DNA from: Ruminiclostridium sp.
Lineage (GTDB): Bacteria > Bacillota > Clostridia > Oscillospirales > Ruminococcaceae
Assembly: GCA_024682455.1 (NCBI GenBank)
Contig: JAIKZF010000042.1
Coordinates: forward strand, 1-46,197
DNA: 46,197 nt
Direction of reading: 5' to 3'
The notes beneath the pieces were generated by a model. It was not told where the DNA came from. It saw nothing but the letters and a program-made list of their open reading frames with translations, and ran no database searches. Numbering within the stretch: the stretch's first letter is position 1; each line of letters opens with the position of its first letter. Below are positions 1 through 46,197 of the stretch, piece after piece. Both the position numbers and the translations under genes were made by a program.

Positions 1-16
1 TGTTCTTCTTATACAT
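1..16 (-). CDS. 5' end of a leftward gene running off the left edge
   Basis: On the minus strand an ATG at 16 opens Met-Tyr-Lys-Lys-Asn and continues past the window edge. A good ribosome binding site, AGGAGAG (21-27 on the complement), lies 4 bases upstream, and an extended -10 promoter lies further upstream. Only five codons are visible, so the product cannot be named. The case for a gene rests on the promoter, the ribosome binding site and the start codon being in line. Confidence 0.5.
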
Positions 17-28
17 AGTGCTCTCCTA

Positions 29-76
29 AAAAGTGCAAGCTTTTTATTCTGTTTTCGCTCTTTTCCTTGCACTTTT
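29..76. repeat. 11-bp perfect inverted repeat in the leader of the left-edge gene
   Basis: AAAAGTGCAAG (29-39) and CTTGCACTTTT (66-76) are perfect reverse complements separated by 26 bases. The outer arm abuts the -10 box of the leftward promoter, so it covers the expected transcription start. The inner arm lies just before the ribosome binding site of the left-edge gene. It could be an operator dyad or a long-loop hairpin in the 5' UTR. The sequence does not decide between them. Confidence 0.6.
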
Positions 77-85
77 ATTATACCA
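77..85 (-). promoter_or_regulatory. Extended -10 promoter for the left-edge gene
   Basis: The complement reads TGGTATAAT, a TG-N-TATAAT extended -10 element. No good -35 hexamer stands 17 bases upstream, which is tolerable for an extended -10 promoter. Transcription would start near 70 and run leftwards into the gene at the window edge. Confidence 0.5.
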
Positions 86-145
86 CATTTCTCGCTTTTT
101 GGCTATATTAACGGGTTATTTTGTTCGTGAGGAGAGATTAATTAC

Positions 146-406
146 GTGAGTATGCAGATGATGTTTATTGGCGTCAACGCGTATATGTCGGTCGATCATT
201 CCGATCTCGTCCCCCTTGACGGCGAGTACTGGATACAGGATTTCATGGGAGCCGACGGCTCGGAGCCTATGCTCACAAGGGTGTACATGAAATATACGGA
301 GAAGTCGATAACTCTCTACTACTGGGACGAAAATGAGCAGGCTTTCGATTTCACGGAGGGACAGAGGTTCGTCTTTTACGAGGAATACGAAAAAAGACCT
401 GCCTGA
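146..406 (+). CDS. Small uncharacterised protein (86 aa)
   Basis: I do not recognise this family. GTG at 146 is chosen because AGGAGAG (130-136) sits 9 bases upstream; ATGs at codons 3, 5 and 6 are further from it. The product is acidic, rich in Tyr, Trp and Phe and mixed beta-like, with no signal peptide, membrane segment or Cys motif, so a small cytosolic protein is likely. It is transcribed away from the left-edge gene and converges on the lipoprotein gene with a 9-base gap. No terminator is visible between them. Confidence 0.6.
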   Translation: MSMQMMFIGVNAYMSVDHSDLVPLDGEYWIQDFMGADGSEPMLTRVYMKYTEKSITLYYWDENEQAFDFTEGQRFVFYEEYEKRPA

Positions 407-415
407 CAGCTCCGC

Positions 416-970
416 TTACTCCCTGCTCTGCGAGTCTATGTCATACTGAGCGTTGATAGCCTTGACGAGCTCCAGAAGCTTCGCGGGGAAGGTCGTCTCG
501 TTCAGGTATTTCCCCGCCTCCTCGGTAGCAGCCTTGAAAGCCTCGGTATTGTTCGCAGCTAAGGCGTTGTTGGCCTTCTCCGCCTCGTTGAGCCAGTCAT
601 ACTCCTTATCAATGGCGAGGAGCATCTCGTTGTGCTCCTTGTCCAGAGACTTCGGCGGATAGAATGTGCCGAACTCGTCCAGGCAGGAGCGTGCGCTTTC
701 GATAGCGTCGGACACCTCGGTGAACGAGAGCCGTTCACCTTCGCTGCCGTACAGTCCCGCCGTCACCTTCTTGGTATCGGCGCTCCACTTCTTGAACGTG
801 TCGAACAGCTTAGAGCGGTAATCTTTCATCGAGAGCCTGTCACTGTCGCTGATCTCGGTCACGTTGGCGGCGTGAGTGCTGTCACGCTTCGCGTCGCGGC
901 AGCCCGAGAACATCGCGGCAGCGGTCATAACCGCTGCCGCGATCAGTATGATCCTGTAAACCTTTTTCAT
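416..970 (-). CDS. Putative lipoprotein of unknown function (184 aa)
   Basis: The N-terminus has Lys-Lys, a hydrophobic stretch (about residues 6-22) and a lipobox-like MFSGC with Cys at 24, so the protein is probably lipid-anchored on the outer face of the membrane. The mature part is highly charged and mostly helical, with many Lys/Glu and short hydrophobic heptads. I see no enzymatic motif. The start is supported by a G-rich ribosome binding site (complement of 980-984) 9 bases upstream. It lies downstream of ilvE on the same strand but is separated by about 190 bases containing a strong inverted repeat, so it is probably a separate unit. Confidence 0.7.
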   Translation of the reverse strand: MKKVYRIILIAAAVMTAAAMFSGCRDAKRDSTHAANVTEISDSDRLSMKDYRSKLFDTFKKWSADTKKVTAGLYGSEGERLSFTEVSDAIESARSCLDEFGTFYPPKSLDKEHNEMLLAIDKEYDWLNEAEKANNALAANNTEAFKAATEEAGKYLNETTFPAKLLELVKAINAQYDIDSQSRE

Positions 971-1043
971 ATCCGATCACCCCCGAAATAATTCATTTCG
1001 GCTCATCGCCCGAACGGCGGAATGAGCCTGACACCGGATAATA

Positions 1044-1078
1044 TGTCCGGCAGCCGCCTTTACGGCAGCTGCCGGACA
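1044..1078. terminator. GC-rich hairpin between ilvE and the lipoprotein gene
   Basis: TGTCCGGCAGC (1044-1054) and GCTGCCGGACA (1068-1078) form an 11-bp perfect stem with a 13-base loop. The following T-run is poor on both strands (CTTTTGATC on plus, TATTATCC on minus). It is therefore either a weak terminator for ilvE or a structural element in the intergenic RNA. Confidence 0.4.
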
Positions 1079-1160
1079 CTTTTGATCTCAGCTGCCGGCT
1101 GCGAGGTGCCGCCTTTCGCAAAGCATCGTCACAGCCGTATCACCCGCGGGGACTGCCTGC

Positions 1161-2225
1161 TTATTCTACGACCTGCGTCCAGCCGAACTCGTCCGGGATA
1201 CGACCCCACTGGATTCCGGTGAGGGTATCGTAGAGCATCTGGGAGATCGGACCGATCTTGCCGTCGTTGATAGGCATTACGAGGTCGCCGTACTTGAGCT
1301 CGCCGATAGGCGAGATAACGGCTGCCGTGCCTGTACCGAAGGCTTCCCTGAGCTCGCCCTTCTTGAACGCCTCAACGATCTCGTCAATAGAGAGGAGTCT
1401 TTCGGATACCTTGTAGCCCTTTGCCTTGAGCAGCTCAACTATGGACATTCTTGTGATACCACCGAGGATAGAGCCGCGCAGCTCGGGAGTGATGACCTCG
1501 TCGCCGAGAACGAACATAACGTTCATCGAGCCGACTTCCTCGACGTACTTTCTCTCAACGCCGTCCAGCCAGAGGGTCTGCTCATAGCCCTCCTTGGCGG
1601 CTTCCTCCTGACCCTTGAGGGAGATAGCGTAGTTGGCGCCGGCCTTTGTGAAGCCTGTGCCGCCTATTACCGCTCTTACATACTTCTGCTCAACGAAGAT
1701 CTTTACGGGCTCCAGGCCCTTCTCATAGTAAGCGCCTACGGGCGAGAGGATAACGGAGAAGATGAGGTGCTTTGCGGGGTGAACGCCTACATGGTGGTCA
1801 ACCGCGAACACGAACGGACGGATATAGAGAGAGGTGTCCTTCTCTGTGGGGATCCAGTCCTGATCTATCTTTACGAGCTCTTTGATAGCCTTGATGACGA
1901 AATCGCCGTCAAAGGTGGGTATGCAGAGACGCTCGCAGGAGAGGTTCATTCTCGCCATGTTCTTTTCGGGGCGGAAGAGCTGGATCTTGCCGTCCACCGT
2001 TCTGTACGCCTTCATGCCCTCGAAGCATTCCTGCGCGTAGTGGAGCACCATTGAGGACGGGTCGAGCTCGAAGGGTCCGTAGGGTACTATGCGCGCGTCG
2101 TGCCAGCCCTGACCCTCGTCGTAGTTCATGATGAACATATGGTCGGTGTAGTAGTTTCCGAAGCCGAGCTTGGTCTGGTCGGGCTTCTGCTTGGGAGTTG
2201 TGGTCTTTGTGATCTTGAGTTCCAT
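1161..2225 (-). CDS. ilvE: Branched-chain amino acid aminotransferase
   Basis: A 354-residue PLP-dependent fold-type IV transaminase that interconverts Leu, Ile and Val with their 2-oxo acids in the cytosol. The Schiff-base Lys is Lys194 in the GFTKAGANYA segment. Other family landmarks are the FEGMKAYR stretch near 68-75, the FRPEKN motif near 84-89 and the EEVGSMNVMF motif near 229-238. The length fits the longer BCAT2-like group rather than the roughly 310-residue IlvE of E. coli. ATG at 2225 is supported by AGGAAGG (complement of 2235-2241) 9 bases upstream. It has its own promoter (2280-2308) and is probably monocistronic. No leader peptide or T-box is visible in the short UTR. Confidence 0.95.
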   Translation of the reverse strand: MELKITKTTTPKQKPDQTKLGFGNYYTDHMFIMNYDEGQGWHDARIVPYGPFELDPSSMVLHYAQECFEGMKAYRTVDGKIQLFRPEKNMARMNLSCERLCIPTFDGDFVIKAIKELVKIDQDWIPTEKDTSLYIRPFVFAVDHHVGVHPAKHLIFSVILSPVGAYYEKGLEPVKIFVEQKYVRAVIGGTGFTKAGANYAISLKGQEEAAKEGYEQTLWLDGVERKYVEEVGSMNVMFVLGDEVITPELRGSILGGITRMSIVELLKAKGYKVSERLLSIDEIVEAFKKGELREAFGTGTAAVISPIGELKYGDLVMPINDGKIGPISQMLYDTLTGIQWGRIPDEFGWTQVVE

Positions 2226-2279
2226 GATATTTTGCCTTCCTTTGTTTCATGTTTGCCTTTGCGGCATTTATTCCTATAT

Positions 2280-2308
2280 ATTATAGCACTTTTTCTGCAA
2301 TTTGTAAA
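2280..2308 (-). promoter_or_regulatory. Promoter of ilvE
   Basis: On the minus strand TTTACA (2303-2308) and TATAAT (2280-2285) are separated by exactly 17 bases. This is a near-consensus sigma-A promoter firing into ilvE with a UTR of roughly 45 bases. Confidence 0.8.
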
Positions 2309-2340
2309 TAGCAAAACTGCATTTTTGCTCATAAATTAAG

Positions 2341-2377
2341 GGCGACCCCTCTGCCGGAGCAGAAGGGTCGCCTTTTT
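2341..2377. terminator. Intrinsic terminator downstream of the ABC-2 transporter genes
   Basis: GGCGACCC (2341-2348) pairs with GGGTCGCC (2365-2372). An inner TCTGC/GCAGA stem extends it around a CGGA loop. The cleaner T-run (TTTTT) follows on the plus strand; on the minus strand the tail is CTTAATTTAT. The gene that needs a terminator here ends at 2393 on the minus strand. The hairpin also sits upstream of the ilvE promoter and would insulate it. Confidence 0.75.
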
Positions 2378-2392
2378 ATGACCGTTTATTTA

Positions 2393-3256
2393 TCACAGCA
2401 CCGGCTCATTTCCCTCGTTGTGCACTTCCTTGGTATGGAGAACGAAGATAGTCACGAAGTACAGCAGTATCGAGATAACGAACGCCGTTCCCATGCTGAC
2501 CGCGATGTTGAGCGCGCTCAGGTCGCCCGAGGTCGAGGTCATCTCCAGCGCTGACATCAGCGCGTTGCCCGACTGCCCCGAAGCCATTGCCGACGACAGC
2601 CCTATCGAATACAGCGCGAAGGGATTGAATCTGTCAACACGGAACATTCCGAGTATCGACGGCAGGAACATCTGCATCGCGATACACATGATTATAGCAA
2701 GCCCCGACCTGCCCGTGCTTATGCCTATGCACAGCTGCACAGACGTGGAGAACGTGAGGAACATCGCCGAGCATACCGCCGATACGGTTATCCAGCCCCA
2801 GTCCAGAGGCCCCTCAAAGAATATCAGCGACGCGCCGGCTCCCACAAATATAGCCGCCGTCGTCACAAAGAACACGAACACCGGATAGATGAGGAACTTC
2901 GGCAGCACGTAATTCACAGCCGAAAGTCCCGAGCACTGCGGCATTATGACGGAGCGGAGCTTCTGCTCGCCGCCTGCCGCGCCCTTGAACACGAACAGGA
3001 TCACGATAGCTCCCATGCTCGCCACATACTCGACATTGTACATCGAGATATCGGCCGCTGAGAAGTTCGTGAACATATCTATCATCTGGGTGTACTCCTC
3101 CGAGGGCGACATATCGCGCATTACCTCCATCATGCCCGACGTCATGCCGAACATCACGGGAGCCATGAGCGCCAGAGCTATGGTCACGACTATGACCGCC
3201 GCCATTCTGCCGCCGCGGGTAAAGAACATCATTTCCTTTTTAAATCCGTTTATCAC
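2393..3256 (-). CDS. ABC-2 type transporter permease
   Basis: A 287-residue integral membrane protein with about six hydrophobic segments: near 18-38, 80-95, 115-140, 150-180, 185-205 and 255-280. A Met/Ser/Asp-rich extracellular loop follows the first segment. This is the usual ABC-2 permease layout. Its stop is followed by the terminator at 2341-2377, and its start is 10 bases downstream of the ATPase gene, so the two subunits are co-translated and should form one exporter. The substrate is not evident. Such two-gene exporters in Firmicutes often carry peptides or lipids, or give resistance. Confidence 0.8.
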   Translation of the reverse strand: MINGFKKEMMFFTRGGRMAAVIVVTIALALMAPVMFGMTSGMMEVMRDMSPSEEYTQMIDMFTNFSAADISMYNVEYVASMGAIVILFVFKGAAGGEQKLRSVIMPQCSGLSAVNYVLPKFLIYPVFVFFVTTAAIFVGAGASLIFFEGPLDWGWITVSAVCSAMFLTFSTSVQLCIGISTGRSGLAIIMCIAMQMFLPSILGMFRVDRFNPFALYSIGLSSAMASGQSGNALMSALEMTSTSGDLSALNIAVSMGTAFVISILLYFVTIFVLHTKEVHNEGNEPVL

Positions 3257-3266
3257 TGTGCCTCAC

Positions 3267-4175
3267 CTACTTCCACGTGCTTCCCACAATATTGAGATAT
3301 ACCTGCTCCAGCGTCGGGCGTGAGAGCTTCACGCCGGAGACCTTCGCCTTGTTATCCGCGAGAACGCGCATGGCGTCGCGTATCCCGGCGGAAGCTTCGT
3401 CCGTCTCGCAGACCGCTGTAAGCGTCTTGTCGTAGAAATCGACCTTTTTGAACAGCCCCGACTCATTGAGAGCTCCCACAGCCTGCATATCCGGCTCGGA
3501 GAACTGTATCTCGACGCTGTCGGTGCCGTAGCTCGAAAGTATCTCCTCTATGCTGCCCTCGACTGCGAGCCTGCCGCCGGTGAGTATGCCCACGCGGTTC
3601 GCGACGCGCTCGACGTCGCTGAGGATATGTGTGCACAGCAGTATGGTAGTCCCCGCCTCTGACAGGGCGCTTATTATGTGCATTACCTCCGCTCTGCCCT
3701 CGGGGTCGAGCGCCGAGGTGGGCTCGTCGAGTATCAGCAGCTCGGGCTTGTTGAATATCGCCGCCGCTATGCCGAGGCGCTGGTTCATGCCGCGCGAATA
3801 GCCCTTTATGCGGCGTTTAGCTCCCTCGGTCATGCCGGTCAGCGAGAGCACAGCGCTTATGCGGGCGTTCACATCTCCGTCGAAGTGCGAGCAGTACGCG
3901 ATATATCCCAGATACTCATACCCGTTCATATAGCCGTACAGCGACGGGGACTCCGGCAGATATCCTATTTTTATCTTCTCGCCGCCGTTCTCGCCGAGTA
4001 TCAGCTCGCCCTCGTCCTTCGGGATAACGTTGCAGACTATATTCATCGTCGTGGTCTTTCCGCAGCCGTTCTTGCCGAGAAAACCGTAGATATCTCCCCT
4101 GTTTATCTTCATATCAAGGCCGTCAAGGACCTTGAAGTCCTTGTAGCTTTTCTTAAGACCTCTTATTTCAAGCAA
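3267..4175 (-). CDS. ABC transporter ATP-binding protein
   Basis: A 302-residue cytosolic ATPase that would power the adjacent ABC-2 permease. Walker A is GKNGCGKT (34-41), Walker B is LLILDEP (146-152) and the switch His is H183 (CTHIL). The signature loop is YSRGMNQR (126-133) instead of LSGGQ, a divergence usual in CcmA/ABC-2 ATPases. The last 90 residues form the accessory domain typical of this group. The start codon is TTG at 4175, chosen because AAGGGGG (complement of 4184-4190) lies 8 bases upstream. It follows the DUF6062-like gene by 36 bases. Confidence 0.88.
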   Translation of the reverse strand: MLEIRGLKKSYKDFKVLDGLDMKINRGDIYGFLGKNGCGKTTTMNIVCNVIPKDEGELILGENGGEKIKIGYLPESPSLYGYMNGYEYLGYIAYCSHFDGDVNARISAVLSLTGMTEGAKRRIKGYSRGMNQRLGIAAAIFNKPELLILDEPTSALDPEGRAEVMHIISALSEAGTTILLCTHILSDVERVANRVGILTGGRLAVEGSIEEILSSYGTDSVEIQFSEPDMQAVGALNESGLFKKVDFYDKTLTAVCETDEASAGIRDAMRVLADNKAKVSGVKLSRPTLEQVYLNIVGSTWK

Positions 4176-4211
4176 TTCGCTTACCCCCTTTTTATAATTC
4201 AGAATGCAGAA

Positions 4212-4916
4212 TCATTTTGTCCGCGGCTTCCTGCCGGTAAGGAACTCGACCGAGCGCTCCACCGAGGTGCGCACGTGCTCCATTTCGGGCTTGTGCAGGC
4301 TTCCGGCGTTGCGGTAGTCGAAGCTGTTGCAGAAGTCGTTCACGTCGGAATTGAGCTGCTTGACATATTCCTTGACCAGCTTGTCGAGATCCTTGCGGAA
4401 ATTCGCGAGATCCGCCTTCTGGAGCTTCTCCTCCGCCTTCGCGCTCAGCAGGTTGTAGTGCGGCACGCAGATGTATTCCTGCGCGTTGAACAGGTTTTTG
4501 AACCTGCCGTCCTTGACGTACATCGTGAACACGGTCTCAAGCATGTGGTCGATTCCCCAGTTCACCTTGCCGCAGACAAAGCAGGAGCTCTCTATCTCCG
4601 CCGACTTCTTCGACTTGGCGTTCTTCGAGAAGAAGAGGCTCTTCTTCTCAAAGATATTGTGTCTCGCGTTTTCAAGGTAGCTGTTGAGCATGAGACCGAG
4701 TGACAGGCGGTTGTTCTGCTGGAGCAGCATCTCGAAATGCGTCAGGCAGAAGCCCTGCTCGTTGGTCTCCATGCGGACATCGGGCTCCATCATGGCGGCG
4801 CCCATTATGTACTCGCAGATATGCTGCTCGACCGTATCTCTCATGCGGCAGATCGGGCAGCCCTCCTTGGGCTCGAACACCTCATGTACGGGGATAGTCA
4901 GAATACTTTCTCTCAT
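4212..4916 (-). CDS. DUF6062-like protein with two Cys-Cys-Cys-His sites
   Basis: A 234-residue soluble protein that resembles what I remember of the clostridial DUF6062 family; its function is unknown. Two similar metal-site-like sets are visible: Cys20-x2-Cys23 with Cys57-x2-His60, and Cys112-x2-Cys115 with Cys150-x2-His153. The inner spacing is 33 and 34 residues, so the protein looks internally duplicated and probably binds two zinc ions. The region after about 160 is helical and charged. AAAAAGGA lies just upstream of the ATG. It sits between ung and the ABC exporter on the same strand. Confidence 0.7.
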   Translation of the reverse strand: MRESILTIPVHEVFEPKEGCPICRMRDTVEQHICEYIMGAAMMEPDVRMETNEQGFCLTHFEMLLQQNNRLSLGLMLNSYLENARHNIFEKKSLFFSKNAKSKKSAEIESSCFVCGKVNWGIDHMLETVFTMYVKDGRFKNLFNAQEYICVPHYNLLSAKAEEKLQKADLANFRKDLDKLVKEYVKQLNSDVNDFCNSFDYRNAGSLHKPEMEHVRTSVERSVEFLTGRKPRTK

Positions 4917-4946
4917 ATTATTTCCTTTTTCTGTTGTTTCCGATAT

Positions 4947-5612
4947 TTATATATTCCAGTCTATCGGCGCAATACCGCGGCTCTCCAGAAACGCGTTGCA
5001 CTTCGAGAACGGCTTTGAGCCGAAAAAGCCGTAGCTCGCCGAAAGCGGGCTCGGGTGCGCGGAGGTGATGATATAATGCCGCTTGTTCGTGATGAGCGGT
5101 ATCTTCGCCTTGGCCTTGCCTCCCCAGAGAATAAAGACCACCGGCTCCTCGCGCTCGTTGAGCAGCGATATCACGCGGTCGGTGAATATCTCCCAGCCCT
5201 TGCCCTTGTGGCTGTCGGCATGGCCGCGGCGTACGGTCAGCGACGCGTTCAGCAGCAGTACGCCCTGCCGCGCCCACTTCGTCAGATCGCCCGTCCGCGG
5301 TATCGGCACGCCGAGGTCGGAGTTCAGCTCCTTATAGATATTTTTCAGCGACGGAGGCAGGTCCGTGCCCTCTCTGACCGAGAAGGACAGCCCGTGAGCC
5401 TGCCCGGGCTCGTGATACGGGTCCTGCCCGAGTATCACAGCCTTTACCCCCGAATAGGGCGTGTATTTCAGCGCGTTGAATATATCGTACATATCCGGGT
5501 AGACGGTGTGGGTGCTGTATTCCTCTATCAGGAACTGCCGGAGCTTCAGATAATACTCCTTGTCAAACTCACCCTTAAGCACGTCGTCCCAGTCGTTGCC
5601 TATATTTACCAT
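4947..5612 (-). CDS. ung: Uracil-DNA glycosylase, family 1
   Basis: A 221-residue base-excision repair enzyme that removes uracil from DNA. The water-activating motif GQDPYH holds Asp64, and the HPSPLS motif holds the catalytic His186. The LLLNASLTV segment near 119-127 contains the uracil-binding Asn. The length is normal for the family. Its ATG follows directly on the TAA of the upstream transglutaminase-cyclophilin gene, with GAGGAA inside that gene's end, so translation is probably coupled. Confidence 0.96.
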
Positions 5613-7439
5613 TTATTCCTCGATATAGACCCTCTTCATCACTACCGGAGTCACGGGCTTGTCTGCGTAGTCGGTCTCGACCGCGGCGATCTCGTCCACG
5701 ACCTCTATGCCCTCGACCACCTTTCCGAAAGCCGCGTAGCTGCCGTCAAGATGCGGAGCGTCCTTGTGCATGATGAAGAACTGGCAGCTCGCCGAGTTGG
5801 GGTCGGCGGCTCTCGCCATAGAAAGCACGCCGCGGGTGTGCTTAAGGTCGTTGGGAACGCCGTTGGCTGCAAATTCGCCCTTAATGCGCTCGCCGGAGCT
5901 TCCGGTGCCGTTGCCGTTGGGGCAGCCTCCCTGTATCATGAAGCCCGGTATAACTCTGTGGAACGTCAGCCCGTCGTAGAAGCCCTTCCTTACGAGGTTC
6001 TCAAAGTTCGCCGCGCTTATGGGGGCTATTTCGGGGTAAAGCTCCAGCTTTATCTTCTTTCCGTTTTCAAGTTCGATCACTACCATTTTAAGTTTCTTCC
6101 TTCCGTTTTTTATCGTTATTGCCACGATCACGGCGGCAACGAGCGTAAGCGCTCCCAGCACCGCGATCATCACGATCAGTACAGTATTGTCTTCCTTTTC
6201 GGCGACAGTCGGTCTCACAGCCGGCGCCGCAGCCGAGGTAACGGCTGCGGCCTCGCTCTCCGCGGCGGGCAGCAGCTCCGCGCCTGTCGCGGCAGTAGCG
6301 GCGGTCTCGCCGGTATCCGCCGTTTCCCCGGCTCCGCCGGATATCCCGACGGGAGAGGTCTCGGGCTTAGCGGCGAAGTAGTGCCTGCGCTCGGCCTTGT
6401 CGGCGCGGTGATTGAACGACAGCGCCACATCGCCCGCGTCGATGTACATTTCCTTGGGGTCGCCCGCCTCGAACTCGCCGGCCTTGTAGCTGCCTGCGCC
6501 GTCCCAGCACGGGTCCGCCCAGATCCAGCGCTGCTCCTTTTCATACCAGAACGCAGCCCATTCGTGGTTCTGAACGCCGTCGCCGAGGGTCTCGTAGGTC
6601 ACGCCTCCGCCGACCACGCCTCCCTTGATGTTCACAGCGTCCAGCCCGACAGCCTCTGCCATGGCGCAGAACAGGTTCGCGAAGCCTCCGCACACCGTCC
6701 TGCCGCTTTTCAGCACATTATAGAGAGCTATCGTATCGAGGCCGGCGTCTGTATCGCGGGCGTCCTCGTCGTAGTAGAACGCTCCGGATATGAAGCGGGA
6801 AATGGCGCGCGCCTTTTCGAGGTCGTCGTCCAGCCCCTCGGTAATGCTCAGCGCGTAACGCTCTATCTGCTCCAGAGCCGTGTTTATCTCCCCGGGATCG
6901 TTATTCGCGCTCAGGTACAGAGCCGAAGCCTCAGCGGGAGCCTCGAAGATATGCCCGAACACCTCGCGGTTCGTGCGTTCAAGCCCGTTCAGCGGGAAAT
7001 ACCACCCGCTCTGCTCGTTGAAGTATACCTTGTACAGCATCAGCGCGCCGGACTCGAACCTGAGCGCCAGACGATAGGAGCCGTTTTTGAGGCTCATATT
7101 CAGCTCGGCGGTGTAGCTGCCGTCCTTACCGGCGCGCATCGAATAGCCTCCGGACTCGTCCTCGTAGTTATAGATGAACATTTTGCGAAGTCTGTCGCGC
7201 GCGTAGAGACCCTTCGCCGATATCGTCGTACCGCTGCACTCGAATACCGAGTACGCGTCCGCGAGGCCTGTGGTGCGGATAAGGTTCGTCCTGCCCACGG
7301 CTCCCTCGGAGGCGGCTGCCTCTCCGGCGCATACCGCCGCCCCGTGACCTAACAGCACGGAGGCGGCGAGCATCAGACATATTAAAATCAGTTTTACCCG
7401 CCTCCCGTAATACGGGGGGCGGGCGCAAATGCTTTTCAT
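5613..7439 (-). CDS. Secreted transglutaminase-like protein fused to a cyclophilin-type PPIase
   Basis: A 608-residue two-part protein. The N-terminus has a signal sequence (hydrophobic about 16-38). Residues about 200-320 are a transglutaminase-like domain with a visible triad: Cys250 (RTVCGG), His292 (QNHEW) and Asp309 (WADPCWD). A low-complexity Ala/Thr/Glu linker leads to a membrane helix at about 420-443, followed by NGRKKLK. From Met452 a complete 157-residue cyclophilin follows (FHRVIPGFMIQGG, FFIMHKDAPHLDG). The transglutaminase part should be outside and the cyclophilin in the cytosol. The join carries a ribosome binding site, so the cyclophilin may also be made alone. AGGAGGA 10 bases before the ATG supports the start. 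A small CGGGGA/TCCCCG hairpin (7459-7473) separates it from pilT. Confidence 0.85.
   Translation of the reverse strand: MKSICARPPYYGRRVKLILICLMLAASVLLGHGAAVCAGEAAASEGAVGRTNLIRTTGLADAYSVFECSGTTISAKGLYARDRLRKMFIYNYEDESGGYSMRAGKDGSYTAELNMSLKNGSYRLALRFESGALMLYKVYFNEQSGWYFPLNGLERTNREVFGHIFEAPAEASALYLSANNDPGEINTALEQIERYALSITEGLDDDLEKARAISRFISGAFYYDEDARDTDAGLDTIALYNVLKSGRTVCGGFANLFCAMAEAVGLDAVNIKGGVVGGGVTYETLGDGVQNHEWAAFWYEKEQRWIWADPCWDGAGSYKAGEFEAGDPKEMYIDAGDVALSFNHRADKAERRHYFAAKPETSPVGISGGAGETADTGETAATAATGAELLPAAESEAAAVTSAAAPAVRPTVAEKEDNTVLIVMIAVLGALTLVAAVIVAITIKNGRKKLKMVVIELENGKKIKLELYPEIAPISAANFENLVRKGFYDGLTFHRVIPGFMIQGGCPNGNGTGSSGERIKGEFAANGVPNDLKHTRGVLSMARAADPNSASCQFFIMHKDAPHLDGSYAAFGKVVEGIEVVDEIAAVETDYADKPVTPVVMKRVYIEE
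6084..6104 (-). promoter_or_regulatory. Internal ribosome binding site and start for the cyclophilin part
   Basis: On the minus strand GGAAGGAAG (complement of 6096-6104) lies 9 bases before the ATG at 6086, in frame with the long gene. The start matches the usual N-terminus of stand-alone cytosolic cyclophilins. The same bases encode the basic linker after the membrane helix. Confidence 0.65.
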
Positions 7440-7478
7440 GGATCGTCTGTCCTCCTGCCGGGGAATATCCCCGAAGCA

Positions 7479-8534
7479 TCAGAGCATCTTCTTGAATTCT
7501 TCCTTGTCGGGGCTGTATGTAAGAGCCGTTTCCCTGGTGATGACGCCGTCACGCGCGAGACGCTTAAGGCTCTCGTTCATGGTCCTCATGCCCATGGATA
7601 CGTTGGAGGCCATTACCTGCTCGATGAGGTGGGTCTTTTCGGAGCGGATATTGTTCGCGCACGCGTCGATATTGATGAGTATCTCGAACGCAGCCGTTCT
7701 TCCTCTTTCAACGTTGGCGCAGGGCAGGAGCATCTGCGAGATAACGCCGCGCAGGTTCTGGGAGAGCTGCATTCTGATCTGGTTCTGCTCCTCGGACGGG
7801 AATACGTCGATGATACGGTTTACGGTCTGAGCCGCGCCGGTCGTATGCAGGGTGCCGAGAACAAGGTGTCCCGTTTCAGCCGCCGTGATAGCGAGTCGGA
7901 TAGTCTCAAAGTCACGCATCTCGCCGACGAGGATAACGTCGGGGTTCTCACGCAGACCGGAGCGGAGCGCGTCGTTGAAGGAGCGCACGTCTGTGCCGAT
8001 CTCACGCTGATGTATGGTCGCGAGCTTGGGCTCATAGATATACTCGACAGGGTCCTCGATAGTGAGGATATGGCAGGCGCGGGAAACGTTGATCTGGTCG
8101 ACCATGGCTGCGAGGGTGGTGGACTTTCCCGAGCCGGTAGGTCCGGTAACGAGGATAAGGCCCTTCATCTCCTTGGTGAGGTTGATAGCCGCCGTCGGCA
8201 GGGAGATATCCTTGAAGGACGGGATATGCTCGTTGAGCAGACGGATAGCCGCCGCGAGCTTGCCGCCGTTCTGACGGTATACGTTGACTCTCTGACGTCC
8301 ACCGGAGGAAGCCGTGAACGAGAAGTCGATATCTATGCCCTCGCCGAGCTTCTTTTCCTGATCCGCGGTGAGCATGGAAAGGATCGTTGACTGGACCACG
8401 TCGTCGCTCATACCGTCGAACTTCTTGAGTTCACCGTTGATACGTATGGACGTGGGTGCTCCGACGGTCAGATGCACGTCGGACGCCGCCTTGCTTCTGG
8501 CGAAATTTAAAAGCTGATCTATTGTCATGGACAT
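7479..8534 (-). CDS. pilT: Twitching-motility/type IV pilus retraction ATPase, PilT type
   Basis: A 351-residue secretion-superfamily ATPase. In known systems PilT drives depolymerisation of type IV pili at the inner face of the membrane. Visible motifs are Walker A GPTGSGKST (131-139), the Asp box TIEDPVEY (158-165), Walker B DVILVGEMRD (199-208) and the His box HLVLGTLH (223-230). The C-terminal motif that is AIRNLIRE in proteobacterial PilT reads ACANNIRSEK here. The first ATG is favoured by GGGAGGA (complement of 8544-8550) 9 bases upstream. No pilin, PilB or PilC gene is in the window. It lies downstream of a CobU-like P-loop gene, probably in one transcript. Confidence 0.92.
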   Translation of the reverse strand: MSMTIDQLLNFARSKAASDVHLTVGAPTSIRINGELKKFDGMSDDVVQSTILSMLTADQEKKLGEGIDIDFSFTASSGGRQRVNVYRQNGGKLAAAIRLLNEHIPSFKDISLPTAAINLTKEMKGLILVTGPTGSGKSTTLAAMVDQINVSRACHILTIEDPVEYIYEPKLATIHQREIGTDVRSFNDALRSGLRENPDVILVGEMRDFETIRLAITAAETGHLVLGTLHTTGAAQTVNRIIDVFPSEEQNQIRMQLSQNLRGVISQMLLPCANVERGRTAAFEILINIDACANNIRSEKTHLIEQVMASNVSMGMRTMNESLKRLARDGVITRETALTYSPDKEEFKKML

Positions 8535-8562
8535 GGTGTATATTCCTCCCTAATTCCCATTT

Positions 8563-9105
8563 TCACTTTATTTTGAACTGTATGCCGCTTACGGAGAGGA
8601 AAACCTCCTGCGCGGTATTGGCTATACGCTGGTTCACGGCTCCGAGGATATCGCGGAACGCGGTCTGCTCCTCGTCGAGCGGGTTTACGGAGAAGCCGGG
8701 TTCGATCGTGATTATAACGAGAGCGCCGTTGAGGGCGATGACCTTGTTCATGCACTCGATAACGCTGTTTACGGCGGTGGAGCGCACCTTCTCATACTCT
8801 TCGTGGGTGATATGCGAGATATCCTTCACGCTGCTGCGCATGAGGTTCTCGACATAGCCGCCGAGGTTGTCGAGTATGAAGAACTTATGATCCTTGATAC
8901 AGGCTACGGGGTCGGTCACATTATCCACGATCTCCCATTTGACATCATTTTCCTTGTTGGAATACTCTAGCCTGTTGCGGGTCTCCGCGGGAAGCTCGGG
9001 GCTTGTGTTTATATATAATACATTGTCGCAGGTCCTGAAATACGAGATAGCCCATCTGCTTTTTCCGCTTACTGCTCCGCCGGTCACCAAGGTTATGCTT
9101 GACAT
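8563..9105 (-). CDS. CobU-like P-loop protein (cobinamide kinase family) without the guanylylated His
   Basis: A 180-residue protein alignable by eye along its whole length with CobU, the bifunctional adenosylcobinamide kinase/guanylyltransferase. It has the P-loop TGGAVSGKS (about 8-16), the LYINTS strand and the C-terminal FRDILGAVNQR and VSGIQFKIK motifs. The segment that carries His46 in Salmonella CobU (IQHHK) reads LEYSN here, so the covalent GMP site is missing. The start at 9105 is chosen because GGGAGGT (complement of 9115-9121) is 9 bases upstream; the ATG at 9114 directly touches that site. No other cobalamin gene is nearby. The partner is pilT, 28 bases downstream. Confidence 0.75.
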   Translation of the reverse strand: MSSITLVTGGAVSGKSRWAISYFRTCDNVLYINTSPELPAETRNRLEYSNKENDVKWEIVDNVTDPVACIKDHKFFILDNLGGYVENLMRSSVKDISHITHEEYEKVRSTAVNSVIECMNKVIALNGALVIITIEPGFSVNPLDEEQTAFRDILGAVNQRIANTAQEVFLSVSGIQFKIK

Positions 9106-9180
9106 TCTGTTCATACCTCCCGAAGCTCCTTTTTAAATTAAATTCATAATTACGCTGTTTTTCCAAACTGCGCCTCTATC

Positions 9181-9209
9181 ATTATATACCATTTTTCTTT
9201 CAAAGTCAA
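9181..9209 (-). promoter_or_regulatory. Promoter of the cobU-like/pilT leftward unit
   Basis: On the minus strand TTGACT (9204-9209), a 17-base spacer and TATAAT (9181-9186) form a near-consensus sigma-A promoter. It starts transcription about 70 bases before the cobU-like gene. The rightward promoter at 9290-9318 is divergent from it. Confidence 0.8.
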
Positions 9210-9289
9210 GGAAAACTTTTAGTATAAACGTAAAATCGCGGTTACAAAACAGCGCGGAAGAAAATCTTGTAAATATGCACTAAACCCAC

Positions 9290-9318
9290 TTGTATTTTTT
9301 GTTTATTTGTGATATAAT
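9290..9318 (+). promoter_or_regulatory. Promoter of the small membrane protein/FtsX-like permease unit
   Basis: TTGTAT (9290-9295), a 17-base spacer and TATAAT (9313-9318) with an extended TG one base before the -10 box. The gene's ribosome binding site follows at 9350-9355. Confidence 0.7.
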
Positions 9319-9364
9319 GGTTTTATGTATCTGTATATTGACCACAACAAAGGAGACATATATA

Positions 9365-9943
9365 ATGGACAGATTTTCCGAGCAGCTTATCAAAAAGGAA
9401 GCCACGGGCAGGGATATGTTTATCCGCGGGCTGTATATCGCCGCGGCAATGGCGCTTCTCGCGGGGACGGCGTTCCTGCTGCTGTATTTCGGGCTGGCGG
9501 CTCTCGCGATAGCCGGAGCCGTGATATGGGGACTGGTGTGGCTGCTCCAGGGCACATCGGTGGAGTATGAGTACATCGTCACCAACGACGACCTCGACAT
9601 AGACAAGATAATCGGAAGACGCAAGCGCAAACGCCTGATCACCGTGAGCCTCAGCAAGGTGCAGGAGCTCGCCGAGCTGAAAAGCGACGGCTCGGTGAAC
9701 GCCGACGTTACCGTAATGGCTCACGACGAGACCGGCACGGATATGTGGTACCTCTGCGCGGATACCGACAAGTACGGCAGGCTCGCGGTCATCTTCAACC
9801 CCGACCGCAATACGCTCTACAATATGATAGGAGGCTTCTCCCCCGCAGTAAGGAACAGGTATTCCGATCTTTACAAGGCCGTAAAGCCCGAAAACAAGGA
9901 CGAGGAGCAGGAACCCGAAGACCCGGCCGCACCGGAGGAATGA
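9365..9943 (+). CDS. Membrane protein with a cytosolic PH-like C-terminal region (192 aa)
   Basis: Two close hydrophobic segments (about 22-42 and 44-63) form a hairpin anchor. A soluble part of about 110 residues follows, rich in beta-forming stretches such as EYEYIVTNDDLDIDK, and ends in an acidic tail. It resembles clostridial DUF6106-type proteins as I remember them; the function is unknown. ATG at 9365 is chosen because AAGGAG (9350-9355) is 9 bases upstream. An earlier in-frame ATG at 9290 lies inside the promoter. The stop is 1 base from the TTG start of the large permease gene, so the two are translationally coupled and may work together. Confidence 0.8.
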   Translation: MDRFSEQLIKKEATGRDMFIRGLYIAAAMALLAGTAFLLLYFGLAALAIAGAVIWGLVWLLQGTSVEYEYIVTNDDLDIDKIIGRRKRKRLITVSLSKVQELAELKSDGSVNADVTVMAHDETGTDMWYLCADTDKYGRLAVIFNPDRNTLYNMIGGFSPAVRNRYSDLYKAVKPENKDEEQEPEDPAAPEE

Positions 9944-9944
9944 T

Positions 9945-12900
9945 TTGAGAAAAAACGTACTGAAAAAAAGCGCCCTGCGTGAGATACGCTCGACACTCAG
10001 CCGCTTCCTGTCGATCTTCGGCATAGTGGCGCTGGGCGTGGGGTTCTTCTCGGGAGTCAAGGCCGCGTCGCCGGATATGCGCGCCACAGTCGACGACTAT
10101 CTCGACGATTATCGCCTCGCGGATATGCGCATAGTCTCCACCTGCGGCTTCGACGGCGGCGATATAGCCGCAGCGCAGACGATAGATGGCGCGGAGGTCT
10201 ACCCGTCATATTTTACCGATCTGGTCTCGCACTGCGAGGGGCGCTCCCCCGCCGCGGCAAGGCTCACGTCCCTGAGCGCCGACGTTATCGGCGGCAGGGT
10301 CAACGCGCTCGTGCTCGCGTCGGGCAGAATGCCCGCGAACGAGCGCGAGTGCCTTGTGGATTCCTCCAAGATGAAGGGAGGCCCCGCGGTAGGCTCGACG
10401 GTGCGCTTCACGGCAAACGACGGCTCCGACCCCGACGATATGCTGTCCGTTTACGAGTACACGATAGTCGGAGCCGTCAACTCCCCCATGTACATCGACA
10501 AGACCACGCGCGGCAGCACCACGGTCGGCAACGGCTCGATAGAGTCGGTCTACTATATACCCGAGGAGAATTTCATCTTTGAGTACCATACCGAGCTGTA
10601 TCTGCGCTTCCCGGAGCTGGAGAGCTTCATCTGTTACAGCGACGCGTACCGCGACAGAGCGGACGCCTTTGCGGATACGGCGGAGGAGATCGGCGAAAGG
10701 CGCGCGAAGGAGCGCTATGCCGATATCGTGTCGGAGGCTGACGAAAAGCTCGCCGACGCGGAACGTGAGCTTGCGGACGCACAGAAGGAATACGACGATA
10801 AGATAGCCGACGGCGAAAAGGAGCTCGCCGACGGTGAAGCCGAAATAGCAGAGAATGAGCGGAAGCTCGCCGACGCCGAGGCGGAGATAGCAGAGAACGA
10901 GCAAAAGCTCGCCGACGCCGAGGCGGAGATAGCAGAGAATGAGCAGAAACTCATCGACGCCGAGGCGGAGATAGCCGAGAACGAACAGAAGCTCCTCGAC
11001 GCCGAGGCGGAGATAGCCGAAAATGAGCGGAAGCTCATCGACGCCGAGGCGGAGATAGCAGAGAACCGCAAAAAGCTCGAAGACGGCAGAAAAGAAACGG
11101 AAGAAGGCAGGCGAAAGCTCGAAGACGCGGAATCCGCCTACAACGACGGCCTCGCGGAATATGAGAGCGGGCTGCGTAAATATAACGACGGTCTCGCGGA
11201 ATATCAGACCAATCTTGACGAATACAACGCCCGGAAGGAGCAGCTCGCGGCGGCACGTGAGGAATTACGCGCCGGCGAGGAGGCTCTGGAGGCGGGCAAA
11301 GCGGAGCTTGAAGCCCGGAAGGCGCAGCTCACGGCTGCGAAAGCGCAGCTCGCGGCGGCGCTGGGGCTGCCGGAGCTGCCCGACGCGGCATTACAGATGT
11401 ACGCGTCGGTGCCGCAGGTCGCGCAGCTCATAGCGGCGCAGAAAGCGATAGAGGAAGCGGAGACCGAAATAGCGCGGAATGAGGCGGAGCTCGCCGCGGC
11501 AAGGCAGCAGCTCGACGAGGCGCAGGCACGGCTCGACGAGGGAGGCATACAGCTCCGGGACGCGAAATTGCAGCTCAACGCCGCGCGCATGGAGCTGGAA
11601 TCCGCGGAAAAGCAGCTCTCCGGCGCCGCCGCGGAGATAGCCGACGGAAAGGCGGAGCTGGCGGACGCGGAAGCCGAGCTTGCAGACGGCGAAAAAAAGC
11701 TCGCCGACGCGGAAGCCGAGCTTGCGGACGGCAGAAAGAAGCTGGACGACGCGAAGTCGGAGGTCGCCGACGGTTGGAAGGAACTGAACGACGCGAAGTC
11801 AGAGGTCGCCGACGGCTGGAAGGAACTGAACGACGCAAAGTCGGAAGTCTCCGACGGCAGGAAGGAACTCGACGACGGCAGGGCCGAGGTCGAGGACGGA
11901 AAAAAGGAGCTCGCCGACGCGAAGATAAAGCTGGAGGACGGCAGAAAAGAGCTGGAGGACGGCAAGACCGAGGGCGCGGAGAAGATAGCCGATGCCCGCG
12001 CGGAGCTCGACGACGCTCACAAAAAGCTCGAAGACCTGTCCGAGCCGAAATGGTACGTATTCACCCGGGACGACTACCCGGGCTACACCGAGTACGGCGA
12101 GAACGCGGACAGGATAAACAATATAGCGGCTGTATTCCCGGTGTTCTTCATCATCGTGGCTATGCTGGTCTGCCTGACCACAATGTCCCGCATGGTGGAG
12201 GAGCAGCGCGTCTGCATAGGCACGCTCAAGGCTCTCGGCTACGGGAACGGCGCGATAATCTCGAAATATATGTTCTACGCGGTATCCGCGACCCTGCTGG
12301 GCTGCGTGACAGGCTGCGGCGTGGGCATGTATCTTTTCCCGTTCGTCATAATCACCGCCTACGGAATGATGTATGACATAATCGGAATGTCGCTGAGCAT
12401 AGATATCGTGACGGCTCTCACAGCAAGCGCGGTATTCACGGCTGCTATCGCATTCACGGTATGGCTGACGGCGCGTTCGGCTCTCGCGGAGCAGGCTGCT
12501 CAGCTCATGCGCCCCAAGGCTCCGAAGAACGGCAAGCGCATACTTCTCGAACACATAACGCCGATATGGAAGCATTTCGGCTTCAGCAGCAAGGTCACCG
12601 CGCGCAATCTATTCCGCTACAAACGCAAGATGTTCATGACGGTGATAGGCATAGCGGGCTGCACCGCGCTGCTGCTGACGGGGCTTGCGCTCTACGACTC
12701 GATAAACGACATCATAGCCAAGCAGTTCGAGGACATACAAAACTATCAGGGCATACTCGCCTATGACGCGGACGGCGAGCCCGACGCTCCGGACAGGGCG
12801 GCGGCTGTCGTCTCAAAGCACGGCGGCGACAGCATAAGGCTGTATCAGAAGCTCGTCAAGGTCTCCGCAGGCGGCAGGTCGGTGAACGCGTACATTTCCG

Positions 12901-13718
12901 TTCCGTCCGAGCCGGAGCGCTTTACGGAATTTTTCGACCTGCGCAACCGCACCACCGGCGAGAAATACTCTCTCTCCGGGGACAGCATTTATCTGGACGA
13001 GAAGTCAACTCTGCTCCTCGGCGGGCTCGGACCGGGCGGCACCGCGGAGATCGAGCTCGGCGAGACGCGCCGCGTCCCCGTGACCGTTACCGCGCCTTTT
13101 GAGAACCATCCCAATCATTATATATATATGACTCCCGGAACCTACGAGAAGATCACCGGGGATAAGCCCGAATACAACGTGCTCTACTTCCGGCACAGTC
13201 TCGGAACAGGCAGAGAGCAGGACAAGCTGGGCGAGGAGCTTCTTGCCGAGGACGGCGTGCTGACGGTAAGCTTTAATTCCAACACGGTAAGGACATTCAC
13301 GGCTATGCTCGAGGCTCTCGGGCTCGTTATAGTGGTCATTATAGCGTCCGCGGGGCTGCTCGCGTTCGTCGTGACCTATAACCTGACGAATATCAACATC
13401 ACCGAGCGTATCCGCGAGATAGCGACTCTCAAAGTCCTCGGCTTCTACGATATCGAGGTGGATAAGTACATCTTCCGCGAGAATATCATATTGTCGCTGA
13501 TAGGTACCGCCGCAGGCCTCGTCCTCGGCAGATACCTTGCGACGTTCGTGATAACCACCGCAGAGGTCGATCTGGTAATGTTCGGCAGGAATATCTATCC
13601 GATAAGCTATATCGTCGCCGCAGCCGCGACCGTCCTCTTCTCCGTTCTCGTGACTTTTGCTATGCATAAGCGGCTCAGAAATGTCGATATGATCGAAGCC
13701 CTCAAGTCCGTAGAATAA
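9945..13718 (+). CDS. FtsX/MacB-like ABC permease with a giant extracytoplasmic coiled coil
   Basis: A 1257-residue protein. One membrane helix at about 19-40 is followed by an extracytoplasmic domain, then a very long Ala/Glu/Lys/Asp coiled coil (about 255-697) containing near-exact 14-residue repeats. Next come three membrane helices (about 725-845), a second half starting with one helix (about 895-918), a second extracytoplasmic domain and three last helices (about 1118-1245). This is two FtsX-type four-helix units, as in MacB/FtsX permeases, which transmit ATPase movement across the membrane rather than forming a channel. No ATPase gene is adjacent. TTG at 9945 is the start, with GGAGGA (9934-9939) 5 bases upstream inside the previous gene. 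A convergent terminator follows. Confidence 0.88.
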   Translation: MRKNVLKKSALREIRSTLSRFLSIFGIVALGVGFFSGVKAASPDMRATVDDYLDDYRLADMRIVSTCGFDGGDIAAAQTIDGAEVYPSYFTDLVSHCEGRSPAAARLTSLSADVIGGRVNALVLASGRMPANERECLVDSSKMKGGPAVGSTVRFTANDGSDPDDMLSVYEYTIVGAVNSPMYIDKTTRGSTTVGNGSIESVYYIPEENFIFEYHTELYLRFPELESFICYSDAYRDRADAFADTAEEIGERRAKERYADIVSEADEKLADAERELADAQKEYDDKIADGEKELADGEAEIAENERKLADAEAEIAENEQKLADAEAEIAENEQKLIDAEAEIAENEQKLLDAEAEIAENERKLIDAEAEIAENRKKLEDGRKETEEGRRKLEDAESAYNDGLAEYESGLRKYNDGLAEYQTNLDEYNARKEQLAAAREELRAGEEALEAGKAELEARKAQLTAAKAQLAAALGLPELPDAALQMYASVPQVAQLIAAQKAIEEAETEIARNEAELAAARQQLDEAQARLDEGGIQLRDAKLQLNAARMELESAEKQLSGAAAEIADGKAELADAEAELADGEKKLADAEAELADGRKKLDDAKSEVADGWKELNDAKSEVADGWKELNDAKSEVSDGRKELDDGRAEVEDGKKELADAKIKLEDGRKELEDGKTEGAEKIADARAELDDAHKKLEDLSEPKWYVFTRDDYPGYTEYGENADRINNIAAVFPVFFIIVAMLVCLTTMSRMVEEQRVCIGTLKALGYGNGAIISKYMFYAVSATLLGCVTGCGVGMYLFPFVIITAYGMMYDIIGMSLSIDIVTALTASAVFTAAIAFTVWLTARSALAEQAAQLMRPKAPKNGKRILLEHITPIWKHFGFSSKVTARNLFRYKRKMFMTVIGIAGCTALLLTGLALYDSINDIIAKQFEDIQNYQGILAYDADGEPDAPDRAAAVVSKHGGDSIRLYQKLVKVSAGGRSVNAYISVPSEPERFTEFFDLRNRTTGEKYSLSGDSIYLDEKSTLLLGGLGPGGTAEIELGETRRVPVTVTAPFENHPNHYIYMTPGTYEKITGDKPEYNVLYFRHSLGTGREQDKLGEELLAEDGVLTVSFNSNTVRTFTAMLEALGLVIVVIIASAGLLAFVVTYNLTNINITERIREIATLKVLGFYDIEVDKYIFRENIILSLIGTAAGLVLGRYLATFVITTAEVDLVMFGRNIYPISYIVAAAATVLFSVLVTFAMHKRLRNVDMIEALKSVE
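10836..11084 (+). repeat. Tandem 42-bp repeats, block 1, inside the permease gene
   Basis: Six consecutive units (the last partial) start at 10836, 10878, 10920, 10962, 11004 and 11046. Each encodes a 14-residue motif of the form EAEIAENEQKLxDA, exactly two heptads. The units differ at a few positions only, so recent unit duplication is likely and copy number may vary between strains. Confidence 0.9.
11661..11870 (+). repeat. Tandem 42-bp repeats, block 2, inside the permease gene
   Basis: Five units of 42 bp start at 11661, 11703, 11745, 11787 and 11829 and encode 14-residue motifs of the form ADAEAELADGxKKL or NDAKSEVADGWKEL. More degenerate copies continue to about 12035. They keep the same two-heptad period as block 1 but differ in sequence from it. 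Confidence 0.85.
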
Positions 13719-13958
13719 GCGCTGCACGCGAGCTGGGGGAAGAAGGGAGAGGGAAGGAAGGAAGCCCCTTTCTGGGGGAGGAAGAGAAAGGGTAGGAAGG
13801 AAGCCCCTTTCCAAGGAAAGGCGCTCCCTCCCTCCCCTCTCCCTCCCTCCCCCAGACCCCCTATCTCCCTCTCCCCTCCCTCCCGCGGGAAAGGCCAACC
13901 GCTTCGCCTTGCAGCGAGGGTAGGTAGTACGCCTTTTAGCACTAAAAGCATAAAAAAA
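13719..13958. other. Gene-free spacer with a purine/pyrimidine tract
   Basis: From about 13727 to 13805 the plus strand is almost all purine apart from short CCCC/TTT runs. From about 13822 to 13885 it is almost all pyrimidine (CTCCCTCC repeats). An 18-bp direct repeat, AGGAAGGAAGCCCCTTTC, occurs at 13755-13772 and 13794-13811. The CCTTTCC/GGAAAGG pair at 13805-13820 can fold. No promoter or convincing reading frame is seen. Transcription converges here from the permease on the left and the sugar importer on the right. Confidence 0.7.
13897..13937. repeat. 41-bp intergenic repeat, copy A
   Basis: It begins AACCGCTTCGCCTTGCAGCG and ends CCTTTT. It matches 37 of 41 positions of the segment at 42260-42300, in the same orientation. 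Both copies are in gene-free spacers between convergent genes. They look like members of a dispersed intergenic repeat family. Confidence 0.75.
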
Positions 13959-13995
13959 CTGCTCCCTTTTAAGCGAAAGGGAGCAGAATTTTCAT
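13959..13995. terminator. Bidirectional intrinsic terminator
   Basis: CTGCTCCCTTT (13959-13969) pairs with AAAGGGAGCAG (13976-13986) around a 6-base loop. On the minus strand seven Ts follow; on the plus strand AATTTTCATTT follows. It can end both the sugar-importer operon and the FtsX-like permease transcript. Confidence 0.88.
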
Positions 13996-14006
13996 TTAAG
14001 AGAACA

Positions 14007-14885
14007 TTAACCCTTAACAGAACCGAGGGTTACACCGCCGATGATGAACTTGGAGAGGAAGAGATAAACTACTACTACCGGTACGATAGCAAGCAGGATT
14101 ATCATGTAAACCTCACCCATATCGCCCGCCTGCGAATTGATACGCGAACGGACAACGGAAAGCATGATCGGCAGAGTCCATACTTCCTTCTTATCAAGGA
14201 TAAGAGCGGGAGTGAAGAAGTTGTTCCATGTACCAACGAACGAGAAGATCATCTGAACTGCAAGAGCGGGCTTGAGAATAGGTGTGCAGATGAAGTTGAA
14301 CGTTCTGAACTCGTTCGAGCCGTCAACACGCGCAGCCTCAACTATTTCGAGCGGAAGCGTACTGTCGATGTACTGCTTCATGTAGAAATAGGTAGCCGGA
14401 GCCGCGATAGCCGGTATAATGAGCGGCCAGTAAGTGTTGGTAAGACCGAGAGCGTTTACGAGCTTTACGAAACCGAGCGCGGAAACCTGCGTCGGGATCA
14501 TCATTACGAGAATGATGAACTTGTGAGCCACATTTCTGCCCTTGAAATCATATACGCATACGCCGTACGCTGTCATAGCGGAGAAGTATGTCGAAATGAT
14601 GCAGGTGCAGGCGGAAACGATAAAGCTGTTCAGCATGCCCTGAGGCAGGAAGAAGATGCTCTGGTCGTTCCAGGCTGTAACAAGGTTGTCAATGAAATGC
14701 TCTTTCGGAAGCAGAGTAAAGCCTGCCTGTAACTGAGCGTTGCTTCTTGTAGCGTTGATTATCAGCAGATAGAAGGAGAAAAGGCTGAGTACAGTTACGA
14801 ATACAAGAAATATGTAAGAAACTATTTTCGCGATAAGAAGCGATGTTTTGTTGCCCTTATCGATATACTCCATATGAGAAGCCAT
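14007..14885 (-). CDS. Carbohydrate ABC importer permease, MalG/MsmG type
   Basis: A 292-residue inner-membrane permease with about six hydrophobic segments. The EAA loop that contacts the ATPase is EAARVDGSNEF, followed by the usual P-I-x-x-P-A pattern. It would form a heterodimer with the permease encoded just upstream and import a sugar or oligosaccharide delivered by the binding lipoprotein. The start ATG shares a base with the stop of the upstream permease gene (both at 14885), so translation is coupled. No ATPase gene follows; the operon ends at the terminator at 13959-13995. Confidence 0.92.
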   Translation of the reverse strand: MASHMEYIDKGNKTSLLIAKIVSYIFLVFVTVLSLFSFYLLIINATRSNAQLQAGFTLLPKEHFIDNLVTAWNDQSIFFLPQGMLNSFIVSACTCIISTYFSAMTAYGVCVYDFKGRNVAHKFIILVMMIPTQVSALGFVKLVNALGLTNTYWPLIIPAIAAPATYFYMKQYIDSTLPLEIVEAARVDGSNEFRTFNFICTPILKPALAVQMIFSFVGTWNNFFTPALILDKKEVWTLPIMLSVVRSRINSQAGDMGEVYMIILLAIVPVVVVYLFLSKFIIGGVTLGSVKG

Positions 14886-15838
14886 TACTTCTTACCTCCC
14901 TTTTTTTCCTTTTTTGGTTCTGTGGTTCTGAATACAACGAAGCTCAGTACGCCTGTTATGATGAACAGAACGATGGATACCGTACCTGCCATACCGTAGT
15001 TCTTGGAGGTACCGATGTAGTTGTTCAGAGCCATTACGAGAGTCTTGGTCGTATTGTTAGGCGAACCCTTACCGGAAGAAATGATCTGCGGTACGTCGAA
15101 CATCTGGAGACCACCGATGAGAGCGGTGATAACAACGTAAATGATGATCGGCATAAGCAGGGGAAGCGTTATTCTGAAGAATACCTGTACCGAGGTCGCG
15201 CCGTCTATGGAAGCCGCTTCGAACAGGCTCTGGTCGATACCCATGATACCTGCCATCAGCAGTATCGTGGTATTACCGAACCACATGAGGAAGTTTATGA
15301 AGGCGACGATAGAACGTGCCGACCATTTATTGTTGAAGAATTCAAAGATCTCTCCGCCGTTTGCTGTAAGCATCTGGTTGATAGGACCAACGTTGGAGAA
15401 GAGGGTGAAGAACAGCATCGCGAACGCCGAAGCCATTATCAGGTTAGGCATATAGATAACTGTCTTGAAGAATGTCTGACCCTTGATCTTCATTCTTTCG
15501 CTTGTAAAAATGACTGCGAGCAAGAGCGCGAATACGATCTGCGGAACCGCGCCCATTATCCACATTATCATTGTGTTTCCTGCGTAATTGATGATATCGA
15601 TGCTGCCGCTGCTCTTGGGTGTGAACAGGGTAACAAAGTTTTCAAAGCCTACGAAGGTCGGACCGACATGCTTGAGTCCGTCCATGTAGTCCTCAAAGAA
15701 TGCACTGTAGAATGTCGAGAAAAGCGGTACTAACGAGCAGAAGATATAAACAACAAAGAACGGAGATATGAATAGATAGCCCCATTTAGCGTAGCTTATA
15801 GACTTGTGCTTTACCGGCGCGTTTGTGTTTGAACTCAT
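14885..15838 (-). CDS. Carbohydrate ABC importer permease, MalF/MsmF type
   Basis: A 317-residue permease with about six membrane segments and the EAA motif FEAASIDGATSVQ. The first 20 residues are hydrophilic and presumably cytosolic. GAGAGGA lies about 12 bases before the ATG. The gene is 117 bases downstream of the binding-protein gene, and that gap contains a stable hairpin. Both permeases use more AT-rich codons than the flanking housekeeping genes, which agrees with high expression or a different history. Confidence 0.92.
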   Translation of the reverse strand: MSSNTNAPVKHKSISYAKWGYLFISPFFVVYIFCSLVPLFSTFYSAFFEDYMDGLKHVGPTFVGFENFVTLFTPKSSGSIDIINYAGNTMIMWIMGAVPQIVFALLLAVIFTSERMKIKGQTFFKTVIYMPNLIMASAFAMLFFTLFSNVGPINQMLTANGGEIFEFFNNKWSARSIVAFINFLMWFGNTTILLMAGIMGIDQSLFEAASIDGATSVQVFFRITLPLLMPIIIYVVITALIGGLQMFDVPQIISSGKGSPNNTTKTLVMALNNYIGTSKNYGMAGTVSIVLFIITGVLSFVVFRTTEPKKEKKGGKK

Positions 15839-15888
15839 AAAGCCGTTATCCTCTCATAATGAATTAGTTATTGTCTGAAATTGAAGCA

Positions 15889-15919
15889 AGAGGCGAAGCA
15901 AGTAACTTGCCTCGCCTCT
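15889..15919 (-). promoter_or_regulatory. Intercistronic hairpin between binding-protein and permease genes
   Basis: AGAGGCGA (15889-15896) with TCGCCTCT (15912-15919), and inside it GCAAG (15898-15902) with CTTGC (15906-15910), form a 13-bp stem with one mismatch. No clear T-run follows on the minus strand. Hairpins at this place in sugar importer operons usually stabilise the upstream mRNA or partly terminate, giving more binding protein than permease. Confidence 0.65.
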
Positions 15920-15955
15920 CAATTCAGCAATTATTTGTTTTTTCTGTAAGATGAC

Positions 15956-17377
15956 TTACGGAGTAACGATTGCCGGATACTTCTCGTTGATGTAGCCGTA
16001 GAAGTTCTGGAGAGCCTCGTCCTTGGAGCAGTTGCCGGTGTAGTAGTCAAGGATGTAGGTCTGGAGACCTTCGTTAAGGAGCTGGTCATAGATTGTAGCG
16101 TTAGCCCAAACGATGGAGTCTGTCATGCCGCAGAATACTGCAGTAGCGTTCTGGCCGCCGAGGAAGTCAGAACCGAAGGACGGATCGTTAGCGAACTTCT
16201 CGTTTACAGTCTTGTTGTTTGTGAACTGACCCTCGTTAACGATGAGGTTTTCGCAAACTTCTTCATTCTCTGTGAATGCCTTCATTACCTTAGCAACAGT
16301 TGCGCCGTTGTCTGTACCTGTAGCTGCGAGCATCCAGGTACCGCCCCAGAAGTGACCCTGCGGTCCCTTGCAGATAGCCCAGTCGCCGGAGCAGCCCTTT
16401 TCAGGATCCTGAGCGTTGCCCATGCAGAAGTTGAAGTACCAAGCAGGACCGAAGAAGCACATTGTCTTACCGTCTGCGAACATTTGAGCGTTCTTCTCAT
16501 CGCCCCAGATACCGGAAGTAAGGGTGTAACCGTTCTTCAGATATGTATCAGCCTGGTCGATCCACTGGCTGATAGCGGAAGGCATTGTGAGCTCGCCGCC
16601 TGTTACCCAAGCGCTGTCAGCGTTGTTGGAGAATACACGGTATGTCTCAGCGAAAGAAGCTGTCATGTAGTACCCGAGGTCCTTAGCCTTAGCAGCAACT
16701 GCATCGAACTTATCCCAAGAATCGAGCTGACCCTGAACTGCGTCGGGATCGTCTGTGCCGAGAACTTCCTTAGCTATAGATCTTCTATAGATAAGAGCGG
16801 ACGGGCAGCACTGGAAGGATACGCCCTTGATCTTGCCGTTTGCGTCGGAAGCAGCGGATACTGTGTACTGATACTCAGTGGGAACCTGGCTTACACCGAT
16901 CGTAGAAACGTCGAGTGTGTAGTCGGAATCTGTGTACTTGAGTATGTAGTCAGCCTCTGCGAGGAACATATCAACCTTGTCATCAGCTGCTGCGGAAGCA
17001 TTAGCCTGAAGAGCCTGGTCGAGCTTATCCTGATATACGCCGTTATCGGAAGGATTGATTGTCCACTTTACCTTGATGCCGTCGAGAGTCTCAGCGGATG
17101 CATCGTAGCCAGGCATGTACTTTTCGAAGAAGCCCTTGAACTCTTCGTTCCAAGCATAGATGTTGAATACGCCGCCTTCTTCGGAAGCGGGAGCTGCGGG
17201 AGCTGCTGTTGTGTCAGCGGGAGCTGCTGTTGTTGTGTCTCCGCCCGAAGGAGCTGCTGTTGTTGCTGCGGGAGCTGCTGTTGTTGTTGTTGTGGAGCCG
17301 CTGCCCGAATTGCTGCATCCTGCTACTGCGAGGACGCTGGCTGCCGCGAGAAGGCCAGCCATTATTCTTTTCTTCAT
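15956..17377 (-). CDS. Extracellular sugar-binding lipoprotein of the ABC importer
   Basis: A 473-residue family-1 type solute-binding protein. It has a lipoprotein signal with lipobox LAVAGC (Cys21), a Thr/Ala/Pro/Gly linker of about 50 residues that carries it out from the membrane, and then the alpha/beta binding domain starting GGVFNIYAWNEEFKG. ATG at 17377 is chosen because GGAGGA (complement of 17385-17390) is 7 bases upstream. An in-frame extension to 17473 has no such site and would bury the signal peptide. It is first in the operon with the two permeases. The ligand is not evident. The ATPase must come from elsewhere, as with shared MsmK-type subunits. Confidence 0.93.
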   Translation of the reverse strand: MKKRIMAGLLAAASVLAVAGCSNSGSGSTTTTTAAPAATTAAPSGGDTTTAAPADTTAAPAAPASEEGGVFNIYAWNEEFKGFFEKYMPGYDASAETLDGIKVKWTINPSDNGVYQDKLDQALQANASAAADDKVDMFLAEADYILKYTDSDYTLDVSTIGVSQVPTEYQYTVSAASDANGKIKGVSFQCCPSALIYRRSIAKEVLGTDDPDAVQGQLDSWDKFDAVAAKAKDLGYYMTASFAETYRVFSNNADSAWVTGGELTMPSAISQWIDQADTYLKNGYTLTSGIWGDEKNAQMFADGKTMCFFGPAWYFNFCMGNAQDPEKGCSGDWAICKGPQGHFWGGTWMLAATGTDNGATVAKVMKAFTENEEVCENLIVNEGQFTNNKTVNEKFANDPSFGSDFLGGQNATAVFCGMTDSIVWANATIYDQLLNEGLQTYILDYYTGNCSKDEALQNFYGYINEKYPAIVTP

Positions 17378-17478
17378 AGTTCTTTCCTCCAAAAATTGCG
17401 GTTCATTTTCTTCATGAACCGAGCTTGATTTTTGAATTGGGGTGGCACTTAAAACCGCGCCCCTCAATTTCATTTGTA

Positions 17479-17507
17479 ACTATATCACAATTTTTCGGAT
17501 TTTGCAA
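17479..17507 (-). promoter_or_regulatory. Promoter of the sugar importer operon
   Basis: On the minus strand TTGCAA (17502-17507), a 17-base spacer and TATAGT (17479-17484) with an extended TG before the -10 box. The UTR to the lipoprotein ATG would be about 95 bases. Confidence 0.65.
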
Positions 17508-17779
17508 GTCTTTTTTTAAAATTTTTTTCATCATCCCACTCGGAAACGATTTCACCATACCATGGATTTTGTCTTTTTTGTGCGTTTTGACAATCTCCCG
17601 TTTTTTTCTCAAAACAGATTAAGCTTTCTAAACCTCACACTTATCTTTCCCCTTTTTTTCAAGGTTTTTTTGTTTTCTTCACCTTCCTCTCACATTTTAC
17701 CCTTTTGACGTTTATGTGCGTTGTTACCAATTTGTAACTTTTTATTTGTGCATAAGCACGAAAAATTTTATCTCGTCGC

Positions 17780-17793
17780 TGCAAACGTTTACA
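17780..17793. promoter_or_regulatory. cre-like/LacI-family operator
   Basis: TGCAAACGTTTACA fits the catabolite-responsive element pattern TGnAAnCGnTnnCA used by CcpA and related LacI-family regulators. It lies about 270 bases upstream of the best importer promoter and about 210 bases upstream of the purine promoter. Action on either would therefore need looping or an unseen closer promoter. Confidence 0.5.
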
Positions 17794-17818
17794 TTACAAT
17801 TTTCCGCTAAATTGTAAT
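17793..17818. repeat. 10-bp perfect inverted repeat next to the cre-like site
   Basis: ATTACAATTT (17793-17802) and AAATTGTAAT (17809-17818) are perfect reverse complements with a 6-base spacer. The dyad abuts the cre-like sequence. The size and spacing suit a dimeric repressor operator; no regulator gene is in the window. Confidence 0.55.
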
Positions 17819-18003
17819 AACTTTGTTACCGGTTTTTACTTTGTTTTTAAGCAGATTTTGTGTCGTTTTCGCTTGATATTTAGCTAATATCGCAGTTAAT
17901 TTTATTTCTTGCACATCTTTCAACATACCTCTATTGTGCAATATCACCGTAATGATATGCAGCCCGTTCCGAAAAAATGTTAAAAAATTTTTCCGGAAAA
18001 GTC

Positions 18004-18032
18004 TTGAATTTACTATTGAAATATAGTAAAAT
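18004..18032 (+). promoter_or_regulatory. Promoter of the purine operon
   Basis: TTGAAT (18004-18009), 17 bases, then TAAAAT (18027-18032). Transcription should begin near 18038-18040, leaving a leader of about 220 bases before purE. Confidence 0.7.
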
Positions 18033-18037
18033 ATATC

Positions 18038-18163
18038 TGTGGTCAAGACCACACAAGATATGGGACGGCAGCCATTCCGTTTTCCATATTTTGTATTTAT
18101 ATATTAAATGGTATATCCCGGACGGAGTGTTATTATGGGTGGTACGCGTATCTGTAAGTCTCC
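18038..18163 (+). promoter_or_regulatory. Structured leader of the purine operon, class not recognised
   Basis: Two hairpins can be drawn. TGTGGT/ACCACA (18038-18053) sits at the expected 5' end. A nested ATATGG...CCATAT stem encloses ACGG/CCGT (about 18058-18092). A CGGACGGAG segment (about 18119-18127) could pair with CTCCG just before the terminator and act as antiterminator. I do not find the conserved bases of purine, PRPP (ykkC), ZTP (pfl) or THF riboswitches. Position before an intrinsic terminator and the purine genes suggests attenuation control. Confidence 0.45.
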
Positions 18164-18184
18164 GCGGCGTCGCGCCGCCTTTTT
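18164..18184 (+). terminator. Leader terminator (attenuator) before purE
   Basis: GCGGCG (18164-18169), loop TCG and CGCCGC (18173-18178) are followed by CTTTTT. It stands between the promoter and purE on the coding strand, so it must be bypassed for the operon to be expressed. Confidence 0.75.
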
Positions 18185-18258
18185 ATCACGCCATAATTGC
18201 AACCGATTTAAGCTGTACTGAAATGTTACGGCTTTTTTGTTTTGAAAGGAGCAGACCG

Positions 18259-18756
18259 ATGAAAAAAGCAGCGATAATAATGGGAAGCGACAGCGATCTC
18301 CCGATAGTAAGAAAAGCGGCGGAGGTCCTGAAAACCTTCGGCGTGCCGTTTGAGATGCACGTTATGTCGGCGCACCGCTCTCCCGCCGAGGTCGCGGAGT
18401 TTGCGAAGAACGCCCGTGCGAACGGCTTCGGAGTGCTGATCGGAGCGGCGGGAATGGCAGCTCACCTCGCCGGGGCTCTAGCGGCGAACACCACCCTGCC
18501 GGTGATAGCTCTGCCGGTCAAGGCAAAGGCTCTCGAAGGCGTAGACGCGCTGCTCTCGTCGGTCATGATGCCCCCCGGAGTGCCGGTCGCGACAGTCGGT
18601 ATCGACTGCGCCGCGAACGCCGGATACCTTGCGGTCCAGATACTCGCGGTCTCCGACGATGAGCTTGCCGGGAAATATGAGGAGTTCAAGGCCGCTCAGC
18701 ACGCCAAAAACCTCGACGCGGACAAGAAAATGCAGGAAACTGTAAAGGAAATATAA
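18259..18756 (+). CDS. purE: N5-carboxyaminoimidazole ribonucleotide mutase / AIR carboxylase
   Basis: A 165-residue cytosolic enzyme making CAIR in de novo purine synthesis. Motifs are MGSDSDLP near the N-terminus, MSAHRSP near 41-47 with the catalytic His, and GAAGMAAHLAG near 71-81. ATG at 18259 follows AAAGGAG (18245-18251) by 7 bases; longer in-frame extensions run into the leader terminator. No purK is in the cluster, so either purK lies elsewhere or the enzyme uses CO2 directly (class II). I cannot decide the class by eye. It is first in the operon and 21 bases before purC. Confidence 0.93.
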   Translation: MKKAAIIMGSDSDLPIVRKAAEVLKTFGVPFEMHVMSAHRSPAEVAEFAKNARANGFGVLIGAAGMAAHLAGALAANTTLPVIALPVKAKALEGVDALLSSVMMPPGVPVATVGIDCAANAGYLAVQILAVSDDELAGKYEEFKAAQHAKNLDADKKMQETVKEI

Positions 18757-18777
18757 CAAAAAGGAAGGACAAGCACA

Positions 18778-19485
18778 ATGGAAAAGAAAGAACAGCTCTA
18801 CGAAGGAAAAGCAAAGAAGGTATTCGCTACCGACGACCCCGATCTCGTGATAGTATCCTACAAGGACGACGCCACCGCGTTCAACGGTCTTAAGAAGGGC
18901 ACTATCGAGGGCAAGGGCGTCATCAACAACAAGATGACCAACTATATGTTCGGCCTGCTTGAAAAGGAGGGCGTTCCGACGCACCTCGTAAAGGAGCTCA
19001 GCGACCGCGAGACCCTCGTGAAGAAGGTCGAGATCGTACAGCTTGAGGTCATCATCAGAAACGTAGCCGCCGGCAGCTTCTCGAAGAGAATGGGCGTTGA
19101 AGAGGGCAAGGCTCTGCTCACCCCTATCCTCGAATACAGCTACAAGAACGACGACCTCGGCGACCCGTTCATCAACGACTACTACGCTCTCGCGCTGGGC
19201 ATCGCCACAAAAGAGGAGCTCGACACCATAGCAAAGTACGCGTTCAAGGTGAATGAGTTCATGCTGAAATACTTCAAGGAAATAGGCATAGACCTCATCG
19301 ACTTCAAGATCGAGTTCGGCCGCTTCAAGGGTCAGATACTCCTCGCGGACGAGATCTCGCCCGATACCTGCCGCTTCTGGGACAGCAAGACACACGAGAA
19401 GCTCGACAAAGACCGCTTCCGCAGAGATATGGGCGGAGTCGAGGACGCTTACAGGGAGATAAGAAGAAGAATTTTCGGCGAATGA
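18778..19485 (+). CDS. purC: SAICAR synthase
   Basis: A 235-residue ATP-dependent ligase joining CAIR and aspartate. Landmarks are [10 protein letters not shown] near 7-16, [17 protein letters not shown] in the middle, the DFKIEFGRF strand and [12 protein letters not shown] near the C-terminus. The length is typical of bacterial PurC. AAGGAAGGA lies 9 bases before the ATG. Its stop is 31 bases before purF. Confidence 0.96.
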
Positions 19486-19516
19486 GCCGCCTGATAAAAG
19501 AAAGGTTTGGATAACA

Positions 19517-20938
19517 ATGGGAGGTTTTTTCGGAGCAATATCCCATAAAGACTGCATCTCCGACGTATTTTTCGGGACGGATTACCATTCCCACCTCGGC
19601 ACGCGCCGCGGCGGTATGGCTGCATACGACCCGGAGTCGGGGTTCCAGAGAAGCATCCACAGCATCGAGAACTCGCCGTTCCGCACCAAGCTTGAGGACG
19701 ACGCGGCAGGTATGCGCGGAAAGGTCTGCATCGGCTGTATAAGCGATACCGACCCCCAGCCCATACTCGTGACTTCGAGGCTCGGGCTCTACGCTATATG
19801 CAGCATCGGCATCATAAACAACGCCGATAAGCTGTATGAGGAGCTGCTGAACGAGGGCTGCGCGAATTTCGAGGCTATGACCAGCGGCAGCGTGAATTCC
19901 TGCGCGCTCATCGCCGCGCTGATAGCGCAGAAGAGCAGCTTCGCCGAGGGCATAAAGTACGCGCAGGACAAGATCGAGGGCACGATGTCCCTGATGATAA
20001 TGACAAAGGACAGCCTGATCGCCGCCCGCGACAAGCACGGACGGCTGCCGATAATACTCGGCAGGAACGAGGACGGCTTCTGCCTGTCATTCGAATCCTT
20101 CGCCTACCAGAAGCTCGGCTATTCCACATACAAGGAGCTCGCCGCGGGAGAGATCGTCCGCCTGACAGCCGACGAATGCGAGGTGCTCGAAAAGGGCTCC
20201 CCCGATATGAAGATATGCACGTTCCTCTGGACTTATTACGGCTACCCGAACGCCGTTTACGAGGGAGTAAGCGTCGAGGGTATGCGCGCGAGGAACGGTA
20301 TGATACTCGCGGAGAACGACATAAAGAACGGCAACCTGCCGGACGTTGACTACGTGTGCGGAGTCCCGGACTCGGGCACTCCCCATGCCATAGGCTACGC
20401 GAACCGCAGCGGGATTCCCTTCGCAAGACCGTTCATCAAGTACACCCCCACATGGCCGCGTAGCTTCATGCCGCAGAACCAGGCCATGCGCAACAAGGTC
20501 GCGAAGATGAAGCTGATACCCGTGCATGAGCTCATCAAGGACAAGAAGCTCCTGTTCGTCGACGACAGCATAGTGCGCGGCACGCAGATGCGCGAGACCG
20601 TGGAGTTCCTCTACGAGAACGGCGCGAAGGAAGTGCACATGAGATCTGCGTGTCCGCCCATAATGTTCGGGTGCAGATACCTGAATTTCTCCCGCAGCAA
20701 CTCGGAGCTCGACCTTATCGCAAGACAGATAATACAGGAAAAAGAAGGCGACGAGGGCGTAAAATACATAGCCGAATACAGCGATTCCTCCACCGAGCGC
20801 GGAAAACACCTGCGCAGAGAGATATGCCGCCGCCTGAGACTCACCTCGCTGGAATTCCAGACACTTGAGGGAACGATCAGAGCGGTCGGGCTGCCCGAGG
20901 ACAAGCTCTGCACCTACTGCTGGACGGGAAAGCACTGA
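19517..20938 (+). CDS. purF: PurF-like phosphoribosyltransferase without glutaminase catalytic residues
   Basis: A 473-residue protein in the purine operon. The C-terminal half is an intact PRPP-binding transferase domain (LLFVDDSIVRGT, about 345-356; GVPDSGTPHAIGYA and KYTPTWPRSFMP before it). The N-terminal half has the PurF glutaminase fold in outline but starts MGGFFGAI where PurF has CGxxGI, so the nucleophilic Cys is Gly. The GHVRY motif reads GCISDTD, and the HNGN motif reads SIGIINN. Similar proteins are annotated as PurF in Bacteroides and clostridia, as I recall, so this appears to be a family rather than one mutant. It may use free ammonia or a separate amidotransferase to make phosphoribosylamine. 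GAAAGG lies upstream of the ATG. Confidence 0.85.
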   Translation: MGGFFGAISHKDCISDVFFGTDYHSHLGTRRGGMAAYDPESGFQRSIHSIENSPFRTKLEDDAAGMRGKVCIGCISDTDPQPILVTSRLGLYAICSIGIINNADKLYEELLNEGCANFEAMTSGSVNSCALIAALIAQKSSFAEGIKYAQDKIEGTMSLMIMTKDSLIAARDKHGRLPIILGRNEDGFCLSFESFAYQKLGYSTYKELAAGEIVRLTADECEVLEKGSPDMKICTFLWTYYGYPNAVYEGVSVEGMRARNGMILAENDIKNGNLPDVDYVCGVPDSGTPHAIGYANRSGIPFARPFIKYTPTWPRSFMPQNQAMRNKVAKMKLIPVHELIKDKKLLFVDDSIVRGTQMRETVEFLYENGAKEVHMRSACPPIMFGCRYLNFSRSNSELDLIARQIIQEKEGDEGVKYIAEYSDSSTERGKHLRREICRRLRLTSLEFQTLEGTIRAVGLPEDKLCTYCWTGKH

Positions 20939-21005
20939 CAGACGGCACTCATACACCCCGCAGACCTGAGTTCTGACAATACTATACTGAAAGGAATAAC
21001 GATAT

Positions 21006-22043
21006 ATGAAAGACAGTCATTCCGAAAGCTATAAAGCAGCCGGCGTCGACGTTACCGCGGGCTATGAAGCGGTAAGGCTCATGAAGGAGCACGTCGAGCG
21101 CACCAGGATCAAAGGCGCTATCGACAGCATCGGCGGCTTCGGAGGGCTCTTCGAGCTCGACCCGAAGGAATACGACGACCCCGTGCTCGTTTCCGGCACC
21201 GACGGCGTAGGCACCAAGATAAAGCTGGCGTTCCTGCTGGATAAGCACGATACGATAGGCATAGACGCGGTGGCTATGTGCGTCAACGATATAATCTGCT
21301 GCGGCGCAAAGCCCCTGTTCTTCCTCGATTATATCGCCTGCGGCAGGAACGAGCCTGCCAAGATAGCCTCTATCGTAAAGGGCATCGCGGACGGCTGCGT
21401 CGAGTCGGGCTGCGCGCTCATAGGCGGCGAGACCGCCGAGCACCCCGGCCTTATGCCCGAGGACGAATACGATGTGGGAGGCTTCTCCGTCGGCATCGTC
21501 AGCAAGAAGAAGATCATCGACGGCACTAAGGTAAAAGAAGGCGACGCTATCATCGGACTTGCCTCCTCGGGCGTACATTCCAACGGCTTCTCGCTGGTGC
21601 GCAAGGTCTTCGGCATAGACAGGCGCGAGGTGCTCGATGAAAAGCTCCCCGACGGCAGAACTCTCGGCGAGGCTCTTCTCACCCCGACAAAGCTCTATGT
21701 CAAGCCCGTTCTCGAACTGATGAAGAACGTCGGAGTCAAGGCTGTCAGCCACATCACGGGCGGCGGCTTCTACGAGAATATACCCCGCTCGATACCCGAG
21801 GGCTTCACGGCGCTGATAAACAAGGGGAGCTGGGAGGTGCCATACATCTTCAGACTCCTTCAGGAGCGCGGCGGCATAAGCGAGCACGATATTTTCAATA
21901 CCTTCAATATGGGTATCGGTATGTCGATAGTCGTTTCCGCGGACGAAGCGGACAAGGCGGTCGGAACCCTGAAAAGCTGCGGCGCGGAAGCCTGCGTCAT
22001 CGGTAAGATCGGCAGAGCCGACAAAGCTATTATAATAGAATAA
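21006..22043 (+). CDS. purM: Phosphoribosylformylglycinamidine cyclo-ligase (AIR synthetase)
   Basis: A 345-residue ATP-dependent enzyme closing the imidazole ring to give AIR. Motifs are [13 protein letters not shown], the [19 protein letters not shown] segment, [11 protein letters not shown] and the C-terminal [13 protein letters not shown]. The length is normal. GAAAGGAATAAC precedes the ATG. It is 67 bases after purF and 10 before purN. Its substrate FGAM comes from PurL, which is not in the window. Confidence 0.96.
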
Positions 22044-22053
22044 GGAAACGGAC

Positions 22054-22680
22054 ATGAAAAATATAGTTGTTCTGGTATCCGGAGGAGGCACCAACCTGCA
22101 GGCTCTCATCGACGCGGAAAAGCGCGGCGGACTGGGCGGCGGCAAGATCACCTGCGTGATATCATCGAAGCCCGACGCTTACGCGCTCAAACGGGCGAAG
22201 AACGCGTTCATACGGACAAAGGTGCTCGAAAGAAAGGAATTCCCCGACATAGCCGCTTACAGCAAGGCAATGGCGGAGCTCCTCAAGGAATGTGAGGCAG
22301 ATCTTGTCGTTTACGCGGGCTTTATGACGATACTCGACGAGCAGGTCTGCGGGGCTTTCCCGTATAAGATGATAAACGTTCACCCGGCGCTTATCCCCTC
22401 GTTCTGCGGCAAGGGCTACTACGGCCTGCGCGTGCATGAGGAGGCGCTGAAAAAGGGCGTCAAGATCACCGGAGCCACGGTGCATTTCGTTACCGAGGAA
22501 TGTGACTGAGGCCCCATAATCCTCCAGAAAGCTGTCGATGTAAAGAACGGAGACACACCCGAGATACTCCAGCGCAGAGTAATGGAGGAAGCGGAATGGA
22601 AGATACTGCCCGAGGCGGTAAGGCTGTTCTGCGAGGACAGGATCAAGGTAGAAAACGGCGTAACGATCGTTAGTGAATGA
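22054..22680 (+). pseudogene. purN: Glycinamide ribonucleotide formyltransferase interrupted by an in-frame TGA
   Basis: PurN transfers formyl from 10-formyl-THF to GAR. The frame opens normally (VLVSGGGTNLQALI) and holds the catalytic Asn and His in INVHPALIP and the Asp in VTEECD. The next codon (22507-22509) is TGA. E. coli PurN has DGGP here, so GGA to TGA is the simplest change. The same frame continues without interruption as GPIILQKAVDV to a TGA at 22678-22680, which would give 208 codons in all, the normal PurN size. The 151-residue product would lose the whole C-terminal part. Options are a true nonsense mutation, readthrough or a base error. Other genes here end in TGA, so recoding is unlikely. 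Confidence 0.85.
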
Positions 22681-22692
22681 AAGGAAAGAATC

Positions 22693-23409
22693 ATGGAAAA
22701 AATCGAACTGACAAAGGAACTCAACAGCCTCGAATACCACGGCAGAGGCATTATCCTCGGCAAATCGCCCGACGGCAAGAAAGCGGTCATAGCCTACTTC
22801 ATCATGGGCAGGAGCGAGAACAGCCGCAACCGCGTGTTCGTCGAAGACGGCGAGGGCATACGCACACAGGCGTTCGACCCGTCGAAGATGACCGACCCGC
22901 ACCTTATCATATACGCTCCCGTAAAGGTGCTCGGCACAAAGACGATAGTTACCAACGGCGACCAGACCGACACGATCTATGAGCAGATGGACAAGCAGAT
23001 GACCTTTGAGCAGGCTCTGCGGTTCCGCGAGTTCGAGGACGACAAGCCCAACTACACACCCCGCATCTCCGGCATAGTACACGCCGACGGCGGCAATATG
23101 AACTACGCCCTGCACATAATCAAGAGCAACGACGGCGACCCGTCCTGCTGCATACGCAACACCTACGCGTACAGCTGCCCCATGGACGGCGAGGGACGCT
23201 TCATACATACCTACAAGGGCGCGGGCGACCCGCTGCCGAGCTTTGAGGGCGAGCCCAAGCGCGTCACCATACCCGATCTCGGTATCGACGACTTCACGAA
23301 GCTCGTATGGGACAACCTCAACAAGGACAATAAGGTATCGCTGTTCACAAGATACATCGACATCGGAAACGGCAAATACGAATCCCGCATAGTAAACAAG
23401 AACGTCTGA
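22693..23409 (+). CDS. purO: IMP cyclohydrolase, archaeal PurO type
   Basis: A 238-residue protein of the PurO family (PF07826), which closes FAICAR to IMP. It is unrelated to the cyclohydrolase domain of PurH. Recognisable stretches are YHGRGIILGKSPDG near 18-31, AYFIMGRSENSRNR near 37-50 and PRISGIVHADG near 135-145. ATG follows AAAGGAAAG. It stands directly before a stand-alone AICAR formyltransferase, so the two genes together replace bifunctional PurH. PurO was first described in archaea; I recall clostridial homologues but cannot check the distribution here. Confidence 0.88.
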   Translation: MEKIELTKELNSLEYHGRGIILGKSPDGKKAVIAYFIMGRSENSRNRVFVEDGEGIRTQAFDPSKMTDPHLIIYAPVKVLGTKTIVTNGDQTDTIYEQMDKQMTFEQALRFREFEDDKPNYTPRISGIVHADGGNMNYALHIIKSNDGDPSCCIRNTYAYSCPMDGEGRFIHTYKGAGDPLPSFEGEPKRVTIPDLGIDDFTKLVWDNLNKDNKVSLFTRYIDIGNGKYESRIVNKNV

Positions 23410-23432
23410 ACGGACAACGGAGGTATACGAAA

Positions 23433-24608
23433 ATGAAAGAACTCGAACTCAAATACGGCTGCAACCCCAACCAGAAGCCCTCCAGGATCTTCATGGAGAA
23501 CGGCGAGCTCCCGATAGAGGTGCTCAACGGCAAGCCCGGCTACATCAACTTCATGGACGCGTTCAACGGCTGGCAGCTCGTAAAGGAGCTGAAAAAGGCG
23601 ACCGGACTTCCGGCCGCGACATCGTTCAAGCACGTTTCCCCTGCCGGCGCGGCTGTGGGTCTGCCGCTGACCGATACTTTAAAGAAGATATACTGGGTGG
23701 ACGATCTCGGCGAGCTCTCTCCCCTTGCCTGCGCTTACGCGAGAGCGCGCGGAGCCGACAGAATGTCCTCCTACGGCGACTTCATCTCCCTGTCCGATGT
23801 CTGCGACGTCCCCACGGCGAAGATGATACAGCGCGAGGTCTCGGACGGCGTGATAGCTCCCGGCTACGAGCCCGAGGCTCTTGAGATACTCAAGTCCAAG
23901 AGAAAGGGCACCTACAATATCATAAAGATAGACCCCGACTACACCCCCGCTCCCATCGAGCGCAAGCAGGTGTACGGCATCACCTTCGAGCAGGGCAGAA
24001 ATGAGCTCGTTATCAACGACGAGCTGTTCGCGAACATCGTTACCGAAAACAAGAACCTCACCGAGGACGCAAAGCGCGACCTCGCTATCGCTATGATAAC
24101 CCTCAAATACACTCAGTCCAACTCCGTAGCCTACGCGTGCGGAGGTCAGGCTATCGGTATCGGTGCGGGTCAGCAGTCGAGAATACACTGCACACGCCTC
24201 GCCGGCACAAAGGCGGACAACTGGTATCTCCGCCAGTCGCCGCAGGTGCTCGGATTGCAGTTCGTTGACGATATCAGACGCGCCGACAGAGACAACGCTA
24301 TCGACCTCTACATCGGCGAGGACTATATGGACGTGCTCGCTGAGGGCGCATGGCAGAACATCTTCAAGGTAAAGCCCGACGTATTCACCGTAGAGGAGAA
24401 GAAAAAGTGGCTCTCCACGATGAAGGGCGTTTCCCTCGGCTCGGACGCGTTCTTCCCGTTCGGCGACAACATCGAGCGCGCTCACCGCAGCGGCGTTGAG
24501 TTCATAGCGCAGCCCGGCGGCTCGATACGCGACGACAATGTCATAGAGACCTGCAACAAGTACGGCATCGTAATGTCGTTCACGGGTATCAGACTGTTCC
24601 ACCACTGA
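23433..24608 (+). CDS. purH: Stand-alone AICAR formyltransferase (formyltransferase part of PurH)
   Basis: A 391-residue protein matching the AICARFT bienzyme domain only; the N-terminal MGS-like IMP cyclohydrolase domain of PurH is absent. The catalytic Lys-His pair is Lys66-His67 in TSFKHVSPAG. Other landmarks are QSNSVAYACGGQAIGIGAGQ and the C-terminal FFPFGDNIERAHRSGV and IAQPGGSIRDD. It formylates AICAR from 10-formyl-THF, and PurO upstream completes IMP. GGAGGT precedes the ATG. Some authors call such proteins PurV. Confidence 0.9.
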   Translation: MKELELKYGCNPNQKPSRIFMENGELPIEVLNGKPGYINFMDAFNGWQLVKELKKATGLPAATSFKHVSPAGAAVGLPLTDTLKKIYWVDDLGELSPLACAYARARGADRMSSYGDFISLSDVCDVPTAKMIQREVSDGVIAPGYEPEALEILKSKRKGTYNIIKIDPDYTPAPIERKQVYGITFEQGRNELVINDELFANIVTENKNLTEDAKRDLAIAMITLKYTQSNSVAYACGGQAIGIGAGQQSRIHCTRLAGTKADNWYLRQSPQVLGLQFVDDIRRADRDNAIDLYIGEDYMDVLAEGAWQNIFKVKPDVFTVEEKKKWLSTMKGVSLGSDAFFPFGDNIERAHRSGVEFIAQPGGSIRDDNVIETCNKYGIVMSFTGIRLFHH

Positions 24609-24746
24609 TGACGCACTTCCGGAGGAAGTGATATCATGCCGGGAGCCGGCGTATATGGCGGATGCTTCATAGCGCGGGCTTTCGGGCAGTCTGTGTTCAC
24701 ATTTCCGCGCCCGGAACATAGAGAGCGAGAAAGGAATTGCTGCACA

Positions 24747-25130
24747 ATGAGCTACTGCAAGGACATATACCCCGACCTGTACGAGTATCTGCGCAACAAG
24801 AAGGGCGTGGACATCGACTATCAGGAGCAGTGGGGCTGGACGCGCTTCATGCTGCACGGCAAGATGTTCGCGGCGATATGCGCCGACGGAACGGACGACG
24901 CCCTGCTCAACATCAAGGCTCCGCCCGACTACAACGACATGATACGCAGGCTGCATGAGGACATAAACGAGGGCTACTATATGAATAAGCAGCACTGGAA
25001 CAGCGTGAAGCTCACGGGTACGGTGCCGTATGAGGTAGTCCGGGATATGTGCGACCGCGGCTACAATGCGGTGCTGCGGCATTTCCCGAAAAAGGTGCAG
25101 CACGAGATTTTAGAGGACATCTGGGCATAA
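24747..25130 (+). CDS. MmcQ/YjbR family protein
   Basis: A protein of about 127 residues with the YjbR/CyaY-like fold signature: WGWTRFMLHGKMFAAI, then LLNIKAPPDY, then YYMNKQHWNSVKLTG and VPYEVVRDMCDRGY. The family was proposed to bind DNA, but its function is unsettled. ATG at 24747 has AAAGGA 11 bases upstream and gives the usual family length. An in-frame ATG at 24636 has a stronger GGAGGAAG 9 bases upstream but adds 37 residues that look non-coding. Its place between the formyltransferase and purD gene is odd for a YjbR protein and hints at a purine-related role, which is inference. Confidence 0.8.
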   Translation: MSYCKDIYPDLYEYLRNKKGVDIDYQEQWGWTRFMLHGKMFAAICADGTDDALLNIKAPPDYNDMIRRLHEDINEGYYMNKQHWNSVKLTGTVPYEVVRDMCDRGYNAVLRHFPKKVQHEILEDIWA

Positions 25131-25144
25131 GGAGGACTTTTAAA

Positions 25145-26425
<1,281 letters not shown>

Positions 26426-26439
26426 TATCATAAAACCTG

Positions 26440-26492
26440 CGGGGCGGATACCCCGGGCGAGTTCGCAAAATCCTCGCCGCCGTTTACACGGC
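26440..26492 (+). promoter_or_regulatory. Three consecutive hairpins upstream of queT
   Basis: CGGGG/CCCCG (26440-26455), GGCGAG/CTCGCC (26456-26478, loop 11) and GCCG/CGGC (26479-26492) stand one after another, followed by CAAAACTA and the ribosome binding region. Queuosine transporter genes often carry preQ1 riboswitches. I do not see the conserved loop of preQ1-I, nor a clear match to classes II or III. Confidence 0.35.
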
Positions 26493-26526
26493 AGATCAAA
26501 ACTACGAAAGGAAAAGAGGGCGTACC

Positions 26527-27042
26527 ATGCCCTCGGAAAAGGAAATGAAAAAGAAAATAATATTTATCACCCACGCGGCTGTCATTGCCGCACTCTACAC
26601 GGTACTGACGCTCACGGCGGGCGCGTTCGGTCTTGCGAATGGGGCTATACAGCTCCGCTTCTCGGAGGCTCTCACCATTCTGCCGTTTTTCACTCCCGCG
26701 GCTATACCGGGACTGTTCATAGGCTGCATACTGTCAAATATACTGACGGGCTGCATCATCTGGGACATCATCTTCGGCAGCCTCGCGACCCTTATCGGAG
26801 CGGTCGGAACATATTTTATCGGCAGAAAGGTGAACAAGTGGCTCTCGCCCGTTCCGCCCATTCTCGCGAATACGCTGATAATCCCGTTCGTGCTCGCGTT
26901 TGCTTACGGTTCCGAGGATAGCATACCGTTCCTTATGCTGACGGTCGGCGCGGGCGAGGTGCTTTCCTGCGGAGTGCTCGGACTTATACTCATGAACGCT
27001 ATAGAGCCTATCAAAAAGGTGGTATTCGACCCGAGAACATAA
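26527..27042 (+). CDS. queT: QueT-type ECF transporter S component (queuosine precursor uptake)
   Basis: A 171-residue hydrophobic protein with about five membrane segments. The diagnostic stretch is IQLRFSEALTILPFF followed by TPAAIPGLFIGCILSN. QueT proteins are substrate-binding subunits of energy-coupling-factor importers thought to take up queuosine precursors; the ECF ATPases and T component would be shared and encoded elsewhere. ATG at 26527 has GAGGG 6 bases upstream; an internal ATG at 26545 is too close to its own purine-rich tract. It lies 101 bases after purD and before the L21 promoter. Confidence 0.85.
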   Translation: MPSEKEMKKKIIFITHAAVIAALYTVLTLTAGAFGLANGAIQLRFSEALTILPFFTPAAIPGLFIGCILSNILTGCIIWDIIFGSLATLIGAVGTYFIGRKVNKWLSPVPPILANTLIIPFVLAFAYGSEDSIPFLMLTVGAGEVLSCGVLGLILMNAIEPIKKVVFDPRT

Positions 27043-27111
27043 GCGGGAGCTCACACCGCGGCAAGCTGCCGGCATATTATCTTCCGATACGATAAAAATG
27101 TGCAAAAGGTA

Positions 27112-27140
27112 TTGACAAACGCGCGGTTATATGGTAAAAT
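27112..27140 (+). promoter_or_regulatory. Promoter of the rplU-prp-rpmA operon
   Basis: TTGACA (27112-27117), a 17-base spacer and TAAAAT (27135-27140) with an extended TG before the -10. Very strong, as expected for ribosomal protein genes. Confidence 0.9.
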
Positions 27141-27145
27141 GATTA

Positions 27146-27210
27146 AGCCGCTTGTGAAGGGCTCTTTTTAAGTCTGTCATAGAGTTGACAGCGCCCGGCA
27201 CAGCGAGATC
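27146..27210 (+). promoter_or_regulatory. Structured 5' leader of rplU, candidate L21 leader
   Basis: The leader between promoter and rplU can form CTGTCA/TGACAG (27174-27191, loop TAGAGT), with flanking GGGC and GCCC segments able to pair around it. The position matches the L21 leader known upstream of rplU in Firmicutes, thought to mediate autoregulation. I am matching by position and hairpin only, not by a covariance model. Confidence 0.4.
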
Positions 27211-27228
27211 GTGAAACGAGGTATAAAA

Positions 27229-27537
27229 ATGTACGCAATTATCGAAACAGGCGGAAAGCAGTATCAGGTAAAAGAGGGCGATGAGATCTTCGTAGAGAAG
27301 CTCGGCATCGACGAGGGCGGGGTAACGTTCGACAAGGTGCTCCTTATCGGCGGCGACGCAGGCATCACAGCGGGTGCTCCTTACGTATCGGGCGCAACTG
27401 TAAAGGCTACCCTCCTCAAGAACGGCAAGGGCAGGAAGATCAACGTATTCACCTACAAGCCCAAGAAGGGTGAAAAGGTAGCAAAGGGTCACAGACAGCC
27501 GTACAGCAAGGTCAAGATCGACGCTATCAACGCATAA
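27229..27537 (+). CDS. rplU: Large ribosomal subunit protein bL21
   Basis: A 102-residue ribosomal protein starting [20 protein letters not shown] and ending with the basic [19 protein letters not shown] segment typical of L21. ATG at 27229 has GAGG 7 bases upstream. A GTG at 27211 in the same frame would add six residues that the family lacks. It is first in the classic L21-Prp-L27 operon. Confidence 0.97.
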
Positions 27538-27540
27538 AAG

Positions 27541-27876
27541 ATGATAGAAGCAGAGTTTCTCCGGTATGAGGGAAGTCTCGTGGGGTTTCAGGTCTCCGGT
27601 CACGCAAATTCCGGACCGTTCGGCAAGGATATAGTGTGCGCGTCAGTCTCTTCGGCGACGATGCTCACGGCAAATATCATAACCGATTATCTGTACGCCC
27701 CCGCAGACGCAAAGGATAAAGGAAATAAGATAATGCTGGTGCTCAGAGAGCCGGACTCAGCTATGTGCATAGCCGCAAAGCAGGTCATAAAGAGCTTTCA
27801 CGACCACCTTCAGACTCTCTCGGAGGACTTCAAGGGCAAGATCAGAATAACCGTACGAGACATGAAAGGAAGATAG
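27541..27876 (+). CDS. prp: Ribosomal-processing cysteine protease Prp
   Basis: A 111-residue protease that removes the N-terminal extension of L27 in Firmicutes. His21 (GHA) and Cys33 (DIVCASVS) fit the catalytic dyad of the family. It starts 3 bases after the rplU stop with only a weak AAAAG ribosome binding site, so translational coupling is likely. That may keep the protease at a low level. rpmA, its substrate gene, follows after 2 bases. Confidence 0.95.
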
Positions 27877-27878
27877 AA

Positions 27879-28160
27879 ATGTTAAAGATCAGTATGCAGT
27901 ACTTCGCCCATAAAAAAGGTATGGGCTCCACAAAGAACGGCAGAGACTCCAACGCTCAGCGCCTCGGAGCAAAGCGCGCGGACGGTCAGTTCGTGCTCGC
28001 CGGCAACATCCTTTACAGACAGAGAGGCACACATATCCACCCCGGCAAGAATGTGGGCAGGGGCTCCGATGATACATTGTTCGCAATGATCGACGGCAAA
28101 GTTAAATATGAGCGTCTCGGTAAAGACCGCAAGCAGGTAAGCGTTTACCCCGCTGAATAA
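27879..28160 (+). CDS. rpmA: Large ribosomal subunit protein bL27, with Prp-cleavable extension
   Basis: A 93-residue protein. The N-terminus [17 protein letters not shown] has the Firmicutes extension that Prp removes, with the expected cut before AHKKG. After it come [17 protein letters not shown] and [10 protein letters not shown], the conserved L27 body that reaches the peptidyl-transferase centre. ATG at 27879 follows GGAAGATAGAA. An upstream in-frame extension overlaps prp and is not used. A terminator follows at 28174. Confidence 0.97.
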
Positions 28161-28173
28161 TCACAGGCAATGA

Positions 28174-28206
28174 CAGGACGGGAGAAATTCTTCCGTCCTG
28201 ATTTTA
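28174..28206 (+). terminator. Terminator of the rplU-prp-rpmA operon
   Basis: CAGGACGG (28174-28181) pairs with CCGTCCTG (28193-28200), with further GAA/TTC pairing inside the loop, followed by ATTTTAT. Confidence 0.75.
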
Positions 28207-28252
28207 TAAGCCCCGAAAACGATGTCGGCACCGCAACGGGAAAGGAGAGCGT

Positions 28253-29035
28253 ATGTACTCCTCATTGGGAAAAGCAAACGACCGCTTCGGGTTTGAAGCA
28301 AAAGGTACATTCAGGGTCGCGTACAGGACAGACAGTCTTGTAACTGTCGTAGGTGCCGCTGTCATTCTTGTATGGGTAGTGCTGATAATCATAAACATCG
28401 TCTCGATAGCAACTTATCTCGGCTCTCCGAACATTACGATGTACGATACCGAGAGGATAGAAGAACTCGACCGTAACGCCGCGGGCAAGAAGGGCAACCT
28501 TATCGACACGGCGGACGATCTTGCCGCCGGAGGAATAAGTGCGTTCCGGCAGGAGGCGTCAAAGGCGTCGGGAGAGGGCGATAAAATGCTGGGAGCCTTT
28601 TCCTCGGGCTTCATCGGAATGAGCACGGGCTTCTTGTCCACAGCGTTCGGGCTTATAGTGCTGCTGTTCCTGCTCGTCGCGTATTTTATCGTAATGACAC
28701 TGGTGAGAAAGGGCAGGCCATACAGCTTCACGGCGAACGACAGCTCGTTCACCGTGACGTATCCGCCCGGAAAGAAAGGCGAAAAGCCGGAAGTCCTTGT
28801 GATAGACTACGACGACGTGCTCGGGCTGACATGGGAGACGAGAAAGTTCCCGCTGCTGCCCGAGTGCTACGATATTACGGTAAAGACCCGCACCTACGGG
28901 AACCTCGAATACCGCGTCATACTCACAAAGATAGCTCGCACCAACGGCATTACCGAAACACCGTTCAATCTCATACGCGAGAAGATAGGGCTGGCGAATA
29001 AGGACGAGCGTTATCTGATAAACAAGGGAGTATAA
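28253..29035 (+). CDS. Membrane protein of unknown function, first of a tandem pair (260 aa)
   Basis: I do not recognise a named family. The N-terminus MYSSLGKANDRFGFEAKG is basic and cytosolic, followed by a membrane helix at about 29-51, an extracytoplasmic segment of about 75 residues, a second helix at about 127-150, and a soluble C-terminal domain (about 155-260) with alternating beta-like stretches, perhaps PH-like. AAAGGAG lies 5 bases before the ATG. The next gene starts 1 base after its stop and is clearly a paralogue in the N-terminal motif and the C-terminal domain. Confidence 0.7.
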   Translation: MYSSLGKANDRFGFEAKGTFRVAYRTDSLVTVVGAAVILVWVVLIIINIVSIATYLGSPNITMYDTERIEELDRNAAGKKGNLIDTADDLAAGGISAFRQEASKASGEGDKMLGAFSSGFIGMSTGFLSTAFGLIVLLFLLVAYFIVMTLVRKGRPYSFTANDSSFTVTYPPGKKGEKPEVLVIDYDDVLGLTWETRKFPLLPECYDITVKTRTYGNLEYRVILTKIARTNGITETPFNLIREKIGLANKDERYLINKGV

Positions 29036-29036
29036 T

Positions 29037-29702
29037 ATGTATACCTCGCGGGGAAAGGCAAACGACCGCTTCGGCTCGGACGTGAGCGGCATTTTCAGGA
29101 TACCGTACCGGCACGACCGTCTGGCAGCGGCGGCAGGTATGGCGGTCATCGTGACCGTCGCGGTGTTTATTGTGATACACCTTGTCATGTTCTTCGATAT
29201 AACCGTGAACACGCAGAAAAATATCGTGAATTACTGGGTCGTCGACCTGTGGGGCTACGGGACAGAGAACACCGGCTCGACGAAAAGTATGTACCGCGCC
29301 GCGGAATCCGTCGAAAGCGTTATAATTGAATGTGTGCTGCTGGCGGCACTCTGCGTAGGCTTCGCGGTGCTCTCGGGGAAGCTTCATAACGGAAAAATAT
29401 GCAGATTTTCCTCGACAGACGAGAGCTTCACGGTGATATAACCCGGTAAGAACGGCGAAAAGGTCGTCGTCCCGTACAGCGACGTGTTCGGGATAAGCTG
29501 GAAGGAGCGGAGATTCCCGTTCACTCCGGTCTGCTGCAGGGTCACGGTGACCTGCCGGGATAAAAATTTCAGATTTCTTGCGATAATGTCAAAGGCGGCG
29601 CAGGCGAACGGCATAACCGATACCCCGTTCAACATCATACGCGAAAAGACGGGGCTTGCGGACAAGGACGAGCAATACCTGATAAACAGAGGGATAAGAT
29701 AA
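29037..29702 (+). pseudogene. Second copy of the tandem membrane protein, interrupted by TAA
   Basis: The start MYTSRGKANDRFGSDVSG matches the upstream gene, as does the end (NGITDTPFNIIREKTGLADK against NGITETPFNLIREKIGLANK). At 29439-29441 the frame has TAA. The paralogue has a Tyr codon there (FTVTYPPGKKGEK against FTVI-stop-PGKNGEK), so a single base change explains it. The same frame then continues open to TAA at 29700-29702. As read, a 134-residue protein with both membrane helices but no soluble domain would be made. The remaining frame is well preserved, so the mutation is recent or an error. Confidence 0.8.
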
Positions 29703-29709
29703 AGAAACA

Positions 29710-30987
29710 ATGTTTGTAGATATAGTAAAAATTTCGATAAAGGCAGGCGACGGCGGCAACGGAGCCGTGTCGTTCCACCGCGAGAAATACGTCGCGGCGG
29801 GAGGTCCCGACGGCGGCAACGGCGGCAAGGGCGGCGACATCGTTTTTCAGGCCGACGACAGCCTTTCGACGCTCATAGATTTCAGATACAGGAAGAAATA
29901 CACCGCGCAGAACGGCGCTCCCGGCGGCTCAAAGCGCAGCTCGGGCAAGTCCGCTCCGGACACGGTGATAAAGGTGCCGCGCGGCACGATAGTCAAGGAG
30001 ACCTCGACCGGCCGCATACTGGCTGATATATCGGACGACGGACCCGTTATAGTCGCAAGAGGCGGCAGAGGCGGCAAGGGCAATATGAACTTCGCCACTC
30101 CGACCCGGCAGATACCGCGCTTCGCAAAGCCCGGATACCCCGGCGAGAGCTTCGATGTGACGCTGGAGCTGAAACTCCTCGCGGACGTGGGACTGGTGGG
30201 CTTCCCGAACGTGGGCAAATCGAGCCTCATCAGCGTGGTGAGCGCCGCGAAGCCCGAGATCGCGAACTACCACTTCACGACGATAACTCCGGTGCTGGGA
30301 GTGGTAAAGTACGACGAGAGATCGTTCGTAATGGCGGACATCCCCGGTCTCATCGAGGGGGCGAGCGAGGGCGTGGGACTCGGTCACGCGTTCCTCCGCC
30401 ATGTCGAACGGTGCAGACTTATAGTGCACGTCGTTGACGTGTCGGGCTCGGAGGGTCGCGACCCCGCCGACGACTTTGAAAAGATCAACCGCGAGCTGGC
30501 AAACTTCTCCGAGGAGCTTTCACAGCGCCCGCAGATAGTCGCGGCGAACAAGTCGGATATAGCGACAAAGGAACAGATAGAAGCGTTCCGCGGGTTCATA
30601 GAGAGCAAGGGACTGCCGTTCTTCGTGATCTCGGCGGCTTCGGCGCAGGGAACAAAGGAGCTCGTTGCGGCGATAGCGGGCGAGCTGGAGAAGCTCCCGC
30701 CGATAACAAGGTATGAGGCTGTGCCGCTGACCTTTGAGGAGCTGGAAAAGAAGGCTGCCGAAAAGCGCTCGTTCACGATAAAGAAGGAGGACGCGCATTT
30801 TTACTCCGTCGAGGCGGAATGGCTCGCGCCTATCCTCTCCACCGTCAATATGGACGACTACTCCAGTCTCCAGTATTTCCAGAGAGTGCTGCGTTACAGC
30901 GGCATAATCGACGCACTGAAAGAAGCCGGGATAGAGGAAGACGATACCGTATCTATCTTTGATTTTGAATTCAGTTTTGTGAACTGA
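29710..30987 (+). CDS. obgE: GTPase ObgE/CgtA
   Basis: A 425-residue ribosome-assembly GTPase. Residues 1-158 are the glycine-rich Obg fold (KAGDGGNGAVSFHREK, GGPDGGNGGKGGDI). The G domain has G1 GFPNVGKSS (164-172), G3 DIPGLIEGASEG (from 210) and G4 NKSD (280-283). About 345-425 is a C-terminal OCT domain, which occurs in many Firmicutes and actinobacterial Obg proteins. The length fits. It follows the membrane-protein pair by 7 bases. Its last 20 coding bases are echoed 52 bp downstream. Confidence 0.97.
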   Translation: MFVDIVKISIKAGDGGNGAVSFHREKYVAAGGPDGGNGGKGGDIVFQADDSLSTLIDFRYRKKYTAQNGAPGGSKRSSGKSAPDTVIKVPRGTIVKETSTGRILADISDDGPVIVARGGRGGKGNMNFATPTRQIPRFAKPGYPGESFDVTLELKLLADVGLVGFPNVGKSSLISVVSAAKPEIANYHFTTITPVLGVVKYDERSFVMADIPGLIEGASEGVGLGHAFLRHVERCRLIVHVVDVSGSEGRDPADDFEKINRELANFSEELSQRPQIVAANKSDIATKEQIEAFRGFIESKGLPFFVISAASAQGTKELVAAIAGELEKLPPITRYEAVPLTFEELEKKAAEKRSFTIKKEDAHFYSVEAEWLAPILSTVNMDDYSSLQYFQRVLRYSGIIDALKEAGIEEDDTVSIFDFEFSFVN

Positions 30988-31037
30988 CGGCTGCGAGGCA
31001 GAAATGCCGCCCCCTGCTGAATTCAGCTTTGTGAACT
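30966..31037. repeat. 20-bp direct repeat of the obgE 3' end
   Basis: TGAATTCAGTTTTGTGAACT (30966-30985, end of obgE) recurs as TGAATTCAGCTTTGTGAACT (31018-31037), with 19 of 20 bases the same, 52 bp apart. Each copy also contains the GAATTC palindrome. It may be the scar of a small tandem duplication at the gene end. Confidence 0.7.
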
Positions 31038-31084
31038 TATCGCAATTTTTTTCGCGGGCGTCACAAAATGACACAAAAATACGT

Positions 31085-31090
31085 TATACT
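31085..31090 (+). promoter_or_regulatory. Possible -10 box before mrnC
   Basis: TATACT (31085-31090) lies 15 bases before the mrnC ATG, which would give an almost leaderless transcript. The region 17 bases upstream (TCACAA or CACAAA) is a poor -35. Weak candidate only. Confidence 0.3.
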
Positions 31091-31105
31091 ATATAGAAGG
31101 ATATT

Positions 31106-31498
31106 ATGGAGACAATGACCCCAACCGAGGCAAAGCGCCTGAGTCCCGGGCTGCTCGCGTTCTACGGCGACAGCGTATACGAGATAATGGTGCGCAGATT
31201 CGTCGTGAGCTCCGGGGACAGACCCTCGGCGAAGCTCCACGAGGAATCCGTGAAATACGCGAGAGCCGGCTTTCAGGCGGCGGCATACGACAGGATACTG
31301 CCCATGCTGAGCGAAGCGGAGGCTGATATACTGCGCCGCGGGAGAAATTCCACGGGACTGACCGCCCCGAAGTCGAGCAATCAGGCGGAATACCATAAGG
31401 CTACCGCGGTCGAGGCTCTGTTCGGATATCTTTCTCTGACGGGTGAGGAGAAACGGCTGGAGGAGCTGTTTTCGGCTATCATACCGGACGATCTGTGA
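31106..31498 (+). CDS. mrnC: Mini-ribonuclease III
   Basis: A 130-residue RNase III catalytic domain without a dsRNA-binding domain, which matures 23S rRNA ends in Firmicutes. LLAFYGDSVYEIMVR contains the metal-binding GD pair, and KATAVEALFGYLSL contains the second acidic cluster. ATG follows GAAGGATATT closely. In many Firmicutes the gene is near cysS and rlmB; here it follows obgE, 118 bases downstream. Confidence 0.93.
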   Translation: METMTPTEAKRLSPGLLAFYGDSVYEIMVRRFVVSSGDRPSAKLHEESVKYARAGFQAAAYDRILPMLSEAEADILRRGRNSTGLTAPKSSNQAEYHKATAVEALFGYLSLTGEEKRLEELFSAIIPDDL

Positions 31499-31514
31499 AA
31501 GGAAAAGTAATAGT

Positions 31515-33260
31515 ATGGGTATCAGAAAAATGATCGCGGCTCTGACCGCCGCGGTGATAACGGCAGGCTGCGTCTTATCCGCTCCGTCGGAGGCGGCGTC
31601 TCTGCTGGACCGGCAGTATGACCGGAAGCTCACGCTGGTGACGCAGGCTCTCAGAAGCGACGCGGAGACTCTCGAAGCCGCGGAGACCGTCGGAGCGACC
31701 GTGTTCCTGTCGGTCTCGGACGGCAAAACGAAGGCGCGGGTCGCCTCCGCTTCGGCCGACGACATCGACGAGGCGATAGATACGGCTTACAAAAAGCTCG
31801 GGAGCTTCGGCATATTTCCGAAATGGTTCAAGCTCGACGTCGTTACCTCGGTGACGGAATGTACATACAAGAAATTCAAGGAAAGCTTCAAGGACGCGCT
31901 CATCGGCTCGATGAGGTACGGCGTTTCCTTCGGAGACAGCAGCTTCACGCGCGCGCTGCTCGACCCGCAGATAAACAGCGGTGGTATGCTGAACTACGAG
32001 ACGGGCGATTTCAGCTGGAAGCGCGTAAACAAGGAGCTTGCGCGCTCGGGCATGGAAAAGCTGGTCAATGTGCCGAAGAAGCTGTACCTGTTCAAAACTC
32101 AGGGCTACTTCGCCGAGAACAGCGCCTGCGCTTACAGGCTCACCTCCGGTCAGTACAACGACACGGGCAGAAGAGCCTCCGGCACCGACCGCGCCTCGAT
32201 CGAAGCGCTGGCAGCAAAGAGCTCCGGCTACCTCTCCACGATATGCGACCAGACCGGAAAATTCGTTTACGGCTATTACCCTATTGACAACGAGGAAATA
32301 TCGGGGTATAATACTCTGAGACACGCCGGTACGGTATGGAACCTTGTGATGCAGTACGAGATGACGGGCGACGAAAGACTTGTGCCGGTGATCAAGTCCG
32401 CGCTGGCTTACCTCAAGAATACCGTCGTGTACAAGGACCCGTCCACAGCCTTCGTCGCGGACGGCTCCTACCTGAACATCGGCGGCAACGGCATAGCGCT
32501 GCTGGCGTTCTGCACCTACGCGTCGGTATTCGGCTCGCAGAAGTACAATTCGCTGATACGCGCCCTCGCCAACGGCGTGATATTTATGCAGAAGCCCGAC
32601 GGCAGCTTCACACATATGCTCGACGCAAAGACCTACCAGACCGCGAAGGACTATGTCATCATATATTATGACGGCGAGGCTTCCTACGGACTGCTGAAGG
32701 CCTATGAGATACTCGGGCAGGACAAATACCTGAACGCCGCCCGCAGAGCCGCCGACTGCTTCATAGCCAATAACTATGAGGATCTGAACAGCCATTGGAT
32801 ATCATATCTGTTCAACGAGCTCACGAAATACATACCCGAGGAAAAATACTTTGAGTTCGGACTGAAAAACGTCATGACCAATAACTATCTGAACAAGCTG
32901 TACAGATCGCGCTCGAGCAAGAATTCGTCGAACGAGACGATAAACGCGGTATTTGAGCTGTACGACAGACTGATAAGCGGCGGCTATGAGTGCGCGTACC
33001 TTGAGCAGTTCGATGCCCAGCTGCTCTTAAAGACCATGCACAAGCGCGCGGAATACGGGCTGAATTACTTCATGTTCCCCGAGTACGCCATGTACTTTGA
33101 AGCCCCCGATGCCATTGCGAACAGCTTCGCGGTGCGCGAGGACAATTTCAGGATACGCATAGACGATATCCAGCACTTTATGGACGGCTATTACCTGTAC
33201 TGGAAGAATTACGACAGGATAATGCAATATACAAATACAGAACAGAACAAGGCGGCATAG
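31515..33260 (+). CDS. Secreted protein with an alpha/alpha-barrel (six-hairpin)-like domain
   Basis: A 581-residue exported protein. A signal peptide spans about 1-27 (hydrophobic, with PSEAA before the mature part). Residues about 45-170 are mixed alpha/beta and not recognised. From about 190 to 560, regularly spaced helices with motifs such as GYNTLRHAGTVWNLV, NGIALLAFCTYA and YYDGEASYGLLKAYEILG resemble six-hairpin glycosidase-like folds. A carbohydrate- or cell-wall-active enzyme is plausible but not shown. ATG at 31515 has AAAGGA 10 bases upstream; the in-frame extension to 31443 overlaps mrnC and would bury the signal. Confidence 0.7.
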   Translation: MGIRKMIAALTAAVITAGCVLSAPSEAASLLDRQYDRKLTLVTQALRSDAETLEAAETVGATVFLSVSDGKTKARVASASADDIDEAIDTAYKKLGSFGIFPKWFKLDVVTSVTECTYKKFKESFKDALIGSMRYGVSFGDSSFTRALLDPQINSGGMLNYETGDFSWKRVNKELARSGMEKLVNVPKKLYLFKTQGYFAENSACAYRLTSGQYNDTGRRASGTDRASIEALAAKSSGYLSTICDQTGKFVYGYYPIDNEEISGYNTLRHAGTVWNLVMQYEMTGDERLVPVIKSALAYLKNTVVYKDPSTAFVADGSYLNIGGNGIALLAFCTYASVFGSQKYNSLIRALANGVIFMQKPDGSFTHMLDAKTYQTAKDYVIIYYDGEASYGLLKAYEILGQDKYLNAARRAADCFIANNYEDLNSHWISYLFNELTKYIPEEKYFEFGLKNVMTNNYLNKLYRSRSSKNSSNETINAVFELYDRLISGGYECAYLEQFDAQLLLKTMHKRAEYGLNYFMFPEYAMYFEAPDAIANSFAVREDNFRIRIDDIQHFMDGYYLYWKNYDRIMQYTNTEQNKAA

Positions 33261-33294
33261 CATAAACGCAGCCAAAGCAACGGAGGATAATAAT

Positions 33295-34032
33295 ATGTCA
33301 GGACATTCCAAATGGAGCACTATCAAGAGAAAAAAGGGTGAGAAGGACGGCGCGAGAGCAAAGGTCTTCACAAAGATAAGCCGTGAGATCATAGTGGCGG
33401 TGCGTGAGGGAGGCGGAGATCCGTCCAGCAACTCGAAGCTCGCCCAGCTCGTTCAGAAGGCCAAGTCCAACAATATCCCGAACGACAACATCGACCGCCT
33501 CATCAAGAAGGCGAGCGGCGACGGCGAAAAGACCGACTACGAGGAGTGCGTATATGAGGGCTACGGTCCCAACGGCGTGGCTGTCATTGTGGAATGCCTG
33601 ACCGACAACCGCAACCGTACCGCGGGAGAAGTGCGCCATTACTTCGATAAGTTCGGCGGCAACCTCGGAACGTCGGGCTGCGTATCGTTCCTGTTCTCGA
33701 CGAAGGGCATAGTCGTGCTCGACAACGAGGACGAGGACATCGACGAGGACAAGGCTATGGAGGATATCCTTGAGGCAGGCGGAGACGACTTCACCTTCGA
33801 GGACGGCTGCGTCGAGATAACCACCGACCCGAACACCGTGGCTGAGGTCGGCAAGGCTCTGTCGGATATGGGCTACAAGGTGCTCTCTGCCGAGCCCGCA
33901 AAGATACCCTCGACCTACACGACCCTCACCGACGAGGAGCACATAAAGAAAATGGGTCTGCTCCTGGACGCTCTCGACGATAACGACGACGTTCAGAACG
34001 TATGGCACAACTGGGAAGAGTCGGACAACTGA
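33295..34032 (+). CDS. yebC: YebC/TACO1 family protein
   Basis: A 245-residue cytosolic protein starting MSGHSKWSTIKRKKGEKD, the YebC hallmark. Members act as translation factors or as transcription regulators. The conserved EGYGPNGVAVIVECLTDNRN stretch is present, as is the acidic middle domain. GGAGGATAA precedes the ATG. The family usually lies beside ruvC; here its neighbours are a secreted protein and mntP. A strong terminator follows. Confidence 0.95.
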   Translation: MSGHSKWSTIKRKKGEKDGARAKVFTKISREIIVAVREGGGDPSSNSKLAQLVQKAKSNNIPNDNIDRLIKKASGDGEKTDYEECVYEGYGPNGVAVIVECLTDNRNRTAGEVRHYFDKFGGNLGTSGCVSFLFSTKGIVVLDNEDEDIDEDKAMEDILEAGGDDFTFEDGCVEITTDPNTVAEVGKALSDMGYKVLSAEPAKIPSTYTTLTDEEHIKKMGLLLDALDDNDDVQNVWHNWEESDN

Positions 34033-34039
34033 TCATCGT

Positions 34040-34077
34040 ATTCTCTCCTGCCGCGGCAGGGGAGAATATTGTTTTTT
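34040..34077 (+). terminator. Terminator of yebC
   Basis: ATTCTCTCCTG (34040-34050) pairs with CAGGGGAGAAT (34057-34067), with one wobble, followed by ATTG and six Ts (34072-34077). Confidence 0.9.
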
Positions 34078-34079
34078 GC

Positions 34080-34108
34080 TTGACATGAGCGGAAAAATAT
34101 AGTATAAT
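34080..34108 (+). promoter_or_regulatory. Perfect-consensus promoter of the mntP-yqhQ-prmC unit
   Basis: TTGACA (34080-34085), exactly 17 bases, TATAAT (34103-34108). It begins 3 bases after the T-run of the yebC terminator. The UTR to the chosen mntP start is about 65 bases, too short for a yybP-ykoY manganese riboswitch. Confidence 0.92.
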
Positions 34109-34179
34109 AAACGGACACGGTACTGACCGGACATACTCGCGCATAAACATTGAAAAAACAGGCGGGGACGGGATATATA

Positions 34180-34761
34180 TTGGACTTCGTATTTATACTG
34201 AACAGCATACTGCTCGGCGTAGGACTTGCTATGGACGCATTCTCCGTATCGCTGGCGAACGGGCTGAACGAACCCGCCATGAAACGCCGCAAAGCCTGTC
34301 TCATCGCGGGTACGTTCGCTTTCTTCCAGGCTCTCATGCCAATGACAGGCTGGATATGCGTACACACGATCGTTGAAGCGTTCGGCGCATTCGGCGCGTT
34401 TGTGCCGTGGATAGCTCTCATACTGCTCGTCTTTATCGGAGGCAAGATGATAATTGACGGGATAAAGGGCGGCGACAGCGGCGAGGAGACAGTCGGAGTA
34501 GGCTTCGGCGCGCTGATGATACAGGGCGTTGCCACGTCGATCGACGCGCTTTCAGTAGGCTTCACGATAGCGGAATACGACCTGCTCCACGCGCTGGAGG
34601 CCGCGCTTATCATAGCGGCAGTGACATTCGTCATATGCATCGGCGGTCTCATGATAGGCAGAAAGGTCGGCACAAAGCTGTCCGGCAAGGCGCAGATAGT
34701 CGGAGGCATAATTCTCATAGGGATAGGGCTGGAGATATTCATAAGCTCGTTCCTCGGCTGA
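34180..34761 (+). CDS. mntP: Manganese efflux pump MntP
   Basis: A 193-residue protein with six membrane helices. The two half-repeats carry the family's acidic motifs: GLAMDAFSVSLANG in the first helix and GVATSIDALSVGF in the fourth. It exports Mn(II) and protects against manganese excess. The start is a TTG at 34180, preceded by GGGGACGGGA. An earlier TTG at 34150 in the same frame has no ribosome binding site and adds ten non-hydrophobic residues. yqhQ starts 11 bases after its stop. Confidence 0.88.
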   Translation: MDFVFILNSILLGVGLAMDAFSVSLANGLNEPAMKRRKACLIAGTFAFFQALMPMTGWICVHTIVEAFGAFGAFVPWIALILLVFIGGKMIIDGIKGGDSGEETVGVGFGALMIQGVATSIDALSVGFTIAEYDLLHALEAALIIAAVTFVICIGGLMIGRKVGTKLSGKAQIVGGIILIGIGLEIFISSFLG

Positions 34762-34772
34762 AAGGAAACCAA

Positions 34773-35765
34773 ATGGCGGAAAAGGAAAAGCTCCACCGCA
34801 CCACGATAGGCGGTCAGGCTCTCATCGAGGGAATAATGATGAAGGGTCCGCAAAAGACTGCCATGGCGGTGCGCACAAAAAGCGGAGAGATAGTTATAGA
34901 AGAAAAGGATAACAAGCAGAGAAAGTGGTACAACAAGACCCCGTTCATACGCGGTCCGGTGAATTTCGTGACGCAGCTCGCCGACGGATACTACTACCTG
35001 TCCCGTTCAGCCGAGCTGTCGGGAATGGCGGAGGACGATGAAGAAGAGGAAATGAGCAGGTTCGAGAAGTGGCTGGACGAAAAGCTCGGCGACAAGCTCA
35101 TGAACGTGGTTATGACGATAGCTATGGTGCTGGGCATTGCGCTGGCGGTAGTGCTGTTCGTGTTCGTGCCGACGTGGCTGTTCATGCTGCTCCAGTACCT
35201 CGCGGGGGAGACCGATCTGTCCGCTTTCCAGTCGCTGTTCGAGGGCATACTGAAAATAATCATATTCATCACATATATGTGGCTCGTCTCAAAGACCGAG
35301 GCTATACGCCGCACCTACGAATACCACGGCGCCGAGCACAAGACTATATTCTGCTACGAAAAGGGACTGCCGCTGACTGTTGAGAACGTCAAGCCCCAGA
35401 CCCGCTTCCACCCCCGCTGCGGCACAAGCTTCATCTTCCTTGTGCTGATAATAAGCATACTGATCTACTCGGTATTCCCGATAAACAACCAGATGTTCAT
35501 TGACGCGTTCGCGGTGACGGATTTCGTCGCGATGATACTGCGCGTATCCTGCAAGATAATCCTCCTGCCGGTCATCGTGGGCATCTCCTATGAGGTTATA
35601 CGCCTCGCAGGACGCTACGACAACGTGTGCACGCGAATAATATCGGCTCCCGGACTGGCGCTGCAGCGCCTTACGACCAAGGAGCCCGACGCTTCGGAGA
35701 TAGAAGCCGCGATCGCGGCTATGAAAGCCGTTATCCCCGAGGACAAGGAGAGCGACAAATGGTAA
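34773..35765 (+). CDS. yqhQ: DUF1385 membrane protein (YqhQ family)
   Basis: A 330-residue protein. The conserved N-terminal GGQALIEGIMMKGPQKTAMAVR and the central YEYHGAEHKTIFCYEKGLPLT and RFHPRCGTSF motifs identify DUF1385. Hydrophobic segments are near 106-135, 150-170, 220-240 and 255-285. The molecular function is not known. ATG at 34773 has AAAGGA 6 bases upstream. As in many Firmicutes it is followed directly by prmC, whose ATG overlaps its stop. Confidence 0.9.
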   Translation: MAEKEKLHRTTIGGQALIEGIMMKGPQKTAMAVRTKSGEIVIEEKDNKQRKWYNKTPFIRGPVNFVTQLADGYYYLSRSAELSGMAEDDEEEEMSRFEKWLDEKLGDKLMNVVMTIAMVLGIALAVVLFVFVPTWLFMLLQYLAGETDLSAFQSLFEGILKIIIFITYMWLVSKTEAIRRTYEYHGAEHKTIFCYEKGLPLTVENVKPQTRFHPRCGTSFIFLVLIISILIYSVFPINNQMFIDAFAVTDFVAMILRVSCKIILLPVIVGISYEVIRLAGRYDNVCTRIISAPGLALQRLTTKEPDASEIEAAIAAMKAVIPEDKESDKW

Positions 35766-36571
35766 GCGGCTCCGAAAAAAATATAATGATAAAAAACGCC
35801 CTCGCTTCTGCGGGGGTTTTTGATCCCGCGTTTGAAGCAAGGGAGATCATACGCGAATACACGGGGCGCCCCCTGCCGCTGACAGGAGCGATCTCGCCGG
35901 AGGAGGAAAGGCTCATCGACGCGGCTGTGCGCCGCCGCCTCACGGGGGAGCCTCTCCAGTACATCTTCGGGAGCTGGGAGTTCTACGGGCTGCCGTTCAT
36001 CGTCGGCGAGGGCGTGCTCATACCGCGCCCGGAGACCGAGCTGCTGGTCGATATCGCGGTGGAACGGCTGAATAAGGACAGCACCGTGCTCGACCTGTTC
36101 AGCGGCACAGGCTGTATCGCGATAAGCGTCGCGAAATCCGTCGGAGCGCGGTGCTTCGCTGTGGAGCTCTTCGACGCAGCGTTCGGATACCTGAAACGCA
36201 ACATCGGATACAACGAAGCCGGCGTTACCGCGATACAGGCGGACGCCTGCGACGGTACGCTGTTCGGGGATATGCGGTTCGACGCGATATTCGCGAACCC
36301 GCCCTATATCACCGAGGCTGAGATGCGCGAGCTGCCGCGGAATGTGCGGTACGAGCCGGAAACGGCTCTCTGCGGCGGCAGGGACGGCCTCGACCCATAC
36401 CGCGCCATGATACCCGCGTGGGCAGGACGGCTCGCCGAGGGAGGCTTCATGGCTGTGGAGACCGGCGAGACCCAGGGAACCGCAGTCTCGGAGATAATGC
36501 GGGAAAACGGACTCCGCCCCGAGGTGATAAAGGACTTCGCGGGGCACGACAGGGTGGTTTTGGGCAAATGA
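35759..36571 (+). CDS. prmC: Release factor glutamine N5-methyltransferase
   Basis: A 270-residue SAM-dependent enzyme that methylates the Gln of the GGQ motif of RF1 and RF2. The SAM site is VLDLFSGTGCIAISVAK, and the catalytic NPPY is at 180-183. The N-terminal helical domain is present and slightly short. ATG at 35759 lies 4 codons into the end of yqhQ with AAGGAG (35746-35751) 7 bases upstream. prfA, the usual neighbour, is not here. A very long hairpin follows. Confidence 0.94.
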   Translation: MVSGSEKNIMIKNALASAGVFDPAFEAREIIREYTGRPLPLTGAISPEEERLIDAAVRRRLTGEPLQYIFGSWEFYGLPFIVGEGVLIPRPETELLVDIAVERLNKDSTVLDLFSGTGCIAISVAKSVGARCFAVELFDAAFGYLKRNIGYNEAGVTAIQADACDGTLFGDMRFDAIFANPPYITEAEMRELPRNVRYEPETALCGGRDGLDPYRAMIPAWAGRLAEGGFMAVETGETQGTAVSEIMRENGLRPEVIKDFAGHDRVVLGK

Positions 36572-36586
36572 CCCCCGAATGACCAA

Positions 36587-36656
36587 AAAACGGTCAGTTC
36601 ATGCCTGTCTGTACGATATTTGTACAGACGGGCATGAACTGACCGTTTTCTTTTTG
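36587..36656. terminator. 28-bp near-perfect palindrome and terminator between prmC and the MMPL gene
   Basis: Arms 36587-36614 and 36622-36649 pair over 28 bp with one G-T wobble and a 7-base loop. CTTTTTG follows on plus, and a run of Ts lies on the minus side. This can end prmC, but the stem is about three times the usual length. TGACC/GGTCA half-sites recur in it, and the right arm overlaps the -35 region of the next promoter, so it may also be a repressor operator. Confidence 0.8.
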
Positions 36657-36665
36657 TACCGAGGG

Positions 36666-36674
36666 TGTTATAAT
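36666..36674 (+). promoter_or_regulatory. Extended -10 promoter of the MMPL gene
   Basis: TGTTATAAT, an extended TG-N-TATAAT element. The -35 area (36646-36651, TTTTCT) is poor and is formed by the end of the palindrome. Transcription would start about 20 bases before the MMPL gene's ATG. Confidence 0.6.
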
Positions 36675-36699
36675 AAAAGCACAGAAAGGATGATGAGAC

Positions 36700-38817
36700 A
36701 TGAAATTCTCAAACGCAGTCGTAAAATACCGTGTGCCGATACTCATAGTGACGCTCGCGCTTATGGTACCCGCCGTACTCGGTATGATATCGACAAGGAT
36801 CAACTACGATATGCTCACCTACCTGCCGGAAGATATGGAGACCGTGCAGGGACAGAATGAGCTGCTCGACGGCTTCGGAAAGGGAGCGTTCTCCTTCATA
36901 GTCGTCGAGGATATGCCGGCAAAGGATATCGCCGAGCTGGCAGATAAGATAAAGAACGTTGAGCACGTTGACACGGTGCTCTGCTGGGAAAGCATTGCGG
37001 ACATCACAGTCCCGAAGGAGCTGCTCCCCGACAAGGTATACAGCGCGTTCAACAACGGAAACGCCGAAATGCTGGCGGTATTCTTCGACAGCTCGACCTC
37101 CGCGGACGTGACCATGGACGCTATCAGGGAGATACGCGGCATAGCCGGACAGCAGGCGTTCGTCGCCGGAATGTCCGCTCTGGTCACCGACCTCAAGGAT
37201 CTCTGCGAGAGAGAGGAACCGATATATGTAGGAATAGCGGTGCTCCTCGCGTGCGCAGCGATGATGCTGTTCCTCGACAGCTGGACGGTACCGTTCGTGT
37301 TCCTGGCAAGCATCGGAATGATGATACTGCTGAACCTCGGCTCGAATTTCTTCATGGGCGAGATAAGCTACATCACAAAGGCTCTGTCAGCAGTCCTCCA
37401 GCTCGCGGTGACAATGGACTATTCGATATTCCTCTGGCACAGCTACAACGAGAAGCTGGCAAAAACAGACGACCATAAGGAAGCAATGGCGGAGGCTATA
37501 CACGAAACGCTCACGAGCGTGCTCGGAAGCTCGGTAACAACGATAGCCGGCTTCATAGCGCTGTGCTTCATGTCCTTCACGCTGGGCGCAGACCTCGGTT
37601 TAGTAATGGCTAAGGGAGTCCTGCTGGGAGTCATAGGCTGTGTGACCGTGCTGCCGTCGCTGATACTGCTGCTCGACAAGCCGCTCCAGGCGACAAGACA
37701 CCGCTCGCTGATACCCGATATGAGCAGGCTCTCAAAGGGTATCGCAAAGATATTCCCCGTATTCATCGCGGTATTCGCTCTTCTGATATTCCCCGCTTAT
37801 TACGGCTACTCAAAGACTAACGACGAGGTCTACTACGATCTCGGCAAATGCCTGCCCGAGGATATCGACTATGTAATAGCGAACACCAAGCTCTCCGAAA
37901 AGTTCGACATCTCCACCACGCATATGCTCCTCGTAGACGCGGACACGGACGTTACGGACGTGCGCATGATGATGAAGGAAATGGAGCAGGTCGACGGCGT
38001 GAAGTATGTGCTCGGGCTCGAAAGCGTCATAGGCCCCATGGTGCCGGAGGAAATGGTCCCGGCAAGGCTCACGGAAACGCTTAAGAACAACAAGTGGGAG
38101 CTTATCCTGATAAACTCCGAATACAAGGTTGCAAGCGACGCCGTCAACCACCAGCTCGACAAGCTCCAGACGATACTCAAGAAGTACGACGAGGGCGGTA
38201 TGCTGATAGGCGAAGCTCCCTGCACCAAGGATATGATCGAGACCACCGGACACGACTTCAAGGTAGTCAGCGCGGTATCGGTGCTCGCGATATTCGTGAT
38301 AATCGAGGTCGTTGAAAAGTCGCTGTCGCTGCCGTTCATACTGATAGCGGTCATCGAGCTGGCGACCTTCATCAACCTCGGGCTGCCGCACTTCGCGGGA
38401 CAGTCGCTGCCCTTCATAGCTCCTATCTGCATAAGCACCATACAGCTCGGCGCGACCGTGGATTATGCGATACTGATGACCACCAGATACAAGTCCGAGC
38501 GCATAGGCGGAGCAAACAAGCATGACGCGGTAGTCACCGCCCTCAGGACCTCGATACCCTCGATAATCGTAAGCGGCATGGGACTTTTCGCGGCGACCTT
38601 CGGTGTGGCGGTCTACTCGGACATCGACATAATCAGCTCCATGTGTATGTTAATGGCGCGCGGAGCCGTGATAAGCATGGTATGCGTGATATTCATACTC
38701 CCTGCCCTGCTGATGCTGTGTGACGGCGTGATAAGACATACCACAGCCGGCATGGGACATATAAACGACGCAAGACCCGGAGCTGCCGGAAGCGGCAGCC
38801 TCGCGGGAAGCCACTGA
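36700..38817 (+). CDS. MMPL/RND family exporter
   Basis: A 705-residue membrane protein with two similar halves. Each half has one helix (near 12-31 and 346-368), an extracytoplasmic domain with the LPEDMETVQGQ or LPEDIDYVIANTKL type start, and a block of five helices. GxxxDY-like motifs (VTMDYSIFLWHSY and GATVDYAILMTTRY) lie in the membrane blocks, as in MMPL and HAE families that use the proton gradient. Bacterial MMPL proteins export lipids or hydrophobic compounds. AAAGGATG precedes the ATG. The next gene encodes an exported coiled-coil protein, 35 bases downstream. Confidence 0.92.
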   Translation: MKFSNAVVKYRVPILIVTLALMVPAVLGMISTRINYDMLTYLPEDMETVQGQNELLDGFGKGAFSFIVVEDMPAKDIAELADKIKNVEHVDTVLCWESIADITVPKELLPDKVYSAFNNGNAEMLAVFFDSSTSADVTMDAIREIRGIAGQQAFVAGMSALVTDLKDLCEREEPIYVGIAVLLACAAMMLFLDSWTVPFVFLASIGMMILLNLGSNFFMGEISYITKALSAVLQLAVTMDYSIFLWHSYNEKLAKTDDHKEAMAEAIHETLTSVLGSSVTTIAGFIALCFMSFTLGADLGLVMAKGVLLGVIGCVTVLPSLILLLDKPLQATRHRSLIPDMSRLSKGIAKIFPVFIAVFALLIFPAYYGYSKTNDEVYYDLGKCLPEDIDYVIANTKLSEKFDISTTHMLLVDADTDVTDVRMMMKEMEQVDGVKYVLGLESVIGPMVPEEMVPARLTETLKNNKWELILINSEYKVASDAVNHQLDKLQTILKKYDEGGMLIGEAPCTKDMIETTGHDFKVVSAVSVLAIFVIIEVVEKSLSLPFILIAVIELATFINLGLPHFAGQSLPFIAPICISTIQLGATVDYAILMTTRYKSERIGGANKHDAVVTALRTSIPSIIVSGMGLFAATFGVAVYSDIDIISSMCMLMARGAVISMVCVIFILPALLMLCDGVIRHTTAGMGHINDARPGAAGSGSLAGSH

Positions 38818-38852
38818 ACAGAAATGAAATGAGAATGAAAGGAAGATCTACC

Positions 38853-41075
38853 ATGAAACAGAATATAGCTAAGAAACTCGCATATATAGCAGCCTGCACA
38901 ATGCTCGCGGGCACAGTCGGAGCAACAGCCGCATACGCTGTTAACGAGGAGCGCGACACCGGTAATACCGAAGAAGCTCCCGCCGAAAGCAGGACCGAAG
39001 ACATAAGCGAACAGCCCGTCAAGGACGAAACAGTCTACGTTCTCGCGAACGCGGACGGCAGGACCGACAAAATCATAGTAAGCGACAGGCTCTCCAATCC
39101 CGACGGACTTTCCGAGATCACCGAAAGCTCGACCCTGCGCGGCGTGAAGAACGTCAAGGGCGACGAAGCATACACCGAGAACGGCGATACAAGAACATGG
39201 AACGCCGCCGGCGAGGACATCTATTATCAGGGAACAACGAACGCCGAGCCCCCCGTAAAGCTGTCGGTGACATACACTCTCGACGGCGAGCAGGTGCCCG
39301 CGGCTGAAATGGCAGGCAAAAGCGGCAGAGTAACGATCAGATTCGACTACGAGAATACGCTGAAGACCACAAAGACGATAAACGGCGAAGAGACCGATAT
39401 ATATGTTCCGTTCGCCGCGATAACCGGAATGATGCTGGACAACGACATATTCCGCAATGTTGAGGTAACGAACGGCAGGATCGTCAACGACGGCGACCGC
39501 ACCTTTGTGATAGGCACGGCTTTCCCGGGAATGACAGAGAGCCTCGGCGTTAAGGACAGCGAGAAGCTCAGCATACCCGAATATGTCGAGATAACCGCCG
39601 ATGTGAAGGCTTTCAGCCTCGGCAATACTCTCACGATCGTGACAAACGAGCTTTTCGGAGACCTCGATCTCGACCTCGGCAGCGAGGAAGCTGCCGTCGC
39701 AGAAGATATGGATAAGCTCGGCGACGCTATGTCTCAGCTCATCGACGGCTCCGCAAGGCTGCATGACGGGCTGGCGGAGCTCCTGGAAAAGTCCTCGGCT
39801 CTCACGGAGGGTGTCGGCGCTCTGTATGACGGGGCTGCCCGTCTCAACGACGGCGCGTCTGCCGCAAACGAGGGCGTAAAGCTGCTGTCCGAGGGCTCGA
39901 TAAAGCTCTCCGACGGGCTCGATACGCTCGATTCCAACAGCGCGGCTCTATCTGCGGGGTCAGAGCAGGTATTCGCTTCCCTGCTCGACATCGCGAACAC
40001 GCAGCTTGAAGCCGCCGGCATCAGCGGCTATACCCTGACGATAGACAACTACGCGCAGACCCTTGACGCGATAATCGCCTCGCTCGACGAGAACGAGGTG
40101 CTGAAAACAGCCCGCGAACAGGCTCGTGCGCAGGTCACCGAGGCAGTAGAAGCCAAGCGCGGCCTGGTAGAGTCCGAGGTCACAAAGGCAGTCCGCGCTC
40201 AGGTATCCGAAAAGGTGAACGCCGCTGTCCGTGAGACAGTCGAGGCTAAGGTCACCGAAGCAGTCAGGGCGAAGGTACTGGCGGGTGTCCTTGCGACGCA
40301 GGATATGACTCCCGAAAAGTACGAACAGGCTCTCGCGGCAGGTATGATACCCGAGCAGACACAGAAGGCTGTTGAAGCGGCAGTTGAACAGCAGATGCAG
40401 TCCGACGAGATAAAGGCGCAGATCACCGCAGCCGTCGACGCGCAGATGCAGACCTCCGAGGTCAGAGCTCAGGCCGATGCCGCTCTCGAAGCGCAGATGC
40501 AATCCGACGAGGTTAAGGCGATCATCGAAAAGACCGTGAACGACAAGATCGCGGAGCTCATCGAAGAGAACCTTGCCTCCGACGAGGTGCAGGCAAAGAT
40601 AAAGGAAGGCCTCGGCGCAGCAAAGGCCGGCGTAGCGAAGCTGACCGGGCTCAGAGCTCAGCTCGACAGCTACAATACCTTCTATACCGGGCTGGCGGCG
40701 TACACCGACGGCGTTTCCCAGGCGGCTGACGGGGCTAAGCAGCTCAGCGGCGGGCTCTCCGAGCTCGGCAGCGGAACGGCTGCTCTTGCGGACGGCACAC
40801 AGCAGCTCTATGACGGTATCGCTGAAATGAACGGCAGTCTCCCGGCGCTCATCGACGGCATCACTCAGCTCCGCGACGGCTCCGGCGAGCTGGCGGAGGG
40901 CTGTGAGCGCTTCAACGATGAGGGCATCGCAAAGCTTATCGGCCTCGTTGACGGCGACATCGGCAGCATACTCGAAAGAATGAGAGCCATAAAGGAAGCC
41001 TCCGGCGAGTACAGCACCTTCACGGGCGGCAGCGGAGCTTCGAGGTTCGTTTACAGGACCGCGGGCATAGAATAA
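38853..41075 (+). CDS. Exported coiled-coil protein, probable partner of the MMPL exporter (740 aa)
   Basis: A signal peptide (about 1-29, AAYA then VNEE) leads to a beta-rich N-terminal domain (about 60-290). A block of heptad motifs LxDGxxxL follows (about 300-370), then a long helical region of Val/Ala/Glu/Lys/Gln repeats (about 400-600; QMQSDEVKA recurs), then a second LADGTQQLYDG-type heptad block (about 630-700). These glycine-bearing heptads occur in YhgE/Pip-type proteins, but there is no C-terminal membrane domain here. ATG at 38853 is chosen from AAAGGA 9 bases upstream. Co-transcription with the MMPL gene suggests an extracytoplasmic adaptor. Confidence 0.8.
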   Translation: MKQNIAKKLAYIAACTMLAGTVGATAAYAVNEERDTGNTEEAPAESRTEDISEQPVKDETVYVLANADGRTDKIIVSDRLSNPDGLSEITESSTLRGVKNVKGDEAYTENGDTRTWNAAGEDIYYQGTTNAEPPVKLSVTYTLDGEQVPAAEMAGKSGRVTIRFDYENTLKTTKTINGEETDIYVPFAAITGMMLDNDIFRNVEVTNGRIVNDGDRTFVIGTAFPGMTESLGVKDSEKLSIPEYVEITADVKAFSLGNTLTIVTNELFGDLDLDLGSEEAAVAEDMDKLGDAMSQLIDGSARLHDGLAELLEKSSALTEGVGALYDGAARLNDGASAANEGVKLLSEGSIKLSDGLDTLDSNSAALSAGSEQVFASLLDIANTQLEAAGISGYTLTIDNYAQTLDAIIASLDENEVLKTAREQARAQVTEAVEAKRGLVESEVTKAVRAQVSEKVNAAVRETVEAKVTEAVRAKVLAGVLATQDMTPEKYEQALAAGMIPEQTQKAVEAAVEQQMQSDEIKAQITAAVDAQMQTSEVRAQADAALEAQMQSDEVKAIIEKTVNDKIAELIEENLASDEVQAKIKEGLGAAKAGVAKLTGLRAQLDSYNTFYTGLAAYTDGVSQAADGAKQLSGGLSELGSGTAALADGTQQLYDGIAEMNGSLPALIDGITQLRDGSGELAEGCERFNDEGIAKLIGLVDGDIGSILERMRAIKEASGEYSTFTGGSGASRFVYRTAGIE

Positions 41076-41110
41076 AAAAGCTTCCACATCTTTCTCATCA
41101 TTTCTGTATG

Positions 41111-41146
41111 AGCCCATCGCGGAACTCCGCGGTGGGCTTAATTTTG
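41111..41146 (+). terminator. Terminator of the MMPL operon
   Basis: AGCCCATCGCGG (41111-41122) pairs with CCGCGGTGGGCT (41127-41138) over 12 bp with one wobble and an AACT loop, followed by TAATTTT. Confidence 0.88.
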
Positions 41147-41209
41147 CACAGAAAATGTGATACTGCGGTGTCAAATATGCAAAATTGTGATAATAATTAC
41201 GAAAAACCG

Positions 41210-41238
41210 TTGACAGAGGGCTTTTTTTGCGGTATATT
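41210..41238 (+). promoter_or_regulatory. Promoter of the lipoprotein gene at 41288
   Basis: TTGACA (41210-41215), 17 bases and TATATT (41233-41238). The spacer contains seven Ts in a row. Confidence 0.85.
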
Positions 41239-41287
41239 GGTATAAAGACCGGAGACAATAAAGAGGAAAAAAGAAAGGAATAAGTTT

Positions 41288-42070
41288 ATGAAAAAAAGAA
41301 TGCTCGCAGCGCTCGCAGCTGTTCTTATACTCGCGGCGGCAGGCTGCAATAACGGCTCCGCTCCCGCCAATACCACTGCCGCGCCGGGAACTACCTCCGC
41401 CTCAACACAAGGAGCCGTGACCCAGATAGCCATGGAGGCAAGCATACCCGACACCTCGAATGAGGCTCTCGCTTATCTTGAGGGCGTTGTTCCGCTCTTC
41501 AAGAATTATCTGGTCAAGAGAAGAACGACCCCGATGACGCTTGAAACGTCGTTCAGCGACTCGGAAGGTGAATGGCTCTCCAGCATCTATATCAAGGACG
41601 ACCACAACGCCGTCATGACCGCTACGAATCCGTCCGGTACGGTCACTACGACGGTATATTCCGTTGATAAAGGCTTTCAGCTCGACCCTGCCAACAAAAA
41701 GGCATATATTCAGGAGTTCTCCGACTCGCGCCTGACCTCTATCGTCAGCTCGCTGCTCATCAGGATAAGCGAAAGCGAGGTCAAAGCCGCGCAGTATTCG
41801 ACAGGCACGGGTACGATCGAGGGCACCGAGTACAACTGCGAGTCCATAACGGTAGAGGACTCGGAAACTGTGTATTACTTCAAGAAGGATACCGGCGACC
41901 TTGCCTACATCAAGGACGGCGACACCCTGACAAAGATAATCCGGCTGGAGAACGTGTTTGAAAAGGACGATATGCTCACGATACCCGCGGACTATGAGCA
42001 GCTCTCCTACAAGGATCTCGTTGCTCTGCAGGACGGAGGCAGCGCCGAGACCACCTCATCCGCCGAATAA
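41288..42070 (+). CDS. Putative lipoprotein of unknown function (260 aa)
   Basis: A lipoprotein signal with lipobox LAAAGC (Cys20) is followed by an Asn/Thr/Ala/Pro linker to about residue 45. The mature domain is mainly beta-like with alternating hydrophobic residues (VTTTVYSVDKGFQLDP, ESITVEDSETVYYF), perhaps a LolA-like or similar half-barrel; this is a guess from texture. It ends in a Ser/Thr/Glu tail. AAAGAAAGGA precedes the ATG. It is monocistronic between its promoter and the hairpin at 42090. The linker style matches the sugar-binding lipoprotein in this window. Confidence 0.75.
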   Translation: MKKRMLAALAAVLILAAAGCNNGSAPANTTAAPGTTSASTQGAVTQIAMEASIPDTSNEALAYLEGVVPLFKNYLVKRRTTPMTLETSFSDSEGEWLSSIYIKDDHNAVMTATNPSGTVTTTVYSVDKGFQLDPANKKAYIQEFSDSRLTSIVSSLLIRISESEVKAAQYSTGTGTIEGTEYNCESITVEDSETVYYFKKDTGDLAYIKDGDTLTKIIRLENVFEKDDMLTIPADYEQLSYKDLVALQDGGSAETTSSAE

Positions 42071-42089
42071 GCACACTCACTCATAAAAA

Positions 42090-42121
42090 ACGCCGTCCGG
42101 AAAAAAATCTCCGGGCGGCGT
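42090..42121 (+). terminator. Hairpin after the lipoprotein gene
   Basis: ACGCCGTCCGG (42090-42100) and CCGGGCGGCGT (42111-42121) form 11 bp with one wobble and an A-rich 10-base loop. The tail TGCCGTTTGTC is T-poor, so termination may be incomplete. It closely resembles the hairpin at 42350-42378. Confidence 0.6.
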
Positions 42122-42349
42122 TGCCGTTTGTCAAAGAAGTCGCTTACGCTCGAGTGCCTCCGGCGGCCAGGTCTGTCGGTCAGCCCCTCTGGCTCCTTCG
42201 TCGCCACCTCCCCGCTAACGGGGAGACCACCTTTTAAAAAAGGGGTGGACCCTAAAACAAACCGCTTCGCCTTGCAGCGGGGGCAGGTAGTGCTCCTTTT
42301 GATAGAAAAAGAAACAGACATAACCACAAACTGCACTTTTTGACAGAAA
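42122..42349. other. Gene-free spacer bounded by two similar hairpins
   Basis: No coding frame of worth. It contains CTCCCCG/CGGGGAG with a CTAA loop (42208-42225), CCACC/GGTGG (42227-42248) and the 41-bp repeat copy B (42260-42300). The sequence looks like a compact, foldable intergenic element placed between two copies of a terminator-like hairpin. Confidence 0.6.
42260..42300. repeat. 41-bp intergenic repeat, copy B
   Basis: It starts with the same 20 bases, AACCGCTTCGCCTTGCAGCG, as the segment at 13897-13937 and differs at 4 of 41 positions overall. It is in the same orientation and also sits between convergent genes. Confidence 0.75.
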
Positions 42350-42386
42350 ACACCGCCCGGAAAGACACCGGGCGGCGTTGTTTTTT
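42350..42386. terminator. Bidirectional terminator between the lipoprotein and the aspS operon
   Basis: CCGCCCGG (42353-42360) pairs with CCGGGCGG (42368-42375) around AAAGACA, with outer A-T and C-G pairs across one mismatch. Six Ts (42381-42386) follow on plus. On minus the tail is TGTTTTCTGTC. The T-run overlaps the stop codon of the small gene on the minus strand. Confidence 0.85.
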
Positions 42387-42666
42387 ATTCTGCTCTGGAA
42401 AGCCATATATTCGCGACATCGAGAGCCTCGAACAGGCTGCCGCGGTTGCTGGTCTTTACGACCATATCCTGCGGGTCGATGTCCTTTGCCGTGCGCATCA
42501 GCACCACCATGAGCCTGTCGGCCACCATAAGGCCGTTCTGCTCGGAAGCGTGCTGGATATTGATGTTCGCCACCATTTCGTCGCTCATGTTTCCGTAGTA
42601 TATCGTATTTCCGTTCCTTACGAGCGGAAAGCCCTTATAAGTCAAAAACTTCTTCTCTTCAGCCAT
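42385..42666 (-). CDS. Small conserved-looking protein at the end of the aspS operon (93 aa)
   Basis: I do not recognise the family. The product is soluble, begins AEEKKFLTYKGFPLVRNGN and has an alternating beta pattern followed by helices, with no Cys motif or signal. AGGAGGAAG lies upstream of the ATG at a good distance. It starts 27 bases after the aspS stop and ends in the shared terminator, so it is very likely expressed with aspS. Confidence 0.75.
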   Translation of the reverse strand: MAEEKKFLTYKGFPLVRNGNTIYYGNMSDEMVANINIQHASEQNGLMVADRLMVVLMRTAKDIDPQDMVVKTSNRGSLFEALDVANIWLSRAE

Positions 42667-42693
42667 AGTATCGTCTTCCTCCTGTAAACAGTA

Positions 42694-44484
42694 TTACTGC
42701 GCCGGGTTCTCCTTTTTCAGATCCTGCGGGCGCTGACGCACCTTGATATGCACTTCGCGGAGCTGCTGCTCGGTCACCTCTGTCGGCGCTCCCAGCAGGA
42801 GATCCTGCGCGTTGGAGTTGAGCGGGAACGCGATGACCTCGCGTATGCTTTCCTCGTCAAGCAGGAGCATTATCATTCTGTCTATGCCGAACGCCATACC
42901 CGCGTGCGGAGGAGCTCCGAACTTAAACGCGCTGTAAAGGGCGCCGAACTTCTCCTTTACGTCCTCCTCGGTGTAGCCCGCTATCTCGAACGCCTTGACC
43001 ATGACGTCTATGTCGTGGTTGCGGACCGCTCCCGAAGCAAGCTCGACGCCGTTGCAGACAACGTCGTACTGATAAGCCAGCACATCGCAGGGATCCTTCG
43101 TGTTGAGAGCTTCAAGCTCGCCCTGCGGCATGGAGAACGGATTGTGCGTGAAGATAGGCTTGCCGGTCTCCTCGTCCTCCTCGTACATCGGGAAGTCCAC
43201 TATCCAGCAGATCTCGAAGCGGTCGTTGTCGATGAGACCCATTCTGTCCGCGACCTCGCTGCGGATAAGACCCGCGAACTTCTCGGCGTTCTTCTTGTTG
43301 TCCGCTATGAAGTAGAGCACGTCTCCGACTTCGAGCTCCGCGCGCTTTGCGAGCTCTTCCCTGTCGCCCTCGCGCAGGAACTTGTCGATAGGCCCGTTGA
43401 ATTTCAGACCCTCCTCGACCTTGAAGTAGCCGAGGCCCTTCATACCGATCGACAGGGCGTATTCCTCCATTTTCTCGAAGAAGCTCTTGGACTTCTCCGC
43501 CATTTTCGGTACGCGGATAGCCCTTACGGTCTTGTTCGAGAACGGCTTGAACGAGCTGTCTACGAACAGGTCGGACACGTCTATGATGAACAGGGGGTTG
43601 CGCAGATCGGGCTTGTCGGAACCGTATTTCAGCATGGCCTCCTCAAAGGTTATGCGCGGGAACGGAGCGTGGGTGTACTTCTTATTCCCGAACTTTTCGA
43701 GTATAGCCGGGAACACCTGCTCGGCGGCGGCGAACACGTCCTCCTGAGTCGCGAAGCTCATCTCAAGGTCGAGCTGGTAGAACTCGCCGGGAGTGCGGTC
43801 GGCTCTAGCGTCCTCGTCACGGAAGCACGGCGCGAGCTGGAAGTACTTGTCGAAGCCCGACACCATGTAGAGCTGCTTGAATATCTGCGGAGCCTGCGGG
43901 AGAGCGTAAAATCTGCCGTGGTGCTTTCTGCTGGGTATCAGGTAGTCTCTTGCGCCCTCGGGGGACGAGGTGGAGAGAATGGGAGTCTGGAGCTCTAAAA
44001 AGCCCAGCTCGGTCATCTTCTCGCGCATGAAGCTCATTACCTGCGAACGGAACACGATATTCTCGTGTACTCTGCGGTTCCTCATATCGAGGAAGCGGTA
44101 GCGCAGTCTGATATCCTCGTTGCTGTTGTGGGACTCGGGTATCTCGAACGGGAGCTGCGTTGTCACCTTGCCGAGGATATCGACGCTCTCGGCTGCAAGC
44201 TCTATGGTGCCTGTGGCGATCTTGGGGTTGTAGGTGCTCTCGTCACGCTTTATCATCTTTCCGCTGATCGAGACCGCACATTCCTTGGTGATCCCATCAA
44301 GGAGCTTTTCGTTGTTCTGGAACGTCACCTGTAACATTCCGTAGTGGTCGCGCAGGTCGATGAACTCGATTCCGCCGTGGTCGCGGATATTCTCGACCCA
44401 TCCCGAGACTCTGACGCTCTTTCCGATGTCCGCCTCCGACAGCATCGCTGTGTTGTGGTCGCGGTATTTGTTTGCTGTGAACAT
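42694..44484 (-). CDS. aspS: Aspartyl-tRNA synthetase, bacterial type, probably non-discriminating
   Basis: A 596-residue class IIb synthetase charging tRNA with Asp. It has the N-terminal anticodon-binding OB fold (VSGWVENIRDHGG, about 26-38), motif 2 (FRDEDARADRTPGEFYQLD), the bacterial GAD insertion, and motif 3 (GMAFGIDRMIMLL). His36 in RDHGG is the residue type found in non-discriminating AspRS, where Leu marks many Asp-specific enzymes. With GatCAB genes upstream, it may also make Asp-tRNA(Asn) for transamidation. AAAGGGA is upstream of the ATG. It follows gatB by 18 bases. Confidence 0.95.
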   Translation of the reverse strand: MFTANKYRDHNTAMLSEADIGKSVRVSGWVENIRDHGGIEFIDLRDHYGMLQVTFQNNEKLLDGITKECAVSISGKMIKRDESTYNPKIATGTIELAAESVDILGKVTTQLPFEIPESHNSNEDIRLRYRFLDMRNRRVHENIVFRSQVMSFMREKMTELGFLELQTPILSTSSPEGARDYLIPSRKHHGRFYALPQAPQIFKQLYMVSGFDKYFQLAPCFRDEDARADRTPGEFYQLDLEMSFATQEDVFAAAEQVFPAILEKFGNKKYTHAPFPRITFEEAMLKYGSDKPDLRNPLFIIDVSDLFVDSSFKPFSNKTVRAIRVPKMAEKSKSFFEKMEEYALSIGMKGLGYFKVEEGLKFNGPIDKFLREGDREELAKRAELEVGDVLYFIADNKKNAEKFAGLIRSEVADRMGLIDNDRFEICWIVDFPMYEEDEETGKPIFTHNPFSMPQGELEALNTKDPCDVLAYQYDVVCNGVELASGAVRNHDIDVMVKAFEIAGYTEEDVKEKFGALYSAFKFGAPPHAGMAFGIDRMIMLLLDEESIREVIAFPLNSNAQDLLLGAPTEVTEQQLREVHIKVRQRPQDLKKENPAQ

Positions 44485-44502
44485 TGTCTTGTGTCCCTTT
44501 CT

Positions 44503-45936
<1,434 letters not shown>

Positions 45937-45954
45937 TTATGCCGTTCTCCTTTC

Positions 45955-46197
45955 TCACAGAGCGCAGCGGACAGGCGAGAAGGTCTTCTCGAACGCGTCC
46001 GCGGTCTGTATTATCGTGCTTTCGTCGAAGCGTCTGCCGACGATCGACATTCCTATAGGCATACCGTCCTTATCGTAGCCGCAGGTCGTGTTTATCGCGG
46101 TCAGACCCGCTATATTCACGGTGACGGTGCAGATATCGGCGGTGTACATCTTTACGGGGTCGTTGTCCTGATCGCCTATTTTATACGCGACGCTCGG
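45955..46197 (-). CDS. gatA: Asp/Glu-tRNA amidotransferase subunit A, C-terminal part
   Basis: The frame is open to the right edge; only the last 80 codons are in the window. The visible part reads AYKIGDQDNDPVKMYTADI, then TVTVNIAGLTAINTTCGYD, then GMPIGMSIVG, which is the C-terminal signature of amidase-family GatA. It belongs to the operon gatA-gatB-aspS and the small gene. The catalytic Ser-Ser-Lys region and the start lie outside. Confidence 0.92.
   Translation of the reverse strand, partial: PSVAYKIGDQDNDPVKMYTADICTVTVNIAGLTAINTTCGYDKDGMPIGMSIVGRRFDESTIIQTADAFEKTFSPVRCAL

Follow-up and report, generated by a model that had tools for sequence, protein, structure and literature searches.

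In general teaching, PurF is the regulated entry point to purines and works with glutamine, and the locus described here raises the question of what stands at that entry point when the residues for glutamine use are gone. On the 46,197-nucleotide stretch of Ruminiclostridium sp. DNA that was analysed (contig JAIKZF010000042.1, assembly GCA_024682455.1; hereafter the window), the place between purC and purM is filled by a forward-strand open reading frame (19517..20938) for a PurF-like protein, PFL, of 473 aa with the N-terminus MGGFFGAI. The original prediction, made from this single stretch, held that PFL makes phosphoribosylamine (PRA) from free ammonia or with the help of a partner amidotransferase, or has another role with PRPP, and that it may represent an overlooked family. 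Here we ask which of these readings best fits the protein family and the genomes that carry it.

Lost glutaminase residues and an intact PRPP site

A mis-called start that conceals an upstream Cys was considered and rejected. The interval from the upstream stop to 19517 offers no ATG, GTG or TTG, its 18 in-frame codons include none for Cys, the ATG is preceded by a GAAAGG stretch whose end is 11 nt away, and conservation in the family alignment begins at residue 1. With its start sound, the Cys-less PFL differs from some archaeal PurFs, the Cys of which was hidden by a mis-called start according to excerpts of PMC3261824. A decaying pseudogene is likewise ruled out by the full length of the protein and its strong conservation across 118 distinct PFLs.

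PFL is about 30-38% identical to canonical PurFs. Against TIGR01134, the NCBIfam PurF equivalog, it scores 188.5 bits where the curated cut-off is 350, four other members of the family score 164-191 bits, and no NCBIfam model reaches its own cut-off on PFL. Within Pfam, GATase_7 is over its cut-off (33.1 vs 25 bits) and the phosphoribosyltransferase model falls below its own. The two-domain fold of the PurF superfamily (Ntn-type plus phosphoribosyltransferase) was recovered by an AlphaFold model, PDB sequence searches and Foldseek. The model, built on a 21-sequence alignment, has a mean pLDDT of 82.6, with local values below 50 in portions of the catalytic and PRPP loops (residues 307-319, 326-331 and 352-356). 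Its 17 best Foldseek matches are all PurF chains, led by 1ao0 and 1gph, with E values down to 7.5e-34.

In order to compare the active sites, we aligned 118 distinct full-length PFLs at least 45% identical to that of the window (shorter or broken matches were dropped) with 53 distinct full-length PurFs that share 44% identity or more with the Cys-bearing PurF of the window's genome, taking E. coli numbering from an alignment with the E. coli PurF gene itself (L209). Besides Cys1, we take Arg73, Asn101 and Asp127 as residues that serve glutamine in PurF. The Cys1 position holds Cys in 53/53 canonical PurFs, and Gly in 112 and Ser in 6 of the 118 PFLs; in the window it falls on Gly2 (codon 19520..19522, + strand), just as the original prediction had read the MGGFFGAI start. 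That prediction had also read the GHVRY motif as GCISDTD (residues 73-79; 19733..19753, + strand). Arg73 is indeed missing, but by deletion and not by substitution: none of the PFLs (0/118) retains the segment that holds Arg73, Tyr74 and Thr76, and GCISDTD is a flank of the gap. The reading of HNGN, the oxyanion-hole motif, as SIGIINN (residues 96-102; 19802..19822, + strand) was borne out, with Asn101 falling on Ile97 and Gly102 kept as Gly98. Across the family the Asn101 position is Val, Ile or Thr (118/118). Asp127, which is Ser123 in the window, is replaced by Ser, Gly, Lys, Arg or Asn among the 115 of 118 PFLs read there. Cys1, the Arg73 segment and Asn101, the positions at which the original prediction had proposed to check PFL by alignment, are thus absent together in 118/118 PFLs vs 0/53 canonical PurFs, so this loss of residues is not due to chance. 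Cys13 also fails as a substitute nucleophile and was rejected because its position is only nearly invariant (Val in L030).

The PRPP half of the protein is kept. The loop VDDSIVRGT (residues 348-356; 20558..20584, + strand), which had been described as intact from the one sequence, has proved so throughout the family, both Asp and the Arg of DDSIVRG being invariant in 118/118 PFLs. The same holds for Lys326 and Arg332 of the catalytic loop. All four cysteine positions of the Bacillus Fe-S type are also Cys in 118/118, the cluster itself being predicted; in the window they are Cys234 (20216..20218), Cys386 (20672..20674) and Cys465 with Cys468 (CTYC, 20909..20920), all on the + strand. Fifty-five positions are near-invariant in PFL yet different in PurF, and they include the family-specific flexible catalytic loop KYTPTWPRSF (residues 308-317; 20438..20467, + strand), in which Lys308 and Arg315 are kept. 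They also include a rebuilt stretch around the old glutamine site, with Asp22, His24, Leu27 and Thr29; Asp22, His24 and Thr29, together with Arg56 and Asp77, are taken to line the rebuilt pocket. The N-terminal domain is as conserved as its counterpart, with a mean entropy of 1.27 bits for PFL vs 1.28 bits for canonical PurF.

A tree of the 118 PFLs and 53 PurFs is divided into the two groups by a branch with support 100. When 30 of each were analysed together with E. coli PurF, support was 100 for the PFL side and 68 for the PurF side. In these trees the PFLs are a single clade. Their distance to clostridial PurF, at 7.3 changes per column, is about twice that of E. coli PurF (3.6), and rooting of the PFL clade by the E. 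coli protein is unsure because long branches meet.

The shared operon slot

In the window PFL follows purE (18265..18756; TIGR01162 over cut-off) and purC (18778..19485; TIGR00081 over cut-off), and precedes purM (21006..22043; TIGR00878 over cut-off) and purN (22054..22509; over its curated cut-off). Further along lie genes for a PurO-type IMP cyclohydrolase (22693..23409; PF07826) and a stand-alone AICAR formyltransferase (23433..24608; PRK07106), a gene inside the operon for a YjbR/MmcQ family protein (24702..25130; by family search) and purD (25139..26425; TIGR00877 over cut-off), the product of which would use PRA. All are on the + strand. The function of PurH is therefore split in this operon (22693-24608) between a cyclohydrolase and a separate formyltransferase. 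The window's purN is shortened by an in-frame stop and ends at 151 aa. The stop sits at a conserved place, same-frame similarity to a 215-aa PurN (L035) continues beyond it, and purN is intact in the nearest relative (G007, L233); it is either a real nonsense allele or an assembly error.

Gene maps of further loci were redone with codon usage, as longest-ORF maps had been misled by antisense ORFs; short or odd genes may be missed in them. A set of 80 named loci comprises the best of 596 candidates, a choice that biases it to close kin. PFL stands without PurF between purE or purC and purM in 58 of the 80 and in tandem with PurF in 14; purM adjoins PFL in a further 3 and purE in a further 2. 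A purine gene thus adjoins PFL in 77/80 named loci, and the three without a recognised purine neighbour are L056, which begins near a contig end, L103 and L111. Within the window's genus, three PFL-less members (L117, L118, L127) hold PurF alone at the same place, so that PFL and PurF share one operon slot, singly or in tandem. In L144 and L145 the operon runs uninterrupted across the site where PurF stands in L154 and L155.

Outer lineages present a different picture: PFL is for the most part not near the purine genes that were sought, and a second PurF match accompanies it in every case. Among 17 outer loci, purC adjoins PFL in 2 and an AICAR formyltransferase gene is at most about 5 kb away in 2; carB stands immediately before PFL in 5. 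Family f41 (L160, L163, L194, L195 and L203; 5 loci in 4 genomes) has this order of carB then PFL, outside a purine operon. The carB gene encodes the large subunit of carbamoyl-phosphate synthase, and the L163 copy was confirmed by family search. Pyrimidine genes, recognised by eye (carB, pyrK, pyrD, pyrF, pyrE and a pyrB-like gene), also lie just upstream of the PFL purine operon in about ten loci (e.g. L054, L060 and L146).

The window's genome carries a canonical, Cys-bearing PurF besides PFL. Its gene comes immediately after one for glutamine synthetase, which it overlaps by 4 nt (L001, 718-3323), and this order was found in 5/5 cases examined, namely the window's genome and its near relatives L135, L136, L138 and L139. 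Both glutamine synthetase copies scanned have the Gln-synt_C-ter domain. From this coupling, seen in the window's lineage, we infer two isozymes for two nitrogen states.

Genomes with PFL as the only PurF found

A second, Cys-bearing PurF, for which the original prediction had proposed a search, was therefore found in the window's own genome, and none was found in many of its relatives. PFL is common among 60 relatives, several of which show PFL alone. When 44 of the 60 were searched together with the window's genome using the PurF profile, PFL was present in 30/45, of which 11 were without PurF over cut-off, and 13 of the 15 PFL-less genomes had PurF. The other two (G021 and G056) have PurD and no PurF over cut-off; having neither enzyme, they imply that some PurF absences will be gaps in metagenome-assembled genomes (MAGs), which make up most of the genomes searched.

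The order to which PFL belongs was then sampled evenly, with 148 genomes in all, requested at a completeness of at least 97% apart from the window's own, which is among them at 86%. PFL was present in 80, 63 gave only weaker matches, presumably of the canonical kind, and 5 gave none. In 27 of the 80 PFL genomes the single match is PFL (rows counted by eye), while the other 53, the window's own included, carry a second match of the PurF kind that is not profile-confirmed in every case. A recheck of 23 of the 27 PFL-only genomes with TIGR01134 returned 0/23 over cut-off, and the earlier profile search had given no TIGR01134 match over cut-off in the remaining 4. PFL is the sole PurF-profile match in 6 of the 23, in a search that distant relatives may escape. 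PurD and PurL are each over cut-off in 26 of the 27 (23/23 and 3/4), the PurL search having covered these 27 of the 80 PFL genomes. No other PurF is thus found over cut-off in many PFL genomes with PurD and PurL, and because PFL-only genomes exist, PFL is not merely accessory.

The one exception for both enzymes, G055 (98% complete; L033, L150), has a Ser2-type PFL beside sfsA and no PurD, PurL or PurF over cut-off, so the role of PFL may be a different one in this genome. G458, of the same genus, has both PurD and PurL.

From the named loci, 46 were taken for a search of their genomes, which may overlap with the order sample. Of these 46 genomes 26 are without PurF over cut-off, and PurL is present in 25 of the 26; G373 is without PurL over cut-off. 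Among the PFL-only genomes is Evtepia gabavorous KLE1738, the record of which is not labelled as a MAG. Many named loci come from gut, rectum or colon, according to record titles. In a phylum-wide sample of 299 genomes, PFL occurs in 18 and a second PurF match accompanies it in 18/18, so that the loss of PurF characterises the home order of PFL and does not extend to every lineage.

Nitrogen source, rival readings and precedents

Where PurD, PurL and the operon are present and a further PurF is not, PRA must still be supplied, and that PFL is the sole PurF found in 27/80 PFL genomes of the order sample, 26 of them with PurD and PurL, favours PRA formation by PFL. To look for a partner, we clustered the unlabelled genes that lie on the strand of PFL and up to 7 kb from it, 362 in total at 100 loci. 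The commonest clusters were PurL-like (32 loci), pyrimidine-pathway-like, and a formate/nitrite transporter (11 loci); the transporter and one carB were named by family search and the rest by eye. No lone glutaminase-like group recurs beside PFL in this set, which favours free ammonia over a dedicated partner. Taken together, the genomes support the original prediction in its first form, that of PRA made from free ammonia by an overlooked family.

We consider it probable that PFL is a PurF descendant that makes PRA from PRPP and free ammonia, feeding PurD. The reaction would be PRPP + NH3 -> PRA + PPi, and the former glutaminase domain would neither bind nor split glutamine; it may persist for structural reasons, as a shield over the PRPP site, or because it has gained a new part in regulation or in guiding ammonia. 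PFL would then carry out the committed step of purine synthesis in PFL-only genomes. Where a Cys-bearing PurF is also present, the two would act as nitrogen-status isozymes, PFL under ammonia-rich and PurF under ammonia-poor conditions. Evidence that weighs against this reading comes from G055, from the missing PurL of G373, from the 53/80 PFL genomes with a second match and from the outer lineages. The gut and rumen are ammonia-rich. Many gut bacteria probably possess, as far as sequence comparison can tell, a conserved step-one purine enzyme that dispenses with glutamine and uses free ammonia instead. We lean, if only slightly, towards the wider view that across a large part of the gut Clostridia PurF has given way to a PRA synthase independent of glutamine, which puts the committed step on environmental ammonia, and that, where both are kept, the attachment of PFL to the purine operon and (in the window's lineage) of PurF to glutamine synthetase amounts to a nitrogen-status switch. 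Loss of glutamine use seems confined to step one, as PurL keeps GICNG, presumably the motif of its own glutaminase, in 4/4 PFL-only genomes examined.

Amidotransferase subunits of other systems can be encoded apart from their synthase, and PFL could in the same way make PRA with ammonia from a glutaminase encoded elsewhere, or from canonical PurF in a mixed complex, as the 14 tandem loci might suggest. That none recurs next to PFL (the family search covered part of the unlabelled genes), that 27/80 PFL genomes are without PurF over cut-off, and that PFL alone matches the PurF profile in 6/23 PFL-only genomes, distant relatives aside, make such a partner unlikely. PFL might instead catalyse nothing and serve as a pseudoenzyme regulator of PurF or PurD, with PRPP or nucleotides as its ligands. 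The new near-invariant residues at the old glutamine site would suit this role, as would the co-occurrence of PurF in the window's genome and of a second PurF-kind match in 53/80 PFL genomes; we regard it as quite improbable, since 26 genomes that have PurD and PurL would then possess no known source of PRA and all checked residues of the PRPP site and catalytic loop are kept in 118/118.

The possibility that PFL runs another PRPP-dependent reaction, with PRA in PFL-only genomes arising non-enzymatically from ribose 5-phosphate and ammonia, has some chemical basis, as such formation is known in Salmonella according to excerpts of PMC3485032. The persistence of PFL in G055 without PurD or PurL, and its place after carB in one family, could be read likewise. 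In the same excerpts, PurF-independent mechanisms so far fall short of the purine requirement of Salmonella, and with a purine gene beside PFL in 77/80 named loci we give this reading a very low probability. It is also hardly credible that the PFL-only genomes are products of assembly gaps, with canonical PurF simply missing from MAGs. Most of the genomes are MAGs, and 2/15 PFL-less genomes do have PurD and no PurF; but PurF is absent from 27/80 PFL genomes when PurL and PurD are each absent from just 1 of those 27, the operon is unbroken across the PurF site in L144 and L145, and E. gabavorous KLE1738 is among the PFL-only genomes.

Synthesis of PRA from ammonia by PFL would require no new chemistry, since replacement of Cys1 by Ala or Ser in E. 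coli PurF abolishes the use of glutamine and leaves that of ammonia, as reported in excerpts of PMC3261824. Those mutants are laboratory-made, with a glutamine site otherwise intact, whereas PFL is a natural, long-diverged clade. The closest relative in structure is the Fe-S type PurF of Bacillus subtilis (TIGR01134; 1gph, 1ao0), which shares with PFL the two-domain fold, PRPP loop, catalytic Lys and Arg, four Fe-S cysteines and operon position; PFL differs from it in being without Cys1, the Arg73 segment and Asn101, in having Ser for Asp127, and in its own KYTPTWPRSF loop. Ammonia-dependent isozymes beside a glutamine-using relative or counterpart are familiar from NH3-dependent NAD synthetase and AsnA, which follow the same ammonia logic as proposed for PFL, although folds and pathways differ.

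The nearest precedent is the crenarchaeal PurF' described in 2011, a PurF paralogue without the N-terminal Cys, encoded near purine genes, for which ammonia dependence was offered as one possibility (excerpts of PMC3261824). According to the same excerpts, the crenarchaea studied each pair a single PurF with a single PurF', and the Cys position of many PurF' is taken by Ala or Val. By that description PFL resembles PurF' in being without the N-terminal Cys, and is set apart by having Gly or Ser there, by occurring in Clostridia and by often being alone: the pattern of one of each per genome does not hold for the 27/80 PFL genomes without PurF over cut-off. In the open-access literature searched we found no report of a lone Cys-less bacterial PurF and, the archaeal suggestion apart, no ammonia-type step-one purine enzyme. 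PFL-only organisms make the 2011 idea testable where the Cys-less protein stands alone. By the curated profile they look PurF-deficient despite a filled operon slot. If our reading is correct, metabolic models of rumen and gut Clostridia would change in the nitrogen source of purine N9 and in ammonia demand, and glutamine analogues would be predicted not to block the first purine step of PFL-only Clostridia.

Two minor observations were made along the way. A gene of about 200 aa between purM and purN, the size of a class I glutaminase, was tried as a partner and turned out to encode the formate/nitrite transporter. It occupies this place in 11 of the 99 loci that have both genes, some sharing a genome (L065, L081, L088, L093, L096, L106, L107, L109, L113, L146 and L149); PF01226 was found in 6/6 tested and all 11 cluster together. 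The 7 of these loci whose genomes were searched for PurF all belong to PFL-only genomes. The transporter may bring in formate that the formyl steps use, or else a different small substrate. Elsewhere in the window, 9945-13718 encodes a 1257-aa protein, by eye an FtsX-type permease, that has a very long coiled coil of units, nearly repeats of one another, of the DAEAEIAENE type; its matches to SMC-like and ABC-permease profiles are weak.
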